NCBI GenBank assembly: GCA_022448985.1
Contig: JAKVCR010000016.1
Location: 62,001 to 126,000, forward strand
DNA length: 64,000 bases
Source: Roseibacillus sp.
Lineage (GTDB): Bacteria; Verrucomicrobiota; Verrucomicrobiia; Verrucomicrobiales; Akkermansiaceae
Direction: 5' to 3'
In this document: one piece after another, positions 1 to 64,000 of the stretch
Layout: each line of letters starts with the position of its first letter
How positions within the stretch are numbered: the first letter of the stretch is position 1
Made by a program: the position numbers and the translations under genes
The notes under the pieces: generated by a model
What the model saw: only the letters and a program-made list of their open reading frames with translations
What the model was told of the DNA's origin: nothing
Database searches by the model: none

Positions 1-298
1 CAAGGCCAGGGCCACCGGGGTCACCGGAGATGGGCCCGCGACCGCAGCCCCCATCATGAAGAGGCCGACCGGGCCAGGCGCAGGAGATGGTGGAGCAGGC
101 GCAGGCGTTGATCCCGGCCCGTCTTCAAATAAGAGATTCCTTCCTTTCCAAGGTTCTGGATTTCAAGAGGCAGTCCTTTTCCGGGCTGCCTCTTCACTTG
201 GGGGCCAATTGCTCCTCCCAATCCGCCACCGCCCCTGGACTTTTCTCCCCCCGAAGTGCGGCCTTCCCAAGCGAGGGGAATTCAGCGAAGAACTGTGT

Positions 299-1057
299 GT
301 GCGCCTTAAACTGACCATTGCCTACGACGGAAGTCCGTTCGGCGGCTGGCAGCTCCAGCCCGATACTGACACCATCCAGGTGCGCCTGGAAGGGGCCCTT
401 GCCGAAATTGCCAAGGAGCCCTTGCGGATCCATGGATCGGGACGCACCGACGCAGGCGTCCATGCCGCCGGCCAGGTCGCTCACTTTGACCCTCCTGCTG
501 AACTCACCATGAACCCGGTCAACTGGGTGGCCGCTCTTAACACCAAGCTCCCAGCTGCTATCCGGGTTTTGGAATGCGAGGAAGTGCCGGATGACTTTCA
601 TGCGCGTTTTTCGGCTATCTCCAAGATCTATCACTACGAGCTGAGCACTACTCCCATTCTTCCTCCCTTCCAGGCCGGCCGGGCCTGGCATCTTCCCCGC
701 CAGCTCGATCCGGCCACCCTTGAGGACTCCCTCGCCCTCTTCCGTGGGCGCCACGATTTCCGGGCCTTTGCCGCCAACCGGGGCAACGAAACAGCGGAAA
801 CCGACTTCCAGCGGACTCTCCATGAGACTTCCCTCGCGCCGCTCCCGCAAGGCTACCTCCTGACCTTCAGTGGCGAAGGGTTTCTCTACAAGATGGTCCG
901 GCTCCTGACCGGCGCAGCTGTCAAGACTGCCCAGGGTTACTTTCGACTCGATGATCTGGCGGACCTGCTCGACCAGCCCCCTGAACTCCCCCGGGGCAAA
1001 TCCCCGCTTTGTGCTCCCGCGGAGGGCCTGAGCCTTCATGAAGTCAATTACGGATAA
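299..1057 (+). CDS. truA: tRNA pseudouridine synthase A; GTG start at 299 preferred over the longer ORF from 56
   Basis: LTIAYDGSPFGGWQLQP and GSGRTDAGVHAAGQVAHF motifs typical of TruA. Confidence 0.93.
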   Translation: MRLKLTIAYDGSPFGGWQLQPDTDTIQVRLEGALAEIAKEPLRIHGSGRTDAGVHAAGQVAHFDPPAELTMNPVNWVAALNTKLPAAIRVLECEEVPDDFHARFSAISKIYHYELSTTPILPPFQAGRAWHLPRQLDPATLEDSLALFRGRHDFRAFAANRGNETAETDFQRTLHETSLAPLPQGYLLTFSGEGFLYKMVRLLTGAAVKTAQGYFRLDDLADLLDQPPELPRGKSPLCAPAEGLSLHEVNYG

Positions 1058-1229
1058 TCCTTATCCCAAACGGTTCATGGCTTGTCCTTGTGACGTGCCC
1101 CTCAACCCGGGGGATATGGCGACGCGAGTGCCCCGTGGGGCGGCGCTGCCGACAATTTTGAAGCCCCTGTTACGTCATTCCCTTCCCTGAGATCGCCGGC
1201 AATTGATAATCTGGGATCCGGACACAATG

Positions 1230-1257
1230 AAACGGCCCCTCCGAAGAGGGCCCGTTG
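1230..1257 (-). terminator. hairpin downstream of the porin-like gene
   Basis: inverted repeat acggcccctc/gagggcccgt around a short ccgaa loop just after the stop at 1303. Confidence 0.5.
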
Positions 1258-1302
1258 TCACGAGAACGGATCGGACTAAGCCCGCAGAGCTGGATGCGAA
1301 TC

Positions 1303-2511
1303 CTAGAAGTAGGTCCGGAATGCCAGCCAAAGGGTGAGGGCGTCCGCATCGCCTGCTGGCGCCTCAAGGCTTTCCCACTCCACCCCGGTCATGATCTTGG
1401 CATTGTGGCCGCAGACGAAGTAGTTCAAGCCTGCATAGATGCTCTGGTGTGCGTCCCCACGCCCGCTGTTGACGTTCGCAGTATGTTTGCTCCTGCGAAA
1501 ATAACGGGAATTCGATCTGATTCCTTCCGCTTCGTCAGATCCCTGGGCGGAGTAGCGCACCACAGCTTCAAGCTTGTCCGCGATCAAGTCGCGGGACGCC
1601 ATCGCGACAAACCCCCAGAAATCACCACCTCGCTGGCCCTGTCCGTCATCACCATTATCCCCGATCGTTCCTTGAAGGAGGAGGTCCCAGCCGTTTCGCT
1701 CGGTCAGGTAGGCCAGGGCAAGAGCCCAGTCATACAGGCCCACTTCGTTGTCCGCCGTGCCGTAGGCATCATTGTGCAGGAAATCAGCAATCAACTTGTC
1801 CCCGTTGCCAAGGTCAAGGGCTCCACTGGCATACAAGGCAAGCCCTCCCGTGTCGCTGGCAAGCTCCGGAGTGGACTCGGTGCTGAACGCCCCGATCGTT
1901 CCCGAGAAGTTCCCCATGGCCTTCTTGGCCGTGATCCCGGTCAGGCGAGCGGGATAAACCTTGTTCGCGACCGCGGAGCGCTCGACCGTCTTGATCTTCT
2001 TGGAGGACGTATGGACCTCATAGCTCATCCCCACCTTGTGACGCCCCACACTGACATTGACCCCGTCAAGAGCCCCACCTCCGAGCAAGGCTCCGGCGTC
2101 AAAGGAGACCAGGGCAACATCAAGACTTTGATACCCATAGTCGCGTGATCCACCATTCGGTTTGCCGTCGCTGACCAGATTGGCATTCACCTTGACCTTG
2201 AAGTGCTGCAGGACCTGCAATTGGGTGCCAAGGCGCAGCCGCCGTACCTCGTCGAAGGTCTCGGAGTCGTCAACACCACCTATGCCATCCACATCGACGG
2301 ACGCAAACTGCACCTGGGCCCGCCCGAAAAACTTCATGGCCTGGATCAGCATGGCGTCATCATTCGAGTAGAGAGGAGCCCCCAGGTCGTCGGTAAGAAG
2401 TCGGCACCAGTCCCCACCGCCACCGTCCAGGGAAGTGCCTTCTCCAGCCAGCACTGCTCCCCCGGCAGCTGCCAATCCGACTACGGTCGTCGCTATTCTT
2501 TTTCTCATCAT
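1303..2511 (-). CDS. porin-like outer membrane beta-barrel protein (phosphate-selective porin OprO/OprP-like); start near 2511
   Basis: signal peptide MMRKRIATTVVGLAAAGGAVLA, alternating barrel strands, C-terminal aromatic ...WLAFRTYF. Confidence 0.6.
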   Translation of the reverse strand: MMRKRIATTVVGLAAAGGAVLAGEGTSLDGGGGDWCRLLTDDLGAPLYSNDDAMLIQAMKFFGRAQVQFASVDVDGIGGVDDSETFDEVRRLRLGTQLQVLQHFKVKVNANLVSDGKPNGGSRDYGYQSLDVALVSFDAGALLGGGALDGVNVSVGRHKVGMSYEVHTSSKKIKTVERSAVANKVYPARLTGITAKKAMGNFSGTIGAFSTESTPELASDTGGLALYASGALDLGNGDKLIADFLHNDAYGTADNEVGLYDWALALAYLTERNGWDLLLQGTIGDNGDDGQGQRGGDFWGFVAMASRDLIADKLEAVVRYSAQGSDEAEGIRSNSRYFRRSKHTANVNSGRGDAHQSIYAGLNYFVCGHNAKIMTGVEWESLEAPAGDADALTLWLAFRTYF

Positions 2512-2776
2512 GGTCAATCGCTGTTGCGGCAGCAGTTTGGAGCCTTTGAGTGAAAGACTAAATAAAAACCCCTTATGTGGCATCATTGTCACATTACCGG
2601 AAATGGATCCTCCATGACTTCATCGCCCACAGGATTTCCTCCTCTTTTCCCAGGTCACATATGGCCCGCGCCGGGGTGTTCAGAAAGGTGCATTGCCCCG
2701 GTGATCATGGCCGAAGGCGCCTCTCCTGCCCTGCGAAGGCTCCACCACTGTCCCGATCCCTTGACGGGGGTCCGGG

Positions 2777-5623
2777 CTACTTCACTTCGATGCGGTAGGA
2801 TCCCGACTGGAGAAGGTTGAGGGTAATGCGCCCCTCCTTCTGGTCCTGGATGAATCCGCCCTTGAACCGCCTGTCTTCACCGGGCGCCTTCCCATCAATG
2901 AGAACGGTGGCCTCAGGCCCGGCCGGAAGCCGGACCGAGGCAGTGGTCTGGACCGGAATGGTGCACTCGTAATGAAGAGTCCCATCCTCCCGGAGCTTCC
3001 AGTGAACGTCAATCCGTCCCCGGCGGGAACTGTAATGGGCCTTGACCCAGGTAATGGGATCAGCATCGGGCTTGCCTTCCCCTCGCTCCGGAATCCAAGG
3101 CTCAAGGCGAATACGTTGAAAGCCGGGCAGAACGGTATCAATCCCGGCCACCATGGCCATCAGCCATCCACTCACCGCCCCGAAGCTCTGGTCGACCGCG
3201 GGGTCCTGCGGCTTACGACCTTTCCCGGTAGGGCCCCAACTGCTCCGCAGGGTTGTGGCCCCTTTGTCCACGGCGTAGCCCCAGGAGGGAAACTTATCGG
3301 TTTGAAGAAGTTTCAAGGCGATCTGGTGATTTCCTGTCCACGTCAATACGGGAAGCAGGGATCTGGCCCCCAATACACCCGTCGTTATCCCACTTGCGGT
3401 TCCGCTCTCCTTTTCGGCCAGGAGGGCCAGAAGATCCGCCGTAACCCTGGGCTTGGAGGCCTTGGTAAGAAGGCCAAGGCGCAGGGCAAGCACATGGGAG
3501 GTCTGGGACCGAACCTTGAGAGCGCCATCAGCATTCACGAAATTCTTGCGAAACTCACCCTGTAGCTCGACGAAGGTCTTATTGTAGGTGAGATGGTTAA
3601 TGGGATTCCCCGCAACACGGGACATTTCCGCCATCAGCCGGAAATTGAGGGCCAGCATGGCCAGGTCTATGACTCTTGATGGCGTGGGATCATTGTAGTG
3701 CTGGCGATCACCCCGGCTCGTTCCAAATACCCTTCCGCGCCCCAGGCGATGAGCGTCGTAGCGGGCCTGGAGGTATTTTTTCATCGCGGTCCAATTCTCT
3801 TTCACTACTTCTTCATCGCCATACATCCACCAATGATCAAAGACCGCATGGATCCCGGCATCGGAAAACCCTGCTCCGTAAGAAAGACGATCCTCGGCAA
3901 AGGGAAAGGGGGCATGTCTTCGGTAGTAACCCTGCTTGTCCCGGGCGCGCTGTAATTCCCTGAACCACTTCCGCAGGAAGGCTGCATTGTCGGTGTGATA
4001 ACAGGCGGACTTGGCAAAAAGCTGGACCGCTCCCAGGTCCCCCATGCGCTCGTTGACCCGCTCGGAGCTGGAGGGCAGGTCGATCCAGTTGGCCCGTTGG
4101 GTCCAGACACAATTTTGGAAGATCCGGTTCACCCGTTCATCGCTGCACTCAAAGCTACTGGTAAGCGGGGTGTCGCTATGAATGACCAGGCCCCGGAGAA
4201 GGTCCGGGCCGGGCTTGCCAGGCAGTCCCTCGACCTCGGCAAAGCGGAAGGTGTGAATGGTAAAGCGCGGGGTCCAGCTCTCGACCCCGCCACCCTTGCA
4301 GACGTAGGTATCGGTGGCAGCCATATCCCGTTGGCGATTCAGGGCAAGATCACTGGTCTCTACCCCATAACGAATGGTGAGCTTCTGGCCCTTCTTCATC
4401 CCACTGACCTGCAGGCGAACGTTCCCGGTAAAGTTCTGACCAAAATCGAAGAGATGGCACTTGGGACGGGATTCGCTGACCGCGACAGCCTTTCTCTCCT
4501 CGACTATCCGGACGGGTGGCGCCGCGTAGCCTTCCAAGGACCGTGGTTTCACGAAAGCAACCTCTCCCGTCCGACGGCCGCTGCGGTCCAGGAAGGGAGC
4601 CTTTACGGGCTTGTTGGAAGAGGCCTCCACCGCCTGCTCCCAGCCCTTGTCGTCATATCCGGCTTCCGCCCACCCGCTGAGTTCCTTGGTGGCATCATAG
4701 CCCTCCCCCATGAGGAGATCCGCCTCGAATTCCGGGCCGGTGGTGACTTTCCACGTCGGGTCGCTGGTGATGATGCTTTCGGTTCCATCTGCAAACTCAA
4801 GGTGGAGTTGCACCAGGAGGGCGGGCGTCTTCCCGTAGATGTTGCGGCCCGTGCCAAATGGTCCAAACTTCTTGCGCTTTCCCGATCCCACATACCCGGC
4901 ATACCAGCCGTCCGCCAAGATTGCCCCCAGGCAATTCTCCCCCTCCTTCATCAGCGAGGTGACATCATGGCTCTGATAATAGGCGCGCTTGGAATAGTCG
5001 CTCCAGCCCGGGGCGAGGTAGGCATCCCCAACCTTTGAGCCATTGAGATGGAGCTCAAGGACCCCGAGGGCACTTGCATGCAGACGGGCCCCCACAATCT
5101 TCTTCCCGGCACCAAATCCCTTGCGGTAGTAGCGGGGCGGCGGAAGGTGGAGCTGGGCCGGATTCCGGTGCAGGGGGGTCTCGTCCTTGAAGGAAATCCA
5201 CTCCGCCTTCCAGTCCCCGGCACCAAGAAGCCCCATCGAGAAGTGGGCAGGAGCACTCCATGGGGTCGCTCCATCCTTCTCGTCCCAGACCTGTACTTTC
5301 CAGAAGACCTGCTGTCCGGACTGAAGAGGTTTTTCACCCTTATAGAAAACGAGATAGTTGCTGGTGCTCCTTGTCTTGCCCGTATCCCACAAGTCTCCCT
5401 CATCCCGGGCAAGGGCAGCTTCGGAACTCGCGGCCAGGATCCGATAGGCCCGCTGGACCTTCCCCTTTTCTCCCGTCTTGAGAAGCCAGCTCAAACGGGG
5501 AACCTCCGCATGGAGGCCCGTTGGGTTGACCTGGTGCTCACAGGTCAGGTTGGTAACCGCCAGGTCCGCCCCGGGAAGCGGAAGGGTCAACAGGACGCTA
5601 AGGAAAAGGATCGGTGCTCTCAT
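2777..5623 (-). CDS. alpha-L-rhamnosidase, GH78 family, secreted
   Basis: N-terminal LTCEHQVNPTGLHAEVPRLSW, HDVTSLMKEGENCLGAILADGWYAG, PSSSERVNERMGDLGAVQ; signal peptide. Confidence 0.9.
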   Translation of the reverse strand: MRAPILFLSVLLTLPLPGADLAVTNLTCEHQVNPTGLHAEVPRLSWLLKTGEKGKVQRAYRILAASSEAALARDEGDLWDTGKTRSTSNYLVFYKGEKPLQSGQQVFWKVQVWDEKDGATPWSAPAHFSMGLLGAGDWKAEWISFKDETPLHRNPAQLHLPPPRYYRKGFGAGKKIVGARLHASALGVLELHLNGSKVGDAYLAPGWSDYSKRAYYQSHDVTSLMKEGENCLGAILADGWYAGYVGSGKRKKFGPFGTGRNIYGKTPALLVQLHLEFADGTESIITSDPTWKVTTGPEFEADLLMGEGYDATKELSGWAEAGYDDKGWEQAVEASSNKPVKAPFLDRSGRRTGEVAFVKPRSLEGYAAPPVRIVEERKAVAVSESRPKCHLFDFGQNFTGNVRLQVSGMKKGQKLTIRYGVETSDLALNRQRDMAATDTYVCKGGGVESWTPRFTIHTFRFAEVEGLPGKPGPDLLRGLVIHSDTPLTSSFECSDERVNRIFQNCVWTQRANWIDLPSSSERVNERMGDLGAVQLFAKSACYHTDNAAFLRKWFRELQRARDKQGYYRRHAPFPFAEDRLSYGAGFSDAGIHAVFDHWWMYGDEEVVKENWTAMKKYLQARYDAHRLGRGRVFGTSRGDRQHYNDPTPSRVIDLAMLALNFRLMAEMSRVAGNPINHLTYNKTFVELQGEFRKNFVNADGALKVRSQTSHVLALRLGLLTKASKPRVTADLLALLAEKESGTASGITTGVLGARSLLPVLTWTGNHQIALKLLQTDKFPSWGYAVDKGATTLRSSWGPTGKGRKPQDPAVDQSFGAVSGWLMAMVAGIDTVLPGFQRIRLEPWIPERGEGKPDADPITWVKAHYSSRRGRIDVHWKLREDGTLHYECTIPVQTTASVRLPAGPEATVLIDGKAPGEDRRFKGGFIQDQKEGRITLNLLQSGSYRIEVK

Positions 5624-5838
5624 GCTGTGAAGGGGGTGACTCCAGTGCGGGGGCTAGGGAACAGCAGGTTCCATGGATGAGCAAGAACGTCCTGCACATG
5701 GAAACCCCGGACCCGTTTCGGACCCCCTCACACCGCAGGAAACTGCCGGTTTTTCGCAGCTAAATCACGGAAACCACCGTCGGTCGCCACCACATATTCA
5801 AACACCCTTCAGCTGCGGCAGGCGGGGCGTAAGAGAAA

Positions 5839-5864
5839 AGGGCAGGGGGCCAGGTGCCTGCCCT
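5839..5864 (-). terminator. hairpin after the 5881 gene
   Basis: AGGGCAGG/CCTGCCCT 8-bp stem; on the minus strand followed by TTCTCTT. Confidence 0.5.
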
Positions 5865-5880
5865 GTGGATAACCAACGTT

Positions 5881-6933
5881 CTAGAGATCCGAGTAAAAAG
5901 CCGGCGGATCAACAGGCGCATTGAAAACGTTCTGGCTGCCCCTGCGCTCGATGATCATGCCGGAAGTCAACTCAACGTCGTCAGCAGGATCGAAATTGAG
6001 GCTATACCACCCGACCGGGAAGTCGGGGGGTGCGTTTAGCGTGGAGTAGAAATACTGCTCAAATCCGCTGGCGTCTGCCTTGGGCAGGTAGACGATGTCC
6101 GCCTCCAAAGCAGTCGCGGTGGCGGAACCAGTCACGCTGTTCTCCAGGCCGCTGTTGCCGAGAGTGGCCCCCACGGGATAGGCGGTGCCGAGGTAGGTGA
6201 AGACCTCGCTGACAGGCAGGTTCGTGCTGGTGATCTTGACCATGCCGGATACCACGAGCCGGAGATCATCGTTCCCCTTCTCCTCAATGAGAATCCCGTC
6301 GACATAGTTCAGGGGAAAATTGGTGGCGTCCGCGAAGTCCTCCGCGTCCAACCATCCTTCAAAGTCTTCCGATAACATATTACCGGGGTTGGAGTAGAAG
6401 ACTCGGATGAACGGGGGTTCGGGGGGAACGTTGTTGGGATTGGGAACATAGATCACACTCGCCTCAGAGGGGTCCGCATTGTCGGAGCCTTTGAGCCCTA
6501 CCTCGTTGTCGGCACCAAAGACGTCCCCAATAGTCTTGGCAGCGCGGATGGTGTAATCCGTTGCATCGTCAGCAACGATGTCGGAGAGACCGGTCAGGTC
6601 GCTACCACTCCAACCGTCAACTTCGATGACGGTGCCCTCGGAAGAGGTGCCCCCCGTGATCTCGACGAGGTAGCGCTTCCCAGGGATAAGGACGGTAGAG
6701 AAATTGACCTCGTCGTCGGTCAGGCTGTCCGCGGTCTGGGAATCGAATGTTCCGGAGACTACCGTCGGTTCGTGGAAGCGTAGTCCCAGGAGTGTAAACT
6801 TACCCTCCCCCTTGATGGTGTGAATCTCATACCCGCCTGCGTTTGACGCGACTGCCTGGGCAGAGGCGGGGCCACAGAAAAGGAGGAGCGAGCCGACACC
6901 AAGTGCCGCCTTCTTGAGCGTTGCTGCTTTCAT
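5881..6933 (-). CDS. TIGR02597-like secreted protein, paralog of 8011..9018
   Basis: start MKAATLKKAALGVGSLLL; extensive similarity to 8011..9018 through the C-terminal FNAPVDPPAFYSDL. Confidence 0.7.
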   Translation of the reverse strand: MKAATLKKAALGVGSLLLFCGPASAQAVASNAGGYEIHTIKGEGKFTLLGLRFHEPTVVSGTFDSQTADSLTDDEVNFSTVLIPGKRYLVEITGGTSSEGTVIEVDGWSGSDLTGLSDIVADDATDYTIRAAKTIGDVFGADNEVGLKGSDNADPSEASVIYVPNPNNVPPEPPFIRVFYSNPGNMLSEDFEGWLDAEDFADATNFPLNYVDGILIEEKGNDDLRLVVSGMVKITSTNLPVSEVFTYLGTAYPVGATLGNSGLENSVTGSATATALEADIVYLPKADASGFEQYFYSTLNAPPDFPVGWYSLNFDPADDVELTSGMIIERRGSQNVFNAPVDPPAFYSDL

Positions 6934-7233
6934 GGCTACCAGTCCCATGATGGAGGACGCGGTTGTTGCTGTGGAGTCAGAACCTGGGATTTTCATGCGA
7001 TTGGCGCACCGCCTGATACGCCTTCAACCGGGAGTGAGCCGGTTGATTTTCACAATTCCGGATTTTCCCCGGATAATCATTCCCTTCCGTGCCAGAACAG
7101 CGCTGGCAAGGAGGTGCCTGTTGCGACCGAAACCCCGCCCTCGCCCCCCTACGCCACACACCTTGGGACCACTGCCCTGGCACCCGGCGGATCACATTAG
7201 TGAGTTCCCGCGCCTTCCCCCGGGGATCTCCCG

Positions 7234-7272
7234 AAAAAAAACCTGCCGGTCTTTCGACCGGCAGGTTTAAAA
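7234..7272 (-). terminator. strong hairpin, probably bidirectional
   Basis: perfect 13-bp stem AAACCTGCCGGTC-TTTC-GACCGGCAGGTTT flanked by A and T runs, 3' of the PEP-CTERM gene. Confidence 0.85.
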
Positions 7273-7304
7273 AACGACCTTGGTTCTGAGAACCTTTTCG
7301 GACC

Positions 7305-7916
7305 TTAGCGCCTGCGGCGGATCAGGAGCGAGAGACCAGCGAGGCCAATAAGGAGGCTGCTGGAGGGCTCCGGAATACCAACGAGGGCGAGGGCCGGGTT
7401 TTGTCTGGGGACAGTAGACGGCTGAAGCGTGAACGAATCAAAATCTCCGAGCAATAGAGTCGAGGTGTTGTTCACGTAGATGGTCGAAACGGCGGGCTCT
7501 GAAGTGGGGAAACTACCGATTTCCAACACAGCTGCCTGTGTGGAGCTGGCAAGATCGCCACCGTTACCAAGAACCAGATAAATCGGCGCTCCAGCAAACG
7601 GGGAACCAACGATGGAGCTTCCGTCGTTGGAGAAGTTGTAGACCCCATTGAAAACACCGGCGGAACCGACGGAACCAGAGGCGCCATCAAACTCGGTGAA
7701 CAGGCTGGCAAGATCTGCGCCGGAGCCAAGGGTGGCAAGGGCGCCTACATCGGAAATGCTTCCGATCGCGGCGACACCGCCTTCGACTGCGGCACCCGTG
7801 TTGTCGACCACGGACTGGGTGTTCACCGGTCCTTGGTTGTTGGTTACCGTAATGCTGGCTCCAAAAGCGGAGACTGACATCGCGGCGAGTGTGGCTACTA
7901 CGTGCTTCAATTTCAT
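7305..7916 (-). CDS. PEP-CTERM sorting-domain protein
   Basis: signal peptide MKLKHVVATLAAMSVSAFGAS; C-terminus IPEPSSSLLIGLAGLSLLIRRRR (PEP + TM + Arg cluster). Confidence 0.85.
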   Translation of the reverse strand: MKLKHVVATLAAMSVSAFGASITVTNNQGPVNTQSVVDNTGAAVEGGVAAIGSISDVGALATLGSGADLASLFTEFDGASGSVGSAGVFNGVYNFSNDGSSIVGSPFAGAPIYLVLGNGGDLASSTQAAVLEIGSFPTSEPAVSTIYVNNTSTLLLGDFDSFTLQPSTVPRQNPALALVGIPEPSSSLLIGLAGLSLLIRRRR

Positions 7917-8010
7917 AGTGAGTGGTTTGTGCTGAGTTTTGTGTGGTAGGAGAGGATTCCTGAGAGCAGCGGGGATCAAACCCTCAACTGCTCTCCAGGA
8001 AAAACGTCTC

Positions 8011-9018
8011 TTAGAGGTCTGCGTAAAAAGCCGGCGGGGTAACAGGCGCATTGAAGGCGGCACCGGTACCGTTCTGGCTGATGATGATGCCGGAAGTCAG
8101 CTCAACGTCGGCACCACTTCCGAAAGTGGCGGAGTTCAGCCAACCGTCAAACCCGGCGAGCGTGGAGTAGAAGTACTGCTCAAATCCGCTCGCGTCTGCC
8201 TTGGGCAGGTAAACGGTGTCAGCCTCCGAGGGGTCCGCGTTGGCGGAACCACTCACGCTGCTGGCAAGACCACTGTTGCCGAGGGTCGAGCCCACGGGGT
8301 AGGCAGTGCCGAGGTAAGTGAAGGCCTGGCCGACGGGAAGGTTCGTGCTGGTGGTCTTGACCATGCCGGTCACGACGAGCGAGATGTTCGCAGCGCCCTT
8401 CTCGTTGACGATGATTCCGTCGACGTAGTTGAGAGGAAGGTCGGTGGCGTCCGCGAAGGTCGCAGCGTCCAACCATCCGTCAAAGCCGGCGAGGGTGGAG
8501 TAGAATACCTGGGTGAAGCCAGCTCCGTTGGGAACGTAGATGACGCTCGCCTCAGAGGGGTCAGCATTGGCGGAACCAGTGAGGCCCGCAGAGTTGTCGG
8601 CACCAAAGACGTCGCCAATAGTCTTGGCAGCGCGGATGGTGTAATCCGTTGCATCGTCAGCAACGATGTCGGAGAGACCGGTCAGGTCGCTATTGCTCCA
8701 ACCGTCAACTTCGATGACGGTGCCCTCGGAAGAGGTGCCACCAGTGATCTCGACGAGGTAACGCTTACCTGCGCTAAGGACGTCGCTGAAGTTAACATCT
8801 GCATCGCTCAGGCTGGTCGCGGTCTGGGAATCGAATGTTCCGGAGACTACCTGCGGTTCGTGGAGGCGAAGTCCGATGACGTTGAATTTGCCCGCATTAA
8901 TCGTGAGGGTCTCGTAACCGCCTGCACCTGATACTGCCGACTGGGAGAAGGCGGAACCAGAGAGGAGGCTAAGCGAACCCGCAGCGAGTGCGGCTTTCTT
9001 TAGTGTCGTTGCTTTCAT
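8011..9018 (-). CDS. TIGR02597-like secreted protein, paralog of 5881..6933
   Basis: MKATTLKKAALAAGSLSLLSGSAFS; internal repeat GSANADPSEA...YFYSTLAGFDGWL. Confidence 0.7.
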   Translation of the reverse strand: MKATTLKKAALAAGSLSLLSGSAFSQSAVSGAGGYETLTINAGKFNVIGLRLHEPQVVSGTFDSQTATSLSDADVNFSDVLSAGKRYLVEITGGTSSEGTVIEVDGWSNSDLTGLSDIVADDATDYTIRAAKTIGDVFGADNSAGLTGSANADPSEASVIYVPNGAGFTQVFYSTLAGFDGWLDAATFADATDLPLNYVDGIIVNEKGAANISLVVTGMVKTTSTNLPVGQAFTYLGTAYPVGSTLGNSGLASSVSGSANADPSEADTVYLPKADASGFEQYFYSTLAGFDGWLNSATFGSGADVELTSGIIISQNGTGAAFNAPVTPPAFYADL

Positions 9019-9358
9019 GGCTATTGGATGACTCTGATAAGAGGTCGTTTTTGTTTTTGGGGTGTGTTCTCAGTTTCCGCAGGCAATCCACCTGCAAAAT
9101 AGCTACCGTAGGTGTATATGGTCAATTTTTTTTTAAGTGCTCCGGGAAAAAACAAATTAGTAAAACCGTAACACCTTGATCCGACCTAAGAGCCTCTGCA
9201 TTAAGGCATTGCAATTCCCTCAGTATATAAAAATTCATTTGGCGGATACCCCAAAAGGCAGTTTCTCCAATCCGCGTCCAAAAATCGGGAAGGGCGGCCG
9301 CTCTTCCGGGCAATTTGCAGGGTCATGGAAGGCATCCCCCAGCCCTTTCCGGGAGCGG

Positions 9359-10294
9359 TTACCAACAGCTCATCTCCCGGAACATCTCCAACCGCCCAAG
9401 GATTTCGGATTCGGAGAGCTCTTCAAGCCTCCGGGTCGAGAAGGCTTCACAGGTGAAGGAGGCCATTACGGTCCCCCGGACCACCGCTTCCCGAATCTGC
9501 TCAAAGCGGTAGTCGGTGATTCCGAGGGACGCGAGATATCCGGCCATGGCGCCCAGGAAGGTATCCCCGGCACCAGTCGGGTCGGCTACCTCCGGGAGCG
9601 GAAAGGCGCCGCAGCGGAATAGGCCATGATTGACTTCCGGCGGCCCAAAGAGAATGGCTCCGAACTCTCCCAGCTTGATGACCACGTAACCCGGGCCCTT
9701 CCCTCGCAGGAGATTGCCTGCTTCAACCAGGTTGGTGGTCCCGGCATACTCACGTGCCTCCGTCTCATTGATGACCAGAAGGTCAATCCCGGCGAGAACC
9801 TCCTCCAGTTCCTCACGCGCTATCCCGATCCAGAGGTCCATAGTGTCTGCCAGCACAAAGCGATCGGGGGCCGTGCATTGGGACAGCATTTCCAACTGGT
9901 TAACCGGCGCCATGTTGGCCAGCACCACCACCGGGGAAACCGCCAACTCGGAAGGCAGGCTGACCCGCCAGTTCTCCAGAACATTAACCGCCACGTTGTG
10001 GGTGGTGCGGTCATTCATGTTCTGGTGATACTCACCGCTCCAAGTGAAGGAGGCCCCATCAGACCGGTCCACGCCCTTCAGGGTAACTCCATGCCGTTCC
10101 AGCATGGCGAGATGCTCAGGAGGATAGTCGCTGCCTACGACCCCGACGAGATGGACCGGAGCGGTAAAGTAACTGGCAGCAAGCGAGGCATAGGACGCCG
10201 ATCCCCCCAGAAGATTGGTCGCTTCATCGGTAGGCGTCTTGACGTTGTCGATCGCAATGGAGCCGCCAACCAGGAGAGAAAGAGCATCGGACAT
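9359..10294 (-). CDS. PfkB-family carbohydrate kinase
   Basis: LLGGSASYASLAAS, DLLVINETEA, DPTGAGDTFLGAMAGYLA. Confidence 0.88.
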   Translation of the reverse strand: MSDALSLLVGGSIAIDNVKTPTDEATNLLGGSASYASLAASYFTAPVHLVGVVGSDYPPEHLAMLERHGVTLKGVDRSDGASFTWSGEYHQNMNDRTTHNVAVNVLENWRVSLPSELAVSPVVVLANMAPVNQLEMLSQCTAPDRFVLADTMDLWIGIAREELEEVLAGIDLLVINETEAREYAGTTNLVEAGNLLRGKGPGYVVIKLGEFGAILFGPPEVNHGLFRCGAFPLPEVADPTGAGDTFLGAMAGYLASLGITDYRFEQIREAVVRGTVMASFTCEAFSTRRLEELSESEILGRLEMFREMSCW

Positions 10295-10363
10295 GGCCGC
10301 GAAGTTCGGCCCCAATACCGGGAAGATTCAAGTCCGATGTTCTCCGGCAGGGATCCTGCTGCA

Positions 10364-11011
10364 CTACTCGTGGAACTGCTCACGCACTTCGCGACAGCAC
10401 TCTCCAATATCAGGAGCCTGCAGGAGACCGGAAACGATGACCACCCGTTGCGCACCGGCACCCAGCACCTCATCGAGATTGCCAGGTTTGATCCCGCCGA
10501 TGCAGAAAACGGGAATCTGCCCCCCAACGGTCTCCTCCACTTCGGCAATGCTCTCAAGCCCGATGCCTGGACGCCCTTCCTTGGTCGGGGTGGGAAAAAG
10601 TGGCCCGAACCCGATGTAGGACGCGCCCTCTCGCAAGGCCTCCCGCGCCTGGGCAGGGGAATGGGTTGAGCGGCCCACCAGCGATCCGGCAGGCAGACGC
10701 GCCGCAGCTTCGGCCAGACTCCCGTCCTCCTGACCAAGGTGGACTCCATCGGCCCCCACTTGCTGTGCGACGTTCACGAAATCGTTCACAATGAAAGGAA
10801 CCTCCCTTGCCCGGCACAACGGGACGAGCCGCTGCGCGAGACGGCAGATGAAGCTCTCCTCATGGTTCTTGGCTCGCAGTTGAAGGACATCCACACCACC
10901 TGCGAGGAGGGCCCCGGCCACCGCCTCACAGTCATCGGCCGCAACATAGCCAAGATCCACGATGCCGTAGAGCCGGGCCGTCCGTGCTCTTTGCTGGCGC
11001 GAGCAATTCAT
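10364..11011 (-). CDS. thiE: thiamine-phosphate synthase
   Basis: [57 protein letters not shown]. Confidence 0.9.
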
Positions 11012-12378
11012 CCGGCCGCGGCCTCGGAGTCACGCTCCTTGAGGTATCGCTCCACCCAGCCGATATCGTAGCGCCCTTCAATGAAGTCGGGGTGATCCAC
11101 AATCACTTGCTGGAAGGGAATCGTGGTCTTGATCCCCCGGATCATGAACTCCGCGAGGGCCCGCCGCATGCGCGCAATGGCGACATCACGTCGTGCTCCC
11201 GTCACGATAAGCTTCGCGATCATGGAGTCGTAGTGAGGAGGCACCGTGTATCCGGCGTAAACATGGGTATCAACCCGGACTCCCTTGCCCCCCGGGGCGT
11301 ACCAAAGAGAAATGTGGCCCGGGCTTGGCGCAAAGTTGTTGTAGGGATCCTCGGCGTTGATGCGGCACTCGATGCTGTGTCCGCGGGGCGTCCCCTCACA
11401 CACGTGGGAGGAGAGTGGTTCGCCGGAGGCCACCCGGATCTGCTCCTTGATGAGTTCGCATCCCATGACTTCCTCGGTGATGGGATGCTCCACCTGGATC
11501 CTCGTGTTCATCTCCATGAAGTAGAAGTTCTTTCCAGCTTCATCGACGAGGTACTCGATGGTCCCGGCATTCTCGTAGCCGATGTTCTTCACCAGTTCGA
11601 CCGAGGCTTCCCCCATCGCCTTACGCAACTTCGGGGTGAGCAGAGGGCTGGGGCACTCCTCGATGATCTTCTGGTTCCGACGCTGCATGGAGCAGTCACG
11701 CTCCCCGAGATGCACCACATTCCCCTGGGAGTCCGCCATCACCTGAAACTCGATGTGATGGGGATTGAGCACGAGTTTCTCGAGATAGCAGTCTCCGTTG
11801 CCAAAGACCGCCTGAGCCTCGTTGCGCGCGGCCCGATACTGATCGATAAACTCCTCCTCGTCCATGGCGGGGCGCATTCCCTTTCCACCCCCGCCCGCGG
11901 TGGCCTTAATCATGACCGGAAAACCAATCTTACGGGCGGCGGCGAGGGCCTCCTCTTCGCTCGCCATCACGCCGTCAGTCCCGGGGGTAACCGGCACACC
12001 ATACTTGGTGGCGGTCGCACGGGCGGTGTTCTTGTCGCCCATTGCGCGAATCAACTCCGCGGAGGGGCCGATGAACTTGATCTTGCAGCTCTCGCAGATC
12101 TCGGCGAAGCGCGGATTCTCCGAGAGAAACCCGTAGCCCGGATGGATGGCGTCGGCCTGAGTCACTTCGGCAGCCGCAATAATACGATCGGGCTTCAGAT
12201 AGCTATCTTTGCTCGGACCCGGCCCGATGCACACCGCCTCATCGGACAACTGCACGTGCAGGGAATCTATGTCAGCCTCCGAATAAACCGCGACCGAAGC
12301 GACTCCGAGTTCCCGGCAGGCCCGGATGATGCGCAGGGCGATCTCGCCGCGGTTGGCTACGAGGACTTTGGAAAACAT
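11008..12378 (-). CDS. accC: acetyl-CoA carboxylase biotin carboxylase subunit
   Basis: [63 protein letters not shown]. Confidence 0.97.
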
Positions 12379-12429
12379 CGCGAAAGGATGGTGGAATCGG
12401 GAAACCCCGCAGAAGAAACGCAGCCCGGA

Positions 12430-12891
12430 TCAGGTCACGCGGAAAAGAGCGTCCCCATACTGGACCGGCGAGGTGTCCTCTACGCAGATCTCCGCGATAG
12501 TCCCGCTGATCTCGGCCTTGATCTCGTTCATTACCTTCATGGCCTCAATGATACAGAGGGTCTGCCCCTCGCTGATCTGGTCTCCCACCTTGACAAAGTC
12601 CTCTGCCTCCGGCGCGGCCTTGCGGTAGAAGGTCCCCACCATGGGCGACTCGATGACTTTCCCGCTCTCGGCAGCCGTCTCGCCACCCTCGGAAGCAGGA
12701 ACCGACGGGGAGGCCGGGGCTGCCGCGGGAACCGCAGGGGCCATGGCGAGCCCCCCAAGCGCTTCCCGGACGGCTTCTATATCCGGGGCCTTTTTCAGCT
12801 TCACGTTGACGCCTTCCTGCTCCAGATGGAAAAGGCTGAGCCCATGCTCTTCCATGAGCTCCACGATTTTTCGGATTTCCTCGAGGTCCAC
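12430..12891 (-). CDS. accB: acetyl-CoA carboxylase biotin carboxyl carrier protein; GTG start near 12891 preferred
   Basis: VDLEEIRKIVELMEEHGL..., ESPMVGTFYRKAAPEAEDFVKVGD, biotinylation motif EAMKVMNEI. Confidence 0.95.
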   Translation of the reverse strand: MDLEEIRKIVELMEEHGLSLFHLEQEGVNVKLKKAPDIEAVREALGGLAMAPAVPAAAPASPSVPASEGGETAAESGKVIESPMVGTFYRKAAPEAEDFVKVGDQISEGQTLCIIEAMKVMNEIKAEISGTIAEICVEDTSPVQYGDALFRVT

Positions 12892-13005
12892 AGCGCAACG
12901 CAGGTGAGTTGGGAGTAGAGTCGGGGGCCAGGCAGGGCGGGTCAAGCGTCAAGGAAGCAGCGATTCGGGATTGGGTCGCGGGAAATTGGGCCTTAGTTTG
13001 CACCC

Positions 13006-13629
13006 GTGAATCTGCCGCCGCGCCCTGCTGAACCGGGAGAGTTCATTCCCGGGGATTATTTCCGCCGGCTCTCTCCTCACGAGTTGTTCACAACGGACTC
13101 CCCGCTTGAGATCGACCTCGGATGCGGGGACGGCACCTTTGTCCTCGAGATGGCGCGTCAGTTTCCGGACCGGAACTTCCTCGCCGTCGAGCGCCTCCTG
13201 GGGCGCGTGCGCAGGATCTGCAAGCGGGCTTCGCAGGCTGGCCTCGACAACCTGCGCGTGCTCCGGCTGGAAGCGCGCTACACCGTCGAATGGCTCCTCC
13301 CACACGCCTCCGTGAGTCGGCTCCATCTCCTCTTTCCTGATCCCTGGCCCAAGGCCAGGCACCATCGCCGCCGTCTCGTGCAAGGCGACTTCCTGCACGC
13401 ACTGCGCAAGGCCCTCATCCCGGGCGGGGAGTTCCTCTTCAAGACCGATCACGAAGACTACTTCGAGTGGGCCAGAGAAGAGCTCGCGCTCTTCGGCCAC
13501 TTCGAATCTCTGCCCTGGGACGAAGGGAGCGACGAACTTTCCTTTTACCCGCAGACCGACTTCGAGGCGCAGTGGCGAGCCGGGGGCCGCGCCGTCCATC
13601 AGCTCCGCATGCGCAACCCGTCAACCTGA
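13006..13629 (+). CDS. trmB: tRNA (guanine-N7)-methyltransferase
   Basis: EIDLGCGDGTFVLEMARQFPDRNFLAVE, LHLLFPDPWPKARHHRRRL. Confidence 0.93.
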   Translation: MNLPPRPAEPGEFIPGDYFRRLSPHELFTTDSPLEIDLGCGDGTFVLEMARQFPDRNFLAVERLLGRVRRICKRASQAGLDNLRVLRLEARYTVEWLLPHASVSRLHLLFPDPWPKARHHRRRLVQGDFLHALRKALIPGGEFLFKTDHEDYFEWAREELALFGHFESLPWDEGSDELSFYPQTDFEAQWRAGGRAVHQLRMRNPST

Positions 13630-13685
13630 CTTGCCGGGGTTGCTGCCTCGGGAAGCCGGGTAACTCGTGCCGGACCTTATGCCGC

Positions 13686-15947
13686 CTACTTCCGTAGAAT
13701 CATCCGCTTACTTGGATTGCGGAAGCTCCGCAGTTCGAGTTCTCCCTTTCGAAATTCCATCATGACCGCCCCTGTTTCGCCCTGACGCCAGAGGACAATC
13801 CCCGCTTCAGTCACCGCCTTCGCCCAACGTTCTGGCACCCGTTCGGAAAGGGGATATCGATCTTCTTCCGCCACGATCACGGAAGGATTGACGGCCTGAA
13901 CAAATTCCATGATGCCTGAAAAATCGGAACGGTGACGCCCCATGACCCAGAGGTCACAACTTAGATCTACGCCGCTCTCCAGCATCTCCTTCTCAGTATC
14001 AAATCCCGCATCTCCGGTGATAAGGACCCGCCACCCACGCCAATGGAGGCGCATTACCATGCAGCGGTCATCCGCCCGGCTACCATGTTCCCGATCGGCA
14101 AGGCGCAGTATTTCCAGTTCCGCTCCGTCTCCCAGTGGATACCACCTTCCAGCTATCCCGATATGCACGCCACAGCCTGACTCACCTGCCACCCGCACAA
14201 GCTCTCGAAAGGCCGGACTAGCCGCCTCCTCGACAGGAAGGAGAACCTGCCGGGGCATATAGAGTGGTAGGGCCAGGGCTAGTCCCCCTGCGTGACCGGT
14301 CTCAGGATGAGTCAGAACCAGCGACTGTGGAATCGCGCCCGCATCCTCCAGGGCAGGCTTTACCATCCTGCGGAACTGATCCTGTGCGCCCCCATCAATC
14401 AGCACTCCCCCGCCCGCCCCCACGTAAATCGCACCGTCGCCGTCCCAGAGGTCAAAGACGAGCATGCCCTCGGACCAGCCCCCCTGGCCGTGAAGCTCAA
14501 AGTAGCTGCCCGGAATCTCCGTCACCTCTTGTGCAATCCGGTATGCGCCTTCCGCCAACAGGGAATTAAACCGGTTTGCCCCCACCTGTAGTGGCTCGGC
14601 CACCAGCCCCATCACCACTCCCACAAGAGCTACCGAGAGAATCAGGAATACCAGCGGTACTAACAGCATGCTGGCTAACACCGCGGCGGGTGTCACGATC
14701 CCGAAATGGTAGCCGATCAGAGGCATGGAGCCCAGCCACGCCGCAAGGGAGACAACTAGCAGGCCAGCGACGTACTTGCGTAGCGCAAGGCTCCACCGCT
14801 GCCCCCGTGTATAAAGCAGGCGGGGAAGGAACGGATCTCCCTCGGTAACCGCTTGCAGCCGACGGGAAAAGAAGGGCGTGGCCAGAATAATCATGCCGAC
14901 CACTACATAGGACAGTTGAAAGCCAACTTGCCCGAGTTGGTAGGAATCCATGAGAAGCACCGCGGGCAGGCTGGCAAGAAGACTATTGGGCAGCGATGGC
15001 TGCCGGCGCACCGCAAAGCCGACCAAAAAGACCGAGGCCATGAAGGCGGCGCGGACCGCTGGCGGACGGAGCCCGGTCACAAATGCATAGCCCCACATGA
15101 TAACAAACACGGCCCATAAGCCCCACCCACGCGGGACCCTGAAGAAACGCATGAGCATCCAAGCCAGGGCCCCTACCAACCCCACGTGCAGCCCGCTCAC
15201 CGCGAAGATGTGCATGGTTCCACTCTTCCGGAAAGCGCCATAGAATTCGGCTCCTTCCGAGCGATCCCCGAGGACCAGTCCCCGGATAAGAATTGCGCCC
15301 GCCTCCTCTTCTCCAAGTCCAGCTACAATACGGGTCCGCAATTCGCTGCGCAGGTCCCAGGCCAGGCGCTGAAGGAGCAGGCTCATGCGCGGGCGAGCCA
15401 TGACCTCATGAGAATCGGCCCGGATCTCACCCGCCAGCCCGTGGTTCCGGATCCAGTTCATCCGATCGAACTCGGCCGGATTCCGGGCCGCGGCAGGGAA
15501 GAAGGTCTGGCCACGCAGAAGAAGCACGTCCCCAGGCTTCACCTCGTTTGGCAAATCACCTACCCCCACAAGCGTGCGGCGCAAGCCCCGCGGATTCCGT
15601 TCGTTCGCGCTGATCCGGAAAACCGCACGGGGAAGAAATCCACCCCGGTCGCGTAGACTGATCACGGCCCCTTCTACCTCAACCCGCGTGCGACCATTCG
15701 CATGGATCCAAGTCTCCCCATCCGACTGCCGCTGGAGACGATCATGATGAACCGACCATAAAAGTAGCCACCCCGCAAATCCTGCCGTCACCATCCAGCG
15801 CCCCATCCGGGCCGAGACCAGTAACCCTACCCCGGGCAGGATAAGCCACGGGAGCGCCCATCCCGCACACAAAATTCCCAGACAACACCCGAGGGCCAGG
15901 GAGACGAGCGGCACCCGGGCCAGGAAACGCGCCGCGCCTTCCTTCAC
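13686..15947 (-). CDS. comEC: ComEC/Rec2-family competence protein with C-terminal MBL-like domain
   Basis: MHIFAVSGLHVGLVGAL, multiple TMs, GLRPPAVRAAFMA, C-terminal FDLWDGDGAIYVGAGGGVLIDGG...LTHPETGHAGG. Confidence 0.88.
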   Translation of the reverse strand: MKEGAARFLARVPLVSLALGCCLGILCAGWALPWLILPGVGLLVSARMGRWMVTAGFAGWLLLWSVHHDRLQRQSDGETWIHANGRTRVEVEGAVISLRDRGGFLPRAVFRISANERNPRGLRRTLVGVGDLPNEVKPGDVLLLRGQTFFPAAARNPAEFDRMNWIRNHGLAGEIRADSHEVMARPRMSLLLQRLAWDLRSELRTRIVAGLGEEEAGAILIRGLVLGDRSEGAEFYGAFRKSGTMHIFAVSGLHVGLVGALAWMLMRFFRVPRGWGLWAVFVIMWGYAFVTGLRPPAVRAAFMASVFLVGFAVRRQPSLPNSLLASLPAVLLMDSYQLGQVGFQLSYVVVGMIILATPFFSRRLQAVTEGDPFLPRLLYTRGQRWSLALRKYVAGLLVVSLAAWLGSMPLIGYHFGIVTPAAVLASMLLVPLVFLILSVALVGVVMGLVAEPLQVGANRFNSLLAEGAYRIAQEVTEIPGSYFELHGQGGWSEGMLVFDLWDGDGAIYVGAGGGVLIDGGAQDQFRRMVKPALEDAGAIPQSLVLTHPETGHAGGLALALPLYMPRQVLLPVEEAASPAFRELVRVAGESGCGVHIGIAGRWYPLGDGAELEILRLADREHGSRADDRCMVMRLHWRGWRVLITGDAGFDTEKEMLESGVDLSCDLWVMGRHRSDFSGIMEFVQAVNPSVIVAEEDRYPLSERVPERWAKAVTEAGIVLWRQGETGAVMMEFRKGELELRSFRNPSKRMILRK

Positions 15948-15959
15948 AAGCCGGGACTG

Positions 15960-16676
15960 CTAGATTGCCCCCAGCTCGCGGAGGCGGTGGGTCGCATTGG
16001 CCGAGTGCCGCGTTTCCGGAAAGAGCTCGACCACCTGATGCAGGATGCTCACCGATTGGGGCTTGTCGTCCTTCTCGTTCTCATAGAGATCCGCCAGGCG
16101 GAACATGAAGAAGGCCGTGTCGTTGACGCGCCACTCACGGCTCTCGAGGGCAGTGCGCAAGGTTTCAATGGAGGCATCAAGATCCTCCAGGTTCTCGTGC
16201 TGGATCTTGGCGATCTCGACCCAGGGGAAGCGGTTCTCCGGCTGCGCCAGCGCCACCGCGCGATAGCCTGCAATCGCCCCTTCGTAGTCCCCCCTCGCGA
16301 AAAAGGCCCGGGCATCATGCATGGGATCGGCCTCCACTTCCTCGGCCGATCCGTAGAACATGTGGGTAAAACGATGAACCGCCTTGGGCAGGATGTAGAA
16401 GCCAAAGAAAATGGCCCCGTATGTTGCCACCACGAGAATAAGAACGATTCCCACCAGGATCTTGGCGCCGGCCGAAATGCCCTGGGGTTCCCAGCCCTCA
16501 ATCTCTTCCGTTCCTGTGAGCTCGTTGTAGATGACCTGGTCCTCAACCCTGGCACGTTCCCATTCCTGCTCGGTCGGGACCTCTCGCTTAATCGGCCCCA
16601 TCCCGATCATGATCAGGCCCGCCACACAGATGAGGGCAATCAGGATGCAGAGATTTATGAGAAATTTGCGATCCAT
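15960..16676 (-). CDS. membrane protein with TPR-like repeats
   Basis: two hydrophobic segments then DARAFFARGDYEGAIAGYRAVALAQPENRFPWVEIAKI. Confidence 0.6.
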   Translation of the reverse strand: MDRKFLINLCILIALICVAGLIMIGMGPIKREVPTEQEWERARVEDQVIYNELTGTEEIEGWEPQGISAGAKILVGIVLILVVATYGAIFFGFYILPKAVHRFTHMFYGSAEEVEADPMHDARAFFARGDYEGAIAGYRAVALAQPENRFPWVEIAKIQHENLEDLDASIETLRTALESREWRVNDTAFFMFRLADLYENEKDDKPQSVSILHQVVELFPETRHSANATHRLRELGAI

Positions 16677-16766
16677 TGCTACTGTGACCTCGCATAAGAA
16701 AAACGCACCTGTCGCTGAATTACAACCCCTGAAAGTCAGGCCATTGCAAACAAGCGTGACCCCGTC

Positions 16767-16794
16767 AAAAAGCCACGGCCTATACCGTGGCTTT
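16767..16794 (-). terminator. hairpin after mini-lipoprotein 16855..17016
   Basis: aaagccacgg/ccgtggcttt stem; T-tail on the minus strand. Confidence 0.7.
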
Positions 16795-16854
16795 GCAGGG
16801 AACGACGCGGGGCCTCAACAGCGGAAAATTCCGTTGGCCGCTGCTTCGCTTCAC

Positions 16855-17016
16855 TTACTTGCCGTTACCGTAGTCGATGGTAGGCAGTTCCTTGAACTTG
16901 GGCAGCGCGCGCAGGGGCGGAGCCTTGGCTTCACCCGTGCAGCACCCGCAAGAGGTCAGGACAAGGGCGATCGCTGCTACTCCGGCAAGGGCAATCAGTT
17001 GAATGAGCTTATTCAT
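16855..17016 (-). CDS. small lipoprotein, 53 aa: MNKLIQLIALAGVAAIALVLTSCGCCTGEAKAPPLRALPKFKELPTIDYGNGK (not in ORF track)
   Basis: direct translation; lipobox LTSC; own downstream terminator. Confidence 0.7.
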   Translation of the reverse strand: MNKLIQLIALAGVAAIALVLTSCGCCTGEAKAPPLRALPKFKELPTIDYGNGK

Positions 17017-17086
17017 CGTAAGTGTGTAAATGCTGGGGCTGGGCGGAAATCTCAGGGGAGGCTCCTCTCACCTCAAGGTAAAAATC

Positions 17087-17120
17087 AAGCCCGGGGTCAC
17101 AAATCAGTGACCCCGGGCTT
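17087..17120 (-). terminator. hairpin after mini-lipoprotein 17136..17261
   Basis: perfect 14-bp inverted repeat aagcccggggtcac/gtgaccccgggctt, T-rich tail on the minus strand. Confidence 0.85.
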
Positions 17121-17135
17121 CCATTTAAAGTAGGA

Positions 17136-17261
17136 TTACTTTCCGGGCACCACCACGTTCGGCGGCGCAACAGGGGCCGGAGCACTCTGGTTTGAAGCGC
17201 AGGATGCAAGTGCGAGCCCGGCCAAAGCCGTAAGAACGGCAACAATCTTGGTAAGTTTCAT
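17136..17261 (-). CDS. small lipoprotein, 41 aa: MKLTKIVAVLTALAGLALASCASNQSAPAPVAPPNVVVPGK (not in ORF track)
   Basis: direct translation; lipobox LASC; own terminator. Confidence 0.7.
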   Translation of the reverse strand: MKLTKIVAVLTALAGLALASCASNQSAPAPVAPPNVVVPGK

Positions 17262-17335
17262 ATGAGTATCTTGTGTGTTTCAGATGAATCCCCGGAACGG
17301 AGAAAATTTGCCCGATGATCAGGGCGCCTTAAGCA

Positions 17336-17452
17336 TTATTTGCCGGGCGCAACGTAACTCGGAGGCGCGGCAGGAGCCGTGCTTGAGCAGGAAGAGAAGG
17401 CCAGCGCTCCAAGGGCGGCCGCTGCAATCGCGATTACTTTCAGGAATTTCAT
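17336..17452 (-). CDS. small lipoprotein, 38 aa: MKFLKVIAIAAAALGALAFSSCSSTAPAAPPSYVAPGK (not in ORF track)
   Basis: direct translation; lipobox FSSC; same layout and ...PGK C-terminus as its neighbour. Confidence 0.68.
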   Translation of the reverse strand: MKFLKVIAIAAAALGALAFSSCSSTAPAAPPSYVAPGK

Positions 17453-17692
17453 TATCTCGCTAGTTTCAGTTTCAGGCTAATTTCTTCACTAGGCGGTTCC
17501 GCCCAATGGGATCAAGCATAGCCCTCCCCCAATTGACCGCAAGTGTGAAAGAGGGAGGCGATCCGTCCCCATTTACGCCCAAAACCCGGCCCTTGCCCCT
17601 CCTGCCGTTCGGGATCCTCCAGGACAATTTTACAGACCCGGACACGTTTGAGACTAGACTATCCGGCTCTTTCGACTAACACCCAGCGCGCC

Positions 17693-18697
17693 ATGTCCAG
17701 TTCCCCTCATGTTGCCATCGCCGGTGCCACGGGCGCCGTCGGGGAGGAAATGCTAAAGTGTCTTGTACAACGTGACTTTCCCGTGGGGGAACTCACTCTC
17801 CTCGCCTCCGCGCGCTCGGCCGGCAGGAAGCTCCTCTTCGGGGACCGTGAAGTGGTGGTCAAGGAACTCGACCACGACTCGTTTGAAGGCGTCGATATTG
17901 CCCTCTTCAGCGCAGGAGGCAGTCTCTCCCGCGAATTTGGGCCCTCTGCCGCCTCCGCGGGCGCGGTGGTGATCGATAACTCCTCCGCCTTCCGGATGGA
18001 TCCCGAGGTTCCCCTCGTAGTACCCGAGGTCAATCCTGAAGCTACCGAAGATCGGCCCAAAGGCATCATCGCCAACCCGAACTGCACCACCATCATTACC
18101 ATGATGGGTCTCAACGCGCTCCACCGAAAGTTCGGTCTCAAGTCCATCATCGCATCCAGCTACCAGGCGGTATCAGGTAGTGGACAGGCTGGCATCGTGG
18201 AACTCTCGGACCAGGTCAAGGCCCTCTCGGAAGGACGGGACGACTTCGAAAGGAATGTCTACCCACACCAGATCGCCTTCAACGTCATTCCTCATGTCGA
18301 CCAGTTCATGGACGGGGGATATACCAAGGAGGAACTCAAGATGCTCAACGAGGGGCGCAAGATCCTTGGGCTGCCCGATCTGCAGGTTACCTGCACCTGC
18401 GTCCGTGTCCCGGTCTACCGCTCCCACTCGGTCTCCGTCACGGCCCAGTTCGAGCATCCGGTCAACGTGGAGGAGGCCCGTCTTGCCTACGACGGCCACC
18501 CCGGTATTCGCGTGGTGGACGATCCCCAGGACTCTCTCTACCCCACTCCGCTCGATACCACCGAGAAGGACGATTGCCTGGTGGGGCGCATCCGTCAGGA
18601 CATGGTGCTCGATAATGCCCTGGCTCTCTGGGTGGTCGGGGACCAGGTCAGGAAAGGGGCCGCGTTGAATGCGGTGCAGATCGCGGAATTGCTCTGA
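17693..18697 (+). CDS. asd: aspartate-semialdehyde dehydrogenase
   Basis: VAIAGATGAVGEEMLKCL, NPNCTTIITMMGLNALH, SSYQAVSGSGQAG. Confidence 0.95.
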   Translation: MSSSPHVAIAGATGAVGEEMLKCLVQRDFPVGELTLLASARSAGRKLLFGDREVVVKELDHDSFEGVDIALFSAGGSLSREFGPSAASAGAVVIDNSSAFRMDPEVPLVVPEVNPEATEDRPKGIIANPNCTTIITMMGLNALHRKFGLKSIIASSYQAVSGSGQAGIVELSDQVKALSEGRDDFERNVYPHQIAFNVIPHVDQFMDGGYTKEELKMLNEGRKILGLPDLQVTCTCVRVPVYRSHSVSVTAQFEHPVNVEEARLAYDGHPGIRVVDDPQDSLYPTPLDTTEKDDCLVGRIRQDMVLDNALALWVVGDQVRKGAALNAVQIAELL

Positions 18698-18775
18698 CGC
18701 GGACAAGCCGCCGATTCCCCTGTCCGTATGAATTGGGTACTTGGGTAATCGGCCACTTGGGTATTTCCTAGGGGC

Positions 18776-19660
18776 GTGTCCGACCTCAAGGCCTACCTCC
18801 GGGAACAGCAACGCGTGATCGATGCGGCCCTGCAACGACTCCTGCCCCGCTCCTCGGTTCGGCCCTCCGCCCTCCATCGCGCCATGCGTCATCCCGTCTT
18901 TGCCGGGGGCAAACGGCTGCGGCCCATTCTCTGCCTGGCCGCCGCTGAGGCCTGTGGCGGTGACCCCGCCCGTGCCGTCACCCTGGCCTGCGCCGTGGAA
19001 TTGATCCACACCTACTCACTCGTGCATGACGATCTCCCCTGCATGGATGATGATGACCTGCGCCGGGGTAAACCTACCACCCACGTCGTCTTTGGGGAGA
19101 ATATGGCGGTCCTCGCCGGGGACGCCCTTCTCACCGAAGCCTTTGCCATTATTGCCCAGACCCCGGAGTGCAAGAAATACCGGGTAGGAGACTATGTCAC
19201 CGAACTGGCTTTCGCCTCGGACTCGCGCCGACTGATCGGGGGGCAAGTCATGGACCTTGAAGGCGAAGGAACGGCCCTCACGAGGGCTCAGCTCGTCCGG
19301 GTCCACGAGGCCAAGACCGCTGCTCTCCTCACCTCCTCCCTCCGCCTCGGCGGAATGAGCGCCAATGCAAGCTCCGCCAAGCTCCAGGCCCTCACGGACT
19401 TCGGGAAATCCCTGGGACTGGCGTTCCAGGTAATCGATGACCTCCTTGATGTCACCCAATCCACCGAGAAACTGGGGAAGACCGCCGGGAAGGACGCCGC
19501 GGCGAAGAAAGCCACCTACCCCGCCGTCCTCGGCCTGAAGAAGAGTAAGCAGGAGGCCCATCGCCTCACCCGCAAGGCCCTGTCGGCCCTCCAGCCCTTC
19601 GGTCGCCGGGCCGCACGCCTCGACCAGATCGCACACTACCTCCTGGACCGGGACTACTAG
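18776..19660 (+). CDS. polyprenyl synthetase (farnesyl/geranylgeranyl diphosphate synthase)
   Basis: GGKRLRPILCLAAAEA, LVHDDLPCMDDDDLRRGKPT, FQVIDDLLDVT. Confidence 0.92.
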   Translation: MSDLKAYLREQQRVIDAALQRLLPRSSVRPSALHRAMRHPVFAGGKRLRPILCLAAAEACGGDPARAVTLACAVELIHTYSLVHDDLPCMDDDDLRRGKPTTHVVFGENMAVLAGDALLTEAFAIIAQTPECKKYRVGDYVTELAFASDSRRLIGGQVMDLEGEGTALTRAQLVRVHEAKTAALLTSSLRLGGMSANASSAKLQALTDFGKSLGLAFQVIDDLLDVTQSTEKLGKTAGKDAAAKKATYPAVLGLKKSKQEAHRLTRKALSALQPFGRRAARLDQIAHYLLDRDY

Positions 19661-19685
19661 GCCAGGCAGATCCCGGAATCCGCCC

Positions 19686-21857
19686 CTAGAACCGGAAGGT
19701 CGCATCCGCCTTCAACGTCAGGTCCGATCGCTGCAGGCCCAGTCCCCGATCCTCCGCCAGGAGGGACTGATTCAGGACCAGATAGATCGTCGAGCCCGGC
19801 CGATATTCCCAGCGGATCCGGGAGTTGAATCCCACCTCGTTGGAAAGGCTGTCGTACTGCACCAGGGCGGACCACCCGAGATCGGGTGTCAGGTTCCAGT
19901 TGATCCCAAGGCTCCCCACGTGCGCATCGAACGAGCCCTCCCCAAGATCCACCCGGTTATACTGATAGGTCCCGTTGATGCGGAAGTGCCGGCTGGGATT
20001 CCACTCCAACTGCGCCGAACCCTGGGCCCGCCATCCGTCGTAGAACTCCCCGGCCTCCACCGAGAATTCTCCCCACACCGGACGCGAACTGGTGGCTTCG
20101 AATTCCAGGCGTGCCTTCGTCCAGGAATACTCCCCCGCCGGCACCGTGATGTCTCCCAGCTCGAAGGCCTCGTCTGGACGGTCGATATTGTGCGAGATGC
20201 GCAGACTCAATTCATCCGTGCTGGCAAAATCCAGGTTGAAGGGCACAACCCCAAACCGGGCGGAATCGAGCCCCCCGGACGTCCGGGATGTCACGCTCAC
20301 ATCCGCGCCCCTTGCCAGCTGGCGGTACCAGCCTGATCCTCCCGGCCGATGCTTCCGGCGAATCAGCCCGGACACGGTGCGGACCCCGGTCCGTCGCACA
20401 AACCCGAGGGCCGGATCGAATCCCGGACCGACCTCCAGGTAACTTAGCGAACCATCCCAACGGTCGTTGGGATAAGAGAGCCGCCCCCCGAAGGCATAAT
20501 CCGTGCCGTGTCCCCCTCCCACCGCCTCAGTATAGTTCCCAAGGGCATAGAGATTGGCTCCGAGGATCTTGTCATTAAGGAATTCGTTGGTCCGGAAGGT
20601 GAAATCTACTCCTCCCACGTAGTTGTCGCGATTGGAGGTGGGATCTCCCCCGGTCGCGATGACCCCCACCCGGGACTGGGAGAACACCTGCTTGGTTACC
20701 CGGGCCGCGAAGACGTTCTGTTCATTCAGCCCGGGTGGACCCTCCAGTCGAGCATGGGTAAAGCCGACATCATAATCTCCCAGCCGCCCCGCCAGCTTGG
20801 TGGCCAGTTGAGTGGGAACGATCCGGCCGTCCGCCAATCCGATCCGCCGGGTGAAGTAGGGCAGGAACGTTGGTCCCCTGCCTCTCCGTTGAAATCCCGC
20901 CCCGAAATCGTAGATCCCGCTGTCCTCCAGGAAGAAGTCCCGCTTCTCGGGGAAGAAGAGCGGGAAGCGCGTGAAGTTGACCACCCGCTGATCAACCTCT
21001 GTTTCCGCGAAGTCGGTGTTGTAACTGACGGTGGCAGAGAAGCTGGGGGTAACCCGGTAGCGCAGATCGGCTCCGAAGTCCCCTCCCAGGCTGTCACTTT
21101 CCCCCTTGCGACTTTCGTGACGACCCACCGCATAGGGGGAAAACTCCAGCCCGAGTCCCTGTCGCATCCCCCGCAATCCAGTGATGTCTCCCGCTTCACT
21201 GGCATAGTGGGACTTGATTTCATCCTTCCAGCCTGTCCAGCGGATGGCCTCGTTCTTTCTCCGGATCCGCCGCGACATGTTGAAGCCCCATACCGTCCCG
21301 TCCGGATCAAAGCTCACCGTCTTGAAGGGAATGGCCAACTCGACAAACCATCCCTCGTCCGTGATGCGCGCTTTCGACATCCAGATCCCATCCCAGGAAA
21401 AGTTCATCCCCGTGTTGTTGGTGATCAAACCGTCTGACTGGGCCCCGGTTGGGTTGACTGCGAAGACGTAGCCGTTGCGCTGATCGTGAAAGGTGTCGAA
21501 GAAGAGGTAAACGAAGTCCGAGCCCGTGAAAATCCTGTCACGGCGCATGGACCGCGCCATCACCACCCCCGGTTCGGAATCGTAACACCACACACCGACG
21601 TAGAGATGATCGCGGTCGTAAACCATCGCGAACTCCGTGCGCTCGGTGGCCGGAGTCCCCCGGCCCGGATCATACTGCCGAAATCCCTTTCCCTTTTCCG
21701 CCCGCGCCCAAGCGGCCTCTTCCAGTCGGCCATCCACCTTGATCTGTTCCCCGGCGCCCAGCTTGAGGGCCGCGATACTGGGCTTCTTTTCGGCTTGGAG
21801 ACCGCCGAACGATCCCAGCCAGACACACGCTGCGAGCAATTTATGGACTCTCCTCAT
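19686..21857 (-). CDS. DUF5916-type protein: N-terminal CBM9-like domain plus C-terminal beta-barrel
   Basis: IKVDGRLEEAAWARAEKGKGFRQYDPGRGTPATERTEFAMVYDRDHLYVGVWCYD; barrel-like C-terminus ending ATFRF. Confidence 0.75.
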   Translation of the reverse strand: MRRVHKLLAACVWLGSFGGLQAEKKPSIAALKLGAGEQIKVDGRLEEAAWARAEKGKGFRQYDPGRGTPATERTEFAMVYDRDHLYVGVWCYDSEPGVVMARSMRRDRIFTGSDFVYLFFDTFHDQRNGYVFAVNPTGAQSDGLITNNTGMNFSWDGIWMSKARITDEGWFVELAIPFKTVSFDPDGTVWGFNMSRRIRRKNEAIRWTGWKDEIKSHYASEAGDITGLRGMRQGLGLEFSPYAVGRHESRKGESDSLGGDFGADLRYRVTPSFSATVSYNTDFAETEVDQRVVNFTRFPLFFPEKRDFFLEDSGIYDFGAGFQRRGRGPTFLPYFTRRIGLADGRIVPTQLATKLAGRLGDYDVGFTHARLEGPPGLNEQNVFAARVTKQVFSQSRVGVIATGGDPTSNRDNYVGGVDFTFRTNEFLNDKILGANLYALGNYTEAVGGGHGTDYAFGGRLSYPNDRWDGSLSYLEVGPGFDPALGFVRRTGVRTVSGLIRRKHRPGGSGWYRQLARGADVSVTSRTSGGLDSARFGVVPFNLDFASTDELSLRISHNIDRPDEAFELGDITVPAGEYSWTKARLEFEATSSRPVWGEFSVEAGEFYDGWRAQGSAQLEWNPSRHFRINGTYQYNRVDLGEGSFDAHVGSLGINWNLTPDLGWSALVQYDSLSNEVGFNSRIRWEYRPGSTIYLVLNQSLLAEDRGLGLQRSDLTLKADATFRF

Positions 21858-22097
21858 TTCTCCGCGAGCAAGGATCAGCCGGGTGGTGACTTGCCCCGTG
21901 CGGGGCAAGACCTCACCCCACTCCTTGCAACCCGTCAAGGCTCACCACCTCATCACGCGAAATCGACCCCACCTCATCGCAGCACTCCCGTCCTCCGGGA
22001 CAGGCCCTCCTCTTCCAGTCCACTCCCTGGGGAAGTCCTTCCAGTTCCCCGCAATAGTTCTTTCCCCCGCCTTTTTTCGAGCCCACGCTGCCCTGCC

Positions 22098-22643
22098 ATG
22101 AAAATCTTCAAAACCTTTGGAGTGCTCGCCGCCCTCAGCCTCTTCCCTGCCGCCGCCCAGCAGGAGAAGGCTCCCGCGAAGGCCCCGGCCGTCAAGACTG
22201 TCGATGGCGGCGCAGTAGAAAAGAAGATCATCGGCAAATGGGCTCCCGATCCCGAGGCCGTGATGAAGGAGATCCAAAAGGACCTCGCCGACGATCCCTC
22301 TACCGCCCTCCCTCTCCCTCTCCCTCTCCTCCAGACCATGATACGGAACATGGCGGTGGAAGTGCGGAAGGGGGAAATCACCATCCACGCCATGGGAAAG
22401 CAGACCGCCACCTACAGGATCATCAAGGTCGACAAGGCCGCAAACAAGCTCACCCTGCAGATAACAGACGATGATGGGGTCCAGGAGGGCTCGGCCACCG
22501 TCGAGGAGAAGAAGGATGGTCGCAAAACGCTCACCCTTGAGAAGGACGGCGAGAAGTTCGTCCTCAACAGCATCACCGCCTCAGAATTCAAGAAGCGCAA
22601 GAATGCGGGCGCGAAGCCACCTAGCTTCCCCGGCCTAAAATAA
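22098..22643 (+). CDS. secreted protein, paralog of 24046..24771
   Basis: signal peptide MKIFKTFGVLAALSLFPAAAQ; IIGKWAPDPEAVMKEIQKDL. Confidence 0.6.
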   Translation: MKIFKTFGVLAALSLFPAAAQQEKAPAKAPAVKTVDGGAVEKKIIGKWAPDPEAVMKEIQKDLADDPSTALPLPLPLLQTMIRNMAVEVRKGEITIHAMGKQTATYRIIKVDKAANKLTLQITDDDGVQEGSATVEEKKDGRKTLTLEKDGEKFVLNSITASEFKKRKNAGAKPPSFPGLK

Positions 22644-22654
22644 GCGGTCCTGCC

Positions 22655-23917
22655 TCAGGGCCGCTCACCCAGGCAAAGAAGCTTCTCCTTCCGGACGTCG
22701 TTCTCAAAGACCGCCACCCGGGCATAGACCCGGCCCCCGCAATAGGCCGGGGTGGCAAAGACCTGGTCCCCAATCCGGGCCTTGTGGACAACCTTGAAGT
22801 TCGCAGGGTCGGCCTTGAACTGGAAATACTCCCCGTTCTCGTTGATAACGTGAATGTGATTCCCGACCAGGACGGGTGAACTGGAGAACGTCCCTCCCAG
22901 CAGGCCCTTCCACCTGCGCTCACCGGTCTTGCAGTCCCAGCACATCGCCGCGCCCCCGTCCATCACCGCGAAGAGGTGCCCCCCGGTCACCAGCATGGAG
23001 GGCACATAGACCCGGCTGATGTTGCGCCAGGCCACTTTCCCGGAACCATCGCTCTCCACCGCATGGACGTGATTCTTGGGCCACCCCCCACTGATGAAGA
23101 CCCGCTCCCCGTCCGTCACGGAAGAGGTCACCGTCTCCTGGGTGGATCCCTTGGCCTCCCACAGGACCTTCCCGGTCAGCGGGTCAATACTCATTACCTT
23201 CTCGCACCCAGAGAGGACCAGCTGGTCGCGACCACCGAGACGATGCACGATCGGCGAGGTGTAATTCGGGATCCTTGGCCGGTCCACCTTCCACACCACC
23301 TCCCCGCTCTTGCGATCCAGGCCGAAGATCGCACCAGCCTTCTTGTTGTCAGCACAAACCAGGAGGAGGGACTTGTAAACCATGGGGGAGGCCCCGTAGC
23401 CCTGGTGGACCACGTAGTCCGTCAGCCTCGTGGTCCACACCTTCTTCCCATCAAGGCTCACGGCTGTGGTATGGGCTGCCCCCCCGTTCACAAAGGAGAC
23501 ATAGAGTTTCTCCCCGTCAAAGGCGGGCGAGTTGGAAGCATGGGTGGCCTTCCGGTTGATCTTGGGAGCAAAGGTCCCACTGTGAATCACGGCGCTCCAG
23601 ACCGCGGCCCCGGTCTCGCGCTCGTAGGCTAGCAAGGACTGGGTGTGCTTCTTCTCATCAGCGGTGACCAGATAGATCCGGTCGCCCACCACGATCGGGG
23701 ACCCGTGTCCCCTTCCCGGCACCGACGCTTCCCAGAGGGTGTGCTTGCCGGGATCAAGCGCCGGGGGCAGCTTCTGAGTCGGATCGGCATGCCCGTTCCG
23801 GAGGGGACCCCTCCAGCACGGCCAGTCTGCCTTGCCACCGGCCTGCGGCGCGGTCTGCGCGGGGAGGACACTCCCCAAGATGAGGACGAGGGCTACCAGA
23901 GGAGGAGACAGCTTCAT
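22655..23917 (-). CDS. PQQ-like/BamB-type beta-propeller protein, secreted
   Basis: DWPCWRGPLRNGHADPTQKLP, repeated LYVSFVNGG..., ERETGAAVWSAV blades. Confidence 0.8.
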   Translation of the reverse strand: MKLSPPLVALVLILGSVLPAQTAPQAGGKADWPCWRGPLRNGHADPTQKLPPALDPGKHTLWEASVPGRGHGSPIVVGDRIYLVTADEKKHTQSLLAYERETGAAVWSAVIHSGTFAPKINRKATHASNSPAFDGEKLYVSFVNGGAAHTTAVSLDGKKVWTTRLTDYVVHQGYGASPMVYKSLLLVCADNKKAGAIFGLDRKSGEVVWKVDRPRIPNYTSPIVHRLGGRDQLVLSGCEKVMSIDPLTGKVLWEAKGSTQETVTSSVTDGERVFISGGWPKNHVHAVESDGSGKVAWRNISRVYVPSMLVTGGHLFAVMDGGAAMCWDCKTGERRWKGLLGGTFSSSPVLVGNHIHVINENGEYFQFKADPANFKVVHKARIGDQVFATPAYCGGRVYARVAVFENDVRKEKLLCLGERP

Positions 23918-24045
23918 GGAGCGGAAACTTGCCGCGGATCATGCCCCGATGCCAGCAAAACGAGCCCCCTGCCAGCGGGACCACTCTCATCGGATTAACC
24001 GTTTCTTCTCGCTGTCCCTATCTCTCCCCCTATCCTCTCGGACGT

Positions 24046-24771
24046 ATGAAGAAGATTTTACCCTTGGCAGGTTCCACCATCGCTACCCTGGGCATCTGCC
24101 TGATGGCCATCAGCTGTGGAGAGAAGAATGACACTGACACTTCCACCGGGACTTCCCCGAAGGAGAATGCGGACGCCTCTGAAGCTCCCGCCAAAACCGC
24201 TCCCCCCGAGGAGGAGGCCGCGCCCGCGCCAACCGGGGACCTGGAAAGTCAGGCCGTGGGCTACTGGGCTCCCGATGCCGAGACCATGATGGGCTTCCTC
24301 GCCGAGGACCTGAAGGATGAGCCTGAGAGGTTGGCCGCCATGAAAGCCATGATGGAGCCCATGCTTGCGGCGATGGCGGTTCATATTCCCGAGAAGGGCA
24401 AGGTCGTCCTGCACATGATGGGGGACACCGAGGATATCAGCTACATCGTGAAGTCCGTCGACGAGGCCAGCAAGACCCTCACCGTTGAGATCGACGATGA
24501 GCCCGGAACCATCACAATCGGAGAAGACAGCCTTGTGCTCGCCGGGGGTGACGACCGAATCGCCCTCACCCGCATCGACGAGGCCGCCTTCAAGAAACGC
24601 CAGGAGGCCAAGGCGCCCAACATCCTCGACCTGCCCGAGGGGCCTGGCCCGGATGGCTCAGAGGACGAACCCGTAGCCGAGGAACTTCCCACCGAGGAAG
24701 CAGCCCCCGAAGCTCCCGCCGAGAAAGCCCCCGCCACGGAAGAGGTCGTCCCGACCAAGCCTGAAGACTAG
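24046..24771 (+). CDS. lipoprotein with acidic Pro/Glu-rich tail, paralog of 22098..22643
   Basis: lipobox MAISCGEK; AVGYWAPDAETMMGFLAEDL. Confidence 0.65.
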   Translation: MKKILPLAGSTIATLGICLMAISCGEKNDTDTSTGTSPKENADASEAPAKTAPPEEEAAPAPTGDLESQAVGYWAPDAETMMGFLAEDLKDEPERLAAMKAMMEPMLAAMAVHIPEKGKVVLHMMGDTEDISYIVKSVDEASKTLTVEIDDEPGTITIGEDSLVLAGGDDRIALTRIDEAAFKKRQEAKAPNILDLPEGPGPDGSEDEPVAEELPTEEAAPEAPAEKAPATEEVVPTKPED

Positions 24772-24793
24772 GCGGCTCCAGACTGACACTCAC

Positions 24794-24827
24794 AGGGGGA
24801 TCCGGCTTCGGCTGGCCCCCCTTTTTT
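24794..24827 (+). terminator. rho-independent terminator
   Basis: AGGGGGATCCGGCTTCGGCTGGCCCCCCTTTTTT. Confidence 0.88.
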
Positions 24828-24863
24828 ATTTCCTCCCGCTCCTTTTGGAGCATCTTCTCCCCC

Positions 24864-25529
24864 ATGATGAAAACGCGACGTTACATCCTGGCCGGGCTCC
24901 TCACCATCATCCCCCTCTGGATCACCTGGCTGGTGCTGCGTTTTCTCTTCAACCTGCTGACCAAGGCGGGTGCCCCCGCTATCGGGTGGGTGGCCGCCAA
25001 GTGTCCCGAGCCACTCCGGGCCGTGCTTGAAAGCCCTGTCTTCACCAGCCTCCTGGCCATCCTCCTCGTAGTCGCGGTCCTCTATGGGATCGGCCGACTC
25101 ACCACCGTGGTGGTGGGCCGCCGCATCCTCGGGTTCTTTGAAGCCGTGCTCTCCAGGATTCCCATCGTGAACGTCATCTACGGTGCAGTGAAGAAACTGG
25201 TCACCGTCCTGCAGGAAAAGCCCGGGGGCGGACTTCAGCGGGTGGTCCTCATTGACTTCCCTTCCCCCGAGATGAAGACCGTGGGCCTCGTCACCCGCTT
25301 GCTCACCGACACCAACACCGGACGGGAACTCGCCGCAGTCTATGTTCCAACTACGCCAAACCCCACCTCCGGCTACCTCGAAATCGTTCCCCTCGAGCGG
25401 GTGACCTCCACTGACTGGACCCTCGACGAGGCCATGGCTTTCATCATGTCGGGAGGCGCGGTGGCCCCCGACACCATGAACTACGACCAGGCCACGGCCC
25501 CCGACAAGACGTCGGAAACCGGGGAATGA
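24864..25529 (+). CDS. DUF502 family membrane protein
   Basis: RRYILAGLLTIIPLWITWLVLRFLF, RIPIVNVIYGAVKKL, TTPNPTSGYLEIVP. Confidence 0.88.
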   Translation: MMKTRRYILAGLLTIIPLWITWLVLRFLFNLLTKAGAPAIGWVAAKCPEPLRAVLESPVFTSLLAILLVVAVLYGIGRLTTVVVGRRILGFFEAVLSRIPIVNVIYGAVKKLVTVLQEKPGGGLQRVVLIDFPSPEMKTVGLVTRLLTDTNTGRELAAVYVPTTPNPTSGYLEIVPLERVTSTDWTLDEAMAFIMSGGAVAPDTMNYDQATAPDKTSETGE

Positions 25530-25599
25530 GGGGAATTCCCGCTGTTTCAGGACAAGCCTGCCCTTTTTCTTTCTGGTCCGGCCCTTGCAGAAGTTAAGT

Positions 25600-25626
25600 T
25601 GATTTGCTTAAATAAAGGCAAATCCT
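25600..25626. repeat. inverted repeat upstream of the ABC operon
   Basis: gatttgc-ttaaataaag-gcaaatc. Confidence 0.4.
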
Positions 25627-25723
25627 AACTAAATAGCAGGACGCTGTTCACCCGCAGCCGAATGACTCCCGCTGATTCTGGCGGGCTCATCTTCATCCGC
25701 GGAGAACGCAATCGCCCCCCAGC

Positions 25724-26389
25724 ATGACTCCCAATGCCAGTGCCCCTCCCCAGGCTTCGGTGACGCTCTCCCGAGGACTTGGAATTGGATACCGCTCCCT
25801 CCTCGCCGAGGTCACCGAGGACATCCCCCTCGAAAACGGCACCCACTACCTTCTTGCCCGCAACGGACGCGGGAAGACCACCCTGCTCAAGACCATCGCA
25901 GGCCTCATCCGGAGGCTCTCGGGAAATTTCGAGACCCGCGGTCACTGCCAGTTCATCGGTGATGAGTTCTTCTTCGACCGCGAGTTGAAACCACAGGCCA
26001 TCTTCAAGGCCCTTATTCCCACCGCGCGACATCAGGACGCCTTCCGCCTCGCCGACAAGCTTGAACTCGATGTGCGCAGGGAATTCGGCAAGCTTTCCTT
26101 CGGCAATCGCAAGAAGGTTGGACTGGTGGTGGCCGAGTTCCGGCTCCGCGAGAACGAACCCAATCTCCTGTTCTACGACGAGCCCTTCACCGGGCTTGAT
26201 ACCCCTGCGCGCGAGGCCATCAGCAAGCGCTGGAAGGCCACCGAGAATCAGGCTGTGCGCATTGTCTCCTGCCACCCCGATTTCGATTCCATGGCCATGC
26301 CCAGTGCCATCCTCATTACCGATGGAAAGATCTTCCGTGGCGGCGATGGCAACCTCACCTGGGCCGATTTCAAGGAACGCCTCAACTGA
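25724..26389 (+). CDS. ABC transporter ATP-binding protein
   Basis: Walker A ARNGRGKTTLLKTIAGLI, signature-like LSFGNRKK, Walker B NLLFYDEPFTGLD. Confidence 0.88.
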   Translation: MTPNASAPPQASVTLSRGLGIGYRSLLAEVTEDIPLENGTHYLLARNGRGKTTLLKTIAGLIRRLSGNFETRGHCQFIGDEFFFDRELKPQAIFKALIPTARHQDAFRLADKLELDVRREFGKLSFGNRKKVGLVVAEFRLRENEPNLLFYDEPFTGLDTPAREAISKRWKATENQAVRIVSCHPDFDSMAMPSAILITDGKIFRGGDGNLTWADFKERLN

Positions 26390-26411
26390 GCCCCTCTCCC
26401 CGCCACCGATA

Positions 26412-27185
26412 ATGGACCTCTTCCGACTTACGATCTCCACTCTCCTGGCCCGCAAGATGTGGGTCGTAGTCCTTCTTGTCGCCATCGTCACTCCCATCGT
26501 TTTTCCGCTCTTCACCCCCCACGAAACCAACACCACCCTCCTGGAGCCGGCCCGGGCCCAGACCGCCTGGACCTGCGCCTGGATCATCGGGATTCTCTGG
26601 ACCCTCTCCCAGGCCGCCCGCTTCGGGGAGAGCAACTCCCGCAGCGGCATCGGATCCTATTTCCGGGCCCAGGGCGTGGGCTCCCTGCGCCAGATCTTTG
26701 CCATCTGGAGCGCCATCATGCTCTTCCTGCTCCCCGTGGTTCTTGTCGCGGTCGCCACCTGCCTTCTCTTCGCCATGCCCGCCAACCCCCAGGAGGCTTC
26801 CATGTGGGTCTGGACCAACCTCCAATTCGCGGCCCTCTTTCTGCTCACCATCGGCCCCCTCGCCCTCCTCGGCGTAGGACTGGGTAGTCGCTTCGGAACC
26901 CTGATCGGCTACGTCGCGCCCACCGGGCTGTGCCTCTACGGGCTCTACGGGGTCACCTACCTCGGCATGACCATCCGCCTGCGGGACGACAACAAGATCC
27001 TGGAGTGGCTCTACGCGATTTCACCACAGTACCACCTCGCCGATCTCACCCCCCGCCTCATCTTCAAGATGGGGCACCTGCCGTGGGCCGACTTTGCCGG
27101 TTTCCTCCTCTACTTCCTGGCCATCACCCTGGTCCTCGGCTGCTTTGCTACCTTCCTCTTCCGGACCGATCCCCTGCGCAACTGA
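26412..27185 (+). CDS. ABC-2-like transporter permease
   Basis: about six hydrophobic segments, directly after the ABC ATPase. Confidence 0.75.
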   Translation: MDLFRLTISTLLARKMWVVVLLVAIVTPIVFPLFTPHETNTTLLEPARAQTAWTCAWIIGILWTLSQAARFGESNSRSGIGSYFRAQGVGSLRQIFAIWSAIMLFLLPVVLVAVATCLLFAMPANPQEASMWVWTNLQFAALFLLTIGPLALLGVGLGSRFGTLIGYVAPTGLCLYGLYGVTYLGMTIRLRDDNKILEWLYAISPQYHLADLTPRLIFKMGHLPWADFAGFLLYFLAITLVLGCFATFLFRTDPLRN

Positions 27186-27196
27186 ACTGACTCCTC

Positions 27197-28252
27197 ATGA
27201 ACCGGACCAGGATCCATTGCCTCCGGATTGCCCTCCTCGCCGTCGGCCTGACGGCCTGGGGAATGCAAACCAACAGGCTTTACCGGGACGGCAAGTTTGC
27301 CAAGGAGCACAACGTGCTCCATCTCAAGCAGAGTCCCTTCGGCCGGACCCTCTCCCTCGCCATGCGGGGACCGGTGGATGTCTATTGGCATCGCGGCGAA
27401 CCACACGAACATCCCCCCGGGGAGGAACACCCCCACGATCACGCCCACGGTCACGCCCATGGTCACACCCATGAGCCGGGACTTGCGGCCGGAGACGACC
27501 CCGAGCTCGACTATCTTGTCAGCCTCCTTGAGGAGGATCCGCACGAGTGTGCGCACGAAGAATGCAAGGGCGAGGCTTGCGATCATGGGCATGAGCCACC
27601 TATCGCGGCCAACGAGGAATTCCCCGGGGTGCGCCCCTACCTCCTCGAAAGGATCGAGGCCATGCGCACCGCCTACAATTCCCGGAGTAACCGGACTGCT
27701 GAGTCTCCCCGGCACAAGGCCTACATCATGGGCGAGATGGAAAGAAAACTGGCTGTCGGATACGACCTCGACCCCAGTAACCTCGCCGCCTATGGAGCCT
27801 ACTTTCTCTTCAAGAGCGAAGCGCTCGCCCGGGTGGAGGGCCAGTCCGGAGAGGATCTCCTCATCCTCGACCGCCGACGTGAGGCACACACCCTCGCCCA
27901 CCGAACCCTCCAGTACTGCTGGCGCTTCCCTGCCGAGGCTCCTGCCATGATCACCGGGGCCTCTGCCGCCCACGACTGTCTCCAGATGCTATCGGAACAC
28001 CCGGAGCCGGACATGCATCTCGCCCAAAGCTATCTCCAGCGCCTTGGTCTCATGCTCCAGCAATACGAGACCATCCGGCAGGCCATGATGGAGAACAACA
28101 CCTGGGAGGACTTCCCGGCCCCACGACGAGCCGAAATGGAAAAAACCCACTCCCTTATCAGGGCCCTGCAACGCGCCGACCTGCATTACTGGAACGGTCA
28201 CCTCACGAGGAACACGCCGGGCGCCCAGCCCGGACCCGGCTCCGGCAGTTAA
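27197..28252 (+). CDS. membrane-anchored protein with His-rich stretch
   Basis: N-terminal TM; HRGEPHEHPPGEEHPHDHAHGHAHGHTHEPG; CAHEECKGEACDHGH. Confidence 0.65.
   Translation: MNRTRIHCLRIALLAVGLTAWGMQTNRLYRDGKFAKEHNVLHLKQSPFGRTLSLAMRGPVDVYWHRGEPHEHPPGEEHPHDHAHGHAHGHTHEPGLAAGDDPELDYLVSLLEEDPHECAHEECKGEACDHGHEPPIAANEEFPGVRPYLLERIEAMRTAYNSRSNRTAESPRHKAYIMGEMERKLAVGYDLDPSNLAAYGAYFLFKSEALARVEGQSGEDLLILDRRREAHTLAHRTLQYCWRFPAEAPAMITGASAAHDCLQMLSEHPEPDMHLAQSYLQRLGLMLQQYETIRQAMMENNTWEDFPAPRRAEMEKTHSLIRALQRADLHYWNGHLTRNTPGAQPGPGSGS
27440..27475 (+). repeat. 12-nt tandem repeat encoding the His-rich stretch
   Basis: cacgcccacggt cacgcccatggt cacacccatgag. Confidence 0.7.
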
Positions 28253-28264
28253 CCGCCATTTTGC
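28238..28264 (+). repeat. direct repeat, copy 1
   Basis: ggctccggcagttaaccgccattttgc; 25/27 match to 29340..29366. Confidence 0.85.
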
Positions 28265-28271
28265 TTTTGGG

Positions 28272-29282
28272 CTAGGGCCTCTGGTCCTGCCGCTGACGCC
28301 AGCGGGGCATGTCTGTGGCAAGGAGGTCGTGGGCGTAAGGGCCGAGCCATGAATACCCGGTGCGCCGCTCGTGGGGGATCTCGGCGAGGCTCTTTTTCGG
28401 AACGCCGTCGCGACCACAGAAGATCGGTTGGTTGGAGCGCAGGTCGTAAAAGCGGGCCCACAGCAGCGGGGCGGCGGGATCCTTGACGACGACGTAGTCA
28501 AAACCGTTGGGCTTGCTCTTGTCGGTCTTCCGCTCCAGCCGAAGCCCGGTTAACTTTGATTTCTTGAACCACGCAATGGCGGATTCGATCGCGCGGATGA
28601 TGTTCTTGTCCGGTTTCTCGATGCGCATGAGAAAGCGGACGATGCCAACCGATTCGGATCCGCTGAGGGAAGGGAGTTCGTAGGACCTGGCACGGCATGG
28701 CCGGAGGGTGTGGCGGTCATGCTGGGCGCACCAGCTCGTGCGGGTGCCATCGACCACGACCTGGCACTTGAGAATACAGGCAACACCACGCTCGACCGCT
28801 TCTGCACATTCACGGCGGGTGCGCCCGGGGACGAAGGCGAACGACGGATGCCCGTCCGCGATGTGCTTGAGCAAGTCCATCACTCCAATCATTGCATTGT
28901 CGTTGAAAGTGATCTGGGCGGCGTATCCGCGACCACCCGGAAACCGCTGGGGCCAACCTCCATTGGCCATCTGGGCCTCCAGCAGATATTTGATTCCATC
29001 GAGGACCGCTTTCTCAAAGCGCGGATCAGCAGTGCTGGTGAAGGCTCCCGCCAGAAGGTGGATTTCAGTGTGGGTCGCCCCGTTGTCGATGGTGGCATCG
29101 TCCTGGGAACGTTGCCTGCGGAGGTCGCGCTGCTTACTACTGCTCAGCTTCCGGGTGCGGTCATAGTTCTTTGGCCAGCCGCCGGACTGACGTTGGTAGG
29201 CCAGCATCGTTTCCGGGAGACCGGCATCCTTTGCGGAAGCACAGATCCCCAGGGTGAAGAGGGCAAGCAGGATTCGCATCAT
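28272..29282 (-). CDS. pectate lyase, PL10 family, secreted
   Basis: MLAYQRQSGGWPKNYDR, DNGATHTEIHLLA, GIKYLLEAQMANGGWPQRFPGGRGYAAQITFNDNAMIGVMDLL. Confidence 0.88.
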   Translation of the reverse strand: MMRILLALFTLGICASAKDAGLPETMLAYQRQSGGWPKNYDRTRKLSSSKQRDLRRQRSQDDATIDNGATHTEIHLLAGAFTSTADPRFEKAVLDGIKYLLEAQMANGGWPQRFPGGRGYAAQITFNDNAMIGVMDLLKHIADGHPSFAFVPGRTRRECAEAVERGVACILKCQVVVDGTRTSWCAQHDRHTLRPCRARSYELPSLSGSESVGIVRFLMRIEKPDKNIIRAIESAIAWFKKSKLTGLRLERKTDKSKPNGFDYVVVKDPAAPLLWARFYDLRSNQPIFCGRDGVPKKSLAEIPHERRTGYSWLGPYAHDLLATDMPRWRQRQDQRP

Positions 29283-29339
29283 GGATGAAACCGGATCAGG
29301 AGGCGGGGACTCGGTTGCTGCCGCCCTTGAATGATACAT

Positions 29340-29366
29340 GGCTCCGGCAGTTAACCACCATTTTCC
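29340..29366 (+). repeat. direct repeat, copy 2
   Basis: ggctccggcagttaaccaccattttcc; 25/27 match to 28238..28264. Confidence 0.85.
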
Positions 29367-29469
29367 GACCTCCAACACACGGAAAGGAGCGGGACCAGGC
29401 CCTCGTTCCTCTTCGCCGGGATCCGCATCCGCTCTCGACATCTCCGCCTGCCCCCGCAATCTGCCCTCC

Positions 29470-30186
29470 GTGCCAACCCTCATCGAAGCTGCCGACCAGC
29501 TGCGCAGGACGCTCCAACCGCTCGCCTTCTCCGCCCCGGTGACCCACACCTACAACCCCCTGGACTACGCCTGGGACCGGCACTGCGACTACCTCAAGCG
29601 CTTCGGGAAGGGTCGCAAACGCGTTCTCCTCCTCGGCATGAATCCGGGACCCTTCGGGATGGCCCAGACCGGTGTCCCCTTTGGCGAAATCTCCTCCGTC
29701 CGCGATTGGATGGGAATCTCCGGGCCCGTAGGAAAGCCCGATCCCGAACACCCCAAGCGCCCCATCACCGGGTTTAACTGCAAACGCTCGGAAGTGAGTG
29801 GCCGACGCCTCTGGAGCCTCTTCGCAGGTCGTTTCCCGGATCCGGAAGATTTCTTTGCCGATCACTTCGTGGCCAACTACTGCCCCCTCGTCTGGATGAA
29901 GGAGACCGGCGCCAACCTGACCCCAGACAAGATTCCTGCCGCAGACATGAGCCCCGTAAATGAGGCCTGCCTCACACATCTCCGTGCAATCGTCGAGCTC
30001 CTTGAGCCGCAGTATCTCATCGGGGTCGGCGCCTACGCCGAAAAGCAGCTGGCAGGCACGGGGATGGATTCCCGGTCCGGGAACACTATCGGCAAGATCC
30101 TCCACCCCAGTCCCGCCTCGCCCGCCGCCAACAAGGACTGGGCTGGAACAGCCACCCGACAATTGGAAGAGCTCGGGATCTGGTAG
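29470..30186 (+). CDS. SMUG1-type (family 3) uracil-DNA glycosylase
   Basis: LLLGMNPGPFGMAQTGVPFGEISSVRDWMGI, HPKRPITGFNCKRSEVSGRRLW. Confidence 0.88.
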   Translation: MPTLIEAADQLRRTLQPLAFSAPVTHTYNPLDYAWDRHCDYLKRFGKGRKRVLLLGMNPGPFGMAQTGVPFGEISSVRDWMGISGPVGKPDPEHPKRPITGFNCKRSEVSGRRLWSLFAGRFPDPEDFFADHFVANYCPLVWMKETGANLTPDKIPAADMSPVNEACLTHLRAIVELLEPQYLIGVGAYAEKQLAGTGMDSRSGNTIGKILHPSPASPAANKDWAGTATRQLEELGIW

Positions 30187-30332
30187 CCATATAAGAAGCG
30201 CCTCCAAAGGCTGCCTTGCCCAGCAACCACGGCAATCACCGGTGCTATCTGCCAGGAGGGCCAGGAAACTCCGGAGCCCCTGGCACCCTAAATGGAGCAG
30301 ACATTACCGGGGGAATGCGGCATACTCACCCA

Positions 30333-31520
30333 ATGATCACGGATGCAATTTCCCGACGGAGCATCCTCCGCACCACCCTGGGCACTGCAACCTGCCTCGG
30401 ACTTGAATCGGGGCTCTCCCCCGCGGCGGCGCCCGACACGCGACCGGCTTACACGGGTCCCAACGTTATGATCATAAGGTTCGGCGGGGGTGTGAGACGT
30501 CGGGAAACCATCGACCCCCAACACACCTACTCGCCCTTTCTCTGCAGGGAGCTCACCCGGCGGGGCACGCTTTTCAAGGACATGTCGATCGACCGATTCC
30601 GCAATATCAACACGAGCCACGGGGAAGGCACCCTTCATATCCTCACCGGGAAGTACGACAACTTCAGAGACGTCAACGACACGTTCCTCGGAGAGCGCTT
30701 TGAGGCCAAGGTCCCCACCGTTTTCGAGTATCTGCGCAAGGCCTATGCCGTAGCAGAACATGAAACGCTCATCATCAACGGGGAGGATCGCACCTCCGAG
30801 GAGTTCTATTCGTTCAGCAATCACCATCTCTTCGGGGCAAACTTCAAATCCGAAACCCTCTCGCTCTACCGTTACAAGGTGTGGCTTCTGGACCAGCAGA
30901 TCCGGGAAGGCCACTGGAATGGCCCGCAACTCGAGAAGAAGAAGGCCGAACTCAACAAGATGCGCTCGCTTGACTACAGGACCCGGGGCCGCACCAGGCA
31001 ACACGAGAAGCTTCACGACTTCTGGGCCCGCTGGAAGCAGCACTACGGCAGTGACGGATTCATCAATCCGCGTGGCGACCGGCTCCTGACCGAACTTTGC
31101 CTGTGGAGCATGAGACATCTCCAACCACGACTCCTGATGATAAACTACAATGATCCCGATTACGTCCACTGGGGAAACAAGAACCACTACACCCGGGGCA
31201 TCTCCATCATTGACCAGGGATTGAAGCAGCTCGTCACCGGCATCGAGGCGGATCCATTCTATCGCGACAACACGGTCTGCGTTGTTGTCCCGGACTGCGG
31301 CCGCGACAACAATCGCCTTGTAGCAGTCCCCTACCAGCATCACTTCGGCTCAAAATCTTCACACCAGATCTGGACGCTCATCTTCGGGCCCGGTGTTCCC
31401 CGCAACAAGGTGGTCGACCGCCCGGTGGACCAGATCTCAGTCGCGGCAACCGTCGGTCACTACATGAACATGCCCACCCGGTTTGCCGAAGGCCCCCCCC
31501 TCACGGAAGCCATCGCGTAA
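30333..31520 (+). CDS. Tat-exported alkaline-phosphatase-superfamily protein (sulfatase/DUF1501-like, divergent)
   Basis: SRRSILRTTLG Tat-like signal; NVMIIRFGGGVRRRETIDP; VVVPDCGRDNN; FGPGVPRNKVVDRPVDQISVAATVGHYM. Confidence 0.6.
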   Translation: MITDAISRRSILRTTLGTATCLGLESGLSPAAAPDTRPAYTGPNVMIIRFGGGVRRRETIDPQHTYSPFLCRELTRRGTLFKDMSIDRFRNINTSHGEGTLHILTGKYDNFRDVNDTFLGERFEAKVPTVFEYLRKAYAVAEHETLIINGEDRTSEEFYSFSNHHLFGANFKSETLSLYRYKVWLLDQQIREGHWNGPQLEKKKAELNKMRSLDYRTRGRTRQHEKLHDFWARWKQHYGSDGFINPRGDRLLTELCLWSMRHLQPRLLMINYNDPDYVHWGNKNHYTRGISIIDQGLKQLVTGIEADPFYRDNTVCVVVPDCGRDNNRLVAVPYQHHFGSKSSHQIWTLIFGPGVPRNKVVDRPVDQISVAATVGHYMNMPTRFAEGPPLTEAIA

Positions 31521-31616
31521 GATCCCGGGATGATCGCCCCTGCAGCCACAGCCAACAGTTCTTCCTGCCCGCCGCAGGTGCAGAAGAGCCGAATCTCGCA
31601 ATCCTGAATCCCCTTC

Positions 31617-32813
31617 ATGGGCTCCTCTTCCTTCTCATCTCCGGCGGAAGCAACGGCACAGGGATTGCCGCCGCCAGTCCCAGTGCCCAGGGTGCTCCCG
31701 GCTCCCCTCCGTCTTCTGGTTGCCACAGGCCGGATCTTCAAGTCGTGGCTCTTCGCAACCCTGGCCTGCATGAGCATTCCCCTCGCAATCCTCTTCGCGG
31801 GCTGGACCTACCGCCTGGTACAGCGCAGGACACACAAGCTCTGGGCAACTCTCCTCGGTGGGGAACCCGACAGCCGGAGACCCCTGCCGCGGTGGTTTCT
31901 GTCCGAGCGCTTCGGAGAACCTCTCTCTGCCACAAAGGGATCCGCCTTCCGCTTCCGAGTCGCCGGAATCGTTCGTGTCTTGTTCGGCTCACTCGGAACA
32001 AACCTGAAAACCGGGTTCCTCATTACCTTCAATTCCTTCCTGGTCACCCTGCCCGGCGGATTAATCATGATGTTCTCCTGGTACTCGGGTTGGGACAACT
32101 CCTTCAACAAGGGCTACGAACAAGCGGAAATCGGACCCCTCTGGGGTCTCATCGGGATCTTCCTGTTCATGGCGGCAATGACCTACATTCCCATCGCCCA
32201 GGCCCGTCAGGCCATAACCGGCTCGGCCCGGGCATTCTGGTCCTCCCGCAAAGTCCGCGACGTCATCCGGGCCCGACCAGTGACCTGCCTCGCCCTCAGT
32301 GGCGGCTACACTTTTCTGGGCGCGATCTTCATGGTCGCGGTGATTGCCCTCGCATTCGTCGGGAACGGCGATTCGTTCGAGGAGAAATCCAGTGCTGAAA
32401 TTATTTCTTACCTTAACGTTTATTATTTCTTCTGGGCCGCCTTCTTTATCGTCCCCGGATTTGTCGTGCTGAAGCTTATCGCAGGTCGCATTTACGCGAG
32501 TGCATCCTATGACGCAATTATCACTTCCCGCTGGAAAAAGGATGAGGTCACGGACAGCGAGCAAAAGATATTCAAACACGCACAGGTTGCAGAAAAGCCT
32601 CCCGCCTTGCCGGGGTTGATGCGAACCAGCCTCACCGCTTTCTCTTTTATTGGTCGCCTCCTCCTGCGTGCCACGACCTTTCTTCTTTTACTCCTTCTCG
32701 CCCTCGAGCTCTATGTCGCACAGTTTTTCACCTTTGAACCCGCCACCAACTGGCTTCGCCAGCCGATGGTGCAGCTGCCATGGTATCGTTCGATCCCGAA
32801 ACACCTGGAATAG
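31617..32813 (+). CDS. multi-pass membrane protein of unknown function
   Basis: several hydrophobic segments; family not recognised. Confidence 0.55.
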   Translation: MGSSSFSSPAEATAQGLPPPVPVPRVLPAPLRLLVATGRIFKSWLFATLACMSIPLAILFAGWTYRLVQRRTHKLWATLLGGEPDSRRPLPRWFLSERFGEPLSATKGSAFRFRVAGIVRVLFGSLGTNLKTGFLITFNSFLVTLPGGLIMMFSWYSGWDNSFNKGYEQAEIGPLWGLIGIFLFMAAMTYIPIAQARQAITGSARAFWSSRKVRDVIRARPVTCLALSGGYTFLGAIFMVAVIALAFVGNGDSFEEKSSAEIISYLNVYYFFWAAFFIVPGFVVLKLIAGRIYASASYDAIITSRWKKDEVTDSEQKIFKHAQVAEKPPALPGLMRTSLTAFSFIGRLLLRATTFLLLLLLALELYVAQFFTFEPATNWLRQPMVQLPWYRSIPKHLE

Positions 32814-32846
32814 AAGAGCTTTCCCCGCCCTCAACCGGTTCCTTCC

Positions 32847-34535
32847 TTAACGCAGGAGGTTCCAGGCACTTACCAGCGCCTTGAGGCCTGCCATCTCGAT
32901 GGAAGGGTCGACTCCTGCGCCCCAGACCAGCCGTCCGTCCTCGTGCTTGAGCTGGACATAGGCTGCCGCATCGGAACTCGATCCATCCCGCAGAGCATGA
33001 GAACGATAGTCGGTGAGGACGAAATCCTTGTGGCCGTCCTCTTCGAGCGCGTGCACAAAGGCATTGATGGGGCCGTTGCCCAGTCCCACGATCTGACATT
33101 TCTCCCCGTTGAGAAGAACGTCCGCCCGGCACCGCACCGTTCCTCGCTCGCCCGTCTGCTGGTCGAGCTCGTAGTCAATCACATGCAGCGGCTCGCCCAC
33201 GTTGGCGAAATACTTGAAGAAGGCATCCTTCACCTCCGCGGGAGTGAGTTCCCGCCCCAGCTGATCGGCGAGGTCATAGGTTTTCTTCCCCACCTGGGGG
33301 TGCATGGTCTTGGGAACATCGAATCCGTATTCACGGTCGAGAATGTAGGCCACCCCTCCTTTTCCTGACTGGGAGTTAATCCGGATAATCGCCTCATAGC
33401 TGCGGCCGATGTCCTCCGGATCAATGGTCAGGTAGGGCACGCCCCACCTGGTCACTTCCCCGCCCTCCTCTGCCTCCTCCTTGCGACGCCGGTCAAAACC
33501 CTTCTTGATGGCATCCTGGTGGCTCCCCGAGAAGGCTGTGAACACCAGCTCCCCCGCGTAGGGCTGACGGTCGGGAACCTCCATCCGCGTGGTCCGCTCA
33601 TAAACCTCCCGGATCCGCGGCAGGTCGGTGAAGTCGAGCCCGGTTTCGATCCCGTGGCTGTTCATGTTCAGAGCCGCAATCACGATGTCCAGGTTTCCGG
33701 TCCGTTCGCCATTCCCAAAAAGGGTGCCCTCCACCCGGTCGGCTCCGGCCAGCAGACCCAGTTCGGTGGCTGCAATCCCGGTTCCCCGGTCGTTGTGGGT
33801 GTGTAACGAGACGTGCACACTCTCCCGATTCTTCACATTGCGGCAGAACCACTCGATCTGGTCCGCGTGAATGTTGGGGGTCGTCCACTCCACGGTCGCG
33901 GGGAGGTTGAGGATAGCCGGCTTCTCCGGGGTGGGCTCCCATACATCCATGACCGCCTCGCAAACCTCCAACGCATACTCAAGCTCGGTGTCGGAGAACG
34001 ACTCCGGTGAATACTCGAGATCGATGTTGGTGTCCGGAACGCTGGGAATCAATTCCTTCACTATTCTTGCGCCATCAACCGCAATCTTCCTGATGTCCTC
34101 ACGACTGGCATCGCTGAAGGTGACCCGCCGCTGGAGAGGCGAGGTGGAATTGTACATGTGCACGATGGCATTCTTCACCCCGTCAAGCGCCTCAAAAGTG
34201 CGGCGGATCAGATGCTCACGGGCCTGCACCAGCACCTGCACCTGCACCTCATCGGGAATGCGTTTATCCTCCACCAGGCGACGCAGGAAATTGAACTCGG
34301 TATCGGAAGCCGAGGGGAACCCGACCTCAATCTGCCTGAACCCTACTCCCACGAGGAGCTCGAACATTTCCAGCTTCTCTTCCACGCTCATGGGGACGGG
34401 CAGGGCCTGGTTCCCATCCCGGAGATCAACCGAACACCAGATGGGCGCCCTGGTGATCGCACGGTCCGGCCATTGCCGATCCGTAAGGCCGACCTCGGGG
34501 AAGGGTCGATACTTTCGGATATTCTGGGTGTTCAT
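32847..34535 (-). CDS. leuA: 2-isopropylmalate synthase (long form)
   Basis: MNTQNIRKYRPFPEVGLTDRQWPDRAITRAPIWCSVDLRDGNQALPVPMSVEEKLEMF; C-terminal LeuA allosteric domain. Confidence 0.95.
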   Translation of the reverse strand: MNTQNIRKYRPFPEVGLTDRQWPDRAITRAPIWCSVDLRDGNQALPVPMSVEEKLEMFELLVGVGFRQIEVGFPSASDTEFNFLRRLVEDKRIPDEVQVQVLVQAREHLIRRTFEALDGVKNAIVHMYNSTSPLQRRVTFSDASREDIRKIAVDGARIVKELIPSVPDTNIDLEYSPESFSDTELEYALEVCEAVMDVWEPTPEKPAILNLPATVEWTTPNIHADQIEWFCRNVKNRESVHVSLHTHNDRGTGIAATELGLLAGADRVEGTLFGNGERTGNLDIVIAALNMNSHGIETGLDFTDLPRIREVYERTTRMEVPDRQPYAGELVFTAFSGSHQDAIKKGFDRRRKEEAEEGGEVTRWGVPYLTIDPEDIGRSYEAIIRINSQSGKGGVAYILDREYGFDVPKTMHPQVGKKTYDLADQLGRELTPAEVKDAFFKYFANVGEPLHVIDYELDQQTGERGTVRCRADVLLNGEKCQIVGLGNGPINAFVHALEEDGHKDFVLTDYRSHALRDGSSSDAAAYVQLKHEDGRLVWGAGVDPSIEMAGLKALVSAWNLLR

Positions 34536-34592
34536 GGTTCGGTTCGTTGGTGTTGATCTTTTGTCAGGGCCTTGGCAAGCGCATTGGGCATA

Positions 34593-34701
34593 GTCCACCC
34601 CGAAACCCGGGAAACAGAAGTTGGACCAATACACATATGAACCCGGACTAGCGTCCGAGTCGCAGCACGAGAAGAAGAAGCGCCGTGGTCCAATTGCTCA
34701 T
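34593..34701 (-). promoter_or_regulatory. candidate leuA attenuator/leader RNA
   Basis: Leu-rich leader ORF plus 8-bp inverted repeat 34621-34628/34686-34693 competing with downstream hairpin 34593-34597/34622-34626. Confidence 0.55.
34648..34701 (-). CDS. candidate leu leader peptide MSNWTTALLLLVLRLGR (not in ORF track)
   Basis: direct translation: 17 codons, 6 Leu including CTT CTT CTT CTC, stop TAG, upstream of leuA on the same strand. Confidence 0.6.
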   Translation of the reverse strand: MSNWTTALLLLVLRLGR

Positions 34702-34854
34702 GGGTGGCACAACTCGCACGAGGCGAGCGCCCTGTCGAGGGAAAAGGATTACCCCCTTCCGCCGCCTCCCAAGGTGCCTGGAGGATCAAATTTCCCTTAG
34801 AGAATCCCGAAAACTCCCGCTTTCATTGCCTGTCGCCTTGCCGAACGGTCCGCC

Positions 34855-35694
34855 ATGCCCTTGCGTAAGGCCCTCCCCCGCCTTTTGCTCATGAATGATC
34901 CCGCTCGTCGTCGCACCTCGGACCTCATCAGGGATTGCCAACGCGTGCTGGTAGCCTTCTCTGGCGGAATCGACAGCACGCTCGTCCTCCGACTCGCCTA
35001 TCAGGAACTGGGTCAAAACGCGGTGGCCGTCACCGCGGTCTCGCCAAGCCTGGCCCGCAGCGACCTGGAAGCATCCCAGGACATCGCGCGTGAAATCGGA
35101 GCGACCCATGAACTGATCACGAGCAGTGAAACCGAGGATCCCCGCTACCAACGCAACGACCCCCAACGCTGCTACTTCTGCAAGAGCAACGTCTACCAAT
35201 CCCTTATCGACTACGCCGGCCGGGAGGGCTTCCCCTGGATCCTCGACGGCACTAACGCCGACGATCTCGGGGATCACCGGCCCGGCCTGCGGGCTGCCCG
35301 GGAACACGGTGTCCGTAGCCCCCTCCAGGAAGCTGGCATCGGAAAAGAGGCCATCCGGACCTGGGCCCGTGAGCTGGGCCTCTCTAACTGGAACCGCCCC
35401 GCCAATGCCTGCCTTTCTTCCCGGGTTCCCTACGGATCGGAGGTCACTCCCGAGAAACTGGCCCAGATCGAACAGGCCGAGGCCGCACTGCGCAAGCTGG
35501 GTTTCCGCGAGCTGCGAGTCCGCCATCACGACCAGGTCGCCCGCATTGAGGTGGGCAGGGACGAGCTCCCCCGGGCGGTAGAGCACGGCGAACACATCAT
35601 CTCCGCCATGAAGAAAGCAGGGTTTCCCTATGCGACCCTCGACCTCGCCGGATTCCGTTCCGGCAGTATGAATGACACCCTCAGGAAGAAATGA
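34855..35694 (+). CDS. larE: ATP-dependent sacrificial sulfur transferase LarE (possible start 34891)
   Basis: VLVAFSGGIDSTLVLRLAYQ, CYFCKSNVYQSL, ILDGTNADDLGDHRPG, NACLSSRVPYG. Confidence 0.92.
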   Translation: MPLRKALPRLLLMNDPARRRTSDLIRDCQRVLVAFSGGIDSTLVLRLAYQELGQNAVAVTAVSPSLARSDLEASQDIAREIGATHELITSSETEDPRYQRNDPQRCYFCKSNVYQSLIDYAGREGFPWILDGTNADDLGDHRPGLRAAREHGVRSPLQEAGIGKEAIRTWARELGLSNWNRPANACLSSRVPYGSEVTPEKLAQIEQAEAALRKLGFRELRVRHHDQVARIEVGRDELPRAVEHGEHIISAMKKAGFPYATLDLAGFRSGSMNDTLRKK

Positions 35695-36449
35695 GCCCCG
35701 AGCGCATTGAGAAACTGCTCAAGCAGGTTGCTGCCGGGGAGGTTTCCACTACAGAAGCCCTCGACAAACTGCGGGATCTGCCCTTCAGCGAGCTCGCTCA
35801 TACCACCCTCGATACCCACCGCGAACTACGCCAAGGCACTCCCGAGGTCGTCTATGGTGCAGGCAAGAGCGTGGAGCAACTGGTGGAGATTCTCGACCGG
35901 ATCTTCCAGTCCCACCAGCGCGCCCTCGCTACCCGGGTCAATCGGCGCAAGGCCCGCGCAGTGCAGGAGGCCCTGCCGGAAGCCAATTACAACAGCCTCT
36001 CCCGCCTTCTCACCCTCGGGGACCGCCCCGAGGCCCCGGCCCAGCCCTATGCGGTGGTGGCCTGTGCGGGCACTTCCGATCTTTCCGTGGCCGAGGAAGC
36101 CTCCCAGACCCTTGAGTTCCTCGGTCACCGCGTGGAGCGCCTCACAGACGTCGGCGTGGCCGGCCTTCATCGCCTGTTCGACAAGCTGGAGAAACTCCGC
36201 GGAGCACGCGTAATCCTCAGTGTGGCGGGGATGGAGGGCGCTCTCACCAGTGTAATCGGCGGGCTGGTAGCCTGCCCGGTCATCGGTATTCCCACCAGCG
36301 TGGGATACGGGGTCTCGCGGGGCGGGGAAACCGCCCTGCACGCCATGTTGTCCTCCTGCGCCTCCGGGGTGGCGGTGGTCAACATCGACAACGGGTTCGG
36401 GGCCGCCATGGTCGCCCGCGCAATCATGCGGACCGACCCCTCCGAGTGA
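35691..36449 (+). CDS. larB: nickel pincer cofactor biosynthesis protein LarB
   Basis: PEVVYGAGKSVEQLVEIL, AGTSDLSVAEEA, GMEGALTSVIGGLVACPVIGIPTSVGYG; overlaps larE by 4 nt. Confidence 0.93.
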   Translation: MSPERIEKLLKQVAAGEVSTTEALDKLRDLPFSELAHTTLDTHRELRQGTPEVVYGAGKSVEQLVEILDRIFQSHQRALATRVNRRKARAVQEALPEANYNSLSRLLTLGDRPEAPAQPYAVVACAGTSDLSVAEEASQTLEFLGHRVERLTDVGVAGLHRLFDKLEKLRGARVILSVAGMEGALTSVIGGLVACPVIGIPTSVGYGVSRGGETALHAMLSSCASGVAVVNIDNGFGAAMVARAIMRTDPSE

Positions 36450-36503
36450 GGGTGGACCGGGTTGAGGCTTTCCTTCCCCTCCATTCCCCGTTCCAATCGG
36501 TCC

Positions 36504-37730
36504 ATGCGCACGGCCTACTTCGACTGTATCGCGGGAGCGAGCGGGGATATGCTGCTGGGAGCTCTGGTGGATGCCGGGCTGCCCGCCCCCCGGCTGGAGA
36601 CAGAGCTCGCCAAGCTCCACCTCAAGGACTTCCACCTCCACATCGGTCGCGTCTCAAAGAATGCCTTCAGCGCCGTCAAGGTGGATGTCCATGTCCACGA
36701 CGACGCCCCGGAGCGCCATCTTGCCGACATCCGCAAGGTGGTGGAGGACAGCGATCTCTCTGATCATGTGAAGGAACGCGCGATCCGCATCTTCACCCGC
36801 ATCTGCGAGGCAGAGGCGGCAATCCATGATTCCACGGTCGACAAGGTCCACCTCCACGAAGTGGGCGGGGTCGATGCCATCGTTGATGTCTGCGGCACCC
36901 TTGCCGGTCTGGAAGCTCTCGGGATTGAACAGGTCCAGGTTTCGCCCTTTCCCCTGGGCCGCGGGTTCGTGACAGGAGCCCACGGCCAGATTCCCCTGCC
37001 AGCCCCCGCCGCCCTCGCCCTCATGAAAGGCTGTCCGGTTGCAGGCACCCGCATTGATGCCGAACTGGTCACCCCCACCGGGGCCGCCATTCTCTCGGAA
37101 GTGGCTGACAGCTTCGGGCCCATTCCCGCCCTGGCCCTCGATGCGATCGGATACGGCGCAGGCAGCAACGATCTCGAGATCCCCAACGTCCTGCGTCTCA
37201 TCCTCGGGGATGCGATGGGCACCTCTGGACTCCTCACCGAGACCCTCATACAACTGGAAACCAACCTCGACGATGAATCGCCGGAACTCGTGGGCCACCT
37301 CGCGGGCCACCTGATGGAAACTGGGGCGCTCGACGTTTCCGTCATTCCGGCCCAGATGAAAAAGGGCCGCCCCGGAGTCCTGCTCCAGGTCCTCGCCAAG
37401 CCCCAGCATGCTGATGCGCTTGAGCATCTCCTCTTCCACGAGAGTTCCACCCTCGGGGTGCGCCGCCAGGAAGTCCAACGGGACTCCCTTCCCCGCCGGA
37501 GCGAGGCCCTCGACACCAAGTTTGGCAAGATCCGGGTCAAGATCGCCACTCTTCCGGGAGGGCAGTCCCGCGTCACCCCGGAGTACGACGACTGCCGGGA
37601 GGCTGCCGGCAAGAGCGGAACCCCGCTCCGGGAAATTTACGATCAGGTCAGACATGAAGCTGCCCACGCCCTGAATCTCCCTCACTCCCACGGGCATGAT
37701 CCTTCCCATGATCACGACCATCACCACTAG
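36504..37730 (+). CDS. larC: nickel insertion protein LarC, His-rich C-terminus
   Basis: TAYFDCIAGASGDMLLGALVDAG, HLHEVGGVDAIVDVCG, LETNLDDESPELVGHL; tail HSHGHDPSHDHDHHH. Confidence 0.93.
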   Translation: MRTAYFDCIAGASGDMLLGALVDAGLPAPRLETELAKLHLKDFHLHIGRVSKNAFSAVKVDVHVHDDAPERHLADIRKVVEDSDLSDHVKERAIRIFTRICEAEAAIHDSTVDKVHLHEVGGVDAIVDVCGTLAGLEALGIEQVQVSPFPLGRGFVTGAHGQIPLPAPAALALMKGCPVAGTRIDAELVTPTGAAILSEVADSFGPIPALALDAIGYGAGSNDLEIPNVLRLILGDAMGTSGLLTETLIQLETNLDDESPELVGHLAGHLMETGALDVSVIPAQMKKGRPGVLLQVLAKPQHADALEHLLFHESSTLGVRRQEVQRDSLPRRSEALDTKFGKIRVKIATLPGGQSRVTPEYDDCREAAGKSGTPLREIYDQVRHEAAHALNLPHSHGHDPSHDHDHHH

Positions 37731-37813
37731 GGCCTGAGGTTGAGGGTTCAAGGAGGCCGTTCCGCTGTTCCATTTTCCCGTTTCCTCCCCCCTGTCGCGG
37801 TGTAGCATCAGGC

Positions 37814-38182
37814 GTGCTCCAGATCGTATTCAACGAGATCAGTGCGGCCGAGATCTCCCGGCTCGGCACCCTGGAACAACTTGAACTCCTCGACGAGTTT
37901 CAGGTGAGCGAGGACGACCTTGCCCACCTGGGGGATGAGCGCTTCGGCAGGATTGAGAGGGATGGCAAGACGCTCTACCGGTTCCGCTCCCGTGACTGGC
38001 GCTTTTACTTCGAAGTGCTCGACGACCATGTGAAAGTCCACCGCGTCCTCCACAAGAACACCTTTCAGGACTTCATCTTCCGCTCCAAACTCCCCTTCGG
38101 TGCGGAAGACGAGGAACTCGCGCAATCCAAGCAGTTCTGGCGCCTCATCGACGAAGGACGCAATGCAAGACCGAGCGCCTGA
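37814..38182 (+). CDS. small RelE/ParE-fold-like protein
   Basis: GTG start; LYRFRSRDWRFYFEVLDDHVKVHRVLHKNTFQDFIFR resembles the RelE core. Confidence 0.5.
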   Translation: MLQIVFNEISAAEISRLGTLEQLELLDEFQVSEDDLAHLGDERFGRIERDGKTLYRFRSRDWRFYFEVLDDHVKVHRVLHKNTFQDFIFRSKLPFGAEDEELAQSKQFWRLIDEGRNARPSA

Positions 38183-38251
38183 CGAAGGGCCCCGGCCTGA
38201 AAACAGAGCCCTGGACCCCAGTGCCTCGACCGCTGGAGGCGGGCGGGTACG

Positions 38252-39283
38252 TTAGCCTTCGTCCTTGGGCTTTTCGCCCTCTTCGTCCTTGGGCTTCTCC
38301 CCATCCTCGACCTTCTCTTCCGCATCGGCCTTCGGTTTGGGCTTGGCCTTCACCTTCGGCTTGTTGTCCTCCCGGTAGCGCAGGAAGAAGGCATGCTCGG
38401 CAGGCAACGGCTTGCCGCCACCGAGGGACTTTTTCCAGAGATCGCACATCGCAAGCCCCTCCTGCAGGAGAAAATACCCGGGGGAATTCGGATCCTCGTC
38501 CTCCGTGCCCCAGAGCTGGATGGCCAGCTTCACCTCTTCGTTAGCCTTGATGATGCGAAGGCAGGCAAGGGCCGCCGACTGGGTGAGCTCTTCCGAAGCT
38601 GTGTAGTCCGCGGTGACCGCCCCATTGAAGGCGATAAGGGCATCAGTGTCCCGACCCAGGCCCTCAAGGGCGAGTCCATGGCAGTATTTGAGCTGGGCCA
38701 GGTGCTCCCCGATCCACTGCTTCTTTTCCATGACTTCCGTGGCCAGGGCATCAAGGCGGGCCCAGCTCTTGGTGCGCACTGCATCCCAGACGGCATAGAC
38801 TTCCAGCTGGTTGCGCTGGTGCTCACGGACCAAGGCCCCGAACTGATAGACGTCGAGTAGCTTCTTAAGCGTGTCCAAGTCAAATATCTTGCGGCAGGTT
38901 TCCAGCTCGTAGAACCCTGCCAGGGTCCCGTAGTTGCCCTCGAGATTGTCGAGCTTGTCGAAGGCTTCCTTGCATGCCGCGAACTTGTCACGCGCCCCCC
39001 GGTAGTCGCGACTCTCATAGAGCTCCATGGCCTCCTTGAAGATAGGAGGCTCGAAGAAGTAGACCGACTTCACCTCGGTCTGCCTGATCCGGCTCCGGTT
39101 CAAGCTCTGCGGGGTGGTCTTATACTCGATCTGGGTTGAGCTCGCGGCCGTAATCCACACCTTCATGACGTCGTCCTGCTTGTTCACCGGCTCGGTGTAG
39201 ACGAGGAGAGCCAGAGCATCCGCGGCTGTGAGCCTGGCAAGGGAAGCTAAAAGGAAGATGGTCCCGAAAATCAGTTTTTTCAT
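38252..39283 (-). CDS. secreted TPR-like protein with Lys/Glu-rich tail
   Basis: signal peptide MKKLIFGTIFLLASLARLTAADA; FKEAMELYESRDYRGARDKFAACKEAF. Confidence 0.6.
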   Translation of the reverse strand: MKKLIFGTIFLLASLARLTAADALALLVYTEPVNKQDDVMKVWITAASSTQIEYKTTPQSLNRSRIRQTEVKSVYFFEPPIFKEAMELYESRDYRGARDKFAACKEAFDKLDNLEGNYGTLAGFYELETCRKIFDLDTLKKLLDVYQFGALVREHQRNQLEVYAVWDAVRTKSWARLDALATEVMEKKQWIGEHLAQLKYCHGLALEGLGRDTDALIAFNGAVTADYTASEELTQSAALACLRIIKANEEVKLAIQLWGTEDEDPNSPGYFLLQEGLAMCDLWKKSLGGGKPLPAEHAFFLRYREDNKPKVKAKPKPKADAEEKVEDGEKPKDEEGEKPKDEG

Positions 39284-39322
39284 GGTTTCAGTCAGATTAA
39301 GCGTTCAGCGGTCAACAAGAGC

Positions 39323-42300
39323 CTATCTCCCCTCTTCCTCCTCCACGATCTTGGTAACCGAACTATGGTCCTCATACTGCTGGACAAGCTCTTGCACCTG
39401 CTCCCAGAGCTTCTTTTCCTCGTCCTTCATCTGCTTGAGAAGGTGCTTCGTGGAACTATGGAACGTGTAACCGATTTCATACGCCTGCTGGTGATCGTCC
39501 CCGGCATTGCGCTCCCATACCAGTTCCATGACCCGCTTCATGGAAGGGGCCGAGACCCTGATAAGGCCGGTGTAGCTGGCCCACGTCTTGTTGTAGGATG
39601 AGATCGCGTCTTCCCGCATCCCGCGTTTGTCATAGGACTGGGACAGTAAAAACGAGACCTCGGCCGCATAGCGGCGATAGCCTTCGGTGGTGAGGTATTC
39701 CTTGGAGCGGGTGGTCACGTCTTCCCAGTCGCCCTTGGCCGCCAGGATGGTGACAATCCGGTAGAGAGCCCGCTCCTGCTGTTTCTTCTGCGGAGCGTTC
39801 TTGAAGACATGCTCCAGGCTCTCCACCGCCTTGAGCTTCTCGGTCGGGCTCTGGGAGCTCCCGAGGATGTCCGCCAATCCGAAATTGGCATTAAACCGGT
39901 AGGACTGGTCTTCGCGACCCACCACTGCGTTGTAGTAGGACAGCGCCGCCCGGGGTGTCCCGGTTCTTTCCCGCAGGTAGTCACCGAGGCGCACGAGCAC
40001 ATAGTTGGTAAGCTGGGCGGGCTGAAACTCATTCTTCAGGTCGCGGAAAAGGACGCCGACCATGGCATCCGCAAGACGCTTGTCAGCGGGATTCTCCTCC
40101 TTGTCGGCCTTCTTGCTCTTCTCCTCAAACACCGTGATGAGCGCAATCCGCAGGAGAGCCTGGGCTTCCTTGTTGCCGGAGTCGATTCCGGGGAAGTTGT
40201 AATAGTGCTCCTTGAGCTCGTCCTCGTTGTGGTTCTCCAGATAGGCCCGGGTGTAGGAATTGATGGCCTCCTCCAGCCCAAAGGCCCCGGCCACCGCGGC
40301 AAGCTCTGCAATCACTCCCTGCAGCCGCTCAAGGGCTTCCTCTTCGCGACCCACCACCGTGAGGGGATGGACCCCGGCCACCGCGGTCTGCGCCTTGTAG
40401 GGCGAGGCCGATCCGTGATCCTTCCAGAACTCGTCGTAATAGGGAACGGCGTCCTCCACCCGCGGGTTCTCCGCCTTCCCCCGCTTTTCCTGCCCGAGCA
40501 GTCCGACGAGGTAGAAGAGGGATTCCCCTACCACGATGGTATTTTCACGGCGCTTGGCGAGTTCCATCGCCTTCTTGTAGTAGTCCTCCGCCGGATCCCA
40601 CTCTTCCTGCGTCTGAAAGACGTTGCCCTTCAGGTTGAACGCCATGTCCATGATATCGCTGTTGGGAAACTCGCTCTCGAGACGATTGAGCTTTACGAGG
40701 GCAGGATCGAGCTCGTCCTCGGCAAAGTGGCAGTTGGCCCGGTCATACAGCGCAAAGGGGAGGTAGATATTCTTGCCCGGATCCGGATACTTGGAGAGAA
40801 AGACGTCGAGAAGTTCGGCGGCCTTGGCCCAGTACTGGAGCCGGGAGAGGTTCGACCCCTGGAAGTAGAGCGCCGCCATGCGAAACTGGCTCTTCTCATA
40901 CATCTCCACGTGCTCGTCGAGAAACTTGCGGGCCGTGTCATACTGTCCCGTGTAATAGTAACTGCCGCCGAGAACATGAAGGCAGATGTCGTGCTGCTTG
41001 GAGGGCGCGGGCAGCTTGGGCAGCATGATCGTGGCCACCTCAATGCACTTCTCGTACTCCCCTTCCATGAAAAGGCTGGTCAGCATCATGCTGCGCACCG
41101 ACTCCACATGCTTGCTGTCGGGGAAGTCCTTAAGGAAAAGGCTCCCGTATTTCTCGGTCACCAGTACCTCCCCGATAATGGCGGAGGTCCGGACCAGGTT
41201 ATAGAGGTACTCCTCGCGCTTCTTGGACTTGTTGTAGTAGAGTTCCAGCTGCTCATAAGCGGCGAAAGCGCCTCGAACGTTCTTATATTGTTCGTGAATG
41301 TAGGCCGTGGCCGCAGTGGCGATCACCTCGTGAGGATCCCCCGAGCGCCACTGATTGTTCAGCTCCTCAAGGTCGGCCTCAAGAATCTCCTTATGGATCT
41401 GGCGGTTGCTTTGCGGCGGGTCCTGGAACTGGCGCTCGACAATGCCGATCTGGGCCAGGCGGGCCTTGATGTCGTCGATAGAGGCCTTGGTGCTGGGCAC
41501 AAGGGCATAGAGCTCAAAGGCGGAACGTTCCATTTCAGCATCCAGGGCATCGGCCGCCAGCTTCATAAATACCGGGGCGAAACTGTGCATCTTGAAGGGT
41601 TCGAGCTTGATGTCGGCCCGGTTCTTCCCGAGGAAGTCCATCAGGGCCTGCTCATTCTGCTTCTCGATAACCGCTTCCACCAGGGCCTGGAATCCCACCA
41701 TGATTCCCTCGTCGGGCGTGGGGAAGGTTTCCTTGTTATCGATCGCTATTTCAAGGTTCTCAATTCCACCGGGAACCTGGAAAAGCTTGAAGTGCGCCAT
41801 CGCCATGTTCACGTAAAAGGCGCCCCTCTGGTAGGTGTCCCGCTTTTTATCACGCTCCTGCAGGAATTTCTTGTACATCTTGATGGCAACCTCCCACTCC
41901 TGCGCGCCGATGGCAGCGTCCCCCCACTTGAGAAGGGACTTCTTGTGATAGTGGTTGAAGCTCCCCTGAGTAGCACCGTCCAAGCCCGCCCCCCCGGCAT
42001 TCTTATTGGGATACTTGGTATAGCACATCTTGAAGGACTCCATCGCCGCCTCCCACTGCCTGAGCTTCAGCTCGCAGTAGCCCTTATGGTACCAGAACCA
42101 GCCGAACTTCGGACCAAAGAGCGTCTTGGCTCGGCCGTCGTACTGGGCCACGGCCTTGGCGAGAATTGCATGGGCCTTGGCCCATTCCTTGGCGCGCATG
42201 GCGGTAAGCGAATTGGACCAGGCCGTATCGATCCCTCCCTGGGCAGACGACTTATCTGGCACGCAGACCGCGCAGAAAAGGGCCAGAAGCCCGCATAGCA

Positions 42301-42325
42301 TTCGGTTCTTGGTGAATTGAATCAT
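39323..42325 (-). CDS. large secreted TPR-repeat protein
   Basis: signal peptide MIQFTKNRMLCGLLALFCAVCVPDKSSAQ; repeated TPR units such as YDTARKFLDEHVEMYEKSQFRMAALYFQG. Confidence 0.75.
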   Translation of the reverse strand: MIQFTKNRMLCGLLALFCAVCVPDKSSAQGGIDTAWSNSLTAMRAKEWAKAHAILAKAVAQYDGRAKTLFGPKFGWFWYHKGYCELKLRQWEAAMESFKMCYTKYPNKNAGGAGLDGATQGSFNHYHKKSLLKWGDAAIGAQEWEVAIKMYKKFLQERDKKRDTYQRGAFYVNMAMAHFKLFQVPGGIENLEIAIDNKETFPTPDEGIMVGFQALVEAVIEKQNEQALMDFLGKNRADIKLEPFKMHSFAPVFMKLAADALDAEMERSAFELYALVPSTKASIDDIKARLAQIGIVERQFQDPPQSNRQIHKEILEADLEELNNQWRSGDPHEVIATAATAYIHEQYKNVRGAFAAYEQLELYYNKSKKREEYLYNLVRTSAIIGEVLVTEKYGSLFLKDFPDSKHVESVRSMMLTSLFMEGEYEKCIEVATIMLPKLPAPSKQHDICLHVLGGSYYYTGQYDTARKFLDEHVEMYEKSQFRMAALYFQGSNLSRLQYWAKAAELLDVFLSKYPDPGKNIYLPFALYDRANCHFAEDELDPALVKLNRLESEFPNSDIMDMAFNLKGNVFQTQEEWDPAEDYYKKAMELAKRRENTIVVGESLFYLVGLLGQEKRGKAENPRVEDAVPYYDEFWKDHGSASPYKAQTAVAGVHPLTVVGREEEALERLQGVIAELAAVAGAFGLEEAINSYTRAYLENHNEDELKEHYYNFPGIDSGNKEAQALLRIALITVFEEKSKKADKEENPADKRLADAMVGVLFRDLKNEFQPAQLTNYVLVRLGDYLRERTGTPRAALSYYNAVVGREDQSYRFNANFGLADILGSSQSPTEKLKAVESLEHVFKNAPQKKQQERALYRIVTILAAKGDWEDVTTRSKEYLTTEGYRRYAAEVSFLLSQSYDKRGMREDAISSYNKTWASYTGLIRVSAPSMKRVMELVWERNAGDDHQQAYEIGYTFHSSTKHLLKQMKDEEKKLWEQVQELVQQYEDHSSVTKIVEEEEGR

Positions 42326-42477
42326 GACAAAGGAATTTCTAATATGGGTTGATCTTCTCTCAAAAACAGAGCCGCCCGGCAAGAACACCAACGCACGTGC
42401 TTGGTTTTTCTTAGATCCTGCCCCGGGAATCCATCAGAAAATCGCTGTATGGCAGCGAAGAAGGACGGGGCTATAAC

Positions 42478-42963
42478 CTATTTGTTCTGCTCATCCTGAG
42501 CCACCAGGTCAGTAAAGGTGACTGTAGTAATCTTATGCTTGGCGAGGTGGTTGAGCACATCGGACACCACCTGCTGCTCAGCCTCGGCCTCGACGTAAAC
42601 CTGAACCAGGGGCTTGTTGTTTCCCGCCTTGGCTGCCGCGGCATAGATCTCAAGGCGCTGGTCGAGAAGCGGAAGGGTCCGCTCGGTCCCCTGCGCTTCG
42701 GTATCGAGCAACTCCTGGGCCGCTCCCACGTTCGCGTAGATTTCCCCCCCTTGGCTGATCTTGATGAAAAACGGCTGGATATCCGGCTGGGCCTCCGAAG
42801 GGGCTGCGGAGGGCAGGGCCATGCTGTTATCCCGTTCCTTCTGCTTAATGGTAGTCGTCACCAGGAAATAGATGAGAAGTAAGAAACAGATATCAATGAG
42901 CGGAGAGATGCTCAACTCGGGCTCGTCCTCCTCGAGGTTCTCGGCGCGGCGATGTCTTGCCAT
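42478..42963 (-). CDS. ExbD/TolR family protein
   Basis: ELSISPLIDICFLLLIYFLVTTTI. Confidence 0.88.
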   Translation of the reverse strand: MARHRRAENLEEDEPELSISPLIDICFLLLIYFLVTTTIKQKERDNSMALPSAAPSEAQPDIQPFFIKISQGGEIYANVGAAQELLDTEAQGTERTLPLLDQRLEIYAAAAKAGNNKPLVQVYVEAEAEQQVVSDVLNHLAKHKITTVTFTDLVAQDEQNK

Positions 42964-42985
42964 GGGTTCGGATCTCCTTGCTACA

Positions 42986-43456
42986 CTAACTCTTGCGGGA
43001 CCAGAGGCTCACGAAAATGACCTCGTTTACTCCCGCGGCTGCGGCCGCGCGAATAACCCGGCGAACATAGGTGAAGTGAACCTTGCCATCTGCCCTGAGG
43101 TGCAGACGGGCCGTCTGGCCCTTGAGATCCCACTTCTCCTTTTCCTTCTTGATGAAATCCACCAGATCCTCGTCGTCAACGAAGATCTCCTTGCCATCCG
43201 CTCTTCGGAAACGGCCCTCCCCGGCGTGCTCATCGCTGTAAACGTTGACCACGATACGACCCATCTTGTCGTTCTGCTTCTCCGAGTAACGCGCAATCGG
43301 CACCTGCACCCTCTTATCCATCTCCACGATAATGAGGGTAGCGTTGACGATAAAGAAGATCAGCAGGAGGAATACCATGTCGATCATGGGCGACATGTCG
43401 ACCTTTGTATCATCGTCCTGCTCCTGCTGGACTGCGCGCAGTTTCGTAGAGGCCAT
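42986..43456 (-). CDS. ExbD/TolR family protein
   Basis: KVDMSPMIDMVFLLLIFFIVNATLI. Confidence 0.9.
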   Translation of the reverse strand: MASTKLRAVQQEQDDDTKVDMSPMIDMVFLLLIFFIVNATLIIVEMDKRVQVPIARYSEKQNDKMGRIVVNVYSDEHAGEGRFRRADGKEIFVDDEDLVDFIKKEKEKWDLKGQTARLHLRADGKVHFTYVRRVIRAAAAAGVNEVIFVSLWSRKS

Positions 43457-43503
43457 TGTTCGGACTGATTCGGTTGCCGGGAAACAGGGACTCCCCCGTC
43501 CTT

Positions 43504-44292
43504 TTAGACGGCAATCCCTTCCGGGATCTTAGCCAAATATGCGTCCTGATTAACGGTCTGGATGGAGGCGTTGATCAACTCCTCGGAGGTGTGGTGAGCT
43601 TCGGCCACCAGGTTATTGAGCCTGTTCTTGAAGTAGAAGTAGGCGATCAGCGAAGGGATGGCGGTAAGCAGACCCCAGAAGGTGGTGAGCAGCGCGATCT
43701 GGATATCGCCGGCCAACTCGGCAGGTTCAGCTGCGCCAGTGGCACTCAGCACCCCGAACGCGTTGACCATCCCGTAGACCGTCCCGAATAGTCCAAGCAT
43801 GGGCGCGGCCTGTGCAATCAGGGCGATATAGTTAATCCACACCATGTTCTTACGGCTTTCATTGATGGTGAAATCCGCGACGGCATCCTCAACCCCATCC
43901 CGTCCGAGGTCCTCGGGCTTGGTCGCATCAATGTTGGGAAGGGAGTAGGCAAGCATGCGTCCGACGTAACTCGGATGGGAAGCGGCGAGCTCAATGGCGG
44001 AGCGCACGCGACAGTTCATCATGTGGTCAAGCAGCGCTGCCTTGAGATCATCGGGACAGAACTTCGGCTTGGTGAGGTTGATGAAATTGAACACGCTCAG
44101 GGCGAGGAGGGCGATAATCGCAAGGGCGATCAAAATCATTGGCCAGCCTCCGCTGAGAACCCATTTTTCGAGAGCATTCATCTCCTTCCCCCCGGTATCG
44201 TCCTGCGCCAGAAGGGCGGGAGCCGAAACAAAGAGAGTAGCGAGCACTAGCGAAAAAACGCTGAGAAGACGTTTCTTGGTTGTATAGATCAT
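43504..44292 (-). CDS. MotA/TolQ/ExbB proton channel family protein
   Basis: AAPMLGLFGTVYGMVNAF, LLTTFWGLLTAIPSLIAYFYF. Confidence 0.92.
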   Translation of the reverse strand: MIYTTKKRLLSVFSLVLATLFVSAPALLAQDDTGGKEMNALEKWVLSGGWPMILIALAIIALLALSVFNFINLTKPKFCPDDLKAALLDHMMNCRVRSAIELAASHPSYVGRMLAYSLPNIDATKPEDLGRDGVEDAVADFTINESRKNMVWINYIALIAQAAPMLGLFGTVYGMVNAFGVLSATGAAEPAELAGDIQIALLTTFWGLLTAIPSLIAYFYFKNRLNNLVAEAHHTSEELINASIQTVNQDAYLAKIPEGIAV

Positions 44293-44610
44293 GATTGATT
44301 CCGGATTCGTTGCGCGGGGCTATGAATAGGGGCGCGATTCTCTAAGGTGGAGGGAACGAGTAAAGGCTGGTTTTGAAAAAATTTGCCCTGCTCTGCCAAA
44401 CTGGTTCTCCCCCCACCATAATCGGCGCTGATAGGGCGAATCCCTGAAGATCAGGCCTTTAGGGATTACCCGAATGAGTGGAACCAACGCGCGTAATCGT
44501 CTCCAGCCCTAAAATCCGATCCCCAGCCAACGATCACAATCTCGCCTTCTATTACAGGGGCTGGAACACGGCATCTCCACCCTCCAAAAATTTGGCCCCT
44601 GCTCTGCGGC

Positions 44611-45264
44611 TCACGCCTTCTTCGTCCGTACGGGCGACTTCCGGGCAGGAAAAAGGGTGCGGCATATCTCACAGACCCTGCCATCACATCCACGTGCGGT
44701 GCAATGCTCCCGCCCGTAGAAAATGATGCGCAGATGCAGTTTGTTCCAGCTCTCCTCGCGAAAGAGCGTTTTCAGAGACCGCTCGGTATCGGCTACATTT
44801 TTCCCGCTCGCCAGTTTCCAGCGCTGGGCGAGACGGTGAATGTGGGTGTCCACTGGAAATGCTGGCACCCCAAAGGCCTGTGAGATCACCACGGAAGCCG
44901 TCTTGTGCCCTACGCCGGGAAGAGCCTCCAAAGCAGCCAAAGAGCCCGGAACCTGCCCGTCATGGATCTCAACAAGGATCCGGGAAAGTTCCGAGATCGC
45001 CCGAGCCTTGCGGGGAGCAAGGCCGCAGGAACGAATAGCGGCCCGGATCTCCTCCACCGGCAGGGCCTGCATTCTCTCTGGCGTATGCGCAAGGGCGAAC
45101 AGTCCGGGGGTGACCTTGTTGACCCGTTCGTCCGTGCACTGGGCCGAGAGAAGGACTGCTACCAGCAGGGTGAAGGCATCCCGGTGGTCCAACGGAATCG
45201 GCGTCTCGGGATACAACTCCGCGAGACGCCGATGAACAAATTCAGCTCGCTCTGCCCTGGTCAT
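44611..45264 (-). CDS. nth: endonuclease III
   Basis: FTLLVAVLLSAQCTDERVN, LEALPGVGHKTASVVISQAFGVPAFPVDTHIHRLAQRW. Confidence 0.94.
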   Translation of the reverse strand: MTRAERAEFVHRRLAELYPETPIPLDHRDAFTLLVAVLLSAQCTDERVNKVTPGLFALAHTPERMQALPVEEIRAAIRSCGLAPRKARAISELSRILVEIHDGQVPGSLAALEALPGVGHKTASVVISQAFGVPAFPVDTHIHRLAQRWKLASGKNVADTERSLKTLFREESWNKLHLRIIFYGREHCTARGCDGRVCEICRTLFPARKSPVRTKKA

Positions 45265-45285
45265 GCAAAGCCGGTGGGAAGCCGA

Positions 45286-46023
45286 TCATAGAGAGGGCCT
45301 CTTGCCTCTCGATTCTTCGCGCAGAGCTACCCGTCGAATGTGGATCTTGGCAAGGGCGGCGTAATACATGCGCGCACAATGTTCAAACCTCGTCCGTCCA
45401 CGCAGGAGGTTCGCAGCCTGCTCCCAGGATCCCCACCTGACGACGTGAATTTCAGCATCACGGGTGGCCCACTTCCGCATCAGGCGCAGGGTCGGGTGGT
45501 AGATGTCGATCGTGTTCGTGCCCACGAGAGAGGACCCGTAATCATCCACCACGTAGACATGTGGCAGTCCCTTGATCCGAAACACAGTGCCGACCGGGTA
45601 GCGGGACCAGTCTGCCGCCGCACTGCGAACCCGCCCGTATTTCAGGGTCGTCCCCATGGCGTTAAGGCGCCCGACTGCGCCTACTTCGTTCTCCTGGTGG
45701 GAATAGGACGTGGTTCGAACGTAACGATGGCGGATATCCTCGTTAAAATAGGTCGGCCGGCCATGCCGGTCGACGGGAAGGGTTGCGGCCGCGGCTTTCA
45801 CCGCCAGAGCAACCTCCCCGGGCAGGAAGCCATCAGGTTGACTGCTGGCGCCCCCGGAGGGCCAGAGCGCGGAGTCCCACGAAGAGCGCTGGTCACTCAC
45901 CCGCTCGGCTTCCACCTTGGAAAGGAGGCGGGGCTGATGACTGGCACGCTGGAAAAAGCTACAGCTGGAGAGCGCTCCAAGAGCAATCGCGGCCAGAACC
46001 GCTTTCAAAAACAGGACTTTCAT
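45286..46023 (-). CDS. 3D-domain lipoprotein (MltA-C-terminal-like)
   Basis: lipobox LSSCS; VYVVDDYGSSLVGTNTIDIYHPT. Confidence 0.8.
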   Translation of the reverse strand: MKVLFLKAVLAAIALGALSSCSFFQRASHQPRLLSKVEAERVSDQRSSWDSALWPSGGASSQPDGFLPGEVALAVKAAAATLPVDRHGRPTYFNEDIRHRYVRTTSYSHQENEVGAVGRLNAMGTTLKYGRVRSAAADWSRYPVGTVFRIKGLPHVYVVDDYGSSLVGTNTIDIYHPTLRLMRKWATRDAEIHVVRWGSWEQAANLLRGRTRFEHCARMYYAALAKIHIRRVALREESRGKRPSL

Positions 46024-46299
46024 GACGACAGGCAGGGGATCTTGATTTCCAAGAAGGCCGAGTTAAATCTCGGCTAGGTTTTTTAATCTAACGGAAGGGC
46101 GAGGACAATTCTTTATTCCCAAACTATCCTCATCGCAGGATCCAACCTCGGAAGTTCCTCCCAAATCTTCCAATTATATAGGTCAGTGGAAGTAGATGGG
46201 CAAATTTTCACTCCAGGGGGACAAGATCAAAAGAATCCATGGCGCACCCTTTTGCGTATCCTGAATTACCCAAGGGTCTCTCCCGGGGTGCCGGCAGCG

Positions 46300-47973
46300 T
46301 CAACTACCGTCCTCTGCTTCTTCCAGCAAACTGCGAATCTTGGCGGGAACGAAGGAGGCCTCAGTCGACTCATCCGCCGCAAGCTTCATCTGGTGACGGA
46401 GGATGTGCAGGGCAATGGGGGGAACATAATCCTCAAGGCAGGACCGCAAAGCCGCAACCGCATCCATCCCGGTAATCTTCACCTGCCGATAACACTTCAC
46501 TGCGAGGGCCTCCGCAGCACCCGGGGTAAGGAAATCAGGCACGCGATCCTTCAATTCTCCAAAGGCTTCCTTGGGGATATCGAGCCCACGTTTGCGGGAC
46601 AGTCCCCGCAGGAGGGCGAAGCCTTGCGCAGGCTCGGTGGTCGGAAAAAGTGGAATCTTGATATCAACCCGCCCCGGCCGTTTAAGATCAACTTCGATCA
46701 GGTCCGGCCGGCTGGAGGCGAGGACCCAGAGGAGATGGCCACGGTTGTCAGGATCCGACATCTCGCGTGCTATCATGGAATAGACCCGGCTCGACACTCC
46801 GGAGTCCCCGCTCGCCGATTGACGCTGTCCAAGCGCCTGATCGGCCTCGTCCACGAACACGATGCAGCGGCCCAGGGCGTGTAGGAGTGAAAAAATTTTC
46901 TCGAGGTTGGCTTCTGTACTGCCCACCCAGCGATCACGGAAGTTGCGCAGGGTAACCACTGGCACCCCTGCCTCCCCGGCCAGACATTCCGCCAGATATG
47001 TCTTCCCGGTCCCCACCGGTCCACAGAAGAGGTAGCCCATGGGCAACGCCTGCAACTCGTCCTTGGCCCAGAGGGCCAGATCCTGGCGCAACCAATCCTT
47101 CACCGAGTCGAGTCCGATAACATCCTCAAGGTCGCGGTCGGGTTCAACGAACTCGATAAGCCCCTCACAGTCCTTCTCCACCAGCGTCTTCTTCAATTCC
47201 CCAAGGTCCTCGGCATCAAGCGGCCGGTTCTCATGGTTGTGCCGCTGCAGGAGCCCCTGTACCGAGCTGAGGCTGGCGCCCGAAAGGCGGCGGGCCGGAA
47301 GGTCGAGGCGACCTTCAAAGTTCTGCAATCCGACGGGATAGTCCGATCGCAGGGCCTCCAGAGCTCCCCCCAGCTCCTCTTCGCCAGGGAGCGGGATCTG
47401 CTGGACGCTGGTTCGCGGGTTCCCCGCTACCAGCGGATGCAGATTGTTGATGTGATCGGAGAGTAAAAACGCTGCCTGCCCGTTTTCATTGAGCCGGGCA
47501 TCGGCCGCCCAGGAGCGAAGGAGAGAAGCCACTGCGCTAAGGTTGTTACTGTAGGCGGTGGGGTTGTTGGGTGCCACCAGGTGAGCCTGGCGGATGATGA
47601 TCGCCACTCGCGGGGCCTCGCGTTTGATGGCCCGCAGGTTCCTCAGGTAGATGAGATAGTGCGTGAGATCCCGGACGGCCGCGAGAGGATCGGTCGGCGA
47701 CGGTCGCAGCCGATCCTCTTCTCCAGAGGACCAGTCTGCCACCAATTCCTGCCCGCGCTCCACACGCAACCCGAGGCCCAACTCATAGGAGAAAACCACC
47801 TCGAACTGTGGGAGGAGGACTTCCAGCAGAAAATCATTGAGCCGTCCCAACCGCGGATTTTCACCGGGCAACAGGAAGAGGTCATTAATATTGCCATGCA
47901 GGATAAAGCAGCCCGCCGTCCCGGACTCATACCGGGCGATGACTTCACGGGCCCAGGAAGGCAGTCCGGCCAT
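46300..47973 (-). CDS. AAA ATPase with N-terminal degenerate P-loop-like domain
   Basis: Walker A CGPVGTGKTYLAECLAGE, Walker B CIVFVDEAD, Arg-finger region KRPGRVDIKIPLF. Confidence 0.85.
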   Translation of the reverse strand: MAGLPSWAREVIARYESGTAGCFILHGNINDLFLLPGENPRLGRLNDFLLEVLLPQFEVVFSYELGLGLRVERGQELVADWSSGEEDRLRPSPTDPLAAVRDLTHYLIYLRNLRAIKREAPRVAIIIRQAHLVAPNNPTAYSNNLSAVASLLRSWAADARLNENGQAAFLLSDHINNLHPLVAGNPRTSVQQIPLPGEEELGGALEALRSDYPVGLQNFEGRLDLPARRLSGASLSSVQGLLQRHNHENRPLDAEDLGELKKTLVEKDCEGLIEFVEPDRDLEDVIGLDSVKDWLRQDLALWAKDELQALPMGYLFCGPVGTGKTYLAECLAGEAGVPVVTLRNFRDRWVGSTEANLEKIFSLLHALGRCIVFVDEADQALGQRQSASGDSGVSSRVYSMIAREMSDPDNRGHLLWVLASSRPDLIEVDLKRPGRVDIKIPLFPTTEPAQGFALLRGLSRKRGLDIPKEAFGELKDRVPDFLTPGAAEALAVKCYRQVKITGMDAVAALRSCLEDYVPPIALHILRHQMKLAADESTEASFVPAKIRSLLEEAEDGS

Positions 47974-48002
47974 GGCTTTACAATGATTCTGCGCTCGTCG
48001 CC

Positions 48003-48767
48003 CTACTCACTGACGGAAGGACCCATCGTTCCCCTTGAGCTATCCTCTTCTTCGCCCTCTCCGCCCCCGGGCGCTGTTTCCGTATCCTCCAGCTCGATGC
48101 CCTCGGCAGCAGCAAAATCAGCAAGGGCGAGTTCCTCCATGGCGGATTTTTCAGCCTCCGCAATCTCGATTTCACTCAAATCCATGCTGTCACGGGCCAC
48201 CCGGGCCCGGCCCGCAGCCTTGGTCCGCTCCTCTTCCACCATTTCTTCGAGACGGTTAAGGGTATCTCCTGAGCCCCCGATCTTGGTTACCATCCCGGCG
48301 GCCATCTCGTTAAGTTCGGCCGTGGCCCTCTGCACCTCCATGTCGTTGATGCCCCTCGTGATCTTCTCAATTCGCGCCTTGGCCTCCCGCACGCTGGTAT
48401 CACGGGCGCGGATCAACTCCCTGTAGCGCTTTTCCGCTTCCTCAAACTGGACCGCCACCTCATCGTGAGACTTGCCAACCTGCTTGAGCTTGAGCGCCAG
48501 TTGCCCCGCCGCGGCCCGGTTTCCCGCTTTCAAATTGGCGGCCGTCTTGGCCCGCAATTCCTCTTCCTGCTCATCAAGTTTCCGCGCCCTTGAATTCAGA
48601 TCCTCCACCAGGGCCGCGTGAGAGGCGAGAGCGGTATTGAACTTGGTCGTCTGCTTCCGAAGGTTTTCTTTCTCGACCTCAAGCAAGGCCTTCGGATTCG
48701 CCCTCTCTGCCTTTCCAATCAGGCGCAGAAAAATCCCCTTAATGATATTGCCGATCCGCTTGAACAT
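48003..48767 (-). CDS. PspA/IM30-like coiled-coil protein
   Basis: MFKRIGNIIKGIFLRLIGKAERANPKALLEVEKENLRKQTTKFN; long coiled coil; acidic tail. Confidence 0.65.
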   Translation of the reverse strand: MFKRIGNIIKGIFLRLIGKAERANPKALLEVEKENLRKQTTKFNTALASHAALVEDLNSRARKLDEQEEELRAKTAANLKAGNRAAAGQLALKLKQVGKSHDEVAVQFEEAEKRYRELIRARDTSVREAKARIEKITRGINDMEVQRATAELNEMAAGMVTKIGGSGDTLNRLEEMVEEERTKAAGRARVARDSMDLSEIEIAEAEKSAMEELALADFAAAEGIELEDTETAPGGGEGEEEDSSRGTMGPSVSE

Positions 48768-48968
48768 AGTGAGTTGGAACTGATTCGGGCCAGCATGGCG
48801 TTTCGGACTGGAAGCGGCAAGTACAAGGAAACGAAGGAATTGGAATGGCATGAGGGCATGAGTCCACGCCCCTCCGGTCAGAATCTACCTGGTCGTCTTG
48901 CTTTCAACCTCCAGACAATCCCCGTGGACACAGGCGTCGTATTTTAGGGTCCTGCAGGGCTCGCCCCC

Positions 48969-49889
48969 GTGGTTTGGGGCTTGGACCCCCCGGTGCTTCC
49001 TGCTTTTCTTAAGGCCGTGTCACGAGCCGCTCCCCTCATCAAGTATCTCAGGCAGCTGGAGTGTGGTGGGCAGACGCATATTCGCTTGGATGAAGAGGCC
49101 AAGGAGGTGCTGCGGAGTCGGTTGCGGATGCGGAAGGAAAGCACTTCAACGCCTCCCCCGCTCCGCTCGCAAGGAGTTGCCAGCCTGAGCGCGGAAGCGA
49201 ACCCGTCGGACCGGAAGGAGACGACCCCGCCATCCGTTCCCGCCGTGCAGGCCGAGGGGGTCACCGCCACCGAAAAGCTCGCCTCCCTTAAATCCCAGGC
49301 CGAGAATTGGGGCCCGGCCCGCTCTCTGGAATCGCTGCGCGAGCCCATGGTCTTCGCGGTCGGGAATCCGGCCGCTGATCTCATGCTGGTCGGTGAGGCT
49401 CCGGGTTACGAAGAGGAACGCCGACACGAGCCCTTCGTGGGCAGGGCTGGCCAAAAACTCGACCAGATCCTGGCCGCGATGGGTTTCGCCCGCGAAGACG
49501 TCTACATTTCCAATATCTGCAAATTTCGACCGGCCCTTAAAAACCAGACTACCAACAACCGCAAACCGACACCCCAGGAGATGAATGCCTGCCTTCCCTT
49601 CGTGCGGGCGGAGATCGAAATCGTGCAACCTAGGTGCATTGTGGCTCTGGGTGGAACGGCGGCGGAGGGCCTGCTCAACTACCAGGGGCAACCGGTAGGG
49701 CGAATGCGTGGACGCTGGCATGAATTCGAAGGCATCCCGGTGCGGGTCACCTACCACCCTTCCTATCTTCTCCACAACGACTCCGCGGTGAGCGAGAAGC
49801 GCAAAGTCTGGGATGACATGTTAAGTGTTCTGGAGTTTCTTGGTATGCCGATTTCTGAGAAACAGCGCGGATTTTTCGCTGAAAAATAG
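48969..49889 (+). CDS. family-4-like uracil-DNA glycosylase
   Basis: LMLVGEAPGYEEERRHEPFVGRAGQKLDQIL, VYISNICKFRP, NNRKPTPQEMNAC, HPSYLL. Confidence 0.85.
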   Translation: MVWGLDPPVLPAFLKAVSRAAPLIKYLRQLECGGQTHIRLDEEAKEVLRSRLRMRKESTSTPPPLRSQGVASLSAEANPSDRKETTPPSVPAVQAEGVTATEKLASLKSQAENWGPARSLESLREPMVFAVGNPAADLMLVGEAPGYEEERRHEPFVGRAGQKLDQILAAMGFAREDVYISNICKFRPALKNQTTNNRKPTPQEMNACLPFVRAEIEIVQPRCIVALGGTAAEGLLNYQGQPVGRMRGRWHEFEGIPVRVTYHPSYLLHNDSAVSEKRKVWDDMLSVLEFLGMPISEKQRGFFAEK

Positions 49890-49963
49890 GCCGTCGCGAG
49901 GTTGTCCGGTAAGGATTGAAAAATCTTGTGCGAATCCGGCGCAGTTCGACGTTTCATGTCCCT

Positions 49964-49992
49964 GGTGGGCGGCACCTCTCGCCGCCCCACCC
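49964..49992 (+). terminator. GC-rich hairpin followed by a pyrimidine-rich tract
   Basis: gtgggcggc-acctctc-gccgccccac then ccctttcttttcttcttt. Confidence 0.5.
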
Positions 49993-50032
49993 GACCCTTT
50001 CTTTTCTTCTTTGCAGTCTTAAGAATCGGTCG

Positions 50033-50067
50033 AGCCCCGCCGGACTAATCTCCGGCGGGGCTTCTTT
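50033..50067 (+). terminator. rho-independent terminator
   Basis: AGCCCCGCCGG-actaatct-CCGGCGGGGCT followed by tctttc. Confidence 0.8.
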
Positions 50068-50194
50068 CTACAACTGATGCCGCCGCTGAAGCACGCCACG
50101 GCAAAAATCCAGAAGTCGCCCCGCCACCTTCCCGGAGCCCTTTGGCCCGTCCCCGCTTTTGACATTCCGGGCTTCCACTTCCAAGCTCCCTCCC

Positions 50195-52294
50195 ATGTCT
50201 GATCATCCCTTTCTGGCCGACGAGTTTCACATCCGCTGGTCACAACTTGTCCCGGAGAAGGTGGAAGTCGATATCGAGGCCGGTATTACGGAAGCGCAGG
50301 GCTACATCGATGGGATCTGCACGGTTTCCGCTGCGGATGCCAACTACGAAAATACCTTCGCCGCGCTTGAATTGGCCACCGAGGCGCTCTCCAGGGGATG
50401 GGGACGCCTCAATCATCTCGCGTCCGTCCGGGATAACGACGCCCAGCGGGAAGCTCTCAACAAGATGCTTCCAAGGGTCACCGCTTTCTACGCCTCCATC
50501 CCCCTCAACGCGGAGCTTTGGTCCACCTTGAAATCTTTTGTCAGCTCCGAGGAAGCGAAAGGCCTCGACCCCGTGTCCAAGCGTTTTGTGGAGGAGACCT
50601 GCGCAGAATTCCGCGATGCCGGCGCGGATCTTTCCCCGGAAAAAAAGGTGCGCATGGCCGACCTGCAAAGCGAGCTGGCCGAGGTCACAAAGAAATTTGG
50701 TGAAAACGTCCTCGATTCCGTCAAAGAGTGGGAGCTCATCGTCGAGGACGAGGGGGAACTAGCCGGGCTTCCCGAGAGTTGCCGGGCAGCTGCCCGCGCA
50801 GATGCAACTGCGAAAGGCCTGGGCTCCGAGGAAGCCCCCTGCTGGCGCTTCACCATGCAGTTCCCCTCCTTCTATCCCGTTCTCCAGTATGCTGAGAGCG
50901 AAGACCTTCGCAAACGCATCTTCGAAGGCCGGGGCACTATAGGTTTTAATGAGAAATTCGATAATTCGGAGCTGGTCTGGCGGATTGTCAAGCTGCGCCA
51001 GGAGAAAGCCGATCTTCTCGGCTTCCCCAATTTTGCCGACCTCAGCCTCCAGCGCAGCATGGTCCGCAACGGAACCCGGGCGATCCGGTTCGTCGAAGAT
51101 CTCCACCACCGAATCGTAGAGGCCTTCCGGGAAGAGTGTTCCCAACTGGAGACCTACAAGGCCGAAAAGACCGATACCCAGCCTTCTCCGCTTGAACCCT
51201 GGGAAGTCTCCTACTGGGCAGAAAAGCAGCGCAGGGAACGCTACGATTTTGATGACGAGGACCTACGCCCCTACTTCCAGGTCGAAAGCGTCATGGAGGG
51301 GCTCTTCGGCCTCACGAGCCGTCTTTTCGGTATTAGCATCACCCCCTGCAAAGGTGCCTACCATGAACCGGGACCCTCCGCCCCCAACGACACGATTGAA
51401 GTCTGGCATCCCGACGTCGCCTTTTACGATCTCCACGATTCCGCCTCAGGCGAGCACCTCGGTTCATTCTATGCCGACTGGCATCCGCGGGAGTCGAAAC
51501 GAAGCGGGGCCTGGATGAACTATCTGGAGACCGGCCTCCCCAAAAAAAATGGGACGGCCCGCAAACCTCATCTCGGCTTGATTACAGGAAACCTTACCAA
51601 GCCGATCGGGGACCAACCCGCCCTCCTTACCCATAGTGAGGTGGAAACCATCTTCCACGAGTTTGGTCACCTCCTTCACCAGCTCCTCAGCGATGTCCCC
51701 GTCAAGAGCCTCGCCGGAGTCAGCGTCCCCCGCGACTGGGTGGAGCTCCCATCCCAGATCATGGAGAACTTCTGCTGGGACCGTGAATCACTCAACTTTT
51801 TTGCCCGCCATCACGAAACCGGGGAGCCCATCCCGGACGACCTCTTTGAGAAAATGATCGCGGCCCGCAATTATATGAGCGCCTCCACCACCATGCGGCA
51901 GCTCGCCCTGGGAAAACTCGACCTTGAATTCCACATCCAGCCCACGCTTTACCTCGATCGTAATCTAGACGAGGTGGATCGCGAGATCCTGACCGAGTAC
52001 AAGGCCACGTTGGCCTCTCCCTCCCCCACCATCGCCCGCCAGTTCAATCACCTCTTTGACAGCCCTGGCGGATACGCCGCGGGATACTACTCCTACAAAT
52101 GGTCGGAGGTTCTCGATGCCGATGCCTTCACCCGCTTCCGGAGCGAGGGGGTCCTCAACCCGGAAACCGGACGCGCCTTCCGGGAAAGCATCCTGAGCAA
52201 GGGCAACTCCCGCCCGGTAGATGAACTCTACCGCGATTTCATGGGCCGCGAGCCAGAATTACAGCCTCTCCTTGAGCGCAACGGGCTGGCCTGA
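50195..52294 (+). CDS. M3 family metallopeptidase (oligopeptidase A-like)
   Basis: EVETIFHEFGHLLHQLLS, LPSQIMENFCWD, GYAAGYYSYKWSEVLDADAF. Confidence 0.92.
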   Translation: MSDHPFLADEFHIRWSQLVPEKVEVDIEAGITEAQGYIDGICTVSAADANYENTFAALELATEALSRGWGRLNHLASVRDNDAQREALNKMLPRVTAFYASIPLNAELWSTLKSFVSSEEAKGLDPVSKRFVEETCAEFRDAGADLSPEKKVRMADLQSELAEVTKKFGENVLDSVKEWELIVEDEGELAGLPESCRAAARADATAKGLGSEEAPCWRFTMQFPSFYPVLQYAESEDLRKRIFEGRGTIGFNEKFDNSELVWRIVKLRQEKADLLGFPNFADLSLQRSMVRNGTRAIRFVEDLHHRIVEAFREECSQLETYKAEKTDTQPSPLEPWEVSYWAEKQRRERYDFDDEDLRPYFQVESVMEGLFGLTSRLFGISITPCKGAYHEPGPSAPNDTIEVWHPDVAFYDLHDSASGEHLGSFYADWHPRESKRSGAWMNYLETGLPKKNGTARKPHLGLITGNLTKPIGDQPALLTHSEVETIFHEFGHLLHQLLSDVPVKSLAGVSVPRDWVELPSQIMENFCWDRESLNFFARHHETGEPIPDDLFEKMIAARNYMSASTTMRQLALGKLDLEFHIQPTLYLDRNLDEVDREILTEYKATLASPSPTIARQFNHLFDSPGGYAAGYYSYKWSEVLDADAFTRFRSEGVLNPETGRAFRESILSKGNSRPVDELYRDFMGREPELQPLLERNGLA

Positions 52295-52302
52295 ACAGGC
52301 AA

Positions 52303-53844
52303 CTACTTCTCCCGCTCCACTCGAAATCTCTCCGGCAGCCAGGAAGTGGCTAGCACATCGTTGATCTCGGCCACCGCCCCGGACTCCTCCCCGGTCTTGA
52401 ACTCCTTGACGTAGGTCAACTTGAGGAGGGCCATCACGGCTTCGTGACGATTGAAGCTCACCGGCTCATTACGCAAGGCATCGGAAATTTGCCAGTCATC
52501 TCCAAGACCGCGACTGGCATAAGCCAGAACCTTGTGCTTCTCGGCATAATCGTGAAGCATGTAACTTTGCCACTTTTTCTTGTCGTCGTAGCCGCTGACG
52601 TATTGCTCCACCGGATACAGCCACACCCGCATCTCTACCGGGCTTGTCGGCCGCTCGGAGAAAAACTCGTGCCAGGACATATCCCCAATTTCTTCAAAGA
52701 ACTCCCAGAAGACCTTGGGCATCGCCCCCTCGGGAAGCACCAGCAGGCTGCGAGCCTTCTCCCCGGGCAAGCCTACCCGATAGAAAAACTGCGCCTTCCC
52801 ATCCTTCCCAATCACCCGCTGCCGCAAACTCAGCTCGTAGGAACCTGGCTGGGAAAGCGGTTGGAAGTAGCGCTCGAACTTATCCTTGATTGCCTCTGAC
52901 TCCCACACAAAGGGCCGCGCTGCCTTTGCACTGGTGGCATTGAGATACCCCCGGACCACAGTCTCGGCCGTGGCCGCTGCCGGATCATCCGCCATGAGCC
53001 TGCTGAGGTCTGTTCCCTGGGGAGCCGGAAGGTTCAGTTCTTCGTTGGCACGCCTGCCAGCAGTGAGACCTTCCATCCATAAAATGGTCCCCATTATCAA
53101 CGCTCCTACCAGAACCGTGGACACTGCAACCGTGGTCTTGGGATAGTTGCTCATCAGCCAGGAGAAACCGGTCCGGTCGGCAGGGGCCGCCCGCTCATCC
53201 CAATCCCCCTGAGTGTGCTTTTCGCGCCGAAACTCATGCGCGGCCCTGGCGGCTTCCCGGCGCACCAGCACACGGGCATCCACGGGGTTGGCCTTGCCAT
53301 TGCCACAGAACTTTTCCTTCTCCTCCGGCTCCAGGTGGACGATTTTCCCATCCTCGTCCTCCCCGTTGCCTTTGCCCATGACAACCTTCACCCCGTTGGT
53401 CTGGGAGCCGTCCTTTTCGGGGACCGGATCCGAAGCGGTTCCCTCCTCCACTGCCACCTCGCTCCGCTCCTCTTCCTTTTCGTCCGGGACCGTGGCTCCT
53501 CCCTGTTCGTGCCGTGTCAGCCGTTCATCAAGGTGCCCAATGGAATGCGCGAGGGACTCAAGCGCCCTGGCCAACACCAGTTCCACGCTGTTTTCATCCT
53601 CCGATTCCTCGGTCGTTTTCTTATAACGCCCGACCAGCAGCGAGGACTTGTCCGCCACCGAACTCAAATCCACATGCGCGAATTCCTCAGGCAGGCTCAT
53701 ACTGACCGGGATGGCCATCTGTTCGTCGCACTCCCGGTAACGCACTTTCACCAGACATCCCGGGCAGGTCTCCTCCACCATGGGGGAGAGTTCCTCAAAT
53801 TCCACTTCCGCACCGCAAGCGGCACATTTCAAGGTTATGGGCAT
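52303..53844 (-). CDS. zinc-ribbon membrane protein of unknown function
   Basis: CAACGAEVEFEELSPMVEETCPGC ribbon; single TM TTVAVSTVLVGALIMGTILW. Confidence 0.6.
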   Translation of the reverse strand: MPITLKCAACGAEVEFEELSPMVEETCPGCLVKVRYRECDEQMAIPVSMSLPEEFAHVDLSSVADKSSLLVGRYKKTTEESEDENSVELVLARALESLAHSIGHLDERLTRHEQGGATVPDEKEEERSEVAVEEGTASDPVPEKDGSQTNGVKVVMGKGNGEDEDGKIVHLEPEEKEKFCGNGKANPVDARVLVRREAARAAHEFRREKHTQGDWDERAAPADRTGFSWLMSNYPKTTVAVSTVLVGALIMGTILWMEGLTAGRRANEELNLPAPQGTDLSRLMADDPAAATAETVVRGYLNATSAKAARPFVWESEAIKDKFERYFQPLSQPGSYELSLRQRVIGKDGKAQFFYRVGLPGEKARSLLVLPEGAMPKVFWEFFEEIGDMSWHEFFSERPTSPVEMRVWLYPVEQYVSGYDDKKKWQSYMLHDYAEKHKVLAYASRGLGDDWQISDALRNEPVSFNRHEAVMALLKLTYVKEFKTGEESGAVAEINDVLATSWLPERFRVEREK

Positions 53845-53948
53845 CGATGGGTTCCAGCGTTCGCTGATCGGTCGGATCTAGCAAGGCAGAGTTACAATAC
53901 GGCATCGGGAAGGAAACAAGGAAGAAGATGAGATCCCGAGCAGCGTGC

Positions 53949-53972
53949 TAAATGGGGACTGGCTCCCATTTA
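53949..53972. repeat. REP-like short palindrome
   Basis: TAAATGGG-gactggct-CCCATTTA. Confidence 0.5.
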
Positions 53973-54138
53973 ACTCACAATCATACGGATTGCTTCAGCT
54001 CTTGCCGTCGTCGCTCGGCGCTTCCTAGCAACGGAAGCGGGAAAGCTGGCTGCAACGTCCTCGGTCCTTGCGATCGCGCTACAATGTTTCAGCCAATTTC
54101 TTTTATCACCCGGCCCTGAAGGGACCGACGGGACTCGC

Positions 54139-54354
54139 TTATTCCCCTGCCGCCCCCGGGCGCTCTCGGTCGTCGGGGCGTATGCGGACGCTTGCCGCAG
54201 TGCTGGTAACCACCTCCCGCTCCTCACCTACAGCTGTCACGGCAGGAGAAGACGAGCCCAGATAGCTATCCACGGGAACAGCCCAAAAGTAAGTTGTCGT
54301 CAACCATGCAAAAATCAGGGTCGCAGCTAACGGCACGAAAAGGCGAACGGTCAT
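54139..54354 (-). CDS. possible small membrane-anchored protein
   Basis: 71 aa, N-terminal hydrophobic segment VRLFVPLAATLIFAWLTTTYFWA. Confidence 0.4.
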   Translation of the reverse strand: MTVRLFVPLAATLIFAWLTTTYFWAVPVDSYLGSSSPAVTAVGEEREVVTSTAASVRIRPDDRERPGAAGE

Positions 54355-54534
54355 AAATTGCGCGAATGTAAGGGGTAAAGGAAATGCATTATTTATTAAA
54401 TATCAATTATTTGCAACCTTTTAAAGGGTAGCTAACCGGCTGCCTGTAGCTTGAACTCCCATCATCCAGGACCCGCGGTGCTACAAAATCAGCCGGGAGG
54501 AAACGCCGCGGGAAACATCTGCGCCGATTTGAAC

Positions 54535-55968
54535 CTACTTCCGCACCAACACAGTCGGTCGGGAAGTCGTTCCGTAACGGTCAACCGCGCTCACTGCCAC
54601 GGCGCGGGGGGATCCGCTCAAAGTGAAATCCAACCGCCCCCCATGAGTAACCGCCATGGTCTCCCACCGTGAACCGTAACGTGCCTGTAGCACGTACTTT
54701 GATGCAGTTGGAACTCGCGACCAGCGCACCAGCGTTCCGCTCCTTGCCTTGGTCGCGCTGGCACCGGGCGCGGGGGGCTCAGATTTGCTCGCCCACGGCA
54801 TGGGCGGCACAAGAGCGGGGCCAGTATAAATACTCTTTGCCAGCGCGCTGGTGACCCCTCCGCGATTCTGCATGAGAGCCTTCGCGCTCCAGTGTACGTG
54901 CCCGGCGTAATTCTTCCCGATGGTTCGGGAGAGCTTAACCTGACTGACAATTTCACTGGCGGGCCGCCCGGGATCCTCGCTGGACTTGATCCTTGAGGTT
55001 GCAATACCAGGCCAGACCGGTCGGCGGCCCTGGCCACGCCACCAGTTCAAAAGCAGGGTATAACTCTGCGGTCCCTGAATCCTCCAGTAGAGCTGGGGGG
55101 ATAGATAGTCACACCAGCCCGAGACCAGCCATTTGCGCGAATCAGCCGCCAGGTGTTCGTAAGCATTAATATGAGCGGTAGTCCCCCGGGGAACCCCTGG
55201 CTTCCAGATTCCGAACGGGCTGATGCCTATCCTTACCCACGGCTTGGCACCCTTCACCCTCGAGTACATCGAACGCACAAAGGAATTTACATAGCCCCGT
55301 CGCTGCGAAGGCGATTTCCCATCCGGGAAATCAGGCGTGGCGCGACCACCCACCACACTGGGATAGGGATAGAAATAGTCGTCGATATGCACTCCATCCA
55401 CATCGTAGCGCCGCACCACGTCCATGATGACATCAAGCGCCCGCTGGCGGGTAAAGCTGCTCGCGGGGTCCATCCATTTGTGAACCTTGAAGTTGCGGAT
55501 AATGGACGGATGGGTGCGGGAAACATGCCGTGAGGACACGCGGTGATCCTTGTGGGGGACCGCCCGGAAGGGATTGAACCAGGCGTGTACTTCAATATTG
55601 CGCGCATGGGCCTGCTGGATGCAATAGGCCAGTGGATCGTAGCCGGGATCACGCCCCATTGTGCCGGTGAGCCATGGAGACCACGGCTCGATCCTGGACC
55701 GGTAGACCGCATCCGCCTGCGGCCGCACCTGAAAAATAATCGCGTTCATCCGCAGAGAGGCCATCTTGTCGAGGATCCGCCGCAGTTCTGCCTGCTGCGC
55801 CCCCCCGCTGAGTCCCTTCCTGCTGGGCCAGTCAATATTGTAGACGCAAGCGACCCAAGCCGCGCGGAACTCACGATCCGGGGAGGGCGCGTTCTCGCGG
55901 CTCGCAATATAACTCTGGGCGCCTGCTACGGAGAAAAGTCCCATCCACAATGCCAAAAGCCGGATCAT
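54535..55968 (-). CDS. GHL10/DUF187 (YngK-like) glycoside hydrolase family protein
   Basis: EFRAAWVACVYNIDWPS, MNAIIFQVRPQADAVYRSRIEPWSPWLTG, VHAWFNPFRA, VDGVHIDDYFYPYP. Confidence 0.88.
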   Translation of the reverse strand: MIRLLALWMGLFSVAGAQSYIASRENAPSPDREFRAAWVACVYNIDWPSRKGLSGGAQQAELRRILDKMASLRMNAIIFQVRPQADAVYRSRIEPWSPWLTGTMGRDPGYDPLAYCIQQAHARNIEVHAWFNPFRAVPHKDHRVSSRHVSRTHPSIIRNFKVHKWMDPASSFTRQRALDVIMDVVRRYDVDGVHIDDYFYPYPSVVGGRATPDFPDGKSPSQRRGYVNSFVRSMYSRVKGAKPWVRIGISPFGIWKPGVPRGTTAHINAYEHLAADSRKWLVSGWCDYLSPQLYWRIQGPQSYTLLLNWWRGQGRRPVWPGIATSRIKSSEDPGRPASEIVSQVKLSRTIGKNYAGHVHWSAKALMQNRGGVTSALAKSIYTGPALVPPMPWASKSEPPAPGASATKARSGTLVRWSRVPTASKYVLQARYGSRWETMAVTHGGRLDFTLSGSPRAVAVSAVDRYGTTSRPTVLVRK

Positions 55969-56064
55969 CGTGCCCTAACAGTTTCAGGTTTCCTAATCAT
56001 TTCCAAGGCGATTCGCACCCGGCGAAAGCGGAAAGGCCCCCCTGCGCGCATCCGCCGCTTCTCC

Positions 56065-57165
56065 CTACCAGTTCAGCTTCTGCAGGGACTTGGGCAGGAA
56101 CTTCCCGTTCTTGCGGACGAGTTTGCCATCAAACCAGATCTCCCCACCCCCATGGTCACTGCGTTGGATGCTCACCATGTCCCAGTGAACCTTGGATTTG
56201 TTTCCATTGCTGGCCTCGTCGTAGGCCTGCCCGGGGGTGAAATGGAAAGAGCCCGCAATTTTCTCGTCAAAGAGAATGTCGCGCATTGGTTCCCGGATCT
56301 CCGGGTTGAAACCCAACGCAAATTCCCCGACATAACGTGCCCCGGCATCACCATCGAGAATCTTATTGATCTCCTTGTTCTTCCCGTCCGCCTCCGCCTT
56401 CACGATCTTGCCTCTCTCAAACTCAAGCACGATGCCGTCAAATGGAATACCGTTGTAGATCGTAGAAGCGTTGTGGGAAATCACTCCATTGACGGAATCT
56501 CGCACGGGGGCGGTGAAACACTCCCCGTCAGGAATGTTGCACTCCCCCCCACAAGGAATGGCGGGAATTCCCTTGATGGAAAACTCAAGGTCCGTTCCCG
56601 GGCCTTTGATGTGCACCCGGTCGGTATTAGTCATCAGTCGGCCCAGGGAGTTCATGGCGGGCTTCAGCGATCTGTAATCAAGAAGGCACACTCGAAAATA
56701 GAAATCCTCAAAGGCCTCCGTGCTCATCCCTGCCTGCTGGGCCATTGCGGCATGCGGCCAACGCAACACACACCATTTCGTTTTTTCCACCCGATGGCGC
56801 AGGACCTTGCGGGTGTGCCCCTGTGCCAGGTCCATCCGCCCGGCCGGCACGTCACTCCATTCCGCGATGTTATGGCTGCCCCGGACCGCTATGTAGGCAT
56901 TCATGTCACGCATCTCAGCCATGCGGTGCTTGGCAAGAAGGCGATACTGCTCGTCGGTCGCCCCCAGAAGAAGTTCCCGCGAAACACGCAGGGAGTTAAC
57001 CGTGACAAAGGGGAGCGCCCCGCGTCTGCGCGCTTCCCTGACTAGGGCAATTCCCACCGCTTCCGGAACATCATAAAGGTCGATAAGAACCTTCTCGCCC
57101 CGTTTCAGGTCAGTCGAGTAGCGCACTAGCTGTCGCGCCAGTTGGTCGATCCTGGGATCGTGCAT
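56065..57165 (-). CDS. M29 family aminopeptidase
   Basis: [58 protein letters not shown]. Confidence 0.85.
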
Positions 57166-57195
57166 TTTCGCCTCGGCCTCGGAAGAAGTTTAGGC

Positions 57196-57408
57196 CTACT
57201 CGTGGCGCCACTGCTGGTAGGACGGCACCGCGGTCTTTCCCTTCTCGTTGGGATTATCCTCCAAGCTCGGATTGTTCGAATCGAGGCGCTTCCCGAGGTA
57301 GGAATCCTCGAAGGCCCCGCCACCCGCCTTACGGTCATCGACCGTTTCGCAGGAGCACATCACCAGCCCAAGGCCGGCACTTAACAGCACAAAAAACGCA
57401 AGTTTCAC
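57196..57408 (-). CDS. small lipoprotein, 70 aa; GTG start, shorter than the 340-aa ORF
   Basis: VKLAFFVLLSAGLGLVMCSCETVDDRKAGGGAFEDSYLGKRLDSNNPSLEDNPNEKGKTAVPSYQQWRHE; lipobox. Confidence 0.6.
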   Translation of the reverse strand: MKLAFFVLLSAGLGLVMCSCETVDDRKAGGGAFEDSYLGKRLDSNNPSLEDNPNEKGKTAVPSYQQWRHE

Positions 57409-57585
57409 AGCAAGCGCACTATGCCCCCCCGCCCCGGTGGGGGCAAGTGAAAGCAGCGGCCCGGGGGGAATCTGTCCCACTCCTCTCATTGTGCAAGGTG
57501 GCGGCAGACGGCCCATCGGGCCCTCCCACGCCCACTCCTCCCCGGAGCGCTTGTCTCCACGTGTTTCCGCTCGTAGCATTCCGCC

Positions 57586-58170
57586 GTGATTCGCCTCGGT
57601 ATTCTCGGTTCCGGTTCCGGTTCCAATATGCAGGCCATCCTCGACGCCATCGCCGCGGACGACCTGAAGGCCGAAATCGCCCTCGTCCTCAGCGATATCC
57701 CGGACGCCTACATCCTGGAACGGGCCGCCCGGGCCGGGTTGCCTACCGGCCTGATCAACTGCCGTGATTTCAAATCGAAATTCCCGGAAGAGGCCCAACA
57801 TGAGACTGCCGAAGCGCTCCGCCAATCCGGTGTCGAACTGGTCTGCCTGGCCGGGTTCATGCGCTTGCTGAGCGCTCCCCTCCTCCACGCCTTCGCCGGA
57901 CGTATCATCAATATCCACCCCTCTCTTCTGCCTAGTTTTCCCGGCCTCCGGGCCTGGGCCCAGGCGGTGGAAGCAGGAGCCCGCGAGAGTGGCTGTACCG
58001 TGCACTACGTGGACGCCGGAATGGACACCGGACCCATCATTTCCCAGGCCATGGTCCCCGTTCTTCCCGACGACACCCCGGAATCTCTCCACGCCCGCAT
58101 TCAGGTCGAAGAACACAAGATCTACCCCGCGGCCATCGCAGAAGTTGCCTGCACCCTCAAGCAAGGCTAG
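57586..58170 (+). CDS. purN: phosphoribosylglycinamide formyltransferase
   Basis: LGILGSGSGSNMQAILDAI, LAGFMRLLSAPLLHAFAGRIINIHPSLLPSFPG, GCTVHYVDAGMDTGPII. Confidence 0.95.
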   Translation: MIRLGILGSGSGSNMQAILDAIAADDLKAEIALVLSDIPDAYILERAARAGLPTGLINCRDFKSKFPEEAQHETAEALRQSGVELVCLAGFMRLLSAPLLHAFAGRIINIHPSLLPSFPGLRAWAQAVEAGARESGCTVHYVDAGMDTGPIISQAMVPVLPDDTPESLHARIQVEEHKIYPAAIAEVACTLKQG

Positions 58171-58346
58171 CCAATCCCGCCCCTTAAGCTCCCCGGATTC
58201 CGCTATCCAGCCTGGCACGCAATGCCCGGAAGTGCACGGAACGAGGCCCCTAGCGACGTTCTATTTCTGGGCAATCCCCTGCTCGACTTCAGAACCTCAG
58301 GAAATTTCCCATTTTCCCCTTCGAGTTTAGCGAGTAACTCATTCCC

Positions 58347-59261
58347 GTGCCTCACGACTCCCTCCAGACGCTTCGCAAAGCGCTCAACGACACGATCCTG
58401 GGCTCCAAGCAGGCTGCCGACCTCCTTCTCACTGCTCTCCTCGCCCGGGGCCATGCCCTCGTGACGGGCCCGCCCGGGATCGGAAAGACTTCCCTGGCCT
58501 CTACCCTCGCGGCCTCCCTGGGTGGCATCTTCAAGCGCCTCCAGTTTACCCCTGATCTGCTCCCTTCCGATATCCTCGGCTACAATCTCTACCACCAGCA
58601 GAGTGGTGAGTTCGATTTTGTCTCCGGTCCTGTCTTCTCCAACCTCCTTCTGGCCGACGAGATTAACCGCGCTTCACCCCGCACCCAGTCCGCCCTCCTC
58701 GAATCAATGAACGAACGACAGGTTTCCATCGACGGGGAAACAAAAAAACTCCCTGATCCCTTTCTGGTAGTGGCTACCCAGAACGATACCTCGTCCACCG
58801 GAACCTTCCCTCTTCCCGAGCCTCAGCTTGACCGCTTCCTGCTCTCAATCCCGATGGCCCTGCCCCCGGAAGACTGTCAGCTCGATATTCTCAAGCTCCA
58901 CAGCAACGGCGCCGTTGGCCAGGAGGATGTCCCCTGCATCCTGCGCCTCGTGGATCTTGTCACCCTCCAGGAACAGGTCGCCGGGCTTCCAATCTCCGAC
59001 AATCTCCAACGTTATCTCCTCGCTCTCTGCCAATCGGCCCGATCCCTTGCGGGGCAGGACCACGCCGTTTCGGTACGTGGAACGCTCGCCCTGCAGGCCG
59101 CGGCCCGCTCCTATGCCCTCCTCGACGGCCAATCGGCAGTTCACCCCGATCACGTGCAGGCAGTCTTCCCCCACGTCCTGCGGCACCGTCTCCTCACCGA
59201 TGACACTCTTGACCCTGATCCCATCCTGAACAGCGCCCTCGAACAGACACCGGTCCCGTGA
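58347..59261 (+). CDS. MoxR family AAA ATPase
   Basis: VTGPPGIGKTSLASTLA, FKRLQFTPDLLPSDILGYNLY, LLADEINRASPRTQSALLESMNERQVSIDGE. Confidence 0.94.
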   Translation: MPHDSLQTLRKALNDTILGSKQAADLLLTALLARGHALVTGPPGIGKTSLASTLAASLGGIFKRLQFTPDLLPSDILGYNLYHQQSGEFDFVSGPVFSNLLLADEINRASPRTQSALLESMNERQVSIDGETKKLPDPFLVVATQNDTSSTGTFPLPEPQLDRFLLSIPMALPPEDCQLDILKLHSNGAVGQEDVPCILRLVDLVTLQEQVAGLPISDNLQRYLLALCQSARSLAGQDHAVSVRGTLALQAAARSYALLDGQSAVHPDHVQAVFPHVLRHRLLTDDTLDPDPILNSALEQTPVP

Positions 59262-59359
59262 TTCTCGCTACCGATTGTACGCCTCCGGAGGAGATCTTCC
59301 CCTTTTCTGAAACCCACCTTCTCTACTCCGCCCCTTGGAAGGTCCGAAACTGACCCCAA

Positions 59360-60466
59360 ATGCTCACTCCCCGCGGTGCCATTCTTCTCGGTGCATCACT
59401 TGCGCTCATCGTGCTGGGCTTGCTGCGGACCGACGGGGTCCTCCTCACTCTGGGCGCAAGTGGCGGCATCCTCCTGGCGGGGGCCTGGATCCTCATCCGC
59501 CTGAATCTCAAAAGGCTCTCTCTCAGCCTACGTGCTCCCACAAGAATCTACGCTGATCACCCGTTCGACCTGCGGGTCTTTCTCCACAACAATCGCCGCC
59601 TGCTCGACGCCTTCAGTATCAAGATCAACCTGCGGCTCGCAGGACAGGTCGATATCCACACCTTCGCCCCCTGGACGGCCGCCCATTCGATCTCAGAAGT
59701 GCGCCTGCGAGGATCCATCCCTGGACGCAGTTCCTTGCTTGAACACGACTACACCCTGGAAACGAGCATGCCTCTTGGCCTCTTGCACATGAAAGCCTCG
59801 GGAATGATCACGCATGAAATCCTGGTGTTCCCGCGCCCTCTCATACCCAAGGAGCTCTCAACCCGAGGGGCCCTGCACGATGCCTCCCTCCTGCCGGGCA
59901 CAACTCCCGGTCAAGCCCCCGGCGAGCTGAGGGGCATCCGGCCCTGGCAAGCCGGTGACCCTGCCAAGCATATTCACTGGCCTGCTTCTGCCCGCTCTCT
60001 CAGCCGGGGCCGCGGACTACGTGTCAGGGAAAACGATCCCCCCGGCTTTTATCCCCAGCACTGTACCGTGCTTTTCCATTCCTTCGGGATGTCCGGACAA
60101 CTAATCCGCGCCGACCGCTTTGAATGGGCTCTCTCTCTGGCCTGCGGCACCTTGCGCCATCTTCGGGAACACGGAATCCCCACTACCTTCCTCGCCGATT
60201 TCAATGAATGGCAGCCCCTTTCCGTGGTTTCCCGCAGCGGCTTTGGCAACCTCCTTGTCTCCCTCACCCGGGCCCAGCGGCGCAATGATACCGAAGCCCA
60301 CGACCTCGCGCCGGTAATCGAGCGCATTCCCGAGGACCACTCCCTCATCATCCTCTCAGATATGCCAACGGAAGCCTGGGCAGACACGCTGCCTGAGCGC
60401 CCGGCGCTCCTCATAGATATCCGCCAGCACAGGTATGGCGCAAAGAAACTGCAAGTCCACGAATAG
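59360..60466 (+). CDS. DUF58 domain-containing protein
   Basis: GELRGIRPWQAGDPAKHIHWPASARSLSRGRGLRVRE. Confidence 0.88.
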   Translation: MLTPRGAILLGASLALIVLGLLRTDGVLLTLGASGGILLAGAWILIRLNLKRLSLSLRAPTRIYADHPFDLRVFLHNNRRLLDAFSIKINLRLAGQVDIHTFAPWTAAHSISEVRLRGSIPGRSSLLEHDYTLETSMPLGLLHMKASGMITHEILVFPRPLIPKELSTRGALHDASLLPGTTPGQAPGELRGIRPWQAGDPAKHIHWPASARSLSRGRGLRVRENDPPGFYPQHCTVLFHSFGMSGQLIRADRFEWALSLACGTLRHLREHGIPTTFLADFNEWQPLSVVSRSGFGNLLVSLTRAQRRNDTEAHDLAPVIERIPEDHSLIILSDMPTEAWADTLPERPALLIDIRQHRYGAKKLQVHE

Positions 60467-60523
60467 TCATTTCCGAAGAAGCCCTCACCACCCCTACCGG
60501 GAACAGACCCCCGCAACACAACC

Positions 60524-62275
60524 ATGCGCAGTATCTTCCTCGCCCTAACGGTCACCACCGCCTATGCCCTCCTGCGCGGCTGGCCGGAGGCGCTGCACCC
60601 GGTCCTGCGGGCCTGTTTTGCAGTCCTCGTCCTGGTCCTGGGAATGGGGTTGTGGCGGCGACGGGAACCTCCCACCCCCAGCATGGCAAGGTCCGCCCGG
60701 CGGCCCAGCTGGCCCGACTATCTTGCCATTGGCCTGGGCGTCCTCAGCATCGAATGCCTCTTCCTTTGCTTCCTGAGCGTGGTTCCCCCTCACGCCGAAT
60801 CCCTCTCCCAAGCTGTGGTCGCCAGACTGTTTCCGGCACGGGTTGAGGAAAGCCAGGCGGGCGGCGGGGACGGCGACGGTTCACACGGCACTACCGTTTC
60901 AGGCAATTGGCTCTGGGATTCACAGGGCCGAAGGCGCCTCCCTCTCAGCAGTAATGCGCGCCCCTCCAACAAACCTGAAATCTTCTTCCGGCCCCAGGAC
61001 CCGGCAACCTCCTCAAGCCTCCTCCGCAGCCGGATCTACCTGCGCGCCTTTGCCCTGGAAAAATTTGATGCCTCCTCCTGGTTACCAGTGGGCATGGCCC
61101 CCGAGCTCCTCCTTCCCGACGAGAAAGGCAACGTCAATCTTGCGCAACCGGAAGGACGCCCCGGGCCCCTCCTCCGCGGCGAGATCGTGCAGCCCTCTCA
61201 CCCCGGAGGCGACGACCTCTTCACCGCGCCCCAAGGGGCGACCCGGGGAAAGGTTGCACAACTGCGCCATGTCGATCCCGGGATCTTTCGACTCAATCCC
61301 GCCGCCGATCCGAAACGGGGCTACACCTATGAGGTGGCCGCCAGGACCGTCACCCTCACCAGCCTGCTTGAGTCCGGAGCGCTGGACACATTCCGCTTCC
61401 CGGCCCTTCCAGAAGACTCACATCTGCTTGCGTTGCCTGCCAATGAGGAACTGCGCGATGAAATCATCAACCTCTCAAGCAAGACCTTGCGCGATCCCGC
61501 CTCCCGGCTTGTGGGTCTTCGCAAGCTACTCTGGGAAAATTACCAATATTCCCTCGAAATCGAAAACTCTGAAGAATTCGACCCCATGCTCAACTTCATG
61601 CGTCATGAGAAGCGGGGCCACTGTGAGTTCTTTGCCACCGCCGGAGCCCTCCTCAGCCGCGCCCTGAATATTCCATCCCGGATTGCCTATGGCTGGAGCG
61701 GGGGCAAGTGGTACAGCGGTCCCGGCTACTTCATGTTCCGTGCCAGCGAAGCCCACGCCTGGACCGAAATCTACCTCGAAAATGTGGGCTGGGTCGTCTT
61801 CGACACTACCCCACCGGGGTCGCGGACCCGCATCGACATCGCCGACACCGGGGAAGAGCTGCCCCTCTACAAGGAACCCGACTCCTCCCCGACCTCCCCG
61901 GGACATGCCCTTGGGGGCTCCTCCCTCTGGATTTACCTCGTCCTCGGAGCCGGCCTCACCCTCATCCCGCTCTCCTTCCTCATTCTACGCCTCCGTCGTG
62001 CACCGGCCGGAATCCCCGGCACAACCTCTGAGGAATTGCTGCCCAACCCTCCCGGCTATCTTGCGCGGTTCCGTCAGGGCTGTGTAAAACGCGGACAGCC
62101 AATGCCCCCTGGCCGCACCCTGCGCCAGCAACTCACCGCTCTCGCCGAGGAAGATCAGATGCCCGGCTTTTCCGAGGATCTCCTGGAATACCACTACGCC
62201 ATTACCTACGGCAATGCCCGGCCCAACAAGCTCCGTGAATCCGCTCTCCTGCGAGCCATCAAACACTGGGCCTGA
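60524..62275 (+). CDS. transglutaminase-like (TgpA-type) membrane protein
   Basis: RGHCEFFATAGALLSRALNIPSRIAYGWSGG, RASEAHAWTEIYLENVGWVVFDTTPP. Confidence 0.9.
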   Translation: MRSIFLALTVTTAYALLRGWPEALHPVLRACFAVLVLVLGMGLWRRREPPTPSMARSARRPSWPDYLAIGLGVLSIECLFLCFLSVVPPHAESLSQAVVARLFPARVEESQAGGGDGDGSHGTTVSGNWLWDSQGRRRLPLSSNARPSNKPEIFFRPQDPATSSSLLRSRIYLRAFALEKFDASSWLPVGMAPELLLPDEKGNVNLAQPEGRPGPLLRGEIVQPSHPGGDDLFTAPQGATRGKVAQLRHVDPGIFRLNPAADPKRGYTYEVAARTVTLTSLLESGALDTFRFPALPEDSHLLALPANEELRDEIINLSSKTLRDPASRLVGLRKLLWENYQYSLEIENSEEFDPMLNFMRHEKRGHCEFFATAGALLSRALNIPSRIAYGWSGGKWYSGPGYFMFRASEAHAWTEIYLENVGWVVFDTTPPGSRTRIDIADTGEELPLYKEPDSSPTSPGHALGGSSLWIYLVLGAGLTLIPLSFLILRLRRAPAGIPGTTSEELLPNPPGYLARFRQGCVKRGQPMPPGRTLRQQLTALAEEDQMPGFSEDLLEYHYAITYGNARPNKLRESALLRAIKHWA

Positions 62276-62337
62276 GAATCGTTTGTTCCCCTCCGCTCTT
62301 CCCCGGTCATGGCCCCGGCGAACTCTTCCGGAGGAGT

Positions 62338-62988
62338 CTATTTCGACTCGGTAATGTGGGGAGGGCGCAGGTAGAAGGGCTCGGGCACTACTCCCAGCAG
62401 TTCCTGCCGTTCCTCCTCGGAGCGCATCCGCCAGGCCTCCAGCAGCAGACCCGCCGAGGGAGTCCCCCGACGAACATCACGACCAGGAAGATCAAGACGG
62501 CCCGGCTCCTCCAGGCTCACAAGGGTCCACCCGCAATCTGCCGCCGCATCAACCCGTTTCCTGAATTCCAGATGATCCGAAAGGCAGGGATCCCCGGCCG
62601 CTTTCCCATCGCAGAGCTCTAGGGTGAAAAACGTTTCTCGTCGAGCGTCCCCCAAGGCCAGACACGGCCCCCCGGCCCGCACCTCGGCAAGAGCCTCCAG
62701 GGAAGAAATCCCCACCACGGGACACCGGTGAACGATCGCAATCCCCTGCCCCGCCGCAATTCCTACCCGCGATCCGTTATAACTCCCGGGACCCGTCCCG
62801 ATCAGGACGAGATCGACCAACCCCTCCCCCACGTGGTCTAAGGCCTCCTGCAAGGGCTCAAGAAGGAGCTCCGAGGGCCGTCGGCCAGCCTCAAATCCTG
62901 CAGAAAAGATTATATCTCCCCCCCGTCCTGCCGCCACCGAGCCGAACGGCGCACTCGTCTCGATCGCAATCTGGCAGGCCTCTTCCAC
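62338..62988 (-). CDS. tsaB: tRNA threonylcarbamoyladenosine biosynthesis protein TsaB
   Basis: QIAIETSAPFGSVAAGRGG, LIGTGPGSYNGSRVGIAAGQGIAI. Confidence 0.9.
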   Translation of the reverse strand: MEEACQIAIETSAPFGSVAAGRGGDIIFSAGFEAGRRPSELLLEPLQEALDHVGEGLVDLVLIGTGPGSYNGSRVGIAAGQGIAIVHRCPVVGISSLEALAEVRAGGPCLALGDARRETFFTLELCDGKAAGDPCLSDHLEFRKRVDAAADCGWTLVSLEEPGRLDLPGRDVRRGTPSAGLLLEAWRMRSEEERQELLGVVPEPFYLRPPHITESK

Positions 62989-63152
62989 GCCCCAAATGGT
63001 AGGCTGAGCCGAAAACTCTCCAATGAATAATCTCTTTTAATGGAAATCTTAACCTATTCCAACTTGCGCCTCGCAGCGTTGCCCGCTTGTTTCGCGGGGC
63101 GCACGTTTCCCCTCTGGGTCCCTGACGTGAGCATTCCACCTAATTAATACGC

Positions 63153-64000
63153 ATGTCCGATTACGCCAAAGGTCTTGAAGGAGTCACCGCCAACGAATCC
63201 GTCCTCTCGAATGTAGAAGGCCTTGACGGCCGCCTGTCCTACCTCGGCTATCACATAGATGACCTGGTGGAGCACTGCTGCTACGAGGAAGTAGTCTATC
63301 TTCTCTACCATCGCAGGCTTCCCACCCAGGCTGAGCTTGATGCTTTTCAGAAAGACCTCGCCAGCCGCCGGGCCATCCCGCAGGGAGTCATCGACTACCT
63401 TCAGGCGGCCCCGAAGGATGCCGGCCCAATGGACATTCTCCGCACCGCGGTCTCCATGCTTGGCCTCTACGACAAACGGGCCAAGATCGGAGAACCAGAC
63501 CATGAGGCCAATCGCGAGGTCGCCATGTCGCTCTGTGCGCAGGTGGGCACCATCGTGGCCTACTACCACCGGGCCCGCCAGGGGCTCGAACTCCCTCCCG
63601 TTCGGGAGGACCTTTCCGAAGCCGGCCACTTCATTTATCTCTACACGGGAGAAGAGCCCGGCGAGCAAGCGACCAAAACCCTCGACGTCGCCTACATTCT
63701 CCATGCGGACCACGGCATGAATGCCTCCACCTTCTCGGCCCGGGTGACCATCGCAACGCTCTCCGACTTCTACTCCGCAATCACTTCCGCAATCGGCACC
63801 CTCAAGGGCCCGCTCCACGGCGGCGCCAACGAGGGCGTGATCAGAATGCTTGAGGAGATCGGCTCCGTCGACAAGGTCGATGCCTACATTGAGGACGCGC
63901 TTGCCAACAAGCGCAAGATCATGGGCATCGGTCACCGCATCTACAAGGTGCTTGATCCTCGTGCCCCCCACCTCAAGCGGATGGCGCGTAAACTTACCGC
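63153..64000 (+). CDS. citrate synthase, truncated by the window edge (not in ORF track)
   Basis: MSDYAKGLEGVTANESVLSNVEGLDGRLSYLGYHIDDL...ILHADHGMNASTFSARV, GPLHGGANEGVIRML, GIGHRIYKVLDPRAPHLK. Confidence 0.93.
   Translation, partial: MSDYAKGLEGVTANESVLSNVEGLDGRLSYLGYHIDDLVEHCCYEEVVYLLYHRRLPTQAELDAFQKDLASRRAIPQGVIDYLQAAPKDAGPMDILRTAVSMLGLYDKRAKIGEPDHEANREVAMSLCAQVGTIVAYYHRARQGLELPPVREDLSEAGHFIYLYTGEEPGEQATKTLDVAYILHADHGMNASTFSARVTIATLSDFYSAITSAIGTLKGPLHGGANEGVIRMLEEIGSVDKVDAYIEDALANKRKIMGIGHRIYKVLDPRAPHLKRMARKLT

Follow-up and report, generated by a model that had tools for sequence, protein, structure and literature searches.

Does the short leucine-rich open reading frame (ORF) that precedes leuA in Roseibacillus encode a leader peptide whose translation controls the gene, or is it an accident of the spacer sequence? 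The stretch of 64,000 nucleotides analysed here (the window), which comes from a marine, Roseibacillus-like bacterium of the family Akkermansiaceae (Verrucomicrobiales), encodes a long-type 2-isopropylmalate synthase of 562 amino acids, as judged from its NCBIfam match, and a 17-codon ORF on the same strand lies between -166 and -112 relative to the leuA ATG at 34535. Read on the minus strand, this ORF has exactly the coordinates given in the preliminary description of the locus. The features discussed below are collected in Table 1. A larE-larB-larC nickel-pincer cofactor set is divergent from leuA and lies about 150 nt from the leader start.

Table 1. Positions of leuA, the leader and the putative regulatory elements in the window
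Feature	Position	Strand	Basis or remark
-35-like element TCGACA, leader promoter (inferred)	34733..34738	-	Kept in most genus relatives
Weak extended -10-like element TGCGAGTTG (inferred)	34710..34718	-	Genus pattern CGTGnRAnTn
Leader ORF MSNWTTALLLLVLRLGR followed by stop, 17 codons	34648..34701	-	ATG at 34701, TAG stop ending at 34648
P1 5' strand TTGGACCA, codons 3-6	34686..34693	-	Swap test, fold
Small hairpin CGGCGC/GTGCTG, Leu codons 8-11 in loop	34663..34685	-	Predicted fold
Conserved core Leu-Arg-Leu, CTG CGA CTC	34657..34665	-	Codon comparison across leaders
P2 hairpin GACTCGGAC-GCTA-GTCCGGGTT, holds leader stop codon	34640..34661	-	Predicted fold, column counts
H4 5' strand GTGTATTGG, helix competing with P1	34626..34634	-	Fold, column counts
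P1 3' strand TGGTCCAA	34621..34628	-	Swap test, fold
Inner hairpin TCCCG/CGGGG of competing structure	34598..34612	-	91% of genus cells paired, both-side changes at 2/5 pairs
TGGAC, GTCCA partner in the hairpin first proposed; poorly conserved	34593..34597	-	60% of genus cells paired
H4 3' strand CCAATGCGC	34579..34587	-	Fold, column counts
leuA, 2-isopropylmalate synthase, regulated gene	32847..34535	-	NCBIfam NF002991 and TIGR00970
larE-larB-larC	34855-37730	+	NCBIfam TIGR00268, NF033503, TIGR00299/NF052512

The run of four leucine codons that first drew attention to the ORF is present in the window but not in the closest relatives (upstream regions L031, MSNWTTASTLPVLRLGR, and L032, MNNWTTAPALHVLRLGR), where the leaders have three leucine codons only and the ending VLRLGR followed by the stop codon is retained. 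Judged from this comparison, the conserved part of the leader is the C-terminal Leu-Arg-Leu rather than the four-leucine run.

The regions upstream of leuA were sampled across the order Verrucomicrobiales (79 loci, later 142 non-redundant) for ORFs of 9-45 codons that end 190 to 55 nt before leuA and contain at least five leucines in their last 12 codons. Such an ORF is found in 50 of the 79 regions, with about 1.1 expected from Markov shuffles, and in 72 of the 142. The ilvB (0/24), trpE (1/25) and hisG (0/26) regions of relatives, which serve as negative controls, give one in 75 combined. No clear leader is present in about half of the sampled leuA upstream regions of the order. Absence of conservation in relatives was one of the outcomes that would have refuted the preliminary description, and both the leader ORF and the first helix (P1, see below) do recur there. 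The leaders have clade-specific ends, with VLRLGR before the stop codon in the genus of the window, GLRLGL in a second clade, ELVLLG in a third and LLLGLASR in a fourth, and the stop codon itself may be TAG, TAA or TGA. CUA accounts for 9% of leucine codons in leaders and 4% in leuA. The first leucine of the core uses all six codons (CTT, CTG, CTA, TTG, CTC and TTA) and the distance from the ATG to the core varies by multiples of three, which together argue that the ORF is translated. Two genomes of the sample (G002 and G008) have two leuA copies each, on separate contigs and 86-88% and 81-85% identical to the query, and two upstream regions were read in each (L035/L036 and L040/L068); duplication or bin contamination may account for this. 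Long-type leuA is missing from a number of compact, complete genomes in genus g3 of the family (G016, G062, G071 and others).

A wider search, using a phylum sample and a family sample, yielded leaders in Opitutaceae such as MRNNAQALRLI followed by stop, in which CTN CGA CTT A is nearly invariant. Their architecture comprises a near-leaderless ORF with Leu-Arg-Leu, a hairpin (P2) that coincides with or closely follows the ORF end, and a long helix (P1). In general, P1 joins codons on the 5' side of the core to RNA that lies past P2; in Opitutaceae these are CAGGCN codons just before the core, which pair with NGCCTG beyond the long hairpin. Cognate P1 strands pair better than swapped ones, and none of 500 permutations reaches the observed value. 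P2 with its inner stem is paired in 96.5% of cells and shows both-side changes at 6 of 15 pairs (0/500 shuffles). The Infernal covariance model built from this group (R1) finds one strong match (E ≤ 1e-11) in 34 of 51 Opitutaceae genomes, many of the 34 being outside the model-building set. All strong matches lie directly before leuA, 60-310 nt upstream of its coordinates, and the next-best match in any of the 51 genomes has an E-value of 1.8e-4. In a subgroup of the Opitutaceae sample (L303-L308) CTN CGA CTT A is kept but P2 differs (GACAGCC..GGCTGTC, with GGGACGC after it), and the leaders end in a second leucine run (..DSLLLA before the stop codon).

The order of parts in the window is the same as in Opitutaceae, with P1 enclosing the leucine codons, the Leu-Arg-Leu core and P2 with its stop codon. 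The segment carrying the leader, P1 and P2 is predicted to fold better than its dinucleotide shuffles (z-score -3.15, 2/200). Inside it, a pairing of the GCAC/GTGC type, similar to that in the small hairpin around Leu codons 8-11, is seen in most genus relatives. P1 is the pairing TTGGACCA:TGGTCCAA already pointed out in the preliminary description, at the same positions, and it recurs in relatives. Equivalents in the genus of the window and the sister clade are ATTTGGGCCA:TGGTCCAGAT (L033), AATTGGACCAAGG:CTTTGGTCCAGTT (L043), GAACTGG:CCAGTTC (L044), AGTTGGCC:GGCCAACT (L188) and TGGCTC:GAGCCA (L061, L069). Exhaustive column-pair covariation scans within clades gave no separation from a column-shuffled null and were replaced by alignment-free partner-swap tests. 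When Roseibacillus-type and related leaders are pooled, no swap in 500 matches the cognate P1 pairing; within the genus of the window the figure is 55/500, which is weak, partly because of register shifts. Column covariation of P1 and P2 in the genus also shows no excess over shuffles. The support for P1 is thus, in these comparisons, derived from pooling clades. The third clade (L052-L095, for example L066 and L074) forms another helix, AGCACC:GGTGCT, which surrounds the leucine codons within the leader ORF, and the stop codon of this clade swaps between TGA and TAG within a GGGC..GCCC hairpin. By comparison, the leucine leader of Roseibacillus is genuine and has a related form across the class.

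A second helix, H4, competes with P1. The alternative hairpin proposed earlier, with GTCCA/TGGAC as its outer helix, is favoured by the folding energy of the window itself and its TGGAC is at the given position, but that outer helix is paired in only 60% of genus cells. A better conserved competitor in the genus is GUGUAUUGG:CCAAUGCGC. When the P1 5' strand is left out, the RNA after the stop codon of the closest relatives folds as GUGUGUUGG:CCAAUGCGC around UUC:GAA and CCCCG:CGGGG in L031-L033, L035 and L036, and the equivalent helix in L039 and L042 is GUAUUGG:CCGAUAC. This competing helix is paired in 77% of cells with a covariation score reached by 17 of 500 shuffles, which is modest support. 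P1 and H4 are mutually exclusive because the 5' strand of H4 overlaps the 3' strand of P1. With this overlap and the P1 swap tests (0/500 in Opitutaceae and in the pooled set), the idea of mutually exclusive helices at the leucine leader holds. In L048-L073 and L089 a long helix, GCUGUG..CUUUGG:CAAAG..CACAGC (CGCGG:CCGCG in L057), extends from the RNA after the stop codon to 60-75 nt before leuA and covaries visibly.

A strict sigma-70 scan of the window returned no site, and the leader promoter was not called in this way. Weaker elements are nevertheless recognizable at a consistent place. Nearly all Opitutaceae leaders have TTGACT or TTGACA about 40 nt ahead of the leader ATG, and other clades have GTGACA, TGGACA or TCGACA at a similar place; the -35-like elements overall lie about 30-45 nt before the leader start. 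From the position of the -10-like element, the transcript would begin no more than a few nucleotides upstream of the leader ATG, and the leader mRNA would therefore be near-leaderless.

These observations make it very likely, as far as sequence comparison can indicate, that the region is a cis-acting, ribosome-mediated attenuator of leuA. They support a translated leader selected for leucine, the helices P1 and P2, the exclusion of P1 and H4 by overlap and the specificity for leuA; recurrence and swap tests thereby uphold the central proposal of the preliminary description, a Leu-codon leader with exclusive helices upstream of leuA. At high leucine the ribosome would read the leader through to its stop codon, P1 and P2 would form and the strand needed for H4 would be locked away, leaving leuA expression low. 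At low leucine the ribosome would pause at the leader leucine codons, where we infer stalling by uncharged tRNA-Leu as well as the polarity of the switch and its output step. From ribosome geometry, a pause at codons 8-11 would cover the P1 5' strand and free the P1 3' strand (TGGTCC) for H4, turning leuA on. Were the ribosome to wait at codon 13 or 15, P1 would be uncovered and P2 opened, and the leucine run and the core may therefore act differently in the species of the window. In Opitutaceae, where the core immediately follows the P1 strand, a pause at either leucine codon would cover that strand.

The competing structures could act on transcription or on translation of leuA, two choices of output step within the attenuator explanation. 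A terminator scan of the window found no U-run terminator, in agreement with the preliminary description, which had taken transcriptional and translational control to be equally likely. U-run hairpins are likewise at background in the genus of the window (1/17 versus 1.2 expected) and in the sister clade (1/18 versus 2.0). Terminator-like U-run hairpins follow the leader in 13 of 19 sequences of one related clade (3.3 expected) and 16 of 22 of another (5.8 expected), and are found in 15 of 32 Opitutaceae sequences (8.5 expected). In one related clade CGGGnGAAUUGCGUCCCG and a U-run form an intrinsic terminator that competes with CCAAC-UUC..CCCG:CGGG..GAA-UUG. Since the leaders of other Verrucomicrobiales clades are followed by U-run terminators, transcriptional control appears to be the likelier ancestral form, although the clade of the window is without a recognizable terminator. 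In the other clades the off state would probably end in an intrinsic terminator; in the genus of the window the output may be Rho-dependent or translational.

Transcription attenuation through an atypical or Rho-dependent terminator, derived from the U-run attenuators of related clades, is in our judgement evenly poised. The terminators of related clades overlap the competing helix (as in L066, where CGGG-TGAATTGCGT-CCCG is followed by a U-run), a hairpin GGCGAAC..GUUUGCC after the stop codon is possible in several genus relatives (for example L037 and L082) and the leuA 5' region past the hairpin is C/A-rich and G-poor. Sixteen of the 17 genus-level sequences are, however, without a U-run, and Rho sites are unreliable to recognize from sequence. 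Control of translation, in which the competing structures alter ribosome access to leuA and not transcription, would suit a window without a terminator and was given equal favour in the preliminary description. It seems unlikely to us: the structured part contains nothing like a Shine-Dalgarno site for the leuA start, no sequestered Shine-Dalgarno site was seen at leuA in the genus of the window, and about 44 nt separate the end of H4 from the leuA ATG.

The attenuator reading leaves the strict codon usage of the core to be considered. In-frame Leu-Arg-Leu occurs as 64 triplets in short upstream ORFs of all loci, 59 of them with CGA; the five others sit in ORFs judged non-leader by position or composition, one CGA row at least (L072) likewise falls outside the leader, and the sequences cannot be counted as independent. 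In leuA of the same genomes, CGA makes up 5-9% of arginine codons. The second core leucine is CUY, and in Opitutaceae cores it is CTT throughout, versus about 5% of leucine codons in Opitutaceae leuA. Set against the free choice among six codons at the first leucine, this pattern means, on codon comparison, that the first core position is under selection for leucine, which implies translation, and that CGA-CUY is maintained as codons or as nucleotides. Retention of CGACTTA through pairing with downstream RNA was considered and rejected, as there is no excess complementarity (4.91 nt, with 4.93 nt in shuffled sequences). That a single codon pair underlies a leucine sensor shared by the whole class is a speculative idea that we rate as rather doubtful: an almost invariant CGA, decoded through inosine wobble and occupying the P site, followed by CUY in the A site would confer hypersensitivity to leucine, so that two leucine codons suffice where other attenuators use runs. 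By analogy it is made plausible by precedents, the reading of CGA by eubacterial tRNA-Arg(ICG) (PMC10454642) and the inhibitory CGA-CGA codon pairs of yeast (PMC6301793). The same codon bias and lack of a downstream complement to CGACTTA would also fit an arrest peptide, in which Leu-Arg-Leu with fixed CGA-CUY would halt the ribosome through its nascent chain or its codon pair, with leucine tuning the effect. This is improbable given that leaders of other clades (those ending in ELVLLG and LLLGLASR) have no Leu-Arg-Leu and that the motif is lost in some genus relatives (L037-L042 and L082, for example SPLGR and PQLGR). That the ORF is a chance, non-regulatory Leu-rich ORF in an unconstrained spacer is very improbable, since, although the anatomy of a single sequence could arise randomly and genus-only covariation is weak, it is already contradicted by conservation, in particular by recurrence across the class, the negative control genes, the swap tests and the single leuA-linked model matches.

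Most descriptions of leader-peptide attenuation concern Proteobacteria, Actinobacteria and some Firmicutes. According to a survey from 2010, none was known outside Proteobacteria and Actinobacteria before its own find in Firmicutes (PMC2965389). We found no paper on a leader-peptide attenuator of Verrucomicrobiota in the open-access literature. If true, a leuA attenuator spread across the class would be a first mechanism of leucine response for these bacteria, which abound in the sea, in soil and in the gut, and would offer an independent case in which to ask how switches of this kind arise. A fixed CGA-CUY beside a leucine free to use six codons is unusual and raises the question of whether codon pairing, beyond codon number, sets the sensitivity of an attenuator.

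The enterobacterial leuL leader places leucine codons before leuA together with mutually exclusive helices, the first segment of which lies inside the leader. The Roseibacillus region resembles it in all of these respects and differs in its near-leaderless leader, in the hairpin at the end of the ORF being enclosed by P1 and in the absence of a U-run from the window. A short regulatory ORF before a branched-chain amino acid gene is also shared with the ilvBNC leader-peptide attenuator of Corynebacterium, (PMC11857589, PMC10272879) and with the Leu-rich attenuator peptide of Staphylococcus aureus (PMC5794164); the genes and phyla are different, and the Verrucomicrobiota ilvB regions examined have no such leader. 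In the Actinobacterial LEU element a base stem joins the run of leucine codons to the Shine-Dalgarno box of leuA, and helices form a pseudoknot (PMC1262725). On inspection, the 30 nt before leuA in the window contain no purine-rich complement of the leucine run (CTTCTTCTTCTC), leuA here has no evident Shine-Dalgarno box, and the predicted folds of the window use helices other than a LEU base stem. The Rfam covariance models, including that of the Leu operon leader, gave no relevant match at any of the thresholds applied. The resemblance to previously described leu attenuators put forward in the preliminary description is therefore functional, and extends neither to an Rfam match nor to a visible counterpart of the LEU base stem. 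Like the LEU element (PMC1262725), the region combines a leader with a leucine run before leuA, candidate alternative structures and no obvious terminator; unlike it, P1 pairs codons upstream of the leucine run, and P1 and P2 are nested.
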